In this document: in pieces, positions 1 through 35,536 of the stretch | Position numbering within the stretch: the stretch's first letter is position 1 | How the letters are laid out: every line of letters starts with the position of its first letter | DNA from: Desulfobaccales bacterium | GTDB lineage: Bacteria; Desulfobacterota; Desulfobaccia; Desulfobaccales; 0-14-0-80-60-11 | DNA: 35,536 nucleotides | Assembly (NCBI GenBank): GCA_037481655.1 | Contig: JBBFLF010000025.1 | Span: 1 to 35,536 of the forward strand | Direction: 5' to 3' | Program-made: the position numbers and the translations under genes | The notes under the pieces: generated by a model | Databases searched by the model: none | What the model was told of the DNA's origin: nothing | What the model saw: only the letters and a program-made list of their open reading frames with translations

Positions 1-9
1 GGGGAGTTT

Positions 10-52
10 GAGGGGAGGGCGGGGGAGCCAGGCTCCCCCGGCCCTCCCCTCA
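10..52. repeat. Dispersed GC-rich hairpin element, part-copy A
   Basis: An 18-19 base stem (10-27 with 33-51, one bulged base) closes a five-base CCAGG loop. It matches the right-hand hairpin of the carA copy at 17722-17761. It overlaps the last bases of the ahbD stop codon, so it would form at the 3' end of the hemB-ahbD transcript. There is no U-tract, so an intrinsic terminator is not shown; a role as a 3'-end stabiliser is possible. Confidence 0.7.
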
Positions 53-1117
53 ACCCTCCGGCACATAGGGGCAGATGGGGTCGTCGGCCAGGGGGTCGCC
101 GGCCAGGGCCCAGGCCCTGGCCCGGCAGCCGCCGCAGACCTTGCGGTATTGGCAGGCGTGGCATTTGCCGTGGTAGTCGTCCACCGCCCTGAGTTGCCGG
201 AAGAGCTCCGAGTTCGCCCAGATTTCCGGGAAGGGTTGCTCCCGGATGTTGCCGGCCACGATGTCCAAATAACCGCAGGCCTGCACGTCGCCTTTGTAGG
301 AGACAAAGGCGAAGCCCTGCCCCCCCAGGCAGCCCTTGGTCATGGCCTCCATGCCGTGGGTCTGGGGGGTGATTTTTTCGCCCCGGGCGCGGGCGTCCTC
401 CCGCCACAGCCGGTAATATTGCGGCGCGCAGGTGGGCTTGAGGTGGATGATCCCCTCCCGCTGTTTGGCCAGGAGCCAGCGCAGGGTCTCCTCGTATTCC
501 GCCGGGGTGACCAGCTGATCCACCATCTCGGCGCCCCGGCCGGTGGGGACCAGGACAAAGACGTGGTGGGCCGCGGCCCCCAAGCGTATGGCCAGCTCGT
601 GGATGGCGGGCAGGTCCGCCAGGTTTTCCCGGGTGATGGTGGTGTTGACCTGGAAGGGGAGCCCTGCCTCCTTGCAGGCCGCAATCCCCTGGAGGGCGCC
701 CTCGAAGGCCCCGGCCACGGCCCGGAGATCATCGTGGCGGGCGGCGGTGGCCCCGTCGATGGAGATGGAGAGGCGCTGGATGCCTGCGTCTTTCAGGCGC
801 CGGGCGATGTCGGGGGTCAGAAGCGTGCCGTTCACCGCCATGACCATGCGGTGGCCCAAACGGTGGCCGTACTCCGTGAGCTCGTAGATGTCCTCCCGAA
901 GCAGAGGCTCGCCGCCGGTGAGGATGATGACCACCTGCCCCAGAGTGGCCACGTCAGTAAGGAGCTTCTGGCCTTCGGCGGTGGTGAGCTCGCCGGGATA
1001 GGGCCCGCGGCTGGCCGCGGCCCGGCAATGCCGGCAGTCCAGATTGCAGCGCCGGGTCACCTCCCAGGCCAGGAGGCGCAGCGCCGGAATTTTTATGCTT
1101 GCGGCTGCAGGGTTCAT
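50..1117 (-). CDS. ahbD: Radical SAM heme b synthase AhbD (Fe-coproporphyrin III decarboxylase)
   Basis: Radical SAM enzyme of the alternative, siroheme-based heme pathway. AhbD converts the two propionate side chains of Fe-coproporphyrin III to vinyl groups, giving heme b. Visible: the CxxxCxxC cluster motif near the N-terminus (Cys24, Cys28, Cys31), a GGEPLL motif of the SAM site, and a C-terminal SPASM-like region with a cluster of cysteines (CHACQYRKVCGGC) for auxiliary Fe-S. Length 355 aa is usual for the family. I chose the ATG at 1117; a TTG three codons upstream (1126) would overlap the stop of the preceding gene by 3 bases. It is the last gene of the hemB operon, which supports the heme assignment over other SPASM proteins such as NirJ/AhbC. 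No ahbA, B or C gene is in the window. Confidence 0.85.
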   Translation of the reverse strand: MNPAAASIKIPALRLLAWEVTRRCNLDCRHCRAAASRGPYPGELTTAEGQKLLTDVATLGQVVIILTGGEPLLREDIYELTEYGHRLGHRMVMAVNGTLLTPDIARRLKDAGIQRLSISIDGATAARHDDLRAVAGAFEGALQGIAACKEAGLPFQVNTTITRENLADLPAIHELAIRLGAAAHHVFVLVPTGRGAEMVDQLVTPAEYEETLRWLLAKQREGIIHLKPTCAPQYYRLWREDARARGEKITPQTHGMEAMTKGCLGGQGFAFVSYKGDVQACGYLDIVAGNIREQPFPEIWANSELFRQLRAVDDYHGKCHACQYRKVCGGCRARAWALAGDPLADDPICPYVPEG

Positions 1118-1122
1118 GATGG

Positions 1123-2430
1123 TCAAGCTATCTCGTCCGATTCAGTGGTTGGAGGTCCGGAATCGATACTTTGCGGTGACTTTTCTTTTTCATTAGAGGA
1201 GCCAGCAGGCCGGGGCGGCAAATAGTCGGGCAGCCTGGTATTTTCATCCAAATAAGCATATTCCAATTGTTCCCAGGTAAGGCCTTTGGCACCGGCTAAA
1301 TTTGCCCCTTTTAGATTAGCATTATCTATCTTTGCATAATGAAGAATGGCACCGATTAAGTTGGCCTTTTCTAAATTAGCTCCCTTGAGATTTGCTTCCA
1401 TCATTTGTGCACTTTTAAGATTTGCATTTCTTAAATTAGCATTTAAGAGATGAGCATTTTCAAAATTAACTCCAACAAGGTATGAATTTTGAAGCTTTGC
1501 CTCTTCTAAGATTGCATTATTCAGTTTTGAACCTCCTAGTATTACTTCCTCTAAGTGTGCTTCCAAAAGATCGGCATTCTCTAAGTGTGCTTGCCAAAGA
1601 TTGGCATTCTCTAAGTGTGCTTGCCAAAGATTGGCACTCTCCAGATGTGCTTGAAAAAGATTTGCCCCTTCCAGATGCGCCTCTCGGAGGTCCGCACCGC
1701 GCAGATCGGTGTGGGACAAGTTCAAGGGGTGGTCTTCCCCCTGACCATAGCGCCGGCTCCGGCGGCCCAGAACAGTGAGAGCGGCCTGAATATCGGTGCG
1801 AGGCTTGGGCTTGGGCGCAGATTCTGAGCTTTCAGTATCCCCTGAGGTTTCTTCTAATGATGTCCCCGAGGCACCCTCTGCCGGCGGCAAGCCCTCCTTG
1901 GGAGGCCAAGGGGCGTTCTCCCGGATGAAGGCAGTGAGGACCTCCATGATGGTCCAGTAATCTTTCTCTGAATCCTTGGCGATGCGTTCCAGGGCATAAA
2001 TGCCACCGAGGCGCACCTCCAGTTTGTCACTGCCCAACTGCTCGATGGCCCGGGTGAAGCGCTCGGTGACCTGCCCCTCCTGGGCCACCTCCACCTGACG
2101 CTCCAAAGCCCAAACGCGCCTGAGGGTCAGGTAAACGCCACAGAGCAGAATGCCTCCCCCCAGGACCTGGGGCACGATTTTCAGCGCCTCGATTTCGACC
2201 GGGACCCGCACCTCGGGCGCCAGACTTCTGCTGAGGTTTATTAACTGCCACCACTGCCAGACCCACAAGCCCAGTAGTGCCACGACCGATAGGCCTGCAC
2301 CCAGGTAAGGAAGCGCTTTTCTGACCTGCTCCCGGAGGCTGTGCCAGTGCTCCACCACCAAATAAGTCAAGGCCGCCAAAGCAGTGGCCCCGGCCACGAT
2401 GAAGAGCCAAACCACCAATTCCAGGAGCAC
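1123..2430 (-). CDS. Membrane-anchored pentapeptide-repeat protein
   Basis: A 435-residue protein with three predicted N-terminal membrane helices (about residues 5-27, 42-62 and 88-106). These are followed by a helical region (ERFTRAIEQLGS to FIRENAPWP, about 120-175) that often precedes pentapeptide repeats. A polar Ser/Glu/Pro linker comes next, then a long pentapeptide-repeat block (about 235-400, pattern A[DN]LxxA) that should fold as a right-handed beta-helix. The start is GTG at 2430, with GGTGAG 7-8 bases upstream; the hemB stop is only 7 bases away, and the stop overlaps the alternative ahbD start. It is therefore translated as the middle gene of the heme operon. The repeat-coding part (about 1200-1680) is visibly more AT-rich than its neighbours. 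The molecular function is not predictable from the repeats. Confidence 0.85.
   Translation of the reverse strand: MLLELVVWLFIVAGATALAALTYLVVEHWHSLREQVRKALPYLGAGLSVVALLGLWVWQWWQLINLSRSLAPEVRVPVEIEALKIVPQVLGGGILLCGVYLTLRRVWALERQVEVAQEGQVTERFTRAIEQLGSDKLEVRLGGIYALERIAKDSEKDYWTIMEVLTAFIRENAPWPPKEGLPPAEGASGTSLEETSGDTESSESAPKPKPRTDIQAALTVLGRRSRRYGQGEDHPLNLSHTDLRGADLREAHLEGANLFQAHLESANLWQAHLENANLWQAHLENADLLEAHLEEVILGGSKLNNAILEEAKLQNSYLVGVNFENAHLLNANLRNANLKSAQMMEANLKGANLEKANLIGAILHYAKIDNANLKGANLAGAKGLTWEQLEYAYLDENTRLPDYLPPRPAGSSNEKEKSPQSIDSGPPTTESDEIA
1531..1680 (-). repeat. 30-bp in-gene tandem repeats coding pentapeptide pairs
   Basis: Five consecutive 30-base units start at 1531, 1561, 1591, 1621 and 1651. 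Units at 1591 and 1621 differ at only a few positions, and units 1 to 3 share the end TCTAAGTGTGC. Each unit codes ten residues (two pentapeptides, AHLENANLWQ type). The near identity at DNA level indicates recent unit duplication, so this stretch is likely to vary in copy number between strains. Confidence 0.85.
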
Positions 2431-2437
2431 GTTTAAC

Positions 2438-3415
2438 TCACCTGGTGTGAGGCAGCACCCCGGCCGCGTCTTTGGCGAAATAAGTGAGGATCAGGTCGGC
2501 GCCGGCCCGTTTAATAGCGGTGAGGGACTCCAGCATGGCCGCGGTCTCGTCCAGCCAGCCCTTGGCCGCCGCGGCCTTGATCATGGCGTACTCCCCGGAG
2601 ACCTGGTAGGCGGCGATGGGCTGGTCGAACTCGCCGGCCAGGGCGGCGATGACGTCCAGATAGGGCAGGGCGGGCTTGACCATGAGGATGTCGGCGCCCT
2701 CCTCCACGTCCAGGGCCGCCTCCCGGAGGGCCTCCCGGGAGTTGGCCGGGTCCATCTGGTAGCTCTTGCGGTCGCCGAACTGGGGGGCGCTCTCCGCCGC
2801 CTCCCGGAAGGGCCCGTAGAAGCTGCTGGCGTACTTGACGGCGTAGGAGAGGATGGCCACCATCTCAAAGCCCCGCTCATCCAGGGCCTCCCGGATGGCC
2901 CCCACCCGGCCGTCCATCATGTCCGAAGGGGCCACCATATCCGCGCCGGCCTCGGCGTGGGACAGGGCCACCTCCGCCAGCACCTCCAGGGTGGCGTCGT
3001 TGTCGATCTCCCGGTCGCGCACCAGCCCGCAGTGGCCGTGGGAGGTGTAGCCGCAGAGGCACACGTCGGTGATGACCACCAGCTCCGGCAGGGCCTTCTT
3101 CAGGGCCCGGACCGCCTGCTGCACCGGGCCCTTGGGAGAGGCGGCCTCGGAGGCCACCTCGTCCTTGCGGGCCGGAAGCCCAAAGAGGAGCACCGCCGGC
3201 ACCCCGAGATCGAAGACGGCCTTGGCTTCCTCCACCAGGAGGTCCGGGGAGAGGCGGCTGATCCCCGGCATGGCCTCGATGGGCTGGCGCACCCTGCTTC
3301 CCGGCACGGCAAACATGGGGTAGATGAAATCCGCGGGGGTAAGGTGCGTCTCCCGCACCATGCGCCGAATGCCCGCGGTGCGCCGGAGCCTGCGGGGCCG
3401 AAAGACCAGGTCCAT
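2438..3415 (-). CDS. hemB: Delta-aminolevulinic acid dehydratase (porphobilinogen synthase)
   Basis: Condenses two 5-aminolevulinate molecules to porphobilinogen, the first common step of tetrapyrrole synthesis, in the cytoplasm. Visible: the metal-site segment [14 protein letters not shown] with three cysteines (zinc-type site), the first Schiff-base lysine region [13 protein letters not shown], and the second, [11 protein letters not shown]. The length of 325 residues is typical. The start is decided by the ribosome site: AGGAGGT (3422-3428) directly abuts the ATG at 3421 but lies 6 bases from the in-frame ATG at 3415, so the protein should begin MDLVFRP. It is the first gene of an operon with the pentapeptide-repeat gene and ahbD. 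Confidence 0.97.
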
Positions 3416-3450
3416 GGCCATACCTCCTGTTTGAGTCCCGGAAAAGGAGA

Positions 3451-3481
3451 GCGGCGGGGCCGGGCTGCTGGCCCTCGCCGC
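3451..3481 (-). promoter_or_regulatory. Stable hairpin in the hemB leader
   Basis: Arms 3451-3461 and 3470-3481 pair over 11 bases with one bulge, around an 8-base loop. It lies in the roughly 150-base untranslated leader between the predicted promoter and hemB. No U-tract follows, so it is not an obvious terminator. A regulatory role is only possible, not shown. Confidence 0.35.
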
Positions 3482-3569
3482 CGGGTTGCCCCCTTAGGGA
3501 GCTTAGAGCGGTGGCAGGACCGCACCCGTGGCCGCGCCGGGATGGGCACACCTGCCGCTTTCTTCCCTG

Positions 3570-3598
3570 ATTATCCGGCCTGGGCGCCGGGGTGTCAA
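3570..3598 (-). promoter_or_regulatory. Sigma70-type promoter of the hemB operon
   Basis: On the minus strand the -35 TTGACA (3593-3598) and -10 GATAAT (3570-3575) are separated by exactly 17 bases. Predicted start is near 3563, giving a leader of about 148 bases. It separates the hem operon from the upstream gene on the same strand. This is one of the best matches in the window. Confidence 0.7.
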
Positions 3599-3611
3599 GG
3601 CGAGGGCATGG

Positions 3612-4082
3612 CTAGGGAGCTCTCAGGGCATACGGCACCTTGAGGACCCGGTCCTTGGCCCCCTCCGCCACCGTCACCGGCACCACCAGACGCGCCTCCC
3701 GGATGAGGCACATGCCCTTGCCGTCGGCGCGGCAGAGGTTGAGGACCAGGTCCAGGGTGAGCACGGTGTGGCCCGCCGCAGCGGTGAGGGGGAGGCTCAC
3801 GGGAAAGCGGGGCTGGCGCAAGGCCGCCTCGGCGGCCGGGGTGAGCTGAAGCACCTCCGGGTTCCGGACGCTCAGGCGCACCGACTGGGGCGCCTCGGGG
3901 GTGAGTTGCCAGTCCGGGGGCAGGCTGAGGGTGAGCTCCAGGGTCACCGCCCCGGGAGCAACCTCCTGCGGGGCGAGCTCCACCGCTGCTTCTTGGGGGG
4001 CCGCAGGCGTCGGGAGAGCGGAGGCAAGGGCCAAGGCCAGCCCCAGGAGGATAATCCGGATCTGCATGATATGGGAAAGCAT
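3612..4082 (-). CDS. Small exported beta-sandwich protein, DsbD-N/NHL C-terminal-like (tentative)
   Basis: A 156-residue protein with a hydrophobic N-terminal signal sequence (IRIILLGLALALASALP, then Ala-Pro). The remaining part is rich in alternating hydrophobic residues typical of a beta-sandwich (LTLSLPPDWQLTPEAP, and a VLTLDLVLNLCRADGKGMC segment with two cysteines seven apart). The LPPDWQLTPEAP and CxxxxxxxC pattern recalls the redox-partner domains at the N-terminus of DsbD or the C-terminus of NHL-thioredoxin proteins, but I cannot confirm this. The start at 4082 follows TGAGGTG at 5-base spacing, better than the ATG-type codon at 4109. It stands alone on the minus strand upstream of the hemB promoter. 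Confidence 0.7.
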   Translation of the reverse strand: MLSHIMQIRIILLGLALALASALPTPAAPQEAAVELAPQEVAPGAVTLELTLSLPPDWQLTPEAPQSVRLSVRNPEVLQLTPAAEAALRQPRFPVSLPLTAAAGHTVLTLDLVLNLCRADGKGMCLIREARLVVPVTVAEGAKDRVLKVPYALRAP

Positions 4083-4167
4083 AATCACCTCAGGCACAAT
4101 TCCTCTCAAAGAGGGTCAGCGAAAGTGGTCGTTGGCACCGTCGCCTTGGTTCCCTCTTTCCGGGTTC

Positions 4168-4196
4168 ATTGTAGCAGCCTCCCTGCGACCGGGAAA
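4168..4196 (-). promoter_or_regulatory. Possible promoter of the small exported protein
   Basis: On the minus strand a good -10, TACAAT (4168-4173), is preceded at 17 bases by a poor -35, TTTCCC. Predicted start is near 4161, about 80 bases from the ATG at 4082. Confidence 0.35.
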
Positions 4197-4218
4197 TTTT
4201 TTTCGACCCCCCTCATTC

Positions 4219-4247
4219 TTGACATTCGATGAGAAAACCGGTAAAAA
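4219..4247 (+). promoter_or_regulatory. Promoter of speD
   Basis: Perfect -35 TTGACA (4219-4224), a 17-base spacer and -10 TAAAAA (4242-4247). Predicted start is near 4254, about 84 bases before the speD ATG. The leader contains TGTCA and TGACA flanking a GC-rich stretch (4259-4290) that could fold, but no known riboswitch is recognised. Confidence 0.5.
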
Positions 4248-4337
4248 AATGTGAATTTTGTCAGGCCCGCCCCGGGCAGGGGGGTGACACTTAACCCAGT
4301 CAAACCCTTATTAAATTTTCACAGGAGGGTTCTGCCC

Positions 4338-4739
4338 ATGAAAAGGGAATTCCTGGTCCAGAATCCCCGGCCGGACGGATACCACATCATGCTGGAGCTG
4401 TTCGGCTGCGATCCGGAGAAGATCAATTCCCGGAAATATCTGCACAATCTGGTGAAAAGCGCCGTCAAGGCCGCCGGGCTCACCAACCTGGGGTCGCGCT
4501 TTCACCAATTCCAGCCCCACGGGGTCACGGGGTTCACCCTCCTGGCCCAATCCCACATCTCTTTCCATACCTGGCCGGAATTCGGCTACCTGGTGCTGGA
4601 CATCTTCACTTGCGGCGACCAGGAACAGGCCGACATGCTGGCGAACCATTTCCTCAGGCGATTGAAACCCCAATACGTGGACCAGCAGGTGGTGCGCAAG
4701 GGGTTTCAGTATCCCAAGCAAGCGCAGGCCGCCAGTTAA
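4338..4739 (+). CDS. speD: S-adenosylmethionine decarboxylase proenzyme (SpeD/SpeH family)
   Basis: Pyruvoyl-dependent decarboxylase family. The usual role is decarboxylation of S-adenosylmethionine to supply aminopropyl groups for spermidine. The 133-residue size fits the short bacterial/archaeal class. Visible: the self-cleavage region AQSHISFHTWPE with Ser72 as the predicted pyruvoyl precursor, His77 and the FTCG cysteine Cys92, both expected for processing and catalysis. Odd: the residue before Ser72 is Gln71, where the family normally has Glu. The start ATG at 4338 has AGGAGGG at 8 bases; the longer reading frame upstream is not needed. No speE is in the window, so the polyamine role is inferred; some SpeD homologues are known to decarboxylate ornithine or arginine instead. 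Confidence 0.85.
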   Translation: MKREFLVQNPRPDGYHIMLELFGCDPEKINSRKYLHNLVKSAVKAAGLTNLGSRFHQFQPHGVTGFTLLAQSHISFHTWPEFGYLVLDIFTCGDQEQADMLANHFLRRLKPQYVDQQVVRKGFQYPKQAQAAS

Positions 4740-4764
4740 CCGGCGCTCTCCCGCCAGAAAAAGA

Positions 4765-4792
4765 TTGACGCCACCCCGGTTCATGGCATAAG
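4765..4792 (+). promoter_or_regulatory. Possible promoter of the TPR lipoprotein gene
   Basis: TTGACG (4765-4770), a 16-base spacer and CATAAG (4787-4792). Predicted start is near 4799, which would leave the ATG at 4801 almost leaderless and so favours the ATG at 4831 as the start codon. Confidence 0.4.
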
Positions 4793-4830
4793 TACAGGGC
4801 ATGCCGGACCGGAAGGGAAGAGTATTGTCC

Positions 4831-5442
4831 ATGAGGCGTGGCGCAGCTCTCATCCTGTGCCTGGGTGTGCTTTCGCTCGTGGGGGGCTGCGGCGGCCGGG
4901 CCCCGGTGATTCCCCCGCCGGCGGCCGAGGCCCCGCCCCCCGCGCCGGAACGCCTGGAACGGTATGAAAACCCGGACCAGGCGCTTTTGAAAGCGGCCCT
5001 GCAGGGGCGCTATCTCTCCCCCCGGGAAGCCCTGGAGCTGAGTGACCGCCTCCTCACCGAGGGCAGCCCGGCCACCCAGGACCAGGAGACCATTGCCCGG
5101 CTGGAGCTTCTCCTTCTGGGGGCCCTGAAGCAGGAGGACCGGGCCTCCCGGGCCGGGTTGCTGCGCAATCTGGGGATTGTCCGCTTTTATCAGAAGCAGT
5201 ACAAATCCGCCCGCCAGGCCCTGCAGGCGGCCAACGAGATCAATCCCCGGGATGCCCGGACCCATTATTACCTGGCCCGGCTCTTTGCCCGCCAGGAGCA
5301 GATATACCTTCGGCAGGGACAGAAAGCCAAAGCCAAACAGCAGGCCAAACTGGCGGAGATGGAGCTGGGGCTGGCCCGGAAGTTCGATCCCAGCAATCCC
5401 CTGTATCGTCAGAGCCTGAAGGAGAGCGTACGCACCGAGTAG
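4831..5442 (+). CDS. TPR-containing lipoprotein
   Basis: A 203-residue protein with a short signal sequence and lipobox LVGGC, so lipid attachment at Cys20 is predicted. A Pro/Ala-rich spacer (about 27-45) follows, then helical tetratricopeptide-like repeats (for example RNLGIVRFYQKQYKSARQAL and THYYLARLFARQEQIYLRQG). Proteins of this type usually act as outer-membrane or periplasmic scaffolds, as in PilF-like pilotins or the BamD group, but no specific family is recognised. The ATG at 4831 gives a normal signal peptide and follows GGAAGGGAAGAG; an in-frame ATG at 4801 would add ten charged residues. The next gene starts 5 bases after the stop. Confidence 0.8.
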   Translation: MRRGAALILCLGVLSLVGGCGGRAPVIPPPAAEAPPPAPERLERYENPDQALLKAALQGRYLSPREALELSDRLLTEGSPATQDQETIARLELLLLGALKQEDRASRAGLLRNLGIVRFYQKQYKSARQALQAANEINPRDARTHYYLARLFARQEQIYLRQGQKAKAKQQAKLAEMELGLARKFDPSNPLYRQSLKESVRTE

Positions 5443-5447
5443 GCCCC

Positions 5448-5663
5448 GTGAAAATCGCCTGCCCCCACTGCGGCAACGATACGGATTTCTACGAAGTGGC
5501 CGAAGGCGTCACCATCACCACTTTCTACGTGCAAAACGATGATGGCAGCTTTTCGGCGGTCAGCGATGAGTCGGAAATCCAGGGGGAGGTGCGCCTTTTC
5601 TGCGGCGAATGCCACAAGGAACTGAAGGAGTATTACAACCACTTCGTGGACATGCTGTTTTGA
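5448..5663 (+). CDS. Small zinc-ribbon-like protein
   Basis: A 71-residue protein with two CxxC knuckles (Cys5/Cys8 in CPHC and Cys52/Cys55 in CGEC), the layout of a zinc ribbon. The middle is acidic. It starts with GTG 5 bases after the stop of the lipoprotein gene and has no strong ribosome site of its own, so translational coupling is likely. Function is unknown; a role in protein or nucleic-acid binding is only general inference. Confidence 0.7.
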   Translation: MKIACPHCGNDTDFYEVAEGVTITTFYVQNDDGSFSAVSDESEIQGEVRLFCGECHKELKEYYNHFVDMLF

Positions 5664-5882
5664 CCGGCGGCGACCCCGGGAGAGCCTCCGGGCTCACTGC
5701 CGCTAGATTCCCGGCCGATCGCAACGACGCTGCTCTCTCCGCTGCCCTGACCCCCTTTGCAAGCCCCGGTAAAAACGCGGCACTCCTGGTCACCGGGGCC
5801 CTGGCCACCGCACCCGGCCCATCTCCCTAAACAGGATGGGGGCAGACTCTCCTTGAACTGATACCCCCTTCCCGGGAGCCCG

Positions 5883-7865
5883 TCAGGTCCGCCTGAGCGC
5901 GTCTTTGTCTCTCTGGGAGCGGGCATAGAGGGCGGTATACTCCTCCTGGATCAGCCGGGCCTCTTCCTGGGCCTTGAGGGCCTCCTCCTGCCATTGGCTG
6001 GCCAGGCGGGCTTTTTCCTGGATCGCCTGGCTCCGGGCCTCCAGTTCCTGGCGTAAGCTCTCGTTTTCCCGGCTGAGTTGGGCCAGAGCCCGCTCCAGCT
6101 CCTCCACCTGTGCGGCCAGCCGGGCCCGCTCCGCCAAAATTGCCTGGAGCTGTTCGCCGGCCAGGAGACTGGCGGCTGGGGGTTCCTCTGCCCCGGTTTC
6201 GGGGGCGCGACGCATCATGAGGGCCAGGGCCAGAAGCAGGGCCAAGCCTCCCACAAGACCCGCCCAGGCCAGCCCCAGGGCCAGTCGCCGGGCGGGGGAC
6301 TTTGCCGAGGCAGACGGGCGGGACGCCAGCAGCCGGGACACCTTGGCCCGGAGACCTGAGGGAGAGGCGGGAGGGCCTAGCCCTGGGGCGGCCCGGAGGG
6401 CGGGGAGAGAAAAGGCCACGGGAGCAGGGCGCCACACCGGTGGCAGGCCCGGGGCTCCCGCCCCCCAGAGCTCCGAGGCGAGGAGGTAGCTGCCTGGGGG
6501 CAGCCCGGTGAGCGGTTCCAGCCGTCCGCCCCGGGGGGAGAAGCGCACAAAGCGGCCGGCCCAGCCGCTCGCCGGGGAATGGAGGCCGAGCCAGCCCTGC
6601 CAGCCTCCCGGCGGGCCGTCCTCCACCTCCAGCCGCAGACCGCCCTCACCTTCCGCCCTCAGGCCGCCCCGGGCCGGCAGCACGGAGAGCCTAAAAAGCC
6701 TGGTCCGTATCGCCTCCGGACCGGTGGCGGTCACCCGGACCTGCCAGCTTCCCGGGGCCAAAGCCTGGGGGAGCAGCCCCAGGCGGGCTCCGGTCGGCAG
6801 GCCGGAAGGGGGCGCCGAAGAAGGTTCGGTGAGCTCAAGGGTACGGAAGGTGCCGTCCGGCCTCTGCCACTGGAGGGAGAAAATCAGCGGACCCGGACCC
6901 TCCCAGTCCGCCGCCATCCACGGCCGGAGGTGGGCGGTCAAGGGTCCCGCAGGCAGCCACACCCTCAAGGGGGCGGTGGAGTCCACCAGGCAGCGCCACC
7001 GGTCCGGGGCCGCAGCGCTCACCCGCCACCAGCCGGGGGCCGGGTCTTTCATATCCGCCAGGAAATAACCCTCCCCGGCCTGCCACCTCAGCCCCGGAGC
7101 CGGCCGCCCGGCGGGCAGCACCCGGCCGTCCGGGGCAATCAGGGCCGGCCGGTGGCGGGGGGCGGCGGGGAGAAACCACCTGGCCCGGGCCACCGTGGCG
7201 TCCAGGAAAAAGCCCTGTTTTTGGCGGGGCACACACTCCGGTGCCTTGAGATGATCCAGGAGCTCCAGGCAGGCTTCCGCCCAGAGCTCCGGGGAGGCAG
7301 CGGCAAAAACCCGCGGCCCGGAAGGAGAAGATCCGGTCTTTCCCCCGGCCCCCAGACTCAGCCACAGGGGCGTCAAACCGGCCCCCCGGGCGGCTTTGGC
7401 CGCCTCTTCCTGCTTTGCTTCCGGAGAGGCTCGGACGCTGAGAAAGACCAGCACCCCGCGGCCCCCCCGGAGCTCACTTCCACCTGCGGGACGTGGGGCC
7501 GCGGGGGTGGCAGGCAGGCCCGGCGACAAGGCCAGGGAAATCTTCTGCAGGACGGCCTGGCGGTGGGACGCCGTGAGGGGCTCTGCCGGCAGGACCTGGC
7601 GCAGGCCGCCGGACACCGCCATCACCCCCACCCGGTCTTTCTCGCTCAACAGGGCCAGCAGCAAACGCGCCGCCGCCAGGAGACGGCGGGCCTCCGGTGC
7701 CGGGGAGTCAGGGGCCGCGGCCAGCCACAGGGTTAACGGTTCCCGGGGTGCGACCTCCTGCCAAAGAGGGGTCATGGCCCCCATGGCGGTGCCCCATGCG
7801 AGCCCGAGAGAGAGGACCAAAGCCCCCGCCACAAGCCGCCAGCGCTGGCCCCGGCTCATCCTCAT
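5883..7865 (-). CDS. Exported protein with degenerate VWA-like domain, one membrane helix and C-terminal coiled coil
   Basis: About 660 residues. An N-terminal signal/anchor (WRLVAGALVLSLGLAWGTAMG) is followed by a segment laid out like a von Willebrand A domain (LLALLSEKDRVGVMAVS, then VLVFLSV). The DxSxS metal site is absent; the matching place reads LAAAPDSPAP. The middle (about 230-500) has repeated beta-rich stretches with many Trp, Gly and Pro. One strong membrane helix (LGLAWAGLVGGLALLLALALMM) precedes a Glu/Gln/Ala-rich coiled coil of about 90 residues ending in RRT. Topology is therefore probably an outside domain, one transmembrane helix and an inside coil. The start is uncertain: ATG codons at 7865 and 7859 fit the signal best, while a GTG at 7925 would add 20 residues. 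No partner gene is adjacent on its strand. Confidence 0.7.
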   Translation of the reverse strand: MRMSRGQRWRLVAGALVLSLGLAWGTAMGAMTPLWQEVAPREPLTLWLAAAPDSPAPEARRLLAAARLLLALLSEKDRVGVMAVSGGLRQVLPAEPLTASHRQAVLQKISLALSPGLPATPAAPRPAGGSELRGGRGVLVFLSVRASPEAKQEEAAKAARGAGLTPLWLSLGAGGKTGSSPSGPRVFAAASPELWAEACLELLDHLKAPECVPRQKQGFFLDATVARARWFLPAAPRHRPALIAPDGRVLPAGRPAPGLRWQAGEGYFLADMKDPAPGWWRVSAAAPDRWRCLVDSTAPLRVWLPAGPLTAHLRPWMAADWEGPGPLIFSLQWQRPDGTFRTLELTEPSSAPPSGLPTGARLGLLPQALAPGSWQVRVTATGPEAIRTRLFRLSVLPARGGLRAEGEGGLRLEVEDGPPGGWQGWLGLHSPASGWAGRFVRFSPRGGRLEPLTGLPPGSYLLASELWGAGAPGLPPVWRPAPVAFSLPALRAAPGLGPPASPSGLRAKVSRLLASRPSASAKSPARRLALGLAWAGLVGGLALLLALALMMRRAPETGAEEPPAASLLAGEQLQAILAERARLAAQVEELERALAQLSRENESLRQELEARSQAIQEKARLASQWQEEALKAQEEARLIQEEYTALYARSQRDKDALRRT

Positions 7866-8110
7866 TGCCCTTAGGCCTGGCGTCATCCCCGCCACCGTGT
7901 GAAGTTCCCTCCCCTCCTGATCCACTCCTCGTCTTTCAGGGGGAATTTCTTGAGTTCAGGGTGCATTTTTCCTGTCCCTGATAGATAATTCCAGGCGGGC
8001 AGCGGTAGCTCGGGGCTGAGGCTGAGGGGGAGGAAGGGTGGCAGTGGCCGGGAGCCCCATCTATATAGTTAGTGATAGCCTCATCTCATCCCTTAACGGA
8101 GCGCCCTTCC

Positions 8111-8962
8111 ATGCCTGAACTCCCTGAAGTGGAGGTGATCCGGCGGGCTTTGGCGCCGCAGCTTCAGGGACGGCGCATCGTGGCCCTGGCCTGCGGGGAA
8201 AAGAGGCTGCGGGCCCAATCATCCCCGGAGGTACTCCGGGAGTGGCTCCCCGGCCGGCGCATCGTGCGCCTGACCCGCCGGGGCAAATACCTCCTCCTGG
8301 AACTGGAGGGCGGGGTGACTGTGCTCCTGCACCTGGGGATGACCGGCCGCCTGCTCCTGGGACACCTGGGCGGGGACAAGGCCCTGCCCCATGTGCACCT
8401 GACCCTCACCCTGGAAGACGGGAACTGTCTCCTCTTTCAGGATGTGCGGCGCTTCGGCCAAATTCTGGTCTATCCCCCTGGGGAGACGCCGGAACCCCTG
8501 GCCAGGGTGGGGCAGGAGCCGTTCTCCCGCCGGGTCACCCCGGCGTGGCTTCAGGAGCAGGCCCGCCACCGCCGCCGACCGGTGAAGAACTTCCTCCTGG
8601 ACGGCCGCATCCTCGCCGGCATCGGCAATATCTACGCCGCGGAGATCCTCTTTGCCGTCGGGCTCCACCCCGAAACCCCGGTGGGGGACCTGACCCTGCC
8701 GCAATGGGAGGCCGTGCTCAAAACCACCCGGCGCATCCTCAAGCGGGCCATTGCCCGGGGCGGCACCACGGTGAACGACTACCTCCAGCCCGGCGGCACC
8801 ACCGGGCTTTTCCAGGTGGAGCTGGCGGTCTATGGCCGGGAGGGCGAGCCCTGCAGCCGCTGCCGCGCCCCCATCCAACGTCTGGTGCAGGCGGGACGGA
8901 GCACCTTTTTTTGCCCCCGGTGCCAGCCGGCGCCCCGCGGCCGGGCCCCTCAAACCGGCTGA
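8111..8962 (+). CDS. mutM: Formamidopyrimidine-DNA glycosylase (MutM/Fpg)
   Basis: Base-excision repair enzyme that removes 8-oxoguanine and formamidopyrimidines and nicks the backbone. The protein begins MPELPEVEVIRR, which supplies the catalytic N-terminal Pro2 and Glu3 and fixes the start at 8111. Visible: the H2TH region KNFLLDGRILAGIGNIYAAEILF, the zinc finger CSRCRAP...FFCPRC at the C-terminus, and the usual length (283 residues). CGGAG lies 9 bases before the ATG. It begins a plus-strand run with rpmE, the DUF1385 gene and the DUF72 gene, although rpmE is separated by 92 bases and may have its own promoter. Confidence 0.97.
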   Translation: MPELPEVEVIRRALAPQLQGRRIVALACGEKRLRAQSSPEVLREWLPGRRIVRLTRRGKYLLLELEGGVTVLLHLGMTGRLLLGHLGGDKALPHVHLTLTLEDGNCLLFQDVRRFGQILVYPPGETPEPLARVGQEPFSRRVTPAWLQEQARHRRRPVKNFLLDGRILAGIGNIYAAEILFAVGLHPETPVGDLTLPQWEAVLKTTRRILKRAIARGGTTVNDYLQPGGTTGLFQVELAVYGREGEPCSRCRAPIQRLVQAGRSTFFCPRCQPAPRGRAPQTG

Positions 8963-9054
8963 GGTCTCCCCGAGAGAAAACTTTTTGGGGTGGCACTTTC
9001 TATTTCGGGCGGATAAAATTAATTTTTTGAATATTGGGTAAGGACAGGGACGCA

Positions 9055-9288
9055 ATGAAAAAGGACATTCACCCAACTTTTTATGTCGCCAAAGTGCGTT
9101 GCGCCTGCGGCAATGAGTTTGAGACCGGCTCCACCAAGGAGAGCATCCGGGTGGAGATCTGCTCCAAGTGCCACCCCTTCTTCACCGGCAAGCAGAAGCT
9201 GGTGGACACCGCCGGCCGGGTGGAGCGCTTCCGGCGCAAGTATGCCCATCTGGAAGAGAAGACCCCCACGGAGACCCCCGCTGAGTGA
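9055..9288 (+). CDS. rpmE: 50S ribosomal protein L31
   Basis: A 77-residue ribosomal protein of the large subunit. It starts [10 protein letters not shown] and carries the zinc-binding cysteines of the C+ type (CACG, then [12 protein letters not shown]). The C-terminal tail is a little longer than usual ([11 protein letters not shown]). AGGGA lies 4-5 bases before the ATG. A weak promoter can be read just upstream (GTGGCA, 18 bases, TAAAAT at 9014-9019). Its TGA overlaps the ATG of the DUF1385 gene (TGATG), a neighbour pair common in bacteria. Confidence 0.96.
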
Positions 9289-10262
9289 TGGCCGCGCCGC
9301 CGCTGACGGTGGGAGGCCAGGCGGTGCTGGAGGGGGTGATGATGCGCTCGCCCCGGGCCGTGGCCATCGCCGTGCGTCTCCCCGACGGCTCGGTGCTCCT
9401 CAAGGATGAGCCCTATCTCGCCCTCGGGGAGCGCTACCCGCTGTTGAAGAAGCCCTTTCTGCGGGGCCCGGTGGTGCTGCTGGAGGCCCTCGTCACCGGC
9501 ATCCGGGCCCTCACTTTCTCGGCCCAGGCGGCCCTGGGGGAGGAGGAGGAGCAACTGGGCTGGGCCAGCCTGGCCCTGACCCTCGCCGCCGCCTTTGCCT
9601 TGGCCTTCGTGCTTTTCGGCTTCCTGCCCCACTATCTCAGCGGCCTGGCCGGCTATCTCTGGGGGCGGGCGCTGTCGCCGGCGGATTTCACCTTTCATCT
9701 CATCGACGGCCTGCTCAAGGCCCTCTTCCTGTTGGCTTACATCTGGGGGATTTCCTTCATCCGGGACATCCGCCGGGTCTTCCAGTACCACGGCGCGGAG
9801 CACAAGTCCATCTGCGCCTATGAGGCGGGCCAGCCCCTGGACCTGGAGCACGTGCGGCAGCACTGCACCTGCCACCCCCGCTGCGGCACCACCTTCATTT
9901 TGGTGGTGCTGCTGGTGAGCCTGGTGGTCTTTGCGGTCTTTTTCCCGCTGGTGCCGGCCCTGACCAAAAAGGGTCTCCTCCAGAACCTTTTGCAGGTCCT
10001 GGTGAAGGTGGGGCTCATGTTCCCGGTGGCCGCGGTGGCCTACGAGATCATCCGCTGGGGCGGTAACCACCCCCGCCATCCCCTGGCGGCGCTGCTGCTG
10101 TGGCCCGGGCTCATCATCCAACGCCTTACCGCCCTGGAACCCGACGACGGCATGCTGGAGGTGGCCCTGGCCGCCCTCAAGGCGGTGCTGAAGCGGGAAG
10201 GGGTCCTGCATCCGGCCCCTGAGACCGCCGGTACGGGAGGGACGCCGCTGCCGACCGCCTGA
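9288..10262 (+). CDS. DUF1385 family membrane protein (YqhQ-like)
   Basis: A 324-residue integral membrane protein of the DUF1385 family, whose biochemical role is not established. Visible family signatures: GGQAVLEGVMMRSP at the N-terminus, YHGAEHKSICAYE in the middle and HPRCGTTF. The His/Glu/Cys content of these motifs suggests a metal site. There are about four to five membrane helices (around residues 85-110, 135-155, 195-220 and 235-255). The start codon overlaps the rpmE stop, so translation is coupled to rpmE. The last 35 residues are Gly/Pro/Thr-rich and look disordered. Confidence 0.9.
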   Translation: MAAPPLTVGGQAVLEGVMMRSPRAVAIAVRLPDGSVLLKDEPYLALGERYPLLKKPFLRGPVVLLEALVTGIRALTFSAQAALGEEEEQLGWASLALTLAAAFALAFVLFGFLPHYLSGLAGYLWGRALSPADFTFHLIDGLLKALFLLAYIWGISFIRDIRRVFQYHGAEHKSICAYEAGQPLDLEHVRQHCTCHPRCGTTFILVVLLVSLVVFAVFFPLVPALTKKGLLQNLLQVLVKVGLMFPVAAVAYEIIRWGGNHPRHPLAALLLWPGLIIQRLTALEPDDGMLEVALAALKAVLKREGVLHPAPETAGTGGTPLPTA

Positions 10263-10324
10263 TCGCGGCCCCGCCTCCCCCGAAACCGAAAGGGGACCGG
10301 ACGCCGCTTTCCTTGGGGGAGCTG

Positions 10325-11194
10325 ATGCTTAGGATCGGCACCGCCGGCTGGGATTACCGGGATTGGGACGGGGTGGTCTATCCCCCGGGTCTCAAGGGCA
10401 CCGACCGGCTGCGCTTCCTGGCGGGGCTCCTGGACGCGGTGGAGATCAACGTCACCTTCTACCGGCCCGTCACCCCGCGCCTGGCCGAGCGCTGGCTGGC
10501 GGCCGTGGCCGACCTGCCTGATTTCCGCTTCACCGCCAAACTCCTCAATATTTTCACCCACGAACGCCGCCTGCCGGAGAAGGAGGTGGGGGAGTTCCAG
10601 GAAGGTCTGATGCCCCTGCTTGCCGCCGGGCGGCTGGGGGTGCTCCTGGCCCAGTTTCCTTACTCCTTCCACAACGACGAGCCAAACCGCGCTTATCTGG
10701 TGCGTCTGAAGGACATCTTTGGCGCCTTCCCCCTGGCGGTGGAGGTGCGCCACCGCTCCTGGCAGCGCCGGGAGGTGCGGGAGTTCCTCTCCCAGGTGGG
10801 GCTGGAATTCGTCAACCTGGACCAGCCCATGGTGTCCTATTCCCTGGGGCGCACCGCCTGGGTCACCGGCCGGCTGGGTTATTTGCGGGCCCACGGTCGC
10901 CGCAAAGACGTCTGGTTTGAGTTCGGGGAGGACCGCCAGGCCCGCTACGACTATCTCTACTCCCCGGAGGAGCTCGCGGAGTTGGCGGAGCGCACCCGGG
11001 AGCTCCTCACCAAGGCCACGGATGTCTATGTGATTTTCAACAACCACCCCGCCGGCCAGGCGGCGGCCAACGCCCTGGAGCTGAGCCGCCTCCTCCTGGG
11101 CCGCCGGCCGCCCCTGCCTTCCTGCCTCCTTGCCGCCTTCCCCCGCCTGGCCCAGCCGGAAAGCCCGCCCTCCCCCCTTGCGCCTCCTGGCTGA
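10325..11194 (+). CDS. DUF72 family protein
   Basis: A 289-residue TIM-barrel-like protein of the DUF72 family (YecE-like), with unknown reaction. Typical features: the N-terminus LRIGTAGWDYRDWDG, the EINVTFYRPVTP strand-loop, the LAQFPYSFHND and VEVRHRSW motifs, and DVYVIFNNHPAGQAAANA near the end. The C-terminus carries an extra Pro/Ser-rich tail. The start is the ATG at 10325, since GGGGGAG lies just ahead; the TTG at 10313 would place this ribosome site inside the gene. It is the last gene of the mutM-rpmE run, 62 bases after the DUF1385 gene. Confidence 0.9.
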   Translation: MLRIGTAGWDYRDWDGVVYPPGLKGTDRLRFLAGLLDAVEINVTFYRPVTPRLAERWLAAVADLPDFRFTAKLLNIFTHERRLPEKEVGEFQEGLMPLLAAGRLGVLLAQFPYSFHNDEPNRAYLVRLKDIFGAFPLAVEVRHRSWQRREVREFLSQVGLEFVNLDQPMVSYSLGRTAWVTGRLGYLRAHGRRKDVWFEFGEDRQARYDYLYSPEELAELAERTRELLTKATDVYVIFNNHPAGQAAANALELSRLLLGRRPPLPSCLLAAFPRLAQPESPPSPLAPPG

Positions 11195-11450
11195 AGCTCA
11201 CCAAGCGGGATGCCGCTTCGGCTGGAAGCAAAATCCCTGAGAGTGCCTCCGCTTGGCCCCCGCGGCGGTTGTCTCCTCCCCCTGGGTTAGGGGACATCCG
11301 CCTTGGAGCCAATGGCAGAACCCGAAAGCCGGGTCAGGGTTCTGTCCCTTGCCGGCATTCGCTTATGTCTGGGGCCGATAATTTCCGAATGGATAGTGGA
11401 TTGGGGGACGCAATTGAAGGGGTTGGTGAACTGGGTCTCCCCGCAGAAAG

Positions 11451-12596
11451 TTACTGGCGATAAGGCACCAGCACCCGGAGGGGCTCTTTCAGGCCCACGG
11501 TTTCAGCAAAATTCTTCAGGCGTTTGCGCATGATAGGGGTGACCTCCTGGCCTTTGGTCACCAGGAGGGTGTCGGTGAGGGTTTCCACATCCTGGTCCAG
11601 GATCATGCCGTCCGCCAACTGATGGTGCATCACTTCCTGTACCAGGTAGCGGGCCTCCAGCCAGACCACCGTTTCGAGGGCGGTGAGGACTTCGGGGTCA
11701 TACCAGCCGGGGCGTTTTTTCAGTTCAAGGACGGCGGCATTTTTCCGGATACCGGCCGCCACCAGGGCATCGAAATCCAGAGCCACCTTCAGGATCCGTC
11801 CTCCTAGGGGGATATTTACCCCTTTGCGGTCATCTTTGGGGTTCCCGGACCCATCAAAGCATTTGCCTTGGTAGGCAATAATCTCTGCCACGCTTTCCAG
11901 GCGAGGAATCTGGCTGACCAAGTCCGCGGCCACAAAGGGGTGCATCTCGAAGACCTGGAATTCCTCCGGGTCGAGGAGCTGTCCCTGGTAAATCTTTTTC
12001 AGGGTGGCTTCCGATAGCATGATGCAGCCGATCTGGGAGAGCATGGCGGCGGTTTCCAGCTGCCAGGTGTCCTTCACCTTCAGCACATAAGCGATCTCCC
12101 GGACATAACGAACGATGCGGGAAGCCCGGCCGAAGGCTTCGGGATTGAGCAACGACAGGAGCTGGGTCAGAACCTTGATGCTCCCCCTCAGGGTCTGCTC
12201 CAGGAGTTCCTTTTCGGCCCGCACCAAGCGATATTGGGCCAGCCCGCTTTCCAGGGCCCGGGACAAGGTGTCCAGGTCACAGGGCTTGGTGAGGAAGCGA
12301 AAGACGTTGCCTTCATTCACCGCTTGGATGGCGGCCTCCACCTCGGCATAGCCGGTGAGCATCATGCGTACCGTGTCCGGGGCCAGCTCCCGCACCCGGG
12401 ACAGAAACTGGACCCCGTCCATTTTGGGCATGCGCAAGTCCGAGACCACCACGGCGTATGGGCCATTGTGGCGGACCGCCTTCAATCCCTCCTCGGCTCC
12501 CTGGGCGGTATCCACCTGAAAGGCTTTGCGCAACTGGCGCTGGACCCCGGCCAGGACATGGGCGTCATCGTCAACGAACAGGACTTTCTCATTCAT
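11451..12596 (-). CDS. Response regulator with degenerate HD-GYP-type domain
   Basis: A 381-residue protein. A receiver domain (1-120) has the phospho-acceptor Asp53 in VVSDLRMPKMDG and the Lys of LTKPCD. A linker helix and an HD-GYP-shaped domain (about 145-290) follow. The metal and catalytic residues of real c-di-GMP phosphodiesterases are replaced: LLHDIGK reads MLSQIGC (187-188), the HH pair reads YQ (242-243) and GYP reads GNP. It is therefore probably a binding or scaffold domain, not an enzyme. About 90 further residues end the protein. The start at 12596 has AGGGAGAGGG ahead and overlaps the upstream stop by 8 bases; the longer frame upstream is only the shadow of that gene. Last gene of a three-gene signalling operon. 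Confidence 0.9.
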   Translation of the reverse strand: MNEKVLFVDDDAHVLAGVQRQLRKAFQVDTAQGAEEGLKAVRHNGPYAVVVSDLRMPKMDGVQFLSRVRELAPDTVRMMLTGYAEVEAAIQAVNEGNVFRFLTKPCDLDTLSRALESGLAQYRLVRAEKELLEQTLRGSIKVLTQLLSLLNPEAFGRASRIVRYVREIAYVLKVKDTWQLETAAMLSQIGCIMLSEATLKKIYQGQLLDPEEFQVFEMHPFVAADLVSQIPRLESVAEIIAYQGKCFDGSGNPKDDRKGVNIPLGGRILKVALDFDALVAAGIRKNAAVLELKKRPGWYDPEVLTALETVVWLEARYLVQEVMHHQLADGMILDQDVETLTDTLLVTKGQEVTPIMRKRLKNFAETVGLKEPLRVLVPYRQ

Positions 12597-13806
12597 ATTC
12601 CCTCTCCCTTTGGAGGAGCTCCCGGCATTTTTTCTGCCAGGCGGGCAGCTCCCCGGCCAAACCGAGGAGATTGAGATAAGCCAGATCCACCACCCTTTGG
12701 CTTTTGGCCGCCTCCTCCGATCCAAGCTGATGCTCCAGGGCGTTGGCCACATGCACCGCGGTGAGGGGGGCGAAGCCTGCCGGATGGGCCGAGCCGGGTT
12801 CATGGTGAAAGGCCACCGCTTCCACCAGGGGGTGGGAAAAACCCCACAGGGAAAACAGGTAGGCCCCCACTTGGGCGTGGTTGACCTCAAAGACCCGCTG
12901 TTCCTCCTCACACCCGGCAATCCCCAGCCCCACGGTGATCTCCAGGACCTGATAGTACTTTTTGGGGAAATTGGCCGCCAGGATTAATTTCCCGGCATCG
13001 TGCAGGACCCCGGCCAAAAAGGCGTCGTCTGCTATTTCCCGGGGCTGTTGGGCCAAGAGGGCAATATCCCGGGCCCAGACCCCCACCCGCAGGCTGTGCT
13101 TCCATAGCCGGGAGACAGAAAATCCGGGGATGAGGCTTTGGTCAAACTGAGAGAATATCCGGATGGACAACACCAAGGCCCGGATGGTTTCCAGGCCCAA
13201 TAGCTCCACGGCATATGCGGGATGGGAGACGTGGCGCGGCCGACCGAAAAAGGCTGAATTCACCAGTTGGAGGACTTTGGCAGTCATGCCGATATCCCGG
13301 GAAATGATTTCGCCCACCCGGCGCACCGAGGCGGTCTCGGAGCTGAGTTCTTCCAGGATTTCGAGATATAAGTCCGGCAGGCTCGGCAAAGTCTCCATTC
13401 CACCTACCAGGAGCAGCAGGGCGTCGTCCCGTAACACGTCCCGCAGCAGCAGGGTGCGGCGGATGGTGGCCTTCAGGGTGTCGGCATCGCAAGGCTTGGT
13501 AAGATACTGGTGGGCGGAGCGCACCGACTTCATCACCATTTCCTTGTCCGACTGCCCGGAGAGAATGATGCGCACCACCTCGGGATGCCGTTTTTTCACC
13601 TCCTCCAGGAGTTGGGCCCCGTCCATCACCGGCATGCGCATGTCCGTGACCAGGATATCAAAGGGTTCCCGGTCCATGACCTCCAGGGCTTCCCGGCCGC
13701 CAGGGGCGAAGGCAGCCTGCCATTCCTGGCGCAACGGATAAAGCAGGCGCCTCAAGCCGGCCAGCACATTGGGGTCATCGTCCACAAAGAGGATTTTGAC
13801 CGGCAT
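12589..13806 (-). CDS. Response regulator with HDOD output domain
   Basis: A 405-residue protein. A receiver domain (1-120) has Asp55 in LVTDMRMPVMDG and Lys in LTKPCD. It is followed by an HDOD domain (about 140-335) with LVNSAFFG, AVELLGLETIRALVLS and the retained AGVLHDAGKL His-Asp pair, plus a C-terminal helical tail. HDOD proteins act in signalling networks and have no DNA-binding domain, so output is probably through protein contact. The ATG at 13806 has GAGGAAGGGG ahead and lies 10 bases after the kinase stop; the frame extending upstream is a shadow of the kinase gene. Its partner kinase is the gene just upstream. Confidence 0.93.
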   Translation of the reverse strand: MPVKILFVDDDPNVLAGLRRLLYPLRQEWQAAFAPGGREALEVMDREPFDILVTDMRMPVMDGAQLLEEVKKRHPEVVRIILSGQSDKEMVMKSVRSAHQYLTKPCDADTLKATIRRTLLLRDVLRDDALLLLVGGMETLPSLPDLYLEILEELSSETASVRRVGEIISRDIGMTAKVLQLVNSAFFGRPRHVSHPAYAVELLGLETIRALVLSIRIFSQFDQSLIPGFSVSRLWKHSLRVGVWARDIALLAQQPREIADDAFLAGVLHDAGKLILAANFPKKYYQVLEITVGLGIAGCEEEQRVFEVNHAQVGAYLFSLWGFSHPLVEAVAFHHEPGSAHPAGFAPLTAVHVANALEHQLGSEEAAKSQRVVDLAYLNLLGLAGELPAWQKKCRELLQREREYE

Positions 13807-13816
13807 CGCCCCTTCC

Positions 13817-16309
13817 TCAGCTGCCCAAACGTCCCCGGGGCAAGCGGATGATGAAGGTGGTGCCCTGGCCCACCTCAGTTTCGAAGGTGATGTTGCCTTG
13901 GTGTTTCTCCACCACCACCGCATGGGCGATGGCCAGTCCCTGGCCCGTGCCTTTCCCCACTTCCTTGGTGGTGAAGAAGGGATCAAAGATGCGGGAGCGG
14001 ATCTTCTCCGGGATGCCCGGCCCGGTGTCACGGATCCGGATTTCCACCCACTCCCCGTCGCTGCGGGTGGTTATGGTGATCAGGCCTTTTTCGCCTTTCT
14101 GCCGGTCCACCTTTTCGTCGATGGCCTGGGCGGCATTGATGATCAGGTTGAGCAGTACTTGGTTGAATTCATCCGGCAGGCAGGCCACCAAAGGCAGTTC
14201 GGGGTCCAGGTCGGTGATCACCTCGGCCACGTATTTCCATTCATTGCGGGCCACGGTGAGGGTATTTTCAATGGCCTTGTTGAGATTGACCGGGGTCTTC
14301 TCTTTGGGGCCGGGATGGGAAAAATCTTTCATGGCCCGGACGATCTTGGCCACCCGTTCCACCCCCTCCAGGGTCTGGGCGATGGCTTGGGGAATCTCCG
14401 CGGTCAGATACTCCAGGTCCACTTCCTGGCTGAGGCGGGCCACTTGGGCCGCCTGCTCCCGGACATCCCTCCCTTGGTCCAAACCCCTGCGCAATTGCTC
14501 GTACTCCTGCAAGCCCAAGAGGTCCCCAAAGGCCTCCTTCAGGAAGCGGGTATTGTCCCCCACAAATTGGATGGGGGTGTTGATTTCATGGGCGATACCG
14601 GCGGCCAGCTGGCCGATGGATTCAAGTTTTTGGGCCTGGGCCAGCTGGGCCTCCAGCAGCCGCCGGTCGGTGATGTCCCGGCCCAGCAGGATCATTCCCA
14701 GCAGGCGGCCGTCTTCCCCCTGGATCGGACTGAAAGTGAGCCCCAGAAAACCCTCCTTGCCGTCCTCCCGCTGGTAGCGGATGTCTTCCACCCGTACCGG
14801 CTGCACCGTCTGCCGGCATTGCTGCCACCCTGAGAGGACCCGGTCCCACTCCCAGGAAAGGGGACAATCCTGCAAGAGACTGCCAGGAATCGGCGGTTGC
14901 CCCGACCACAGCAGCTTTTCCGCCTCCGGGTTCCAGTGCCACAGACGGCCTTCGGGGGTGAGGCCGAGCATCATGAAGGGGATGGAGCTAAAAAGTTGTT
15001 CAATTTCCTTAGTGGTCCGGCGCAATTCCTCCTCGATCTCCTTGCGGTGAGTGATGTCCAGGATCACCCCCACTAAGCCCCCCACTTGGCCATCGGCCTT
15101 GGGGAAGCTGGCTTTATAGAAAATCACCTCCCGGATAGAGCCGTCCCCGGCCTGCACCTGGGCTTCATAAGATTGCTCCCCCAGTCTCTCCAGGAGCCGG
15201 CGGTCCATCTCCTCGTATTTCCGGGCCAGCTGCGGCGGAGCCACGTCATACACGGTTTTTCCCAGGAGATCATTCCGGGAGTGCCCCAAAAATTTCTCAA
15301 AGGCGCGGTTGCAACCCAGATAGCGGCCGGCCGCATCCTTGTAAAAGATGGGGTTGGGAATGGTGTCCAGCAGGGTCTCCAGGAACAGGAACTGTTCGGT
15401 CAGGGCCGCCTCGGCCCTTTTCCTTTCCGTGATATCCCGGATGACATGTACCCCCCCGATCAGGTTGCGATCCTGATCGTACAAAGGGGACAAGGAGATA
15501 TGAAAATACGACTTCCAGCGGACATCGAACACCTCCACCGAATGCGGCCCCTCGCCGACCTCCAGTCTGGCGAAAGGGCAGTAGGTCGGGGGCGCAGGGG
15601 TGCCGTGCACCAGCTCATAGCACTTGCGTCCCTGGGATGTCGCTTTATCCAGACCCATTTTGTCCGCCATGGCCCGGTTGAGCCGGATGATGTTCTGCTC
15701 CCGGTCCAGGATGGCAATCATATCCGGGACCGCGTCAAAGGTGAGCTCCCACTCCTCTTTGGCCCGCAGCAGGGCCTCCTGGGCCTGCCGGCGCGCGGCG
15801 ATCTCCTCAGTTAGCCGTTGATTGGCTTCCTTCGCCTGCTGTATCGCCCGCTTCAGATCGCTCAGGTCTCGGCTGATGCAGACGCTTCCCTCTACCTCCT
15901 GGTTTTCATTGCGCAATAAGCTGATGGAGAGTTCGAAGGGGGCCACGGTGCCGTCTTTTTTCCGCAGATGGATCTCATACTGGCGCACTGCACCTTCCCG
16001 GCGCAGTTGCTGCAGCATCCTCCCCATCTCTTCCTGGTCGGGGTAAAGGGCGGAATAATGGAGTTTTTTGACTTCTGCAGCAGTATAACCCAGGAGCTCT
16101 TCTGCCTTCTTATTCCACCAGACAAAGTACCCCTGCCGGTTGACCACGCCGATGGCTTCGGCTGATTCCTCCAGGACTTTTTCCAGATAAGACTCACCTG
16201 CCAGGGTGAAAAGCTCCTTTGTCGCTTTTACATCCGCCTTGCCGGTGGGATGGCAGGAATGTTCTCGTTGCCGGGATTCCCCCTGGCATTTCGCACCGGA
16301 GAGTTGCAT
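13817..16309 (-). CDS. Soluble multi-PAS sensor histidine kinase
   Basis: An 830-residue kinase with four PAS domains (about 36-155, 180-300, 310-425 and 440-560), then HisKA with the phospho-accepting His574 in AAGIAHEINTPIQF and an HATPase domain (NLIINAAQAID, DTGPGIPEKI, FFTTKEVGKGTGQGL). There are no transmembrane helices and no signal peptide, so it senses an internal signal. PAS2 contains a CPFARLEVGEGPH segment like those of other PAS kinases. The start at 16309 has GGGGAGG at 8-9 bases; the longer frame to 16438 is less likely. The two following genes are receivers, which makes a kinase with two non-DNA-binding outputs. Confidence 0.93.
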   Translation of the reverse strand: MQLSGAKCQGESRQREHSCHPTGKADVKATKELFTLAGESYLEKVLEESAEAIGVVNRQGYFVWWNKKAEELLGYTAAEVKKLHYSALYPDQEEMGRMLQQLRREGAVRQYEIHLRKKDGTVAPFELSISLLRNENQEVEGSVCISRDLSDLKRAIQQAKEANQRLTEEIAARRQAQEALLRAKEEWELTFDAVPDMIAILDREQNIIRLNRAMADKMGLDKATSQGRKCYELVHGTPAPPTYCPFARLEVGEGPHSVEVFDVRWKSYFHISLSPLYDQDRNLIGGVHVIRDITERKRAEAALTEQFLFLETLLDTIPNPIFYKDAAGRYLGCNRAFEKFLGHSRNDLLGKTVYDVAPPQLARKYEEMDRRLLERLGEQSYEAQVQAGDGSIREVIFYKASFPKADGQVGGLVGVILDITHRKEIEEELRRTTKEIEQLFSSIPFMMLGLTPEGRLWHWNPEAEKLLWSGQPPIPGSLLQDCPLSWEWDRVLSGWQQCRQTVQPVRVEDIRYQREDGKEGFLGLTFSPIQGEDGRLLGMILLGRDITDRRLLEAQLAQAQKLESIGQLAAGIAHEINTPIQFVGDNTRFLKEAFGDLLGLQEYEQLRRGLDQGRDVREQAAQVARLSQEVDLEYLTAEIPQAIAQTLEGVERVAKIVRAMKDFSHPGPKEKTPVNLNKAIENTLTVARNEWKYVAEVITDLDPELPLVACLPDEFNQVLLNLIINAAQAIDEKVDRQKGEKGLITITTRSDGEWVEIRIRDTGPGIPEKIRSRIFDPFFTTKEVGKGTGQGLAIAHAVVVEKHQGNITFETEVGQGTTFIIRLPRGRLGS

Positions 16310-16701
16310 GAGTCTCGCCTCCCCTGCGACCAGAAGTAATTCACCAGGAGGACCGCAGGGAAATGTGTCCTCCCGGGATTGGCGAGTTTCGTTTTCCCCC
16401 GGGACCATGCGCATGCGTCCCCTTGGTCCCATCGGCATTCAGGCCGCAGACCTTTAAGCCGGAAAATGAAATAAGAAAAATGCCCAGGTCGGAAAGGAAC
16501 GTGAGCGGATGAAAGATGAAAAGGGGGGGGCAGAGAAGCCAAGGAAGAGTGGAGGAGACTGGCCGGTTCACCACCCGGGGGATATTCACCTATATCTCAC
16601 CTGATTCCTTGATTGCCGCGTTTTCGGAGGGGGCCCTGCACAGGAGGTGCACAGGGAAAAATAAAAGGGGTAGACCTTTATGGCTAACCCCTTGAAATCC
16701 T
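16310..16701. other. Intergenic region upstream of the kinase operon
   Basis: About 390 bases between the kinase start and the 3' end of the tRNA gene. It should hold the kinase promoter, but no convincing -35/-10 pair was found on the minus strand. A C-tract (16525-16532 read on the minus strand) and pyrimidine-rich stretches are present. No supported coding sequence and no intrinsic terminator for the tRNA were seen. Confidence 0.5.
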
Positions 16702-16778
16702 TGGCGCGCCCAGAGAGATTCGAACTCCCGACACACGGATTCGTAGTCCGTTGCTCTATCCAGCTGAGCTATGGGCGC
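16702..16778 (-). tRNA. tRNA-Arg (anticodon ACG)
   Basis: A cloverleaf can be folded on the minus strand. The acceptor stem GCGCCCA pairs with TGGGCGC; the D-arm contains AGCTCAGCTGGATAGAGC; the anticodon stem ACGGA/TCCGT carries the loop CTACGAA (anticodon ACG, Arg); the T-arm has the loop TTCGAAT. Discriminator G and the CCA tail (16702-16704) are encoded. ACG is normally edited to ICG and reads CGU, CGC and CGA. Confidence 0.97.
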
Positions 16779-16798
16779 GCATCCGCTGTCCACCTGAT

Positions 16799-16827
16799 AA
16801 TTTAATCAAATTTTCGCTCCAGGTCAA
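16799..16827 (-). promoter_or_regulatory. Promoter of tRNA-Arg
   Basis: On the minus strand: -35 TTGACC (16822-16827), a 17-base spacer and -10 TAAATT (16799-16804). Predicted start is about 13 bases before the tRNA 5' end. Confidence 0.55.
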
Positions 16828-17001
16828 CCCGAAAGCTGAGGGTTCCCGCTTGGCCCCTCCCAGTCCTCTTTGTGGCTGGGCTTTCCGGTGGCCGGTCTTT
16901 CCGGATCCGCACGGCCAGCGGGAAAGCCAATGTTACGCCTTATCCGGGCCGAGGAGTATGCGTCTCTCCCTTCCAGGCCGTCGAAGCCAGGCCGGCAACG
17001 T

Positions 17002-17030
17002 TTGGAAACCCGGCCCGGACATGATACATT
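17002..17030 (+). promoter_or_regulatory. Promoter of carA
   Basis: -35 TTGGAA (17002-17007), a 17-base spacer and -10 TACATT (17025-17030). This gives a leader of about 83 bases before the GTG at 17120. Confidence 0.45.
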
Positions 17031-17119
17031 ATCCGCCGAAGAATCTGACTCCCAGGCTCCGGCGGGGAAAATGCGGCTTTTTTGGTTTTGTCCCGCGTGG
17101 GGCAGTATTGAGGTGGCAC

Positions 17120-18361
17120 GTGCGCGCGTTGCTGGCATTGGAAGACGGTCTCACCCTGTGGGGCCGGTCCTTCACCGGGCCCGGCGAGGCCAAGGGCGAG
17201 GTGGTGTTCAACACCGCCATGACCGGCTATCAGGAGGTCCTCACCGACCCCTCCTACCGGGGCCAGATCGTCACCATGACCTATCCCATGATGGGGAACT
17301 ACGGGGTCAACCCGGAGGATGTGGAATCCCAGGCCCTCCAGGTGGAGGGCTTCATCATCAAGGAATACCATCGCCACCCCTCCAACTGGCGGGCCAAGAA
17401 CGACCTGGCCCACTATCTCCGGGCCGCCGGACGGCTGGGGGTGGAGGGTTTGGACACCCGGGCCCTCACCAAGCGGCTGCGCACCGTGGGGGCCATGCGG
17501 GGCATCCTCTCCACCGAGGACCTGGACCCGGACCGCCTCGTGCGCCGGGTCAGGGAGGAAGTCCCGGACATGAACGGCCTGGACCTTGTCCCCCAAGTTA
17601 CATGTGTCGCGCCATATTGGTGGGAGGAAATGGGCGGGAGAGGGGGCCAGGGGTCAGAAACCCCTGCCCCCTCACCCACACCCTCTCCCCCAACCCCGTA
17701 TGGGGGCTGGGGAGGGGGTGCGGGGGAGGGCGGGGGGACGGTGTTCCCCCGGCCCTCCCCCGCCGCCGACCTCACCGACCTCTGGCGGCAGCGGTCCGGG
17801 AGGAAGGTGGTGGTGTATGACTTCGGGGTGAAGTTCAACATCCTGCGGTGTCTCAAGGCCCGGGGCCTGGAGGTGCTGGTGGTGCCGGCGGCCACCCCGG
17901 CCGCCGAGGTGCTGGCCCTCGGCCCCGCCGGCATCGTCTTCAGCAACGGTCCCGGCGACCCGGCGGCGGTCACCTATGGCATTGAGAATGTCCGCCGCTG
18001 TCTGGGGCAGGTGCCCACCTTCGGCATCTGCCTGGGGCATCAGCTCATGGGGCTGGCCCTGGGGGGGCGGACCTTCAAGCTGAAATTCGGCCACCGGGGG
18101 GCCAACCAGCCGGTGAAGAACCGCCTCACCGGCCGGGTGGAGATCACCAGCCAGAACCACGGTTTCGCGGTGGATCTGGCCTCCATCCCCGACCCGGAGG
18201 TGGAGCTCACCCACATCAACCTGAACGACCAGACCCTGGAGGGCCTGCGCCACCGGAAGCTGGCGGCCTTTTCGGTGCAGTATCACCCCGAGGCCTCCCC
18301 AGGCCCCCACGACGCCAATTATCTCTTTGATGAGTTCGTTAGGGCGATGACAGACTCTTGA
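17120..18361 (+). CDS. carA: Carbamoyl-phosphate synthase small subunit with repeat-derived insertion
   Basis: Glutamine amidotransferase subunit of carbamoyl-phosphate synthase; it hydrolyses glutamine and passes ammonia to CarB for arginine and pyrimidine synthesis. Visible: the N-terminal CarA domain (about 1-165, with [19 protein letters not shown]), and a class I amidotransferase domain from about 225 with Cys304 in GICLGHQL and His389/Glu391 in [10 protein letters not shown]. Length is 413 residues against a usual 370-385. The excess is a Gly/Pro/Ser-rich insert (about residues 172-215) between the domains, coded by a copy of the dispersed repeat. The start is GTG at 17120, with GAGGTG ahead. 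carB follows only after the inserted OLD-type gene. Confidence 0.93.
17634..17763 (+). repeat. Dispersed multi-hairpin element, copy B (inside carA)
   Basis: A full-length copy of about 130 bases in the carA frame. Three hairpins follow each other: left 17640-17673 (GAGGGGGCCAGGGGT against ACCCCTGCCCCCTC), middle about 17679-17720 with loop GTAT, and right 17722-17761. The left and middle parts match copies C, D and E on this strand and F on the other; the right part matches copy A. It has no stop codon in the carA frame. Coded residues are almost only Gly, Pro, Ser, Thr and Ala. Confidence 0.85.
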
Positions 18362-18555
18362 GTAGGTCAGTTTTTTAAATTATTGAATAGAAATTTAACC
18401 TTGAAAAATTATTTTCTTCTAAACATGGACGAGTCTATTATGTGATTGAGATGTTTCATAATATGCATGAAATAAATACAACACGTGAAAAAAATTTATG
18501 AGGAATAGAAATATTTATTCTTTTTGTGATGAATACCATATATAAGGAGGCTAAA
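18362..18555 (+). other. AT-rich upstream region of the OLD-type gene
   Basis: Base composition changes sharply directly after the carA stop, from GC-rich to strongly AT-rich. The 194 bases have no supported gene. A dyad TTTCAT...ATGAAA (18454-18472) could be an operator. Several AT-rich hexamers could serve as promoters, but none stands out. Confidence 0.5.
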
Positions 18556-20202
18556 ATGGCTCGTATTAAAAAACTTATTATAACAGGATACCGTTCTATA
18601 GGAGATGCGGTCGAAATAAATTTTCCTGAGGGCAAGCCTCTTATTTTAATAGGTGAAAATAATTCAGGCAAATCAAATATAGTTAAGGCCATCAATCTTG
18701 TTTTAGGTCAATTTCATCCTGCGTATCATCAACCAGATGATCACGAATTTTTTGAACGTGACCAAAATAAAAAAATTGAAATTAAAGTAGAGTTTGACCC
18801 AGAAGATCGTTATGGTGATAAATATACTGAAGTTGTCTGGAGGTATAATAAGAATTCACCAGAACCACTTCAATATCGTGGAAGATCAGGACAATTATAT
18901 GGCTCTTCTGATGGTTACATCAGAAGTGAACATCGCGATAGCTGTATATGCGTTTTGGTTGAAGCTGAGCGTAATCTTGCATATCACCTTGGCTATTCTT
19001 CAAAGTGGACGATGCTTAGTCGATTAATGCACCGCTTTCATCGTGCCCTTTCCAATGAACCACAGATTAAAAATAATCTTGAAAAGTTATTTTGTGAGAT
19101 TAAAAATAATTTTTATAATGTTCCACAATTTGGAAATTTTATAATCGAATTACAAAATCAAATGGATAATCTTATAGGTTCAATGACTTATCGACTAAAT
19201 ATCGATTTTGAAGCATATAATCCTGTCAATTTTTTCCACGCTTTACGCTTACAAGCTAAAGAGAATAATGAACCTCGAACTTTGGAGGAAATGGGAACTG
19301 GAGAACAGCAATTATTAGCTCTTTGCTTTGCACATGCATATGCCAAGGCATTCCACGGAGGGATTGTTTTTGTAATAGAAGAGCCGGAAGCACACTTGCA
19401 TCCGCTTGCTCAAAAGTGGCTAGCAAAAAGATTGGATGAATATTGTCAAGATGGTTTACAAATATTGATAACTACTCATAGCCCTTCATTTATTAATATT
19501 AATAATTTAGAAGGAATAGTCTGGGTATTTAAAGAAAATGGACAGACTAAAGTAAAACAAATAAATATTAATGACTTAATAGATTATTGCATAAAAACAG
19601 GCGTTCCACAAAATAAAATAAGTGAAGTTAGTGTTCTGCCATTCTATAATAGCAATTCAACCACTGAGATTCTTTCAGGGTTTTTCAGCAAGTGCGTAGT
19701 TTTAGTTGAGGGGCCAACTGAATCTCTTGCTTTGCCAGTTTATTTATCAAAGTGTGGCTTCGATGTACTTCGGGAAGGGGTTGCAATTATACCAGTGCTT
19801 GGAAAAGGGAACTTGGCTAAGTGGGTGCGACTTTTTTCTGTTTATGGTATTCCATGTTATACCATATTCGACAATGATAGTAATGATGATAGGAATAAAA
19901 GAAAGAGAGAAGATATTTTAAAAGCCTTAAACATACAAAATCCTGATGAATATTTAATTAGTGAAGACATTTTAATCAATAATGATTTTGCAGTGTTCGG
20001 GGTAAATTTTGAAACATCATTAAGGAATATATTTTATGATTATCAAAGATTAGAACAAGATGCTAAAGAAAATGGTATAGAAAGCAAGCCATTTATAGCA
20101 AAATGGGTTGCAGAAAAATTAGATATAAATGATGATAAAAACAATAATGGGAAAGAAATAATTGAAAGATTGATTGACGCAATTAAAAGCAAAATTATTT
20201 AA
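18556..20202 (+). CDS. OLD-family ATP-dependent nuclease (AAA ATPase plus TOPRIM)
   Basis: A 548-residue protein. An ABC/SMC-like ATPase with Walker A GENNSGKS (33-40), the signature-like [19 protein letters not shown], Walker [12 protein letters not shown] (Glu275/Glu276) and His308 in TTHSPSFI is followed by a TOPRIM nuclease domain with Glu385 in VLVEGPTES and the acidic FDNDSND (Asp439, Asp441). This is the layout of overcoming-lysogenization-defect (OLD) nucleases. No UvrD-type partner is present, so it is a lone (class 1-like) OLD and not a Gabija pair. The ATG at 18556 has AAGGAGG at 5 bases. The gene is strongly AT-rich, unlike both neighbours, and sits between carA and carB on the same strand: clear signs of transfer. 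A phage-defence role is inferred from family and context. Confidence 0.92.
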
Positions 20203-20222
20203 TAATAAAAAATATCAGTATC

Positions 20223-23474
<3,252 letters not shown>

Positions 23475-23481
23475 CATAAAT

Positions 23482-23595
23482 GGGAGCGGAGGCCAGGGAG
23501 CAGCGGCCCCCTGCACCCTCTCTCAGACCCTCTCCCCCAAATCTCATAAAGAGGGTGAGGGGAGGAGGGAAGGAGCCCCACCGGCCCCCTCGGTC
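23482..23595 (+). repeat. Dispersed multi-hairpin element, copy C
   Basis: Begins 8 bases after the carB stop. It shares the core GGCCAGGGAGC...CCCCCTGC, the block ACCCTCTCCCCCAA and the GAGGGTGAGGGGAGG return arm with copy B, then a weaker version of the right hairpin. It separates the convergent carB and glgP genes and could end or protect the carB transcript. No U-tract is present. Confidence 0.75.
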
Positions 23596-23614
23596 ACGTA
23601 TATCTGGCCAGTCG

Positions 23615-25339
23615 TTACTGATGCAGGTTGGAGTTGGGCCGGGCTTCCCTGGCCGGGAAGTAGGCGTTGGTGACGTACTGGGAGACCATGCGCTGGGTGT
23701 TGAAAAAGGAGCCGTTTAAGGCGATGGCGGAGCGGCGCACTTTGATATAGGCCTCGGGCTTGCCGTAATACAGCGGCAATACCAGGCGCTCCAGCTTGTC
23801 ATACAAGGAGGCGGCCTCGGCGGCGTAATCGCCCTCCACCCCCACCTCATCCCCGATGGCCCAGCCGGTGACATGTTCGATGTGGCCCTCCACCCACCAG
23901 CCGTCCAGGATGCTGAGGCTGGGGATGCCATTTAAGGCCGCTTTCATGCCGCTGGTGCCGGAGGCCTCCTGGGGCCGCAAGGGCGTGTTGAGCCAGAGAT
24001 CCACCCCGGCGCACAGCAGTTTGGCCAGCCCCATGTCGTAATTCTCCAGATAGATGACCGGGATGGCATCCTGGAGGGCCTGGGCCGCCTGAAAGACCCG
24101 GCGGATCATCTCCTTCCCCCCTTCGTCCCGGGGGTGGGCCTTGCCGCCGTACAGCACCTGGAATTTGCCCACCCGGCGGGCGATGTCCCGGAGGCGCTCC
24201 AGGTCGGAGAAGAGCAGGTCCGGCCGCTTGTAGGTGGTGGCCCGGCGGGCAAAGCCGATGGTCAGGGTCTGCTCGCTCAGCCTAATACCGGTGCGCCGCT
24301 CCACCTCCGCCAACAGCTCCTGCTTGGCCTGGGCGTGGGCCTGGGCGATCTCATGGAGCGAGATCCCCAGGGCATACCGGAGATAGAAATTGTCCCGGCG
24401 CCATTCCGGGATGCGCCGGTCATAGAGGGCGGCGAAGGGGGCCGAGGTCCAGGTCACCGCGTGCACCCCGTTGGTGATGGCATCCACCGGGTAGCCCGGG
24501 AACATGCCGGTGGAGATCTCCCCGTGGCGCATGGCCACCCCGTTGATGTAGCGGGCGAAGCGCAGGGCCAGGTAGGTCATGTTGAGATTGCCGTTGACGC
24601 AGCAGTGCGTCTCCGCCAGGAGGTGGGCCCGTTTCGTTCCCAGAACCTGTTCCACCAGCTCCCAGGAGAACTGGTCATGGCCCGCCGGCACCGGAGTGTG
24701 GGTAGTGAAGACGCATTGGCGCCGGACCGCCTCCACCAGCTCCTCGGTGGCCGCCTCCCGCTGCACCTCCTCCAGCCGGGCCTCCAAAAGCGACAGGGTG
24801 AGCAAGGCGGAGTGGCCTTCATTCAGGTGGTAGATCAGCCGGTTTTCCGGGAACAGCTCCTTTAAGAGCGCCATGCCGCCCATGCCCAGGACCACCTCCT
24901 GGCAGAGGCGATAGCGGGCATCGCCGCCGTAGAGATGGTCGGTGAGGCTCTGGTCATAGGGGGAATTCTCCGGCAGGGCGGTGTCCAACAGAAAGACGGG
25001 CACCCGATGGCCGCCCAGGCCCTCGATCTGGTAGCTCCAGGCCCTAACCAGCACCTGACGGCCCTCGATGGTGAGCTGGATGCGCTGCGGCAGGGGTTCC
25101 AGGGTCTCCTCGGGCTGCCAGCGGTCGGGGTGCTCCCGCTGGTTGCCCGCCCCGTCCAGCTCCTGGCGGAAGTAGCCCTGGCGATGCACCAGGGTGACCC
25201 CCACCATGGGCACCCCCAGGTCCGCCGCCGAGCGCAGGGTGTCCCCCGCCAGAATCCCCAGGCCCCCGGCATAGGTGGGGATGTGGGACTCCAGGCCGAT
25301 CTCCATGGAGAAGTAGGCGATCAACGGCAGCTTTTCCAT
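23615..25339 (-). CDS. glgP: Alpha-glucan (glycogen/maltodextrin) phosphorylase, GT35
   Basis: Splits alpha-1,4-glucans with phosphate, releasing glucose 1-phosphate; PLP-dependent. The 574-residue length marks the short alpha-glucan phosphorylase class, not the 800-residue animal/E. coli type. Visible: YFSMEIGLESHIPTYAGGLGILAGD at the N-terminus, FTTHTPVPAGHDQF, a NGVHAVTW segment, the ARRATTYKRPDL phosphate/glucan site, and the PLP lysine Lys466 in EASGTSGMKAALNG. The ATG at 25339 is preceded by GGGGGTG. The frame stays open upstream through repeat copy E, but the family N-terminus matches the ATG start. It is transcribed alone from its own promoter, which puts the repeat into its leader. 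Confidence 0.93.
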   Translation of the reverse strand: MEKLPLIAYFSMEIGLESHIPTYAGGLGILAGDTLRSAADLGVPMVGVTLVHRQGYFRQELDGAGNQREHPDRWQPEETLEPLPQRIQLTIEGRQVLVRAWSYQIEGLGGHRVPVFLLDTALPENSPYDQSLTDHLYGGDARYRLCQEVVLGMGGMALLKELFPENRLIYHLNEGHSALLTLSLLEARLEEVQREAATEELVEAVRRQCVFTTHTPVPAGHDQFSWELVEQVLGTKRAHLLAETHCCVNGNLNMTYLALRFARYINGVAMRHGEISTGMFPGYPVDAITNGVHAVTWTSAPFAALYDRRIPEWRRDNFYLRYALGISLHEIAQAHAQAKQELLAEVERRTGIRLSEQTLTIGFARRATTYKRPDLLFSDLERLRDIARRVGKFQVLYGGKAHPRDEGGKEMIRRVFQAAQALQDAIPVIYLENYDMGLAKLLCAGVDLWLNTPLRPQEASGTSGMKAALNGIPSLSILDGWWVEGHIEHVTGWAIGDEVGVEGDYAAEAASLYDKLERLVLPLYYGKPEAYIKVRRSAIALNGSFFNTQRMVSQYVTNAYFPAREARPNSNLHQ

Positions 25340-25353
25340 CGGCACCCCCAGTG

Positions 25354-25452
25354 CGGGAGGGATTGGGGGAGGAGCCAGGGCCGAGAGCCCCTGCCCCGCT
25401 CCCTTGCTTTTCCCCCAAGCCCTCAAAAAGGTGAACGGGATGGAGGGGAGGG
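25354..25452 (+). repeat. Dispersed multi-hairpin element, copy E
   Basis: Aligns with copies B, C and D on the plus strand: GGGGGAGGAGCCAGGG, then GCCCCTGCCCC, then TTTTCCCCCAAGCCCTC and a purine-rich return arm (GGAGGGGAGGG). The middle hairpin is diverged. It lies between the glgP promoter and start codon, so the transcribed strand is its complement. Confidence 0.7.
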
Positions 25453-25491
25453 CAGAAAAGCACTGTTTTGGCTCCCGGCCCCCCGCAAATA

Positions 25492-25520
25492 TTTATCTTT
25501 GTACCATAAACCTAGGTCAA
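25492..25520 (-). promoter_or_regulatory. Promoter of glgP
   Basis: Minus strand: -35 TTGACC (25515-25520), a 17-base spacer and -10 GATAAA (25492-25497). Predicted start near 25485, leader about 145 bases and including repeat copy E. Confidence 0.5.
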
Positions 25521-25552
25521 CTGCCGTCTTTTTCGGTTCCGGCGCCCGCCAT

Positions 25553-25580
25553 AAAAAAGCCCGGCCGCTTGCGGCCGGGC
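25553..25580 (-). terminator. Intrinsic terminator after the 137-aa unknown gene
   Basis: A perfect 10-base stem (GCCCGGCCGC, 25559-25568, with 25571-25580) is followed on the minus strand by six T. It lies 26 bases after the stop of the gene at 25606 and ahead of the glgP promoter. It is the clearest intrinsic terminator in the window. Confidence 0.92.
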
Positions 25581-25605
25581 CCAGGAGGAGGCAGCCAGGT
25601 TCAGC

Positions 25606-26019
25606 TCAGGAAAGGCGGTATTTATCGGCGAAGAGCAGGTATTCCCGCTCGCCGGTCCGGAGGACCTCCAGGGTCTTCACCCCTTTCTGGCCGTCTTTGG
25701 TGGTGAAGTGGATGACAAACTCCAGGCTGAAGGTGGTACCGCCCATAACCGGCCGGATTTCCACCTCATCGATGTGATAGGCCTTGTCGTGGAAATAGCC
25801 CTCAAAGCCGGAGAGGTTGTAAAGGAGCTCGCCGTAGACGTAGTCCAGGTTGCCCTGGTCCCGGTGGGTGTACGGCCGGCGGGGGGCGGCCACGTCGCTC
25901 ACCGGGAGCTCCGCCAGGTAATCCTTGATTTCCTGGCAGTCCATAAAGGTGTGGCCGGCCCAGATGTGGCCGGCGTGCCGGTATTTCTCCACAAAAGCCG
26001 CCTTCCGGGCGTCGTCCAT
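25606..26019 (-). CDS. Hypothetical protein, 137 aa
   Basis: No family recognised. The soluble protein begins MDDARKAAFVEKYRHAGHIWAGHTFMDC, has a segment rich in aromatic and acidic residues (YVYGELLYNLSGFEGYFHDKAYHIDEVEI) and ends in alternating strand-like stretches (TTFSLEFVIHFTTKDGQ, LEVLRTGEREYLLFADKY). There is no signal peptide or membrane helix. The start at 26019 has GCGAGGT 6-7 bases ahead; the longer frame to 26052 has no better signal. It has its own promoter, a palindrome near the start of the message and a strong terminator, so it is an independent, probably regulated unit. Confidence 0.75.
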   Translation of the reverse strand: MDDARKAAFVEKYRHAGHIWAGHTFMDCQEIKDYLAELPVSDVAAPRRPYTHRDQGNLDYVYGELLYNLSGFEGYFHDKAYHIDEVEIRPVMGGTTFSLEFVIHFTTKDGQKGVKTLEVLRTGEREYLLFADKYRLS

Positions 26020-26046
26020 GAGTGACCTCGCTAGTAAGAACCTCAG

Positions 26047-26062
26047 GGGCAAAGCTTTGCCC
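26047..26062. promoter_or_regulatory. Perfect 16-bp palindrome, possible operator
   Basis: GGGCAAAGCTTTGCCC is a perfect inverted repeat without spacer. It sits just downstream of the predicted transcription start of the 137-aa gene (about +3 to +18), a common place for repressor operators. It could also fold as a leader hairpin. No regulator gene is adjacent. Confidence 0.45.
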
Positions 26063-26071
26063 GCCTTCCCT

Positions 26072-26101
26072 ACCCTACCCGAGGGGCCCCGCCCCTGTCA
26101 A
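26072..26101 (-). promoter_or_regulatory. Promoter of the 137-aa unknown gene
   Basis: Minus strand: perfect -35 TTGACA (26096-26101), an 18-base spacer and a weak -10 TAGGGT (26072-26077). A weak -10 would fit a gene that needs an activator or is repressed. Confidence 0.4.
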
Positions 26102-26369
26102 GGGGCATTCGTGAAAAATCTCCCAAGCAAATGAGGGGTCTGCTCTCCCGGCACCCCCACGCTGGAGCGGGCCACCTATTCCGGAGGCTTGGCGGTTTTC
26201 CACCAAGAGCGGGGCGCACTCTCCTCTGGCTTTTAGCGTGAGGCAGGCAGGCTCGCGTTCTCTCTCGCATCACAAAGAAAACTTCCAAAAGAGCCAGGCT
26301 TGTGAAAACCAGGCCTTTTTGTCTTCTTTCGGAAGAAGGGCAGGGGCTTGCGTATCAGTTCTGGGGGGT

Positions 26370-28106
26370 TTATTCAAGACCTTGAAGCCCTTGGTCTGGA
26401 GACCTGGAGAGCGGGCGGTTGGTGAGGAGGCGATGGCGGGGGGTCTCCAAAAGCACCCAGGCGGGCTCAGGGGAGGGGATTTCCACCTGAAGGAGCAGAA
26501 AGACCCGGGCCGGGGAATGCCATACCTGCAGGAGCCGGGCCTCCGTCAGAAAGAGCTCCGGGGTGTCCCCCCGCTGCCAGCCGTAGAGGAGGTCGCCCTC
26601 GGTGGCCCGATGCATCTCGGTGCGCCGGCCGGTGTAAAAAGTGACCCCGCCCATGTCCTCATAGGTGCCGGCGACAATCAGGCGGGCACCCTCCTCCCAG
26701 TGTTGCTCAATGAGGCGTGCCGCCTCCTTCTGGGAGCGGTCCCGGGAGACCAGGTGGGTGCCCTGCTCCAGGGCGTAAGCCGCAGGGAAGGCGGCCAGCA
26801 CCCAGATGAGCACGGCCACCTCCGGCCGGCGGCGCCAGGCGGCCGCCGCGCCCCCGATCCCCGCCAGCAGCCAGGCGGCGGCAAAGGGGAGGGCCAGGCC
26901 TTCGGCCTCCCGGGCAAAGAAGAAGCCCTGCTCCGGGTGTTTGGTGAAATACTCCCGGTAATAGCCGTCCAGGGTCATCACCAAATAGGTGATCTCGCCG
27001 GTGATGTCAGGGTGGAAGACGTAAAGCCCTCCCACCAAAGCCCCCAGAATCCCGAGGAGCAGAGAGGGGAGGCCCAGGGCTAGGCGGCCGCGCCCCTGTT
27101 CCTGCAGAGCCAGCACATAGCCGGCCAGCGCCACGGCCAAGGCAGGGTAGGCAGGATGACCGTAATATTCCAGGCGGCAACGGGAAAGGGTGAAAAACCC
27201 CAGGATCAGGACGGCATAGATCAGGGGCAAGGTGGCATGGGCCGGAGGCCGCCTCAGGAGGCCGGGAAGGAGCAGGGACCACGGGAAAAACCAGAGGGCG
27301 GCGGCCGCCCAGAAGGCGGGAATGGAAAGCCGTTCATAATCCAGGGGCACTCTCAGATTTAGAAACCGGTAAATGTGTTCGTTCAAAAGATAGTAGGGCA
27401 CAAAATCCGAGTCCCGCCAGGCCAGGGCCAGATGCCAGGGAAGGAAGACCACGGCCACCACCGCCAGCCCCAGTCCCGGGCGCAGCCGCCGCCAGGAAGA
27501 GCCCTGCCGATGCCACAGAGCGGCCACCCCCGCGGTGGCCAACGGGAACACCAAACCGATGAGCCCTTTGGTGAGGGCCGCCAGAGCGGCTCCCAGCCAG
27601 AAAAGGCAAGGCCCCCAGAAACGGGAGCCCTCTTCCTCTTCCCGGGGAAAGAGGCGCGCCAGGCCCAAAAGGGAGAGGCTGAGGCCGAAGGTGAGGAGGG
27701 CGTCCAAAGAGACGAAACGGCCCAGGTGGTAGGCGGCGGGGGTGGTGAGAAAGATGAGGGCGGCCAGCCAGGCGCCCCTGAGTCCCCACAAGGTGAATCC
27801 CAAAAAGAAAACCACCGCCACCGTGCCCACGTAGGCCAAGGCGGCGGGAAAGCGGGCGGCGAATTCATTCACCCCGAAGACCAGGTAACTCCCGGCCACG
27901 GCCCAATACATGAGGGGCGGCTTTTCGTAATACCGCACCCCGTTGAGCCGGGGCACCAGGTAATCCCCCCGCTCCACCATCTCTTTGGCGATGAGGGCCA
28001 CCCGCACCTCCCCGGCGCTGTACAGGGGACGCCGGCCCAGCCCCGGGAAGGCCAGGAATGCGGCTAACAGCAGGCAAACCAGGAGGGCGGGAGCGGGGCG
28101 GGTCAC
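26370..28106 (-). CDS. GT39/ArnT-like membrane glycosyltransferase
   Basis: A 578-residue polytopic membrane protein with roughly 11-12 hydrophobic segments and the layout of polyprenol-phosphate-sugar transferases (PMT/ArnT family). These move a sugar from a lipid carrier to lipid A, protein or another acceptor at the outer face of the inner membrane. Visible: the first loop AGEVRVALIAKEMVERGDYLVP, then GVRYYEKPPLMYW, which is diagnostic of the family, and a soluble C-terminal part (about 480-578). The usual Asp-Glu pair of the first loop reads Gly-Glu here. The start is GTG at 28106 with no strong ribosome site. Donor and acceptor cannot be told from the sequence. The next gene on the strand is the SIR2 gene, 115 bases upstream. 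Confidence 0.88.
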   Translation of the reverse strand: MTRPAPALLVCLLLAAFLAFPGLGRRPLYSAGEVRVALIAKEMVERGDYLVPRLNGVRYYEKPPLMYWAVAGSYLVFGVNEFAARFPAALAYVGTVAVVFFLGFTLWGLRGAWLAALIFLTTPAAYHLGRFVSLDALLTFGLSLSLLGLARLFPREEEEGSRFWGPCLFWLGAALAALTKGLIGLVFPLATAGVAALWHRQGSSWRRLRPGLGLAVVAVVFLPWHLALAWRDSDFVPYYLLNEHIYRFLNLRVPLDYERLSIPAFWAAAALWFFPWSLLLPGLLRRPPAHATLPLIYAVLILGFFTLSRCRLEYYGHPAYPALAVALAGYVLALQEQGRGRLALGLPSLLLGILGALVGGLYVFHPDITGEITYLVMTLDGYYREYFTKHPEQGFFFAREAEGLALPFAAAWLLAGIGGAAAAWRRRPEVAVLIWVLAAFPAAYALEQGTHLVSRDRSQKEAARLIEQHWEEGARLIVAGTYEDMGGVTFYTGRRTEMHRATEGDLLYGWQRGDTPELFLTEARLLQVWHSPARVFLLLQVEIPSPEPAWVLLETPRHRLLTNRPLSRSPDQGLQGLE

Positions 28107-28221
28107 GGCGGGAAGACTGATTTCCGGGTCAGGGTGCGGCGGTTTGCAGGCGGGGGAACGCAGCGGTTTGCCACCCCGGAGGCCACCGTTTCCCGTGACC
28201 GGGGGCCGTTTCCGGGAGAGG

Positions 28222-28956
28222 TCACAAAGCCTCCATTACCTGGGGCCAGATGCGGCCCGCAGGGCCCCGAAGGAAGTAGTCTGTCACCGTGCGGGTGAGG
28301 AGGGTATGATCCAGGTTATTTTCCAGGATCACGGCGCCGGCCTCCTTGGCCGTCAGCGGCAGAAAGGAGGCGGGGGCCACCTCCCCGGAAGTGCCGATGA
28401 TGATCAAGAGATCGCAGGTGGAGACCAGTTCGTACGCCGCTTCCTGAGCCGCGGCCGGGATGGGCTCGCCGAAGAAGACCACATCCGGCTTGATGAGGCC
28501 GCCGCAGTGGCAATAGAGGGGCAGCCGGGAGAAATCCAGGGCGGCCCGCTCCCAGCGGCCGCGGCAGCCCAGGCAGACAAAGCGCAGGGCATTGCCATGG
28601 TATTCCACCACGTTTTGGCTGCCCGCCGCCTGGTGCAGGTTATCCACATTCTGGGTAATGACGCCCGCAAGTTTCCCCCGGGCTTCCAGCTCCGCCAGGG
28701 CCAGATGGGCCGGGTTGGGCCGGGCAGCCAGGATGACCGCCTCCATCTCCTGGAGCATGGTCCAGACCTTGGCGGGATGGCGCCGAAAGGCCTGGATGGT
28801 GGCGAACTCCCGGGGATCAAAGCGCTCCCAGAGGCCCCCTTTGCTGCGGAAGTCCGGGATACCGGACTCCACCGAGATGCCGGCGCCGGTGAGGGCCACC
28901 GCCCGGCGGCTTTCCCGGATGAGCCTAGCAGCTTCCGGAGGAGTGATCTCCTGCAT
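28222..28956 (-). CDS. NAD-dependent protein deacylase, SIR2 family (CobB-like)
   Basis: A 244-residue class III deacylase that removes acyl groups from lysine using NAD, releasing nicotinamide. Visible: the NAD motifs [17 protein letters not shown] and TQNVDNLH, catalytic His120 in VEYHGN, the zinc site CLGC and CHC, and [19 protein letters not shown] and LEN for the ribose/adenine end. AAAGGA lies 8 bases before the ATG at 28956; the longer frame upstream lacks family sequence. Sirtuins often control acyl-CoA synthetases by deacylation; an NDP-forming acyl-CoA ligase lies two genes upstream, but a link is only inference. Confidence 0.95.
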
Positions 28957-29051
28957 GACGGATCCTTTTGTGCACCGCGGCGGTTTTTTAAGGTTTTCCT
29001 GGCTCTCTTGCCCCTGTTGGCTGGGGGCGGGGCGCCTTTTCCTGGCCTGCT

Positions 29052-29843
29052 TCAGCGCGGGCGGGCCGGCATCTCGGCCAGGGCCCGCTGCAGCTTGAGG
29101 CTTTTCCGGATATCCCGGGCTCCCAGCCAGATGAGGATGGCGGCGAAGATCACCCGGAGGGTGCTCTCGGAGAGCCAATGGGCCAGGGTGGCGCCGGCAT
29201 ATGTCCCCGCAATGATGCCCACAATCAACCCCGGAACGATGGCAGTCACCACATTGCCCAGACGCCAGTGGGTGTAAGCACCGGAGGCCCCGGCGGGCAC
29301 CATGGCCAGAAGGGAGGTTCCCTGGGCCAGGTGCTGGCTGAAGCCCAACAAGAGCACCATGGCCGGCACCATGAGCGACCCCCCGCCCACCCCCATGAGC
29401 CCGGCAAAGAACCCCGCCACCACGCCGCTGGCCAAAAGAATAATCACCCGGGCCCAGCCCGTGGCGCTGCCGGAATACTGGGCGTAGTAGGGCTTCAGCA
29501 CCAAGAGCAGGGCCACCAGGATGAGGAAGGCCCCGAAGGCCCCCTTAAGCTGCCACTCGGGGAGAGAGTGGGCAAAGAGCGCCCCCAGGGAGGCGCAGCC
29601 GATGGCGGTGGCGGCCAAGAGCACCGCAGCGGCCACGTCCACGGTGCCGTGGAGCCAGTAGGTGACAGCGCCGGTCAGCCCGGTGAACACCAGGGCCGCC
29701 AGGCTGGTGCCGTGGGCCTGGTGCTGGTTGAGGCCGTAAAACCGGGTCATGAGGGGAATCATGATGACGCCGCCCCCCAAACCCACCAAACCGCCGAAGG
29801 CGCCGGAGACCAGACCGATGAGCAGACTTTTGCCTTTATGCAC
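29052..29843 (-). CDS. TauE/SafE family permease (putative sulfite/organosulfur exporter)
   Basis: A 263-residue membrane protein with about eight helices and two inverted halves. Each half has the glycine-rich family motif: [19 protein letters not shown] near the N-terminus and [16 protein letters not shown] in the second half. TauE/SafE proteins move sulfite, sulfoacetate or other small anions; the substrate here is unknown. The start is GTG at 29843 with AAGAGGA at 8 bases. It precedes the SIR2 gene by 95 bases on the same strand. A dispersed repeat lies just upstream. Confidence 0.9.
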
Positions 29844-29871
29844 CGCTCTGTCCTCTTATCTCAGGTGAAAA

Positions 29872-29960
29872 GAAGGGGGAGAGGGGTCCAGGGGTCGCAC
29901 GCCCCTGCCCCCTCTCCCACGCCCTCTCCCCCCCACCCCTTGTAAAAGTAGGGAAGGGAG
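29872..29960 (+). repeat. Dispersed multi-hairpin element, copy D
   Basis: Shares with copy B GGGGGAGAGGGG, TCCAGGGGTC, GCCCCTGCCCCCTCTCCCACGCC and CTCTCCCCCCCACCCCTTG, followed by a diverged return arm. It lies between the TauE-like gene and the stop of the acyl-CoA ligase gene (both minus strand), so it would be at the 3' end of the ligase transcript and upstream of the permease gene. Confidence 0.75.
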
Positions 29961-30001
29961 TCTGGGCGCAAGACGCGGGAGCCACTCCGGCCCTGCCGTC
30001 G

Positions 30002-32080
30002 TCAGCCCACCCGCACCCGGGCGTCCAGGGTGAGGATGCCTTTGGCCCCGGGGAAGACCCGGACGGGATTGAGGTCCACCTCCTGCACCTGGGGGAACTG
30101 CACCATGAAACAGCTCAAAGTGGCCAGCGCCCGGCTGAGGAAGTCCAGATCCGCCGGGGGCCGGCCCCGGACGCCGGAGATGATGCGGCCCATGCGGGTT
30201 TCCAGGATCACGGCCCGGGCCTCGGCGGGGTCGATGGGGGCCACCCGAAGGGCCAGATCCTCCAGCACCTCGGTCCAGATGCCACCGGCGCCGAAGACCA
30301 CCACCGGGCCGAAGTTGGGATCCCGGCGGGCCCCCAGGATGACCTCCTCGCCGCCCTCCACCTGGGGCATGACCAGCACCTGCCAGGCCTCACCGGCGGG
30401 GACATGCTGCGCCGCCGCCTCCGCCAGGCGCTGGAACCCCCGGGTGACCTCCTCCTGGGTGTTCAGGTTCAGGAGCACGCCGCCGGCTTCGGTCTTGTGC
30501 ACCAGGGAAGGGGCAGAGAGCTTCAGGCATACCGGGTAACCCAGGTCCCCGGCGGCCACCAGGGCTTCGTAGCCGGTGGTGGCCACCTGCCAGCCGGCCA
30601 CCGGGATTCCCAGGCTGGCCACCAGCTCCAGGGCCGCGGGCAGGGGGAGAAAGCCCCCGGGCCCCGGCTCCGCCAGCGCCGCCACCACCCGCTCCCACTG
30701 GCAGCGGGGCACGTATTCCTGGGGCGGGGCGGGGCGCTGGGCCAGGAAGCGGCTGTAGGCCAGCCCCCGGATGGCCTGCCCCGGAAAATGATAGACCGGG
30801 AAGCGCAATTCCTCCCGGATATAATCCTCCTCCTCCAGGGAGGCGCACACCGTGATGGCCAGGGGCTTGCCCGCGGCCTTGGATTCCTCAATCATGGTGC
30901 GCACCATGCGCCGGGCATCCTCCCGCTCCGGATCATAGACCGGACCGTAATTGAGGAGCACCGCGTCCACCTCCGGGTCCCGGCAGAGCTCCCGCATCAC
31001 CTGGGAATAGACGGAAAAATCAAAGATATCGCCCAGATCCACCGGGTTGGTGGTCTTGATGATCTTGGAACGGGAGCTCTCATGGATGAAATCGGCCAGC
31101 TTGGGCTTTAAAGGTGGCAGTTTGAACCCCCACTGGCGGCAGGCGAAGGCGGCGATGACCGCCTCCCCGCCGCTGCGGGACAGCACCACCACCCGATCGC
31201 CCTTGACCGGCGGCTGGGAGACCATCTTGGCGGCCACCACCACCTCGGCCTGGCTTTTCAGGCGCAGAATCCCGGCCTGGCGGCAGGCCGCCTCCACCAC
31301 CCGCTCATCGGAGGCCAACGAGGCGGTATGGGACAGGGCGATGGCCTGGGTCTCCTCCCCCACGTTGGCGAGCTGCAGGAAGATGGGCTTGGTGGCGCCC
31401 CGGGCCACCTCCAGAAGCCGCCGGCCGTCGGTGAGGCCCTCGAGATAGAGATAGACGGCGTCGGTGCCGGGGTCTGACAGGAAATACTCCAGCACCTCGT
31501 TTTCCGCCACGTCCAGTTTGTTCCCCAGGCTGAGGAATTTGTTGACCCCCAGGCCCTCCCGGTCCAGCCAGGCCAGCATGTGCAGCCCCACGCCGCCACT
31601 TTGGGAAATGACGGAGATGCGTCCCAGGCGGGGCGGGGTGAGCTGGGAGAAGGGGAGCGACAGGCCCACCTCCATGTTGAGGGTGCCGATGCCGTTGGGG
31701 CCCACCAGGCGGATGCCAAAGCGGCGGATGAGCTCCCGGATCTCGTCCTCCAGGGCCCGGCCCTGCTCCCCCAGCTCGGCGAAGCCGCCGGATTCCACCA
31801 CCACATGGGTGATGCCCAGCTGGCCGCAGTCCGCCACCACCTGGGGCACAAAGCGGGCCGGAGTGAGGATGACGGCCAGGTCCACCACCTCAGGCAACTG
31901 GTGGATATGGGTGAGGATAGGGATGCCGTGGATGGCGCCCCCCCGTGGACCCACCGGGTAGATCTTGCCGCGGTAACCGGCGGCCAACAGGTTGCCCACA
32001 ATGCCCTTGGCCAGGTTGGCGGGATTTTCCGACACCCCCACCACTGCCACGCTCTTGGGATAAAAGAATTTCTCCATCAT
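30002..32080 (-). CDS. NDP-forming acyl-CoA ligase (fused alpha-beta, ACD family)
   Basis: A 692-residue fused form of the ADP-forming acetyl/acyl-CoA synthetase. It interconverts acyl-CoA plus ADP and phosphate with acid, CoA and ATP. Domain order: CoA-binding Rossmann domain (1-130, FFYPKSVAVVGVSENPANLAKGIVGNL), two succinyl-CoA-ligase-like domains (about 145-460) with the predicted phospho-His251 in ALSHTASLAS, and a C-terminal ATP-grasp domain (about 475-690, CLKLSAPSLVHKTEAGGV, VVFGAGGIWTEVLED). The usual Gly-Arg-Ser stretch before the His motif is replaced by ANVGEETQ. There are two adjacent ATG codons (32080 and 32077); GGAG spacing fits 32077 slightly better. It is monocistronic. Substrate is unknown; related fused proteins also include protein acetyltransferases, but no GNAT domain is present. 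Confidence 0.92.
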   Translation of the reverse strand: MMEKFFYPKSVAVVGVSENPANLAKGIVGNLLAAGYRGKIYPVGPRGGAIHGIPILTHIHQLPEVVDLAVILTPARFVPQVVADCGQLGITHVVVESGGFAELGEQGRALEDEIRELIRRFGIRLVGPNGIGTLNMEVGLSLPFSQLTPPRLGRISVISQSGGVGLHMLAWLDREGLGVNKFLSLGNKLDVAENEVLEYFLSDPGTDAVYLYLEGLTDGRRLLEVARGATKPIFLQLANVGEETQAIALSHTASLASDERVVEAACRQAGILRLKSQAEVVVAAKMVSQPPVKGDRVVVLSRSGGEAVIAAFACRQWGFKLPPLKPKLADFIHESSRSKIIKTTNPVDLGDIFDFSVYSQVMRELCRDPEVDAVLLNYGPVYDPEREDARRMVRTMIEESKAAGKPLAITVCASLEEEDYIREELRFPVYHFPGQAIRGLAYSRFLAQRPAPPQEYVPRCQWERVVAALAEPGPGGFLPLPAALELVASLGIPVAGWQVATTGYEALVAAGDLGYPVCLKLSAPSLVHKTEAGGVLLNLNTQEEVTRGFQRLAEAAAQHVPAGEAWQVLVMPQVEGGEEVILGARRDPNFGPVVVFGAGGIWTEVLEDLALRVAPIDPAEARAVILETRMGRIISGVRGRPPADLDFLSRALATLSCFMVQFPQVQEVDLNPVRVFPGAKGILTLDARVRVG

Positions 32081-32336
32081 CACTCCGGATCTTCCTGATA
32101 TAATGGCTGTACTGCCCGTGGATGTCCTCTCGGCCACACCCAATGAGGGTATTTTACCTGTAACGCCGGCTGGGGGAAAGAGGAGGGCAGGGCCAGCTTT
32201 TGGTTATCATAGACCCCAGGGGCCGGAAACGGGAGAGCCCCCTGCCATTGGGCGGCGGAAATCCTGAGGACACGCGGGGAAACAGCCAAGGGAAGGGAGG
32301 AAGCCCGGGTGCTTGACACACCTCGGGTGGGAACTG

Positions 32337-32951
32337 ATGCCCTACGAGCTCTGCAGTGAGGTCAATGCGGCCTTCTGGGAAGAGCTGGCGCAGGCGGCCC
32401 CCCAGGAGCTCTGCCGGCGCAGCGGCGCCCGCTGTGTGCCCGAGGGCTATCTCCTCCCTTTTCTCAATCGGGAGCTCACGCTGCTCCCCCGGGAGCGCCG
32501 GCTCCTGGACCCGGCCCGCCCGGAGACCGATCCCGGCTTTCGCCTCTGTCTTACTTCTCTTTTGTACCTGCTGAAGGTGGACCCGGCCGCCTTGGGGCCG
32601 CCGGTGAGCCCCCTGGAGCTGGCCGGGGGGGCCACCTTCTTTAGGGGCCAGCACGGCTTGCCCCACGCCGCCCTGGAAAACCGCTTCGGTGAGGATCCGG
32701 AGGCGCTCCTGGCCGCCGGCCGGCGCCTGGGGGGCGAGGTCCGGCCCGCCGGCGATGCCGCCCTGGCCTTCCAGGTCTTTCCGGGCCTATGGGTGGAGGT
32801 GGTCCTGTGGCGGGGGGATGAGGAATTTCCACCCCAGGCCTCCTTTGCGGTGCCGGCCCATCTGGACCGCTTCTGGCACCTGGACGCGGTCTGGGGCCTC
32901 CTCAATCTGGTGGTGCAGGAACTGATAGCCGCGGCCTCAAAACACGCCTGA
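32337..32951 (+). CDS. DUF3786 family protein
   Basis: A 204-residue soluble protein that I place in DUF3786 by its general layout: an N-terminal helical part, a central GGATFFRGQHGLPHAALENRFGEDPEALLAAGRRLGG, and an end segment VEVVLWRGDEEFPPQASFAVPAHLDRFWHLDAVWGLLNLV. The family is frequent in anaerobic deltaproteobacteria and has no established function; some members are fused to Fe-S cluster domains, but none is seen here. The ATG at 32337 follows GGTGGG; the TTG at 32313 is less likely. It is divergent from the acyl-CoA ligase gene, with 256 bases between the two starts and no convincing promoter. Confidence 0.8.
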   Translation: MPYELCSEVNAAFWEELAQAAPQELCRRSGARCVPEGYLLPFLNRELTLLPRERRLLDPARPETDPGFRLCLTSLLYLLKVDPAALGPPVSPLELAGGATFFRGQHGLPHAALENRFGEDPEALLAAGRRLGGEVRPAGDAALAFQVFPGLWVEVVLWRGDEEFPPQASFAVPAHLDRFWHLDAVWGLLNLVVQELIAAASKHA

Positions 32952-33150
32952 GGATCGCCCGTCGTCCCAGGGGGGAAAGGAACCTGTAATGGAACACCGC
33001 AGCACTGAGCTTTCAGGCAGAGACGACAGGCAATGACCCCGGCCCCCCTCCCAGCCCGGCAAATTATAGAAGGGGTTCGCAGAGACGAAGGTAATTGGGA
33101 CTCCCCTGACACATCCATTCACACTATTCTCACCACCGAGGAGCGCTGTC

Positions 33151-33597
33151 ATGTATAAGCGAGCCAGCCTCACCCTCATCCTCATCCTGGCCCTGGCCGT
33201 GGCGCCGGGGCCGTGGCCGGCCCGGGCGGAGCAGCCCCTGCGGCCGGCGGGTCATCTCACTTTCAAAATCACCTCCGTGGGCCTGGGGGTGGGCGCCAGC
33301 TGGGGCCGGGGCACCCTCACCTTCCGGGGCCGCAATTACCCCCTGCGGGTAGAGGGCCTGGATCTGGCCAAGGTGGGAGTGACGGAGCTGGAGGCAACCG
33401 GCCGGGTCTTCAATATCAACCGGCCCGAGGAGATCTACGGCACTTACAACCAGATGTCCGCCGGGGTGGCGGTAGTGGGCGGCATCCAGGGGATTGCCCT
33501 CCGGAATTCCCGGGGGGTGATCATTGATCTCAACGCCACCCAGCGGGGGCTGGGCGCCAACCTGGGCATCGGCACCCTGGAGATCAAGCCCCGCTAG
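33151..33597 (+). CDS. Small exported protein, EipA/Ysc84-like (tentative)
   Basis: A 148-residue protein with a clear Sec signal (LTLILILALAVAPGPWPARAEQ, cleavage near residue 26). The mature part is glycine-rich with regular strands: GVGASWGRGTLTFRGR, YGTYNQMSAGVAVVGGIQG, NSRGVIIDLNATQRGLGANLGIGTLEI. The pattern of repeated Gly with a late GANLGIG motif recalls EipA (DUF1134) and Ysc84/SH3YL1 domains, but the match is by eye only. It probably works in the periplasm or cell envelope. GAGGAG lies 9 bases before the ATG. It stands alone, 82 bases before the ABC gene. Confidence 0.7.
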   Translation: MYKRASLTLILILALAVAPGPWPARAEQPLRPAGHLTFKITSVGLGVGASWGRGTLTFRGRNYPLRVEGLDLAKVGVTELEATGRVFNINRPEEIYGTYNQMSAGVAVVGGIQGIALRNSRGVIIDLNATQRGLGANLGIGTLEIKPR

Positions 33598-33679
33598 GGG
33601 AGGCTTTCCCCTTGCCTCAGGGGCATACGGCTCCGGCGGCGCCTTCCTGGAGGGCGCAGGAGACTCGACCGCGACCTAT

Positions 33680-34642
33680 ATGACTGCTCCTCTTCTGGAA
33701 ACCCGGGATCTGTGGCGCACCTTCCGGCTGGCCGGGCCTTGGGGCCGGGGCCCGGAACTCACCGCGGTGGCTGGGGTGAGCCTCGCCCTCACCGAGGGGG
33801 AGACCTTCGGGCTGGTGGGGGAGTCGGGGTGCGGCAAATCCACCCTGGCCCGCCTCATCCTGGCCCTTTTGCCGCCCAGCCGGGGGGAGATCCGCTTTGC
33901 CGGGCGAAACCTTCTCACCCTGAACAAGGCCGAGCTCAAGGCGGTGCGGCGCCAGATGCAGATCATCTTCCAGGACCCTTACTCCTCCCTCAATCCCCGG
34001 ATGACGGTGGCCCGCATCCTGGAAGAGCCGTACCTCATCCACGGGCTGGGGACGAAGGCGGAGCGCCGGGCCTGGGTGGCGGAACTCCTGGAGGAGGTAG
34101 GGCTGGCCCCGGAGCACGCCCAGCGCTATCCCCATGAATTCTCCGGCGGCCAGCGCCAACGGCTGGGGATCGCCCGGGCTCTGGCTCTCCGGCCCCGGCT
34201 CATGGTGGCGGATGAGCCGGTAAGCTCCCTGGACGTCTCCATCCAAGCCCAGATCCTCAATCTCCTGGCGGAACTGCAGGCCCGCCATGGTCTCACCTAC
34301 CTTTTCATCTCCCATGACTTGAGCGTCATCTCCCAGGTCTGCACCCGGGTGGGGGTGATGTATCTGGGGCGGCTGGTGGAGGTGGCCACCCGGGCGGAAC
34401 TGGCCCGGGGCTACCTGCATCCCTACACCCAGGCCTTGCTGCAGGCGGTGCCGCTGCCGGACCCGGACCTGCCGTATATGCCGCCGGTCCTGCGGGGGGA
34501 CCCGCCCTCGCCTTTGGCGGTGCCCTCGGGCTGCCCTTTCCATCCCCGCTGCCCCGAGGCCCGGCTGCCCCGCTGCCAGGTGGAGGTGCCGGCCCTCCGG
34601 GAGATTGCGCCGGGCCACCAGGTGGCCTGCCACTTCCGGTGA
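33680..34642 (+). CDS. Oligopeptide/dipeptide-type ABC transporter ATPase (OppF/DppF-like)
   Basis: A 320-residue ATPase. Visible: Walker A GESGCGKST, Q-loop IFQDPYSSLNPRMTV, signature SGGQRQRLGIARAL, Walker B LMVADEPVSSLD, H-loop ISHDLSVI, and the C-terminal oligopeptide-type extension SGCPFHPRCPEARLPRC. It would power import of peptides or nickel as the F-type partner of a D-type ATPase. No permease, binding protein or second ATPase lies beside it; upstream is an unrelated exported protein, downstream a methyltransferase. The ATG at 33680 has no good ribosome site (AGGAG lies 17 bases away), so the exact start is less certain. The stop overlaps the start of the next gene (TGATG). Confidence 0.92.
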   Translation: MTAPLLETRDLWRTFRLAGPWGRGPELTAVAGVSLALTEGETFGLVGESGCGKSTLARLILALLPPSRGEIRFAGRNLLTLNKAELKAVRRQMQIIFQDPYSSLNPRMTVARILEEPYLIHGLGTKAERRAWVAELLEEVGLAPEHAQRYPHEFSGGQRQRLGIARALALRPRLMVADEPVSSLDVSIQAQILNLLAELQARHGLTYLFISHDLSVISQVCTRVGVMYLGRLVEVATRAELARGYLHPYTQALLQAVPLPDPDLPYMPPVLRGDPPSPLAVPSGCPFHPRCPEARLPRCQVEVPALREIAPGHQVACHFR

Positions 34643-35307
34643 TGAGCCTGCGCCTGCCCCATCTGGAGCCCCCACCCTGGCTCTACACCCTGCTCAGCCG
34701 GGGTTTTGTCATGCAGAACATCCACGGCCGCTTCGCCCTGGACCTGGCGGGGTTCCTGCCTCCGGGGGCCAGGCTCCTGGATGTGGGCACCGGCCCCGGC
34801 TTTCTCCTCAAGGCCCTGGCGCGCCTGCGGCCCGATGTCCAGCTCACCGGCCTGGACCTGTCTTACAAAATGCTATGGCACAGCCGCCGGGTGCTGGCCG
34901 GAGTGGAGGGTCGCCCCGGCTCCCGGCTGGTGCAGGCCGACGCCCAGGCGCTCCCCTTTGGCCCCCGCACCTTCGACGTGGTGGTGGCCACCTTCAGCCT
35001 CCACATCTGGCCGGAGCCGGCCAAAGGGGTGGCGGAATGCGCCCGGGTGCTCAAGCCCCGGGGCTGGGGCCTCATCTATGAGCTGCAGCGGGAGGCCACC
35101 CGCTCAGGGACCAAGGCCCTGGCCCGCCAGCTGGGGCTCCCCGCCTGGCTCCTCTACCCGGGCTTCCGTCTCCTCAGCCTGCAGCATGCCCTGAGGGCCG
35201 AGGAGCTCAAGGATATCGCCGTCCAGGCCGGGCTCTCCCGGGCTCGGGTGCGGCCGGTGCACCAGGTCTTCTGGCGGTTGGAGTTTGAGGCGCCAGGGGC
35301 AGCCTGA
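34642..35307 (+). CDS. Class I SAM-dependent methyltransferase
   Basis: A 221-residue enzyme with the Rossmann-type SAM fold: motif I LLDVGTGPGFLLKAL, an acidic strand end LTGLDLSYKML, motif QADAQALPFGPRTFDVVVATFSLH and the post-motif VLKPRGWGLIYEL. This is the Methyltransf_11 type (UbiE-like small-molecule enzymes), but the substrate cannot be told. The ATG overlaps the stop of the ABC ATPase gene, so the two are translationally coupled. A GTG one codon earlier (34639) is an alternative start. Confidence 0.88.
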   Translation: MSLRLPHLEPPPWLYTLLSRGFVMQNIHGRFALDLAGFLPPGARLLDVGTGPGFLLKALARLRPDVQLTGLDLSYKMLWHSRRVLAGVEGRPGSRLVQADAQALPFGPRTFDVVVATFSLHIWPEPAKGVAECARVLKPRGWGLIYELQREATRSGTKALARQLGLPAWLLYPGFRLLSLQHALRAEELKDIAVQAGLSRARVRPVHQVFWRLEFEAPGAA

Positions 35308-35420
35308 GCAGTCTTCAAGAACAGACCTCCTTTTTCTCCTTATTTCCGGCTATTTCCCTCCGGCACTGCTTGCAGCGTTTTCAACAGCACGTATTGAGGG
35401 AAGGGCTTTGGGTGGCTTTC

Positions 35421-35520
35421 TCACCTCCCGCCCAAAATCCCCCCTCCTCCTTAAGGGGTTGGGGGAGGGGGCGCGGGGGAGGGGGCAGGGGGCTGCGCTC
35501 CCTGGCCCTCTCCCCCACCG
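35421..35520 (-). repeat. Dispersed multi-hairpin element, copy F (inverted)
   Basis: The complement reads GGTGGGGGAGAGGGCCAGGG, then CCCCCTGCCCCCTCCCCC, then CCCCCTCCCCCAACCCCTTAA and a purine-rich return arm, matching copies B to D in order. The middle hairpin closes on TTAA. It lies about 110 bases after the methyltransferase stop at the edge of the window. The 229 bases after 35307 otherwise hold nothing supported. Confidence 0.8.
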
Positions 35521-35536
35521 GTATGTGCTGCGGTTG

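Follow-up and report, generated by a model that had tools for sequence, protein, structure and literature searches.

A two-component operon with two HD-fold receivers, one of them a degenerate HD-GYP protein, in a Desulfobaccales bacterium

What can a response regulator do when the HD-GYP domain that forms its output has lost the residues of the active site? The question is raised by three adjacent genes on the minus strand of contig JBBFLF010000025.1 of a Desulfobaccales bacterium (assembly GCA_037481655.1), of which positions 1 to 35,536 were analysed (the window). The first of them encodes a histidine kinase, the second a REC-HDOD protein and the third a REC-HD_5 protein.

Organization of the operon and motifs of its products

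The kinase gene (13817..16309, minus strand) encodes four PAS stretches (PAS_4, 192.1 bits), an H-box of sequence HEINT (HE-x-x-T) and a HATPase_c domain (92.4 bits). Its start is uncertain, with an ATG at 16309 and another upstream at 16438 in the same open frame. The gap to the REC-HDOD gene is 10 bp, and the REC-HDOD and REC-HD_5 genes overlap by 8 bp. The highest mean hydropathy over 19 residues was 1.20-1.45 in each of the three proteins, a simple sign that all three would be soluble, and no DNA-binding domain was found in any of them with Pfam at E 0.001. Domain content, hydropathy and gene spacing thus agree with the preliminary description, which had proposed a soluble four-PAS kinase in one operon with REC-HDOD and REC-HD-GYP-like proteins and without a DNA-binding domain. 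A scan returned one promoter-like site (1.5 expected) and three terminator-like sites (7.1 expected). The neighbour upstream of the operon, a tRNA-Arg(acg) detected with ARAGORN (16702..16778, minus strand), lies outside the system.

The REC-HDOD response regulator (12589..13806, minus strand) was assigned from Pfam, alignment rows and an AF2 model (pLDDT 92.2). Its HDOD domain (PF08668) scored 182.3 bits for a cut-off of 22.9 and keeps the HD pair as LHDAGK; Foldseek matches include MmoQ, a top match, and HDOD structures. Residues H237, H269-D270, H310 and H334-H335 and the acceptor D55 are kept across 66 rows, with H269 in 64/66 and D270 in 59/66 (an HDOD alignment took in 63 of 70 rows and, in addition, the window's own protein). 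The "active-type" HD site ascribed earlier to this protein is therefore present as residues, but "active" is too strong: DVU0330, an HDOD regulator with HD residues, is reported to act only weakly on a synthetic substrate and not at all on c-di-GMP (PMC4114195).

The last gene (11451..12596, minus strand) encodes a REC domain with acceptor D53, a long linker helix (108-150), an HD_5 domain (124.7 bits, cut-off 27.2, Pfam span 141-303) and a C-terminal beta module (about 317-378), as assigned from Pfam, motif tallies and an AF2 model (pLDDT 90.1). The HD-GYP fold is present, with VIA-align Z scores of 20.2 for DvhD (9rbz, matching the HD part with an rmsd of 3.8 across 191 residues), 19.7 for Bd1817 and 19.1 for PmGH; the VIA-align rows mainly cover the REC domain and hardly probe the fold of the C-terminal module. 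The sequence confirmed the substitutions that had been read at this locus before: the HD pair is SQ, the HH pair YQ and the GYP motif GNP. The HD and HH metal ligands of HD-GYP phosphodiesterases are thus missing, as are the GYP motif and the nucleotide-contacting segment, which is a gap. From these residues, we infer a non-catalytic output that probably does not bind nucleotides.

A degenerate group with a conserved HDOD partner

Relatives were taken from the nearest 80 of 391 loci, so that all counts lean to close relatives, and gave 84 ORFs termed pseudo, i.e. full-length matches in which positions 187-188 do not read HD; in four more matches HD was present. Since the absence of HD defines the set, its unity rests on the clade test and not on the tally. 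In the tree, built with 40 of the 80 ORFs (out of 84) that had been aligned together with the window protein, the 41 pseudo rows, window protein included, formed a single group with 100/98 support, and 11 intact HD-GYPs fell outside it. Two NosR-family rows fell separately, one beside the intact and one beside the pseudo proteins, both on long branches.

Within this sample of the best 80 of 391 loci, the HD position is SQ in 70/84 ORFs, and the second HH position (243) is Gln in 83/84, so that the loss of metal ligands claimed for the window protein is common to its relatives, the second His being absent in 83/84. The Tyr of GYP is kept in only 6/84. The acceptor Asp of REC is present in 83 ORFs and falls in a gap in the remaining one; the HD domain and the C-terminal module are conserved in the alignment, the module being found in 82/84. 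The same losses recur, with open frames, in relatives 51-73% identical, so that neither chance nor a local mutation accounts for them. The loci of the group, among the best 80 of 391, carry labels of 14 named phyla. An active site lost long ago and still missing in many phyla suggests that the protein probably acts through protein contact. Residues H219 (70/84), D274 (79/84) and D276 (78/84) are also kept and would not obviously be needed by a pure scaffold. A plasmid search returned 502 records, 27 of them with 80% protein coverage; identity was 29-33% among the ten matches listed.

With an HDOD-specific model, an HDOD gene was found directly upstream of the pseudo gene in 66 of the 84 cases at the best 80 of 391 loci. 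This count leaves out two cases whose HDOD gene is more than 250 bp away (L094 and, at L093, the second gene) as well as L074, which has a fragment only. A HEINT kinase directly upstream as well, giving the full kinase-HDOD-pseudo order, was present in 44/84, and the complete order occurs in 9 of the 14 named phyla. Under an earlier HDOD pairing, before refinement, 57 of 62 upstream kinases carried the HEINT motif. Twelve pseudo ORFs are without a same-strand HDOD gene, and six of these begin less than 1 kb from the edge of the stretch examined. In six genomes, each of the eight pseudo genes has a strong same-strand HDOD match no more than 2 kb away; of 82 other HD_5 rows this holds for only one, which is itself within such an operon. 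Distances across the operon proteins correlate with r of 0.64-0.75 (shuffled maxima 0.33-0.37), values that still contain the shared ancestry of the organisms. Downstream ORFs (39 of 52 scanned) contain REC in 20 cases, HD_5 in 3 and HDOD in 2; among the 25 of 66 families listed, no shared output domain points to a common downstream target.

What the degenerate domain may do

These data are best accounted for by a two-component module whose two outputs are of the HD fold, the dead one acting by phosphorylation-gated protein contact in the manner of HnoD, a reading to which we give a probability of roughly 55%. With its PAS domains as sensor, the soluble kinase would phosphorylate both REC domains in response to a signal, and its HE-x-x-T motif suggests that it would probably dephosphorylate them too. 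Phosphorylation would shift the arrangement of REC and helix in the pseudo-HD-GYP protein, and a partner protein may then be bound or released by the dead HD domain together with the C-terminal beta module. Signalling proteins of the HD fold would be the most likely candidates, namely REC-HDOD from the same operon, an intact HD-GYP phosphodiesterase, or both. The pseudo-HD-GYP protein would thus work like HnoD, a dead HD-GYP regulator for which inhibition of a phosphodiesterase is reported, and would neither catalyse a reaction nor serve as a c-di-GMP receptor.

A candidate partner, an intact HD-GYP, is encoded alongside in some relatives and elsewhere in this organism's own genome. Seventeen intact ORFs occur at 16 of the 80 loci, all on the strand of the pseudo gene, which makes a phosphodiesterase a plausible target. 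None was found by our motif pattern at the other 64 of the 80 loci, many of them partial, and the window operon is also without one. Intact ORFs are present at both L038 and L063; at L038, the REC of the intact neighbour is 88.8% identical to that of the pseudo protein, and at L042 and L049 the identity is only 25.9% and 32.2%. The genome itself has four GGDEF matches and two PilZ matches over the cut-off, so that c-di-GMP is likely made in this organism; EAL returned no match, and HD, HH and GYP are all kept in three further HD_5 proteins. In a broader version, which we hold to be less likely than not, one kinase and the two HD-fold receivers that it drives, one with its HDOD site kept and the other dead, would form a widespread module; the receivers would pair mutually and with an intact HD-GYP, and partner exchange of catalysis-free HD domains would set the phosphodiesterase output.

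The dead domain might instead bind c-di-GMP, the receiver gating or reading the binding. DvhD of Desulfovibrio vulgaris, a solved dead HD-GYP that ranks near the top of the structures matched by the HD part, likewise has SQ at the HD position and a lost HH, and is reported to bind c-di-GMP without metal (PMC13090378); the likely presence of c-di-GMP in this organism also fits. Moreover, the base-clamp L577 of DvhD is kept in 81/84 pseudo ORFs and in the window protein, and the bridging P567 in 77/84 (Ser in the window protein), so that a ligand pocket may remain. However, the DvhD contacts common to intact enzymes (Y523, Y621, R650, Y652) are missing in 78-84 of the 84 ORFs: Y523 is kept in 0/84 (8/11 intact proteins), Y621 in 6/84 (11/11), and R650 and Y652, kept in 0/84, belong to a segment where the window protein and 83/84 ORFs show a gap. 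K520 is kept in 0/84 too, while K582 and E668, mostly missing, do not discriminate, because intact proteins keep them in 0/11 and 1/11. The window protein has E for Y523, F for K582, N for Y621, L for M646 and R for E668, with gaps at R650 and Y652. DvhD also differs in being a membrane receptor with dCache and PAS domains (PMC13090378), and it sits among the intact HD-GYPs in the tree, so its SQ probably arose separately. We regard a c-di-GMP receptor as unlikely.

One kinase facing two REC domains, each with a conserved acceptor Asp, could also mean that the pseudo-HD-GYP protein mainly draws phosphate off REC-HDOD, the real output; a conserved HD domain and C-terminal module would be superfluous for a sink alone, which makes this reading rather improbable. 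Another enzyme or ligand site built from S187, Q188, H219, Q243, D274 and D276 would explain why SQ and xQ are kept as specific letters, beyond mere loss, and why H219, D274 and D276 persist; with the HD and HH metal ligands gone and c-di-GMP hydrolysis reportedly not detected for DvhD, which also has SQ (PMC13090378), it is very unlikely. As for a decaying gene or a strain-level mutation, the distribution is indeed patchy (a match at E 1e-20 in 4 of 21 same-family genomes, and in neither of the two from the same genus), but the recurrence of the losses in open frames, in 84 ORFs at the best 80 of 391 loci, leaves it almost no credence. The strain-level loss among intact close relatives that the preliminary description had named as the case against itself was likewise dropped: the eight nearest full-length relatives are all without HD.

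Comparison with known systems

The closest named kin of the window protein is the NosR family NF053512, which it matches with 252.8 bits, below the curated cut-off of 400 (four relatives, 226.9-263.4 bits). The two NosR-family members examined share the layout of receiver, degenerate HD-GYP and C-terminal module, and an HMM of the pseudo group's C-terminal part matches the Burkholderia (7.5e-10) and Pseudoalteromonas (2.3e-7) proteins. NosR of Burkholderia pseudomallei, however, has the motif HG-GTP where the window protein has SQ-GNP. NosK is reported to phosphorylate NosR (PMC12570481), and the word HDOD is absent from that paper. The sensor of the nos operon, NosP, is of the FIST type, whereas the draft genome (50 contigs) returned no FIST match; a nitric oxide input of the NosP type was dropped for this reason. 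The nearest family is named at NCBI as c-di-GMP phosphodiesterases, a label against which the sequences of the pseudo group argue.

HnoD of Shewanella oneidensis, compared by description only, is a degenerate HD-GYP response regulator whose kinases are shared with other regulators, and it is reported to suppress HnoB through direct interaction (PMC6335343, PMC8846402). HnoB is an EAL protein, and the present genome gave no EAL match. DVU0330 and MmoQ resemble the middle protein as REC-HDOD response regulators, DVU0330 also in its HD residues; the passages on DVU0330 mention no dead HD-GYP partner (PMC4114195). No description of an operon of this kind was found in open-licence PMC papers. Dead HD-GYP regulators have so far been known singly, as HnoD, NosR and DvhD; a group of dead proteins whose replacement letters are fixed, at loci labelled with 14 named phyla, offers a defined and repeatable system for the function of pseudo-HD-GYP domains.

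A three-gene operon with a degenerate HD-GYP protein

The operon lies on the minus strand. According to Pfam, its first gene (16309-13817) encodes a histidine kinase with HATPase_c and four PAS stretches, its second (13806-12589) combines REC with HDOD, and its third (12596-11451) combines REC with HD_5. The kinase and HDOD genes are separated by 10 bp, and the HDOD and HD_5 genes overlap by 8 bp. Pfam revealed no DNA-binding domain and a simple hydropathy scan no membrane segment in any of the three proteins. These data confirm the tight operon of a soluble four-PAS kinase and two receiver proteins devoid of a DNA-binding domain. A tRNA-Arg gene is located upstream, and a DUF72 protein gene (10313-11194, plus strand) adjoins the 3′ end on the opposite strand. 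An OLD-type ATPase with a TOPRIM domain (18526-20202, plus strand; Pfam AAA_15 and OLD-like_TOPRIM; PADLOC: Old 142.2 bits, GajA 135.4 bits) is flanked on one side by a gene at 16751-18361, presumably carA-like, and on the other by the gene for the large chain of carbamoyl-phosphate synthase (20223-23474).

The REC-HD_5 protein carries SQ, YQ and GNP at the HD, HH and GYP positions of HD-GYP enzymes, exactly as stated in the preliminary description. S187, Q188 and Q243 are kept in all eight full-length relatives that are 51-73% identical to it. In bacterial and archaeal genomes, 391 relatives were found; the nearest 80 of the 391 loci, used hereafter, gave 88 full-length matches, four with the HD pair and 84 without it (pseudo proteins). 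Of these 84 proteins, 70 have SQ in place of the HD pair, and 83 have Gln as the second residue of HH; the receiver Asp is retained in 83 and the GYP Tyr in six. A tree was built from 55 rows, 41 of them pseudo rows (the window protein plus 40 of 80 aligned pseudo relatives). A branch with support 100/98 separates these 41 from 11 intact HD-GYPs, and two NosR-family rows are placed in between on long branches. Because the letters are shared by the relatives and the tree has a single pseudo branch, the loss of the site is, judging from sequence, old and fixed in this group, which argues against the strain-level mutation considered earlier. The 80 loci span 14 named phyla (Thermodesulfobacteriota 27, Planctomycetota 19 and Myxococcota 13 leading; five loci unlabelled) by record labels that are possibly loose, many loci being metagenome assemblies. 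In two pseudo genes (loci L109 and L112, both 7001-8155) the HD pair is replaced by CL, and a same-strand HDOD gene is absent in the 7 kb of upstream sequence available.

Conservation of the gene order

The operon search in relatives found an HDOD gene ending -60 to +250 bp from the pseudo gene start in 66 of the 84 cases; 62 of these pairs overlap or sit within 20 bp. REC was seen in 64 of the 66 HDOD neighbours, the other two being partial sequences, and a kinase with HEINT immediately precedes HDOD in 44 cases from nine named phyla. The HDOD partner had been said to retain His-Asp, and it does so widely: H269 is kept in 64 and D270 in 59 of the 66, together with H237 (63), H310 (63), H334 (62) and H335 (59). 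Pairwise protein distances over 45 sets, including the window, correlated at 0.75 (pseudo-HDOD), 0.64 (pseudo-kinase) and 0.67 (HDOD-kinase), against maxima of 0.33-0.37 after a shuffle in which the organism ancestry common to the proteins remains. In a six-genome control, judged by eye after exclusion of the 13 of 43 HDOD rows scoring below 30 bits, 8/8 pseudo genes were less than 2 kb from a strong same-strand HDOD match, versus 1/82 other HD_5 rows, some of which are pieces of one protein; that single row lies inside a pseudo operon. Among co-directional ORFs downstream of pseudo operons, 20 of the 39 scanned (52 were found) contain REC, so that a further receiver may be common.

Candidate outputs of the dead domain

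In the AF2 model of the window protein (pLDDT 90.1, pTM 0.72), a single long helix, residues 108-150, connects REC to the HD domain. Phosphorylation of D53 would shift this helix together with the exposed surfaces of the HD domain and C-terminal module, and so might exchange one putative partner protein for another.

That the pseudo-HD-GYP instead acts as a c-di-GMP receptor appears unlikely. The natural precedent is DvhD of Desulfovibrio vulgaris, which also has SQ at HD, lacks metal, does not hydrolyze c-di-GMP and serves as its receptor (PMC13090378). The DvhD structure 9rbz matches the window protein well (Z 20.2, rmsd 3.8 over 191 residues), close to Bd1817 (Z 19.7) and PmGH (Z 19.1), and L577 and P567 (DvhD numbering) are retained in 81 and 77 of the 84 pseudo rows. 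However, of the contacts common to DvhD and intact HD-GYPs, Y523, R650 and Y652 occur in none of the 84, against 8, 8 and 7 of the 11 intact proteins (three gaps for each of the last two), and Y621 in 6/84 against 11/11; the segment holding R650 and Y652 is a gap in 83 pseudo rows. K582 and E668, mostly missing in pseudo rows, say little because the intact set lacks them as well (0/11 and 1/11). In the tree, DvhD is placed with the intact HD-GYPs, so its SQ probably arose independently.

For the proposed protein-interaction switch, a phosphodiesterase is a plausible target on genomic grounds. Intact HD, HHE and GYP motifs are present together in 17 ORFs, which are spread over 16 of the 80 loci and always share the strand of the pseudo gene; two of these ORFs are more than 4 kb away from it, and 16 have a receiver-like motif. 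Receiver identity to the same-locus pseudo protein, compared for five, was 88.8% (L038), 51.2% (L080), 44.4% (L108), 32.2% (L049) and 25.9% (L042). At L038, a REC-PAS-intact HD-GYP gene (5381-6937) lies between the REC-HDOD and pseudo genes. The window's own operon has no intact HD-GYP; its genome has three other HD_5 proteins, each keeping HD, HH and GYP, with four GGDEF matches, two PilZ matches over cut-off and no EAL match. The original observation holds, and its interpretation is partly supported.

Relation to known degenerate HD-GYP proteins

The best NCBIfam match of the window protein is the NosR family, but at 252.8 bits it falls below the cut-off of 400, which is passed by proteins of Burkholderia stagnalis (553.9 bits) and Pseudoalteromonas (502.2 bits). 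By these scores it is a NosR relative outside the curated family. Both members have degenerate HD sites and share the C-terminal module of the pseudo group (7.5e-10 and 2.3e-7, respectively). At the 80 loci, this module is present in 82/84 pseudo ORFs and absent from all remaining ORFs of 120 aa or longer. It was also missing from the 14 intact HD-GYPs checked, although seven of these rows had been trimmed to the matched region and so could not have revealed it. PMC12570481 describes B. pseudomallei NosR as phosphorylated by NosK and gives its motif as HG-GTP, in contrast to SQ/GNP in the window protein. The functional model, likened by description rather than sequence, is HnoD, a regulator with a degenerate HD-GYP domain that reportedly suppresses the phosphodiesterase HnoB (PMC6335343, PMC8846402). 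Dead HD-GYP regulators as such are already known, and no description of a kinase-HDOD-pseudo-HD-GYP operon was found in the open-licence PMC literature.

Follow-up and report, generated by a model that had tools for sequence, protein, structure and literature searches.

The DNA analysed here (hereafter the window) is a stretch of 35,536 bp from a Desulfobaccales bacterium in which carA and carB, the genes for the two subunits of carbamoyl-phosphate synthase, are separated by a gene for a protein of the OLD family. The features of the locus are the following:

17120-18361, + strand: carA, carbamoyl-phosphate synthase small subunit (start taken as the GTG at 17120 by comparison with relatives, the mechanical ORF extending upstream to 16751)
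18362-20222, + strand: the whole carA-carB interval, an AT-rich foreign segment without a terminator-like site, terminal repeats or a mobility gene
18362-18555, + strand: AT-rich leader upstream of the OLD gene (194 bp, 24.7% GC), with no sigma-70-like site on the + strand
18544-18550, + strand: Shine-Dalgarno sequence of the OLD gene, AAGGAGG
18556-20202, + strand: OLD-family ATPase-TOPRIM gene (ATG at 18556, 548 aa), Class 1 by context
20203-20222, + strand: 20 bp junction from the OLD stop codon to the carB ATG
20223-23474, + strand: carB, carbamoyl-phosphate synthase large subunit

The AT-rich segment is 1,861 bp in length and takes up the entire gap, from the base after the carA stop codon (TGA, bp 18359-18361) to the base before the carB start codon (ATG, bp 20223). 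In 500 bp windows its GC content is 33-34%, compared with about 62-70% on both flanks, and that of the OLD ORF is 33%. By codon position, GC is 0.46/0.30/0.22 in the OLD ORF, 0.68/0.48/0.87 in carA and 0.66/0.44/0.89 in carB; third-position GC is thus 22% in the OLD gene and 87-89% in the car genes. A preliminary description of this DNA had proposed that an AT-rich segment exactly fills the space between the two GC-rich car genes and that its gene has a ribosome site of its own, and both proposals are borne out by these measurements and by the AAGGAGG sequence. The OLD gene is the sole gene-sized ORF in the interval; an in-frame GTG at bp 18526 is an alternative start. A Shine-Dalgarno sequence for carB is not visible at bp 20203-20222, and the same is true of both congeners.

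The predicted OLD protein matches the Pfam families AAA_15 (E-value: 3.6e-34) and OLD-like_TOPRIM (E-value: 9e-19). In PADLOC it matches the Old model (5.5e-42) and also the GajA models, with Old scoring better. Among solved structures, the best match is the Class 1 OLD protein of Thermus scotoductus (Ts OLD; PDB 6p74, E-value: 2.1e-30), and proteins of this class combine an ABC-type ATPase with a two-metal TOPRIM nuclease (PMC7049728). The ATPase module has a Walker A motif (GENNSGKS, residues 33-40), a Walker B region (EEPEAHLHP, residues 275-283) and an H-loop (TTHSPS, residues 306-311). In the TOPRIM domain, the metal A residues are E385 (in VEGPTE) and D439 and D441 (in FDND), which are conserved in three aligned relatives; those of Ts OLD are E377, D431 and D433 (PMC7049728). 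The ATPase and TOPRIM residues that the preliminary description had called intact are therefore present, the latter at the numbers given there. E389, E486 and K511 are plausible counterparts of the Ts OLD metal B acids and basic residue (D381, S478, E480 and R487), as judged from an alignment of four proteins other than Ts OLD, and K511 is absent at the equivalent place in the OLD protein of genome G269. The mean pLDDT of a single-sequence structure prediction was only 40.6, and the model was set aside.

The upstream neighbour of the OLD gene is carA and the downstream neighbour is carB. Two other classes of OLD system were considered and rejected. First, the GajA protein of Gabija (Class 2 OLD) shares the ATPase-TOPRIM architecture, but no GajB helicase gene adjoins the window gene; no UvrD-like gene follows it, carB being next. 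Second, a retron effector (Class 3 OLD) does not fit these same neighbours, with no reverse transcriptase gene adjacent, and the match to the NCBIfam model retron_eff_Eco8 falls far short of its cut-off (44 bits; cut-off 250). As its neighbours are carA and carB, with neither a helicase nor a reverse transcriptase gene, the gene falls into Class 1 as defined previously (PMC7049728, PMC10568477), and its predicted product is a stand-alone OLD-family ATPase-TOPRIM nuclease of this known class. Like Ts OLD, P2 Old and E. coli YbjD, it has an ATPase with a Walker A motif, Walker B region and H-loop, a C-terminal TOPRIM domain with metal-binding residues and no helicase or reverse transcriptase partner, and its length of 548 aa is similar to that of Ts OLD (525 aa) and YbjD (552 aa) (PMC7049728, PMC13261556). 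It differs from these proteins in being distant in sequence and in being located within a biosynthetic operon. P2 Old is triggered when RecBC is inhibited and is reported to cleave host tRNA, while the action of YbjD is RecBC-independent (PMC13261556); for Class 1 OLD proteins, evidence of activity against phages is sparse (PMC10568477).

In 28 other genomes of the order, a search with the OLD protein gave nothing stronger than short, weak hits to the ATPase motifs. Among 394 further genomes of the phylum, 2 had a match with an E-value of 1e-30 or better, and one of these matches is broken by stops. The ORFs neighbouring these two matches resemble methylase, helicase and restriction enzyme genes (by eye only). 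The closest relative seen, at 36% identity over 95%, is encoded on a plasmid of Bacillus badius, where its gene immediately follows a type III restriction-modification pair. No relative was found in the genome-contig and viral-contig collections, and phage records gave partial matches only, P2 Old among them. DNA similarity between the window interval and the other intervals of the order was not above that of chance-length matches. The preliminary description had taken the gene to be a foreign one of the OLD family inserted between carA and carB, and with this the family assignment, the composition and the absence of the gene from that position in relatives (including two congeners) all agree. 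Horizontal acquisition is the simplest reading. An integrase-borne genomic island was also considered and rejected: neither an integrase nor a transposase ORF, nor an insertion sequence, is present in the window interval, and the short repeats found there, direct repeats included, do not link its two ends.

The carA-carB gap was then compared across the order, which includes Desulfobacca, with a genome taken as scorable if carA and carB share a contig. The preliminary description had suggested that relatives would reveal an empty site. They do lack the OLD gene at this position, but the gap is filled in all 13 scorable genomes, at 494-5,292 bp; in 8 further genomes, the carB-proximal part of the interval is visible up to the contig end. 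The position is thus not unusual in this lineage, contrary to what had been supposed. For the identification of cargo families, one member of each cargo group was scanned and the remaining genomes were assigned by clustering. The intervals carry a GNAT gene (G001), MNT with HEPN or HepT (G003, G004, G005, G008, G013, G014 and G021), HicA with HicB (G005 and G021), HicB (G008), ParE (G024), a DNA methylase with a 241 aa ORF of no family (G007) and a type II methylase with a restriction enzyme (G022). Other cargo families include PRiA4_ORF3, FecR, glucose/sorbosone dehydrogenase, glycosyltransferase and P-type ATPase. Three low-GC cassettes of defence families are therefore found in different genera: the OLD gene, the methylase with the 241 aa ORF and the type II methylase with the restriction enzyme. 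The 241 aa ORF (L054:1862-2584), which lies beside a type II DNA methylase gene, was not assigned to any family by Pfam, PADLOC or NCBIfam and could encode a restriction enzyme not yet described. In G005, a low-GC 250 aa ORF directly after carA (L052:693-1442) likewise has no match in these three collections.

MNT-HEPN and PRiA4_ORF3 cargo is common to both families of the order, which favours one ancient opening of the interval over many separate openings. Genome-wide, MNT genes are scarce (3 in the window genome and 9 each in G004 and G021), so their presence in so short a gap is not due to abundance. The sample from the order is small and its genomes are related, and the MNT-HEPN and FecR content may be largely vertically inherited, which would mean fewer independent insertions.

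Other gene pairs in the same order are not interrupted in this way: the trpB-trpA gap is at most 274 bp at 22 loci and the atpG-atpD gap is 26-33 bp at 21 loci. A third control pair, pheS-pheT, was unusable as pheS was not recognised directly upstream of pheT. Outside the order, 65 genomes of the phylum have carA followed by carB on one contig, and the median gap (with lengths entered by hand from tables) is 47 bp; it is at most 450 bp in 49 of these genomes and longer in 16. Fisher's test of the order against the other genomes of the phylum gives a p-value near 3e-7, a figure that is descriptive because the genomes are related. As the 16 long gaps indicate, a filled gap by itself also occurs outside the order. 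These gaps often hold one gene common to relatives, for example an ORF that is radical-SAM-like or LpxH-like (by eye), the LpxH-like ORF being on the opposite strand. In a survey of carA loci with carB downstream from many phyla, the gap was at most 450 bp in 43 of 52.

Among three genomes of the window's genus, the interval holds the OLD gene (the window), a GNAT gene (G001) and a stretch of only 494 bp (G002), in which a remnant of approximately 75 bp resembles the MNT-HEPN junction of G003 and G005. As these are three unrelated contents, one of them decayed, the slot turns over and its cassettes are not locked in, contrary to the earlier suggestion that loss of the cassette would be difficult at this position. 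A large variable region between carA and carB was reportedly found in Neisseria in the 1990s. The minimal mobile elements of Neisseria are whole-gene cassettes between conserved genes (Saunders and Snyder 2002, as described in PMC3898611). The intervals of the order resemble them, on that description, in having differing cassettes between the same two conserved genes, with restriction-modification genes common and no mobility genes; here varied whole-gene cassettes were found in 13 complete and 8 partial intervals, across species. The elements outlined in that source differ among strains of one species, while those observed here differ among genera of an order and lie within an enzyme operon. 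A flank-mosaic test among the congeners showed no identity break in carA or carB near the junction, and so gave no direct support for homologous recombination in the flanking genes, by which the cargo may have entered. The defence integration hotspots of E. coli also place defence genes at fixed positions between core genes, but those are carried by mobile elements and are mostly empty (PMC10121019), whereas here no mobility gene was recognised and every scorable genome is filled.

All Pfam family matches among the interval ORFs are on the car strand. Of the opposite-strand ORFs, nine were scanned, the longest among them, and gave no match save a weak one below the cut-off. No terminator-like site was found in the window insert, where 2.5 are expected; this absence holds for the window insert only, and the Desulfobacca interval has 5 such matches against 3.6 expected, which is near chance. 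Co-transcription of a carA-orf-carB arrangement was shown by RT-PCR in Xanthomonas citri, in a report that also cites co-transcription of carA-orf-carB in Pseudomonas aeruginosa (PMC4619228). These loci resemble the present one in having an extra ORF between carA and carB, the ORFs of the two species being mutually unrelated; they differ in that the ORFs are small and have no defence link, and cassette variety is not reported (PMC4619228). Cargo in the car direction, the window insert without a terminator-like site and the precedent of these two species together make a carA-old-carB message likely, and the OLD gene is probably read on it. The coupling of the nuclease to nucleotide synthesis that the preliminary description envisaged would be compatible with the shared orientation and with this lack of terminator-like sites.

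A likely explanation for these observations, and the one that we favour with fair confidence, is that a Class 1 OLD defence gene was acquired at a slot resembling a minimal mobile element and is probably read on a carA-old-carB message. The gene would have been transferred horizontally into an accessory slot between carA and carB that is shared across the order containing Desulfobacca. This slot would have opened in or before the common ancestor of the order, with an MNT-HEPN toxin-antitoxin pair and a PRiA4_ORF3 gene as its probable early contents, and its cargo would have been exchanged since, leaving low-GC defence cassettes in different genera. Recombination between the conserved genes on either side, in the manner of minimal mobile elements, was probably what swapped the cargo; this route is proposed since neither an integrase nor an insertion sequence nor terminal repeats were found. 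With recognisable cargo in the car direction, the likely transcript would be a carA-old-carB message on which OLD has its own ribosome site for translation. By analogy with other OLD proteins, the ATPase module would control the enzyme, which on sensing of phage infection would cleave nucleic acid, either DNA or, as is reported for P2 Old, host tRNA.

Alternatively, carA and carB may have parted once in the ancestor of the order, with genes drifting neutrally in the space between them and defence genes present there as they are mobile everywhere; we regard this as unlikely, though worth weighing. It differs from the favoured explanation mainly in whether the site itself is favoured. The cargo common to both families fits one old opening, several cargo genes have no defence link, and in G019 carA lies mid-contig (L172) with carB on another contig (L059), where the pair may be unlinked. 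Neutral drift, however, would not keep carA and carB within 5.3 kb of each other in 13 of 13 genomes or leave all family-matched cargo in the car direction, and the genomes do both. A more speculative proposal, which we consider improbable, is that the slot is a regulated docking site: carbamoyl-phosphate would govern the expression of its cargo, making defence and toxin-antitoxin modules responsive to an arginine and pyrimidine state that phage infection disturbs, and selection would keep the cargo co-oriented and readable through to carB. It is quite improbable that a single OLD gene fell by chance between carA and carB at a site without special history: although the gene is limited to the window genome within the order and its interval has no DNA in common with the others, the 13 scorable gaps are filled with varied content while the control pairs are uninvaded. 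A misjoining of the AT-rich segment to carA and carB during assembly can practically be dismissed, given that both junctions coincide with gene ends in the middle of a 35.5 kb contig, that the genome is rated 100% complete with 0.15% contamination and that low-GC inserts of unrelated content occupy this position in other genera.

The OLD gene is itself a real foreign insert of a known class, and the novelty lies in the lineage-wide exchange slot inside an operon, of which we found no report for this order in the literature searched. The inside of a one-enzyme operon seems to serve as an exchange slot, with no mobility gene recognised among the scanned cargo, in contrast to the E. coli defence hotspots, which are filled by mobile elements (PMC10121019). 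The slot is a defined place to seek new defence cassettes, as several ORFs there match no family, and offers a clean way to test if cassette exchange can be driven by nothing more than the conserved genes on its flanks.

Some further features of the car genes and their surroundings were observed. At bp 17630-17767, carA has an in-frame insert of approximately 45 low-complexity residues that has the look of a translated repeat element; a similar insert is present in G002, and none in G001, G020 or G021. Only one carA was found in the window genome, which has a second carB paralogue (58% identical) at G000:C1:84590-87787; such paralogues are present in many genomes of the phylum. Just past carB, an alpha-glucan-phosphorylase-like gene (bp 23615-25426) is convergent with it, and an ORF resembling this gene lies between carA and carB in G115, both being named by eye.
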